From an uncultured Aliterella sp. (GTDB lineage: Bacteria > Cyanobacteriota > Cyanobacteriia > Cyanobacteriales > Chroococcidiopsidaceae), in assembly GCA_905479905.1 (NCBI GenBank), contig CAJQOK010000196.1:1-6422 (forward strand): a stretch of DNA of 6,422 nt. Reading direction: 5' to 3'. This document shows positions 1 through 6,422 of the stretch, piece by piece. The notes below the pieces were generated by a model. That model saw only the letters and a list, made by a program, of their open reading frames with translations. It was not told the origin of the DNA and made no database searches. The translations under genes and the position numbers were made by a program. Positions within the stretch are counted from its first letter, which is position 1, and each line of letters opens with the position of its first letter.

Positions 1-1
1 T

Positions 2-61
2 CAAACAAAAGGGCAACTAATTGATATTAATCACAAGACTTTTAAAACATCCTTTAAATAG
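2..61 (+). CDS. Possible 3' tail of an upstream gene (partial)
   Basis: Frame 2 is open from the window edge to a TAG at 59-61 and encodes 19 residues (QTKGQLIDINHKTFKTSFK). The other two plus frames stop within the first 25 bases, so this is the only candidate for a gene entering from the left. The peptide is too short to assign to a family and there is no composition test strong enough to prove it is coding. It would end just before the C/G-rich repeat block, which fits a gene end followed by an intergenic repeat. It could equally be non-coding sequence. Confidence 0.25.
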   Translation, partial: QTKGQLIDINHKTFKTSFK

Positions 62-75
62 CGAATAAAGACGAT

Positions 76-203
76 CCCCCCTTTTTAAGGTTAAGGAATA
101 ATAAATATTTTTATTTTCCCCCTTTTTAAGTGGGGTTAAAAGGGAATCTCCAAATATTTTTATTTCCCCCCCCTTGAAAGGGGGGTTAGGGGGGATCTTC
201 AAA
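76..203. repeat. Three degenerate tandem units of a C-run/G-run intergenic repeat
   Basis: Three related units follow each other: 76-117, 118-165 and 166-203. Each begins with a C-run, passes through a TTTTTAAG or TTGAAAG centre into a G-rich stretch (GGTTA followed by more G), and the first two end in the same A/T tail (AAATATTTTTATTT at 103-116 and 152-165). The third unit is the least decayed and forms a strong hairpin: C168-173 plus T174 pair with A179 plus G180-185 around a TGAA loop. Similar 'ccccccTTgaaAGGGGGG' elements are widespread between cyanobacterial genes. Translating it gives the low-complexity NPPFKGG-type peptides that are often mis-called as proteins, so I treat the block as non-coding. 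Confidence 0.75.
168..185. terminator. G/C hairpin just downstream of radC, possible transcript end
   Basis: A 7-bp perfect stem (168-174 with 179-185) and a 4-nt loop lie 18 bases beyond the radC stop in the direction of radC transcription. The stem is almost pure G:C and would be very stable in RNA. On the radC strand it is followed by GGAAATAAAAATA, not by a T-tract, so it is not a classical intrinsic terminator. It may act as a 3' end stabiliser or simply be part of the intergenic repeat. Confidence 0.3.
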
Positions 204-932
204 TCAATCTCCTTGCGGACATTCTTCCCACAATGTAGTTATTTCTCGCAGACTTTGATGATTGCCATTACCCAAAATCAAATGATCTAATAGCGGAATC
301 CCTAATATCTGCGCTCCCGATAATAACTGGCGCGTCAACTCAATATCTTGGGTACTTGGTTCTACACTACCTGACGGGTGATTGTGAGCAACTACAACTC
401 TAGTTGCACCTTGGCGCAGCACCGAGCGAAAAATCTCGCGGGGAGGCGCTAGGGTTTCTGTAGCTGTACCGATGGTAATTACTTGCGTACCTAGCAAACG
501 ATTTTTCACGTCTAATAGCAGCACAGCAAAACGTTCTTGAGATTGCCACATTAAATGTTGACTTAGGGCTGCTGCCGCCTCTGCGGGGCTTTCAATGGGT
601 GTACGATCTAAGGGGCGCGATTGAAAAGCTCGTTTCCCCAACTCTACCGCCGCTAAAATAGTAGTTGCCTTCGCTGGCCCAATCCCATTAATTTGCATCA
701 ATTCTTGAACGCTGACTTCTCGTAAAACTGCCAAAGGATCGCGATCGCACTTGCTTAATTCTTGTAAAATATGTTGCCCCAACCCTACAGCCGAAAGTTT
801 ACCCGCTCCTTGTCCTGTACCTAATAAAATTGCAATTAATTCCGCCGTTGCCAAAATCTGAGAACCGTTAGCTATTAAGCGTTCTCGCGGTCGTTCTGTG
901 GTTGGCAAATCGGCAATTCTTAGGCAGTACAT
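204..932 (-). CDS. radC: RadC family JAB-domain protein
   Basis: Full-length RadC/UPF0758 protein, 242 residues, close to the usual size. The N-terminal part has the RPRERL and LLGTG signatures of the family (residues 14-19 and 36-40), followed by a helix-hairpin-helix-like segment ([12 protein letters not shown], residues 78-89) that suggests contact with DNA. The C-terminal half is a JAB/MPN-type metal-binding domain: the conserved Glu is E133 (SQERF), and the metal ligands are in [14 protein letters not shown], that is H183, H185 and D196 with S193. All ligand positions are kept. Historically called a DNA repair protein, but the original repair phenotype in E. coli was later traced to another gene and the true role is unsettled. 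ATG at 930-932; no clear Shine-Dalgarno sequence precedes it. Monocistronic here, divergent from the large sensor gene. Confidence 0.95.
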
Positions 933-995
933 AAAGGTAATTACTTAGCAACTATCCTTATTTATCCCATCTAAGTCTAAAAAATTACATTGCCT

Positions 996-1013
996 TGCTA
1001 AATATAATTAGCA
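996..1013. promoter_or_regulatory. Dyad around a TATAAT in the divergent intergenic region
   Basis: TGCTAA (996-1001) and TTAGCA (1008-1013) form a perfect 6-bp inverted repeat with a 6-nt spacer. The plus strand across the spacer and right arm reads TATAAT (1003-1008), a consensus -10 hexamer, and the minus strand reads TATATT (1001-1006). No good -35 is seen at normal spacing on either strand. The dyad lies about 65-80 bases upstream of radC and 135-150 bases upstream of the large gene, so it could be an operator or a shared promoter element. In A/T-rich DNA it could also be chance. Confidence 0.25.
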
Positions 1014-1073
1014 TCGCGCTTTGTAATCTGAAATATTGATTTATTTGCTTTTCCGTTTAAGTATTTATAACTC

Positions 1074-1101
1074 CAGACAGATGACTTAAATTGACTACAA
1101 T
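1074..1101 (+). promoter_or_regulatory. Candidate promoter of the CheB/CheR hybrid gene
   Basis: CAGACA (1074-1079, four of six bases of the -35 consensus) and TACAAT (1096-1101, five of six bases of the -10 consensus) are separated by 16 bases. Transcription would start near 1108 and give a leader of about 38 bases before the ATG at 1146. A nearby TTGACT at 1091-1096 has no acceptable -10 at the right distance. The match is moderate and unproven. Confidence 0.3.
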
Positions 1102-1122
1102 ATAGAAAACAGCTGCACAATT

Positions 1123-1137
1123 GTTCTGGTACAGAAC
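1123..1137. promoter_or_regulatory. Inverted repeat GTTCT-N5-AGAAC just before the start codon
   Basis: Perfect 5-bp arms (1123-1127 and 1133-1137) flank GGTAC. The element ends 8 bases before the ATG at 1146, covering the place where a ribosome binding site would be; no Shine-Dalgarno sequence is visible there. It could be an operator or a small leader hairpin that controls translation. It does not fit the cyanobacterial LexA consensus (RGTAC-N3-DGTWC), because the arms are in the wrong arrangement. Confidence 0.25.
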
Positions 1138-1145
1138 GAATATAT

Positions 1146-4100
1146 ATGACTTCTGAACAGACTTTTGGTCAATCTAATCATGAAGTTAAGAGTCCACCGC
1201 TTGAGGATAACTTATTTCCCATCGTTGGTATTGCCGCATCTGCGGGTGGACTAGAAGCTTTTATAGAATTGCTGACTCACTTACCCATCGATACAGGAAT
1301 GGCTTTTGTATTGATTCAGCACTTAGCTCCTGACCACAAGAGCTTGCTAACAGAGATTTTAGCGAAAAAGACAAAAATGCCAGTTAGTGAAGTAGTAGAC
1401 GGTGTGATGGTAGAACCAAATCACGTTTACATCATTGCGCCCAATACCAAAATGATTTTGGCTCAAGGAATGCTAAGACTTGCGCCGCGCCAGAAGGTAG
1501 AAGGAAAATATATGCCTGGTGATGCCTTTTTTACATCCTTAGCCGCCGAGCAAGGTAGTAAAGCGATCGCAGTTATCTTATCTGGAGGTGATGGGGACGG
1601 ATCTTCATCATTAATACATATTAAAGCTGCCGGGGGTGTGACTTTTGCCCAGTGTGAAGGAACGGCAAAATTCGACAGTATGCCCAATACTGCGGTAGCC
1701 ACAGGGAATGTAGATTTTATTTTGCCTCCCAAAAAAATTGCGGAAGAACTAGCAAAGCTAGTTCTTCATCCTTTTATTGCTTGCCAACCAACAGCCATAC
1801 TGGTAGAAAATTCTCCGCAAAGCCAAAAAGGTATGCAGCTAATTTTTGCCTTACTCAAATCGTCAACAGGTGTAGACTTTAGCCAATATAAGCTCCCCAC
1901 GATCGCTCGACGAATGCAGCGCCGAATGCTGTTATATAAACTAGAAAAGCTAGAAGATTACGTTCAGTATTTGCAAGACAACGAGGCGGAAGTTAAAGCA
2001 CTGCAAGCGGAAATTTTGATTCATGTTACTGGTTTTTTCCGCGATCCTTTAGCTTTTCAACAGTTGACACAAAGTTTTCCAATTATCACCCAAAACAAAA
2101 CAGCAAATTCACCTATTCGGATTTGGGTTGCTGGATGCTCGACGGGGGAAGAAGCTTACTCGATTGCCATTTGTTTGATGGAATTTTTGGGAGAAAAATC
2201 CCTTAATCTGCTCGTTCAAATATTTGCCACCGATATCAGCGAGACGGCGATTGAACTTGCTAGAACAGGAGTTTATAGCGATTTGCAAATGGTAGATGTT
2301 TCACCAGAACGCCGCGATCGCTTTTTTATTAAGCTAGAGTCTGGTGGCTATCGAATCAGTAAAGCTGTCCGTGAATTATGTGTCTTTGCCCGTCAAGACT
2401 TGAGCAGCGATCCACCTTTTGCCAATTTGGATCTAGTTAGCTGTCGCAATGTGATGATTTATTTGGCAGAGTCGTTACAAAAACAGGTTTTATCGGTTTT
2501 TCATTACAGTCTCAATTCTAAGGGAATTCTGATGCTGGGCAATTCCGAAAGCACTACTCAAAACTCGCAATTGTTTGCTGTAGTTGATAAAAAGCACAGA
2601 ATTTATACGAAAAACTTTGCGGATTTTCCGCAAAGTTTTTCTTTTGTTACTAGCAAATATCCCAGTGCAATAGTAGACAACCCTAAACTTACAAATAACA
2701 ATCCCGCCAATAGTTTTGACTTAGACAAAGAAACAGACAGGTTAATATTAAATCGCTACGCTCCTGTAGGTGTGGTAATCGATGACAAAATGACTGTGCT
2801 GCAAATTCGCGGTGAAACCAGCTTTTATCTCAAACTTTCACCGGGAACCCCAAGTTTTGACCTATTTAAAATGGTACGCAAAGACTTACTTGTTGCCTTA
2901 CGTGCTGCCGTTTATGAGGCACAACGGCAAGATGTGCTGGTGAGAAAAGAGCGGCTAAGATTAGAAAATGAAAGTCGCGTGAAAATAATTAATCTTGAAG
3001 TCATCCCCTTTAAAGATGCGATCGCCCAAAAAAGCTACCTTTTAATTTTATTTACAGAAGTAACACCCGTTAACAAATCCATCCCTGTAAATCGTAAAGG
3101 CTTAGATTTGGGTGAGTTAGAACGTGAAATTAACCTGCTCAGACAAGAACTCGCCATAGCAAACCAAGAGCGAGCGGCGGCAGGTGAATACCTGCAAGCA
3201 GTGACCCAAGAGCAAGAACACACAAATCAAGACCTCAAAATAGCCAACGAGGAAATCTTATCAAGCAATGAGGAGTTGCAAAGTATTAATGAGGAACTCG
3301 AAACTGCCAAAGAGGAGATTCAGGCTACTAACGAAGAACTAAAAACAACCAACGAAGAACTCCGTATTCGCAACTTAGAATTGCACGATGTCAACAACGA
3401 TTTGACAAACTTAATTGCTAGTATTGATATCCCAATTTTAATGCTGACAAACGACTTGCGGGTGCGACGCTTCACCCCAACGGCGCAAAAATTACTCAAT
3501 TTTATTCCTACCGATGTCGGGCGACCCTTTAGAGACATCAACGCCCATCTTGACATTCCTAACTTAGAAGAATTGATTGTAGAAGTCATAAATACCCTTA
3601 AATCCAAAGAGCTAGAAGTTCAAACCGATGGGGGGTACTGGTATAACCTCCATATTCGTCCTTACCGGACTGTAGACAACCGAATTGACGGCGCAGTAGT
3701 AGTATTGATAGACATTAATGCCCTCAAACAGGGTGCTGCACATCTGAAATCTGCCCGTAACTATGCTGAAACCATTGTCGAAACCGTACAAGTGCCGTTG
3801 CTGGTACTTAATTCTGAACTAGAGGTCAAAAAAGCCAATCAAGCATTCTATACAACTTTTCAGATGTCATCGAGGGATACAATCGATTCTTCGATCTTCG
3901 ATTTGGGAAATGGTGAGTGGAATTTTCAATCTCTGCAAGTTCTGTTAGCCGACTTTCTTGCCAAAGATACAGAAATTCAAGGATTTGAAGTAAACCATAA
4001 CTTTGAGCAAATAGGGCAGAAAACTATGCTGCTCAATGCTTGTAAAATTCTGCATGAAGACAGTATTCAACTACTGCTGTCGATTGAGGATATTACTGAG

Positions 4101-5315
4101 CGGAAATTACTCCAATTAGAGCGCGATCGCGCTCTAATTCAGGAGCAGGCGGCGCGCTATACCGCCGAGGTTGCCAACATGGCTAAGGATGAGTTTTTAT
4201 CAATTGTCTCTCACGAATTACGCAACCCTTTAACTGCCATCCTAGGGTGGGTACAGTTGCTCCGCAATCGTGGGTTTGACCAAGCTAAAACTGACCATGC
4301 GCTAGAGACAATCGACCGCAGTGCTAAGGCGCAAAATAAATTGATTGAGGATCTTTTAGAAACCTCACGCATTACCGCCGGGAAGTTTCAACTTAACGTC
4401 AGTGCGATCGCTTTAGCTCCGGTGATTTCGTCGGCTATTGAAATTGCTCGGATATCGGCTAATGCTAAAAACATTGGGATAGAAACAGTGTTTACACCAA
4501 AAACTGTATCGGTATCCGGCGATAGAGATCGCTTGCAACAAATAATCTCGAATCTGCTTACTAACGCCATCAAGTTTACCCCTTCTGGGGGACAAGTGAC
4601 AGTATCGCTCGATTGTACTAGTTTCCTAGCACAAATTCAAGTAAGCGATACAGGTCAGGGCATCAGCGCCGAGTTTCTTCCTTTCGTTTTTGAACGGTTC
4701 CGTCAAGGCAATAGCACCAGCACTCGCTCAGAGGGTGGACTTGGGCTGGGACTTTCAATTGTGGAGCATCTAGTAGGCTTGCACGGTGGTACAGTTAGCG
4801 CCGCAAGTCCTGGCGAGGGTCAAGGAGCAACATTCACAGTCCAGCTACCCCTTTTAGAGACAAGACAAGGAAACAAAAAAGAGATTACTTCCTCTCCTCA
4901 AATTAGCGTGTCGCTTTTAGAAGGATTAAGGGTACTTGTGGTGGAAGATGACGCGGGTTTACTAGAACTTGTAAAAACAATTCTCCAAGAGTATGGAGCC
5001 GAAGTAACAGAAGTTAATTCAGCAAAAAATGCGATCGCCTCTCTTACAAATAATCCTGGAGCCTACGATGTACTATTGTCTGACATTGGGATGCCAAACG
5101 AGGACGGCTACTCGCTCCTGCGTCAGGTAAGAGAACTTAGCCAAGAGTTAGGGGGGCAGATTCCCGCCGTAGCCCTAACAGCCTACGCGCGCGAACAAGA
5201 TCGCACCGAGTCTCTTGCTGCTGGTTTTCAAAGACATATTGCTAAACCAGTGCAGCCAGAGGAATTAGTATCAATTATTGCCGAGCTTGCCCAAATTAAC
5301 CTAGAGACCGAATAA
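1146..5315 (+). CDS. CheB/CheR-PAS-histidine kinase-receiver hybrid sensor protein
   Basis: A soluble 1389-residue fusion with no membrane segment. Order: CheB methylesterase (about 25-207; S32 in ASAGG, H59 in IQHL, D151 in GGDGDG form the catalytic triad; the usual CheB receiver is absent); CheR methyltransferase (about 225-489; TIARRMQRRM helix, SAM-binding WVAGCSTGEEAYS at 327-339, ATDIS with D363, SCRNVMIYL at 432-440); degenerate PAS-like domain (about 530-640); coiled coil (about 655-755) with six NEEL-type heptads; PAS_10-like domain (about 756-860); a further PAS (about 872-985); HisKA with H1023 in SHELRNP; HATPase_c (N box N1136/N1140, DTGQG 1168-1172, GLGLGLS 1198-1204); receiver (E1267/D1268 pocket, phospho-acceptor D1313, T1345, K1367). 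By homology it could demethylate and methylate glutamates and also signal by phosphorelay, but no chemotaxis partners are nearby. The ATG is supported by an in-frame TGA at 1092-1094 and the CheB start at residue 25. Confidence 0.95.
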   Translation: MTSEQTFGQSNHEVKSPPLEDNLFPIVGIAASAGGLEAFIELLTHLPIDTGMAFVLIQHLAPDHKSLLTEILAKKTKMPVSEVVDGVMVEPNHVYIIAPNTKMILAQGMLRLAPRQKVEGKYMPGDAFFTSLAAEQGSKAIAVILSGGDGDGSSSLIHIKAAGGVTFAQCEGTAKFDSMPNTAVATGNVDFILPPKKIAEELAKLVLHPFIACQPTAILVENSPQSQKGMQLIFALLKSSTGVDFSQYKLPTIARRMQRRMLLYKLEKLEDYVQYLQDNEAEVKALQAEILIHVTGFFRDPLAFQQLTQSFPIITQNKTANSPIRIWVAGCSTGEEAYSIAICLMEFLGEKSLNLLVQIFATDISETAIELARTGVYSDLQMVDVSPERRDRFFIKLESGGYRISKAVRELCVFARQDLSSDPPFANLDLVSCRNVMIYLAESLQKQVLSVFHYSLNSKGILMLGNSESTTQNSQLFAVVDKKHRIYTKNFADFPQSFSFVTSKYPSAIVDNPKLTNNNPANSFDLDKETDRLILNRYAPVGVVIDDKMTVLQIRGETSFYLKLSPGTPSFDLFKMVRKDLLVALRAAVYEAQRQDVLVRKERLRLENESRVKIINLEVIPFKDAIAQKSYLLILFTEVTPVNKSIPVNRKGLDLGELEREINLLRQELAIANQERAAAGEYLQAVTQEQEHTNQDLKIANEEILSSNEELQSINEELETAKEEIQATNEELKTTNEELRIRNLELHDVNNDLTNLIASIDIPILMLTNDLRVRRFTPTAQKLLNFIPTDVGRPFRDINAHLDIPNLEELIVEVINTLKSKELEVQTDGGYWYNLHIRPYRTVDNRIDGAVVVLIDINALKQGAAHLKSARNYAETIVETVQVPLLVLNSELEVKKANQAFYTTFQMSSRDTIDSSIFDLGNGEWNFQSLQVLLADFLAKDTEIQGFEVNHNFEQIGQKTMLLNACKILHEDSIQLLLSIEDITERKLLQLERDRALIQEQAARYTAEVANMAKDEFLSIVSHELRNPLTAILGWVQLLRNRGFDQAKTDHALETIDRSAKAQNKLIEDLLETSRITAGKFQLNVSAIALAPVISSAIEIARISANAKNIGIETVFTPKTVSVSGDRDRLQQIISNLLTNAIKFTPSGGQVTVSLDCTSFLAQIQVSDTGQGISAEFLPFVFERFRQGNSTSTRSEGGLGLGLSIVEHLVGLHGGTVSAASPGEGQGATFTVQLPLLETRQGNKKEITSSPQISVSLLEGLRVLVVEDDAGLLELVKTILQEYGAEVTEVNSAKNAIASLTNNPGAYDVLLSDIGMPNEDGYSLLRQVRELSQELGGQIPAVALTAYAREQDRTESLAAGFQRHIAKPVQPEELVSIIAELAQINLETE
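1743..1767. repeat. Perfect 11-bp inverted repeat at the CheB|CheR linker
   Basis: GAAGAACTAGC (1743-1753) and GCTAGTTCTTC (1757-1767) are exact reverse complements around an AAA loop. The element lies inside the large coding region, over residues 200-208 (EELAKLVLH), at the end of the CheB domain. The RNA would form a tight hairpin. The function is unknown. Confidence 0.85.
2609..2645 (+). terminator. Intrinsic-terminator-like hairpin inside the coding region, CheR|PAS linker
   Basis: A 15-bp perfect inverted repeat (2609-2623 with 2627-2641, loop TTT) covers residues 488-499, just after the CheR domain ends at IYTK. The core stem CTTTGCGGA/TCCGCAAAG (2615-2623 and 2627-2635) is preceded by AAAAA (2610-2614) and followed by TTTTTCTTTT (2636-2645), nine T in ten bases. 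That is the form of a rho-independent terminator on the plus strand. Because it is translated, ribosomes following the polymerase would normally keep it from folding. It could cause polarity when translation is poor, or yield shortened CheB-CheR transcripts. Structure is certain; termination is inference. Confidence 0.55.
3246..3371 (+). repeat. Six in-frame 21-bp (7-codon) degenerate repeats encoding a coiled coil
   Basis: Residues 701-742 of the hybrid sensor consist of six successive heptads: NEEILSS, NEELQSI, NEELETA, KEEIQAT, NEELKTT and NEELRIR. The strict seven-residue period with Leu/Ile at the fourth position predicts a parallel coiled coil between the CheB/CheR half and the PAS/kinase half. 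This NEEL-rich signalling helix is characteristic of the CheB-CheR-PAS family. The codons vary between units (GAG/GAA, AAT/AAC), so it is an old repeat rather than a recent expansion. Confidence 0.9.
4114..4139. repeat. 26-bp perfect palindrome centred on HIP1, PAS|HisKA linker
   Basis: The 13 bases at 4114-4126 (AATTAGAGCGCGA) are the exact reverse complement of 4127-4139, with no spacer, and the centre is a HIP1 octamer (4123-4130). It encodes residues 990-998 in the helix between the last PAS domain and HisKA. HIP1 explains only the central 8 bases; the other 18 bases of symmetry are extra. Confidence 0.9.
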
Positions 5316-5318
5316 ACG

Positions 5319-5450
5319 CTACTGACGAATCTGCGAAGCCTTCAACATATGGTGAGTAAGCTTGCCTAATACTAGAGCAATGCCTTTTATTAAAGTTGTT
5401 TTGCCAGCAGCACTGTCGCCGACAATACCTAAAATAATCGAACGATTGCT
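5319..5450 (-). pseudogene. Remnant of a phosphoribulokinase/uridine kinase-like P-loop gene
   Basis: The minus strand encodes SNRSIILGIVGDSAAGK followed by TTLIKGIALVLG, then about 14 unrelated residues and a TAG at 5319-5321. The stretch closely resembles, from memory, the N-terminus of the second phosphoribulokinase-like P-loop kinase of cyanobacteria (pattern RPIILGIVGDSAAGKTTL). The Walker A motif GDSAAGKT is intact (5397-5420). There is no ATG, GTG or TTG in frame between the upstream TAA (5481-5483) and the P-loop, and everything after the first helix (TDDYHRY-type kinase core) is missing. It is therefore a gene fragment, not a working enzyme. It converges on the large sensor gene with only 3 bases between their stop codons. 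A small P-loop-like peptide from an ATT start is possible but unlikely. Confidence 0.6.
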
Positions 5451-5581
5451 CCTATGGTGGAATAAATCTACTGGAAAGACTTAATTTTACTGGAAAATAG
5501 GATGTTAATATTCTCCAACTTTGGTCACAAGTTAACCACACCTCATTGAGTATGACTATTTGTAGCAGTCGCTAGAATCTA

Positions 5582-5653
5582 TGGGCGATACTGGACTTGA
5601 ACCAGTGACGTCCTGCTTGTAAGGCAGGCGCTCTACCACTGAGCTAATCGCCC
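5582..5653 (-). tRNA. trnV-UAC: tRNA-Val (anticodon UAC)
   Basis: Read on the minus strand, all four arms close: acceptor GGGCGAT/ATCGCCC (7 bp), D arm GCTC/GAGC with AGTGGTA loop, anticodon arm CCTGC/GCAGG with loop CTTACAA, and T arm ACTGG/CCAGT with loop TTCAAGT. The anticodon at loop positions 34-36 is TAC, which reads GUA valine codons. Variable loop is 5 nt (ACGTC), discriminator base is A at 5582, and no CCA is encoded, so the CCA end must be added after transcription. Length 72 nt without CCA, normal for a class I tRNA. Confidence 0.97.
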
Positions 5654-5672
5654 GTTTTTTACGGTAATATTC

Positions 5673-5681
5673 AGTATAGCA
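5673..5681 (-). promoter_or_regulatory. Extended -10 promoter of tRNA-Val
   Basis: On the minus strand TGC TATACT (5681 down to 5673) gives a TGn extended -10 with five of six consensus bases. It ends 19 bases before the mature tRNA 5' end, so transcription would begin about 12 bases upstream of the tRNA. No clear -35 is seen at 16-18 bp spacing (TAGCTT at 17), which is tolerated by extended -10 promoters. Confidence 0.45.
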
Positions 5682-5744
5682 AATCTATTGCATTAAAGCT
5701 AGGTTTTTTTGCAATATTCGCCTAACTTTAGATAAATAAATCTT

Positions 5745-6266
5745 ATGCCGTCAGGTAGAACCCACGATCGCATTACTTTATGGAGTTTACCTATAATTGC
5801 TGGTTGCACCTATCTATTAACTCATAGAAATAGCGATCGCACTTTAATTGTCGCGGGTGCATTTTTATTTAGCGGCTTAATGTTTGGGCCAGACTTAGAT
5901 ATATATTCGGTACAATACAAACGCTGGGGTTATTTGCGGTGGTTGTGGATACCTTACCAAAAAACCTTAAAACATCGCTCTTTTTTTTCTCACGGACTAA
6001 TTATTGGGACGACAGTTAGATTAATATACTTAGCCTTTTGGTTAAGTATAGTGGGAATTTTTGCAGTGGGAATAGCAGAATTATGGGGAGATATAAGTTG
6101 GAATTGGCAATTGTGGGCGCAATTAGCTAAAAAATATACTTATGAATGGATTGCATTGTTTGTTGGCTTAGAGATGGGCGCAATCAGTCATATATTAAGC
6201 GATCGCCTGGGTTCCTTTGTCAAACGCCAGCAGCGAAATAAAATAAAGAAATCGACAAGTAAGTAA
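5745..6266 (+). CDS. DUF2227-type putative metal-binding membrane protein
   Basis: A complete 173-residue protein that begins with the family's own N-terminus MPSGRTHDRIT, which fixes the ATG. Conserved polar motifs are spread between hydrophobic segments: H7/D8, FGPDLD with D50 and D52, the aromatic block YKRWGYLRWLWIPY (58-71), HRSFFSHG with H77 and H83, and ISHILSD with H149 and D153. The regular His/Asp pattern is why such proteins are annotated as metal-binding, but no reaction is known to me. Hydrophobic stretches at about 13-26, 33-48, 85-111 and 133-151 predict an integral membrane protein; the tail (159-173) is basic and probably cytoplasmic. No Shine-Dalgarno sequence is evident. 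It is divergent from tRNA-Val with 91 bases between them and has no operon partner in view. An 8-T run at 5981-5988 lies inside the HRSFFSH codons. Confidence 0.85.
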   Translation: MPSGRTHDRITLWSLPIIAGCTYLLTHRNSDRTLIVAGAFLFSGLMFGPDLDIYSVQYKRWGYLRWLWIPYQKTLKHRSFFSHGLIIGTTVRLIYLAFWLSIVGIFAVGIAELWGDISWNWQLWAQLAKKYTYEWIALFVGLEMGAISHILSDRLGSFVKRQQRNKIKKSTSK

Positions 6267-6279
6267 TAGTAATTTGGGC

Positions 6280-6315
6280 GTTGCTGAAAGTATAATGATT
6301 TTTCCTTTCTGCAAC
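6280..6315. repeat. Imperfect inverted repeat downstream of the DUF2227-type gene
   Basis: GTTGCTGAAAG (6280-6290) and CTTTCTGCAAC (6305-6315) pair over 10 of 11 positions with a T/T mismatch in the middle and a 14-nt loop; GG at 6277-6278 can extend the stem with CC at 6316-6317 by bulging one C. It begins 14 bases after the stop codon. It could be the gene's 3' hairpin, although no T-tract follows (CTGTCTCCTCC). The GGGCGTTGCTGA sequence is reminiscent of cyanobacterial mobile-element ends, which I cannot verify here. Confidence 0.5.
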
Positions 6316-6363
6316 CCTGTCTCCTCCTTATACATACCGCATTGGGAATTGTTCATTGAAATT

Positions 6364-6401
6364 ATTACCAATTACCAATTACCAATTACCAATTACCAAT
6401 T
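6364..6401. repeat. Heptamer tandem repeat (ATTACCA)n
   Basis: Five exact copies of ATTACCA run from 6364 to 6398, followed by a partial ATT (6399-6401). Short tandemly repeated heptamers of this kind are common between genes in filamentous and related cyanobacteria. The array is non-coding in context and ends two bases before an ATG at 6403 that leaves the window. Confidence 0.95.
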
Positions 6402-6422
6402 CATGATGTCTAACCCAAATAA

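Follow-up and report, generated by a model that had tools for sequence, protein, structure and literature searches.

Quasipalindrome mutation in Escherichia coli, reportedly described by Dutra and Lovett in 2006, has been measured in reporters, and its rate depends on replication and on single-strand exonucleases. In this bacterium an imperfect inverted repeat becomes a mutational hotspot by means of a replication template switch (PMC7202029). In genes of Saccharomyces cerevisiae, template switching between the arms of inverted repeats homogenises the arms and inverts the loops (Abraham and Hazkani-Covo 2021, PMC8604942), and in the inversion table of that paper the loops span 2-5 and the arms 10-16 bp; its SPO75 case flips AA/TT and Lys/Leu. 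A single template switch can also make a perfect RNA stem or restore its pairing, mimicking a compensatory change (PMC8794818). An excess of inverted repeats has been described in prokaryotic coding DNA, in a paper that reports the template-switch explanation of Ladoukakis and Eyre-Walker and mentions palindromes as avoided by some cyanobacteria and over-used by another (PMC4060949). HIP1 (GCGATCGC) is a cyanobacterial repeat (PMC4390886), and we found no literature joining HIP1, cyanobacteria and template switching.

The window analysed here, i.e., the whole stretch of 6,422 nucleotides, is one contig of the genome G000 and carries the gene of a hybrid histidine kinase (Table 1). Three perfect inverted repeats that an earlier note had located in this gene at 1743-1767, 2609-2641 and 4114-4139 (H1, H2 and H3, respectively) are all present exactly at these positions, and they are the sole perfect inverted repeats of the window with arms of at least 9 bases and a loop of at most 20. 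In our view replication template switching, i.e., quasipalindrome correction, most likely produced H1-H3 and maintained their perfect pairing, and we give this explanation a probability of about 0.76. In such an event the polymerase would meet an imperfect hairpin and use one of its arms as template while synthesising the other, so that a single switch would alter several adjacent amino acids together. Loop inversion is another known product of such switches, for which the loops of H1 and H2 are the candidates. We infer the polymerase event, its direction and at least one occurrence per site from the alleles compared below. Template switching does not need the hairpins to have any function.

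Table 1. Features of the window and of the kinase gene that hosts the three hairpins (domain limits in residues).
Feature	Position	Strand	Basis
radC-like gene	204-932	-	
CheB-CheR-PAS-PAS-HisKA-HATPase-REC hybrid histidine kinase, 1389 aa, hosting H1-H3	1146..5315	+	ORF, Pfam
Kinase domains, N-terminal part: CheB 27-202, CheR_N 230-279, CheR 294-484			Pfam
Kinase domains, middle: PAS_10 753-857, PAS_9 885-985, HisKA 1013-1079			Pfam
Kinase domains, C-terminal part: HATPase_c 1125-1236, Response_reg 1263-1378			Pfam
H1 left arm GAAGAACTAGC, apparent template; identical in G004 and G003, one base off in G001	1743..1753	+	
H1 loop AAA	1754..1756	+	
H1 right arm GCTAGTTCTTC, apparently rewritten; substitutions within 1761-1764	1757..1767	+	
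H2 left arm GAAAAACTTTGCGGA	2609..2623	+	
H2 loop TTT, same in G001; AAC in G004	2624..2626	+	
H2 right arm TCCGCAAAGTTTTTC	2627..2641	+	
H3, 26-bp perfect palindrome, 13-bp arms	4114..4139	+	
HIP1 octamer GCGATCGC, centre of H3	4123..4130		sequence
tRNA-Val	5582-5653	-	
DUF2227 gene	5745-6266	+	

The mechanism is already known, and the kinase gene adds to it a bacterial example with three sites. The E. coli work measures quasipalindrome mutation in reporters, whereas here it is read from natural variation. With the yeast genes this locus shares the homogenisation of arms in coding DNA and the joint change of adjacent residues, and the flip predicted for the H1 loop resembles that of SPO75; nevertheless, the inversions tabulated for yeast have DNA of both states on a supported tree, whereas we describe one bacterial gene with flips deduced from protein (PMC8604942). 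The stems treated in PMC8794818 are functional in RNA genes, while this gene codes for protein and gives no sign that the stem matters. The cause proposed for bacterial genes in PMC4060949 is the same, although the part of that paper on inverted repeats offers genome-wide statistics and we follow long repeats allele by allele. Among the matches listed by a search on the topic of template switching and inverted repeats, rather than on the gene name, this kinase gene was not reported.

Orthologous DNA was obtained from G001, G004 (L048), G003, which covers just the N-terminal part, and G005, which covers just the C-terminal part. The G001 sequence is that of L003 (Chlorogloea sp. CCALA 695), which is 94% identical, and the remaining member of the genus, G002, has only a distant homologue. 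No further close orthologue was found among 19 genomes of the family. Beyond the window's own protein, P0002-P0007 (P0005 is recorded as Synechocystis sp. PCC 7509) are 77-92% identical to it, among 120 listed homologues of 7,992 above the threshold. The orthologues align without gaps across H1, H2 and H3 and have imperfect repeats at the same three places, as expected from template switching. Orthologues with no trace of symmetry, which the earlier note had named as evidence against its proposal, were thus not observed. The second mark of template switching, a cluster of changes in one arm, is clear in H1 and weaker for H2 and H3.

Rickettsia-type palindromic elements in proteins are in-frame insertions that are missing from orthologues. 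The proposal that H1-H3 are inserted elements of this kind, or scars of domain fusion, would account for their placement at domain edges, but it is barely credible in view of the gapless alignments, which reveal no indel or in-frame insertion at any of the three sites, and of the close homologues that have the same set of Pfam domains and lack one or more hairpins. Besides, H1, H2 and H3 have no sequence in common when compared by eye.

The clearest case is H1. Its right arm is GCTAAGTATTC in G001, G004 and G003, while in the window it is fully complementary to the left arm, so that 8 of the 11 pairs in these three genomes become 11 of 11 (counted by eye). The gain consists of three substitutions inside four bases of the right arm, each of them completing the complement; three random substitutions among the 22 arm bases would produce a perfect stem with a probability of 2e-4. 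The three-genome alignment contains three tight clusters of substitutions private to the window, and only the H1 cluster lies close to a long complementary stretch (11 bases, whereas the other two have 4 each). The perfect stem is found in one of the four genomes with DNA there. The Val-Leu of H1 is seen again in P0003 and P0004, there with Leu for Lys (EELALLVLHP versus EELAKLVLHP in the window), and the replacement of Ala-Lys by Ala-Leu predicts a TTT loop in these two relatives, i.e., an AAA/TTT (Lys/Leu) loop inversion. The loop states of P0003, P0004 and P0006 are all deduced from translated proteins only. The window residues that follow H1 also resemble those of P0003 and P0004, which suggests an exchange there.

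Since the DNA of H1 was found solely in the window genome, and G000 is only 65% complete in 593 contigs, an artefact of assembly or amplification has to be considered. It is very improbable, given that H2 and H3 are present in other assemblies too, that P0003 and P0004, which derive from other sources, also have the Val-Leu of H1, and that the region is colinear with its orthologues on both sides.

The 15-bp stem of H2 is perfect in the window and in G001, i.e., in two of the three genomes with DNA there; in G004, 11 of its 15 positions are paired (counted by eye). The changes relative to G004 affect both arms plus the loop and not one arm alone. Between the two perfect stems, the pair 2618/2632 is T-A in the window and G-C in G001, and two random substitutions would leave an H2-like stem perfect with a probability of 0.011. 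The pair-keeping changes are Leu/Phe and Pro/Gln, neither of them silent, and therefore a mutational cause fits them better than selection on RNA does. The Phe and Gln of H2 are seen again in P0006 (NFAENPQ versus NFADFPQ in the window), where the Glu-Asn predicts GAA AAT and thus an AAA loop, i.e., a TTT/AAA (Asp-Phe/Glu-Asn) inversion; this Glu-Asn could alternatively come from the GAA ACT of G004 with one change.

Such paired changes are also what selection for RNA hairpins would leave, the both-sided differences being then compensatory. The stems would pause ribosomes between domains, as the earlier note had suggested, or H2 would terminate a short CheB-CheR transcript. The predicted stems of -15.8, -21.2 and -21.5 kcal/mol (for each, 0 of 200 shuffles fold as well), the terminator pattern that H2 and H1 fit, the stem pairs of H2 and H3 that differ on both sides, and the presence of H3 in three of the four genomes with DNA there, nearly perfect in one, are consistent with such selection. 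The stems, however, are not conserved as it would predict: perfect H1 is found in 1/4 and H2 in 2/3 genomes, and, leaving the window aside, H1 is lacking in 3/3, H2 in 1/2 and H3 in 1/3 of the genus genomes. The difference at H1 is a cluster of three changes, the pair-keeping changes of H2 alter the protein, and the region has about as many terminator-like matches as shuffled sequence (5 versus a mean of 4.7). Furthermore, no perfect hairpin with arms of at least 9 was found at the H1-H3 sites in the homologues L049, L050, L052, L053, L004 and L005 or in the G000 paralogue. We consider RNA selection unlikely, and ribosome pausing was not borne out.

The 60% homologue L051 (G009:C159) contains one in-frame TAG, and L050, the G010 homologue, has a 22-bp palindrome of its own, ACCAAAAATCATGATTTTTGGT, near codon 361 of the ORF.

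At H3, G004 has the identical 26 bp, and its palindrome reaches 34 bp; G005 has 16 of 17 pairs (by eye), with one pair different (T-A/C-G), and counting it, H3 is present in three of four genomes. G001 has 10 of 17 pairs, with six bases different from G004 on the left and three on the right. The residues EQQRD are found at H3 in P0002, P0003, P0006 and the 77% relative P0007, suggesting that the imperfect H3 is probably the older state, and Leu-Glu of H3 is seen again in P0004 and P0005. Three-genome parsimony makes the H3 cluster of six substitutions private to G001, i.e., a loss of the hairpin, so that the call of the older state leans on the protein relatives only.

The HIP1 octamer is present in H3 and in neither H1 nor H2. 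H3 stretches the HIP1 palindrome by 9 bases on each side, unlike coding HIP1 sites generally, since none of the 1,481 coding sites sampled is extended by at least 9 bases. HIP1 as a general pivot, an idea that came from H3 and from the hairpins of L098 and L112 described below, was rejected: extensions of at least 4 bases occur at 6 of the 1,481 coding sites, with 8.5 expected. Among HIP1 sites that are not fully coding, 10/319 extend by at least 4 bases (2.6 expected) in the G004, G001 and G000 samples, and 5/319 extend by at least 6 (0.2 expected).

In a gene tree built without the hairpins, the window and P0002 form one pair and P0004 and P0006 another (support 84-89); local trees around the hairpins are poorly resolved. 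H1, H2 and H3 have three different strain distributions, none of which fits the gene tree, and therefore recurrence or recombination must be added to template switching.

A functional extension of the same process is quite improbable. The hairpins would be reversible protein switches whose loops flip by replication, changing Lys/Leu after CheB and Asp-Phe/Glu-Asn after CheR. In the same reading, the signalling helix before HisKA would be rewritten and the gene would be a hairpin-templated contingency locus among the strains of the genus. If true, the locus would tune the coupling of the methylation domains to the kinase.

The number of hairpins in the kinase gene is far beyond chance, as had been claimed. 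Counting arms of at least 11 and loops of at most 20 in its 4,170 bases, there are three, versus means of 0.04 and 0.03 when synonymous codons or the codon order, respectively, were shuffled 150 times each. The coding sequence of the genus, taken as crude ORFs, contains 22 hairpins with such arms per about 1,000 kb (1 in 81 kb of G000, 14 in 242 kb of G001 and 7 in 678 kb of G004). None of the 1,065 crude ORFs sampled has two or more of them, and thus the equal density in other genes that would have spoken against the earlier note was not found. The Poisson probability of three in one gene is 1.2e-4, or 2.6e-6 for loops of at most 4 (6 in 1,000 kb), figures that are not genome-wide P values because the gene was picked as striking. 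In the 800-kb sample of G004, the 7 coding hairpins compare with 5 and 8 from two whole-sample Markov models; hairpins abound in its non-coding DNA (72). With coding hairpins near the Markov level, the kinase gene is an outlier rather than one instance of a general excess; it also follows that template switching is rare or its products are mostly removed, which leaves three sites in one gene unaccounted for.

The Markov level in G004 agrees with chance, by which independent substitutions in fast-evolving linkers would have completed three quasi-palindromes, with H3 aided by its HIP1 core and its Arg-Asp-Arg codons. The lack of excess palindromic extension at coding HIP1 sites and the selection of this case as a striking one point in the same direction. 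Even so, three hairpins stand against 0.03-0.09 expected per gene, and no coding HIP1 site among those sampled reaches the extension of H3. Simulated independent substitution at about the observed divergence yielded one new hairpin with arms of at least 11 in 13 of 1,500 runs for G004 and in 10 of 1,500 for G001, and two new hairpins in none of the 3,000 runs. Chance is, in our opinion, decidedly unlikely.

Eight other strong coding hairpins were looked up, six of them by search and two (L107) in a G001 stretch. Among the six searched, two had no usable orthologue, one was a dispersed repeat and one had homologues of 68-74% only. A rewritten arm was detected in two of the four other G004 coding hairpins with usable orthologues, those of L098 and L112, while both L107 hairpins have single changes only and no rewritten arm. 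The hairpin at L098 4941-4962, at a HIP1 site of an EAL/GGDEF gene, has four changes in the right arm and an unchanged left arm relative to G000. That at L112 1471-1507, with 13-bp arms in a PNPase-like gene, has four changes on the left and two on the right relative to G001. When L196 and L197 are compared at L098:4941-4962, the G004 right arm matches the left one, and in G001 the left arm instead approaches the right, as if the copying had run in opposite directions. At L112:1471-1507, the cluster of left-arm changes is seen versus both G001 and G005, and the HIP1 octamer lies mostly in the loop.

The alignment of G004 and G001 (126 kb, 84.7% identity) allowed a wider comparison, whose support for template switching is partial. 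Of the changed stem pairs, 20 of 277 are still paired in inverted repeats with arms of at least 8, versus 2 of 135 in mirror-repeat controls (P 0.009), with gapped repeats excluded (27 of 154 inverted and 3 of 76 mirror) and repeats perfect in both genomes counted twice. Rewriting of one arm was not significantly more frequent than in mirror repeats over these 126 kb (18/127 versus 5/73, P 0.09). Exact loop inversion was not found in any of the 75 stems with arms of at least 6 in this alignment, and with arms of at least 4 it occurs in 5 of 955, with no clear excess over the controls (3/950 and 2/990).

H1 comprises residues 200-207, overlapping the last residues of CheB; H2 comprises residues 488-499, well before the next Pfam domain, PAS_10; and H3 comprises residues 990-998, between PAS_9 and HisKA. 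The three centres are all outside domains and at most 15 residues from an edge, an arrangement with a chance of about 0.035 in the kinase. The placement at domain boundaries is therefore right in that all three hairpins are at edges, although H1 overlaps CheB and 'CheR|PAS' is a loose description for H2. In the G000, G001 and G004 samples, 16 of 38 other coding hairpins with arms of at least 10 lie no more than 15 residues from an edge, a mild excess (9.7 expected, P 0.015). The same set contradicts the idea that hairpins are tolerated only in linkers, since 24 of the 38 are centred inside Pfam domains, with 24.0 expected; the Pfam coverage behind these counts is a lower bound because the output gives only the best stretch per family, and the limits were typed by hand. 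This test started from 58 hairpins with arms of at least 10, located in 52 ORFs that are 450 bases or longer; 48 of these ORFs were run through Pfam, leaving out two repeat-element ORFs, one orthologue of a tested ORF and L135:18325-18885. The removal of 10 proteins with no Pfam match above the cut-off and of 3 with unsettled limits yielded the 38 hairpins in 35 proteins.

In six close proteins, 25% of the columns outside Pfam domains are variable and 16% inside, and the hairpin residues, with 16 of 29 columns variable, exceed the rest. The location of the hairpins at linkers is likely due to the tolerance of linkers for several adjacent amino-acid changes at once; linkers are thus probably the place where multi-residue changes survive, as a tendency and not as a rule.

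Positive selection or conserved RNA structure is the usual reading of amino-acid changes that cluster in linkers and of stem changes that preserve pairing. Both signals are present at three sites of this one bacterial gene, and a mutation mechanism is the more economical cause. The earlier note's common cause for the three sites is in this way supported, but it is none of the three causes it had put forward. If the loop flips hold in DNA, this gene would allow arm copying and loop inversion to be counted among strains as a natural test case in bacteria, and it would warn against inferring RNA structure or adaptation from such patterns.

Some other repeats were noticed on the way. The G004 hairpin at L099:4707-4733 is a short dispersed palindromic repeat around GACGTTGC..GCAACGTC with many copies in G000, G001, G003 and G005, and it is missing from the orthologous place in G003. 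Within the window, the sequence downstream of the radC-like gene (74-190) contains C and T runs with near-copies, namely CCCCCTTTTTAAG and similar sequences, and a tandem array of ATTACCA-like units is located 3' of the DUF2227 gene (6362-6400).
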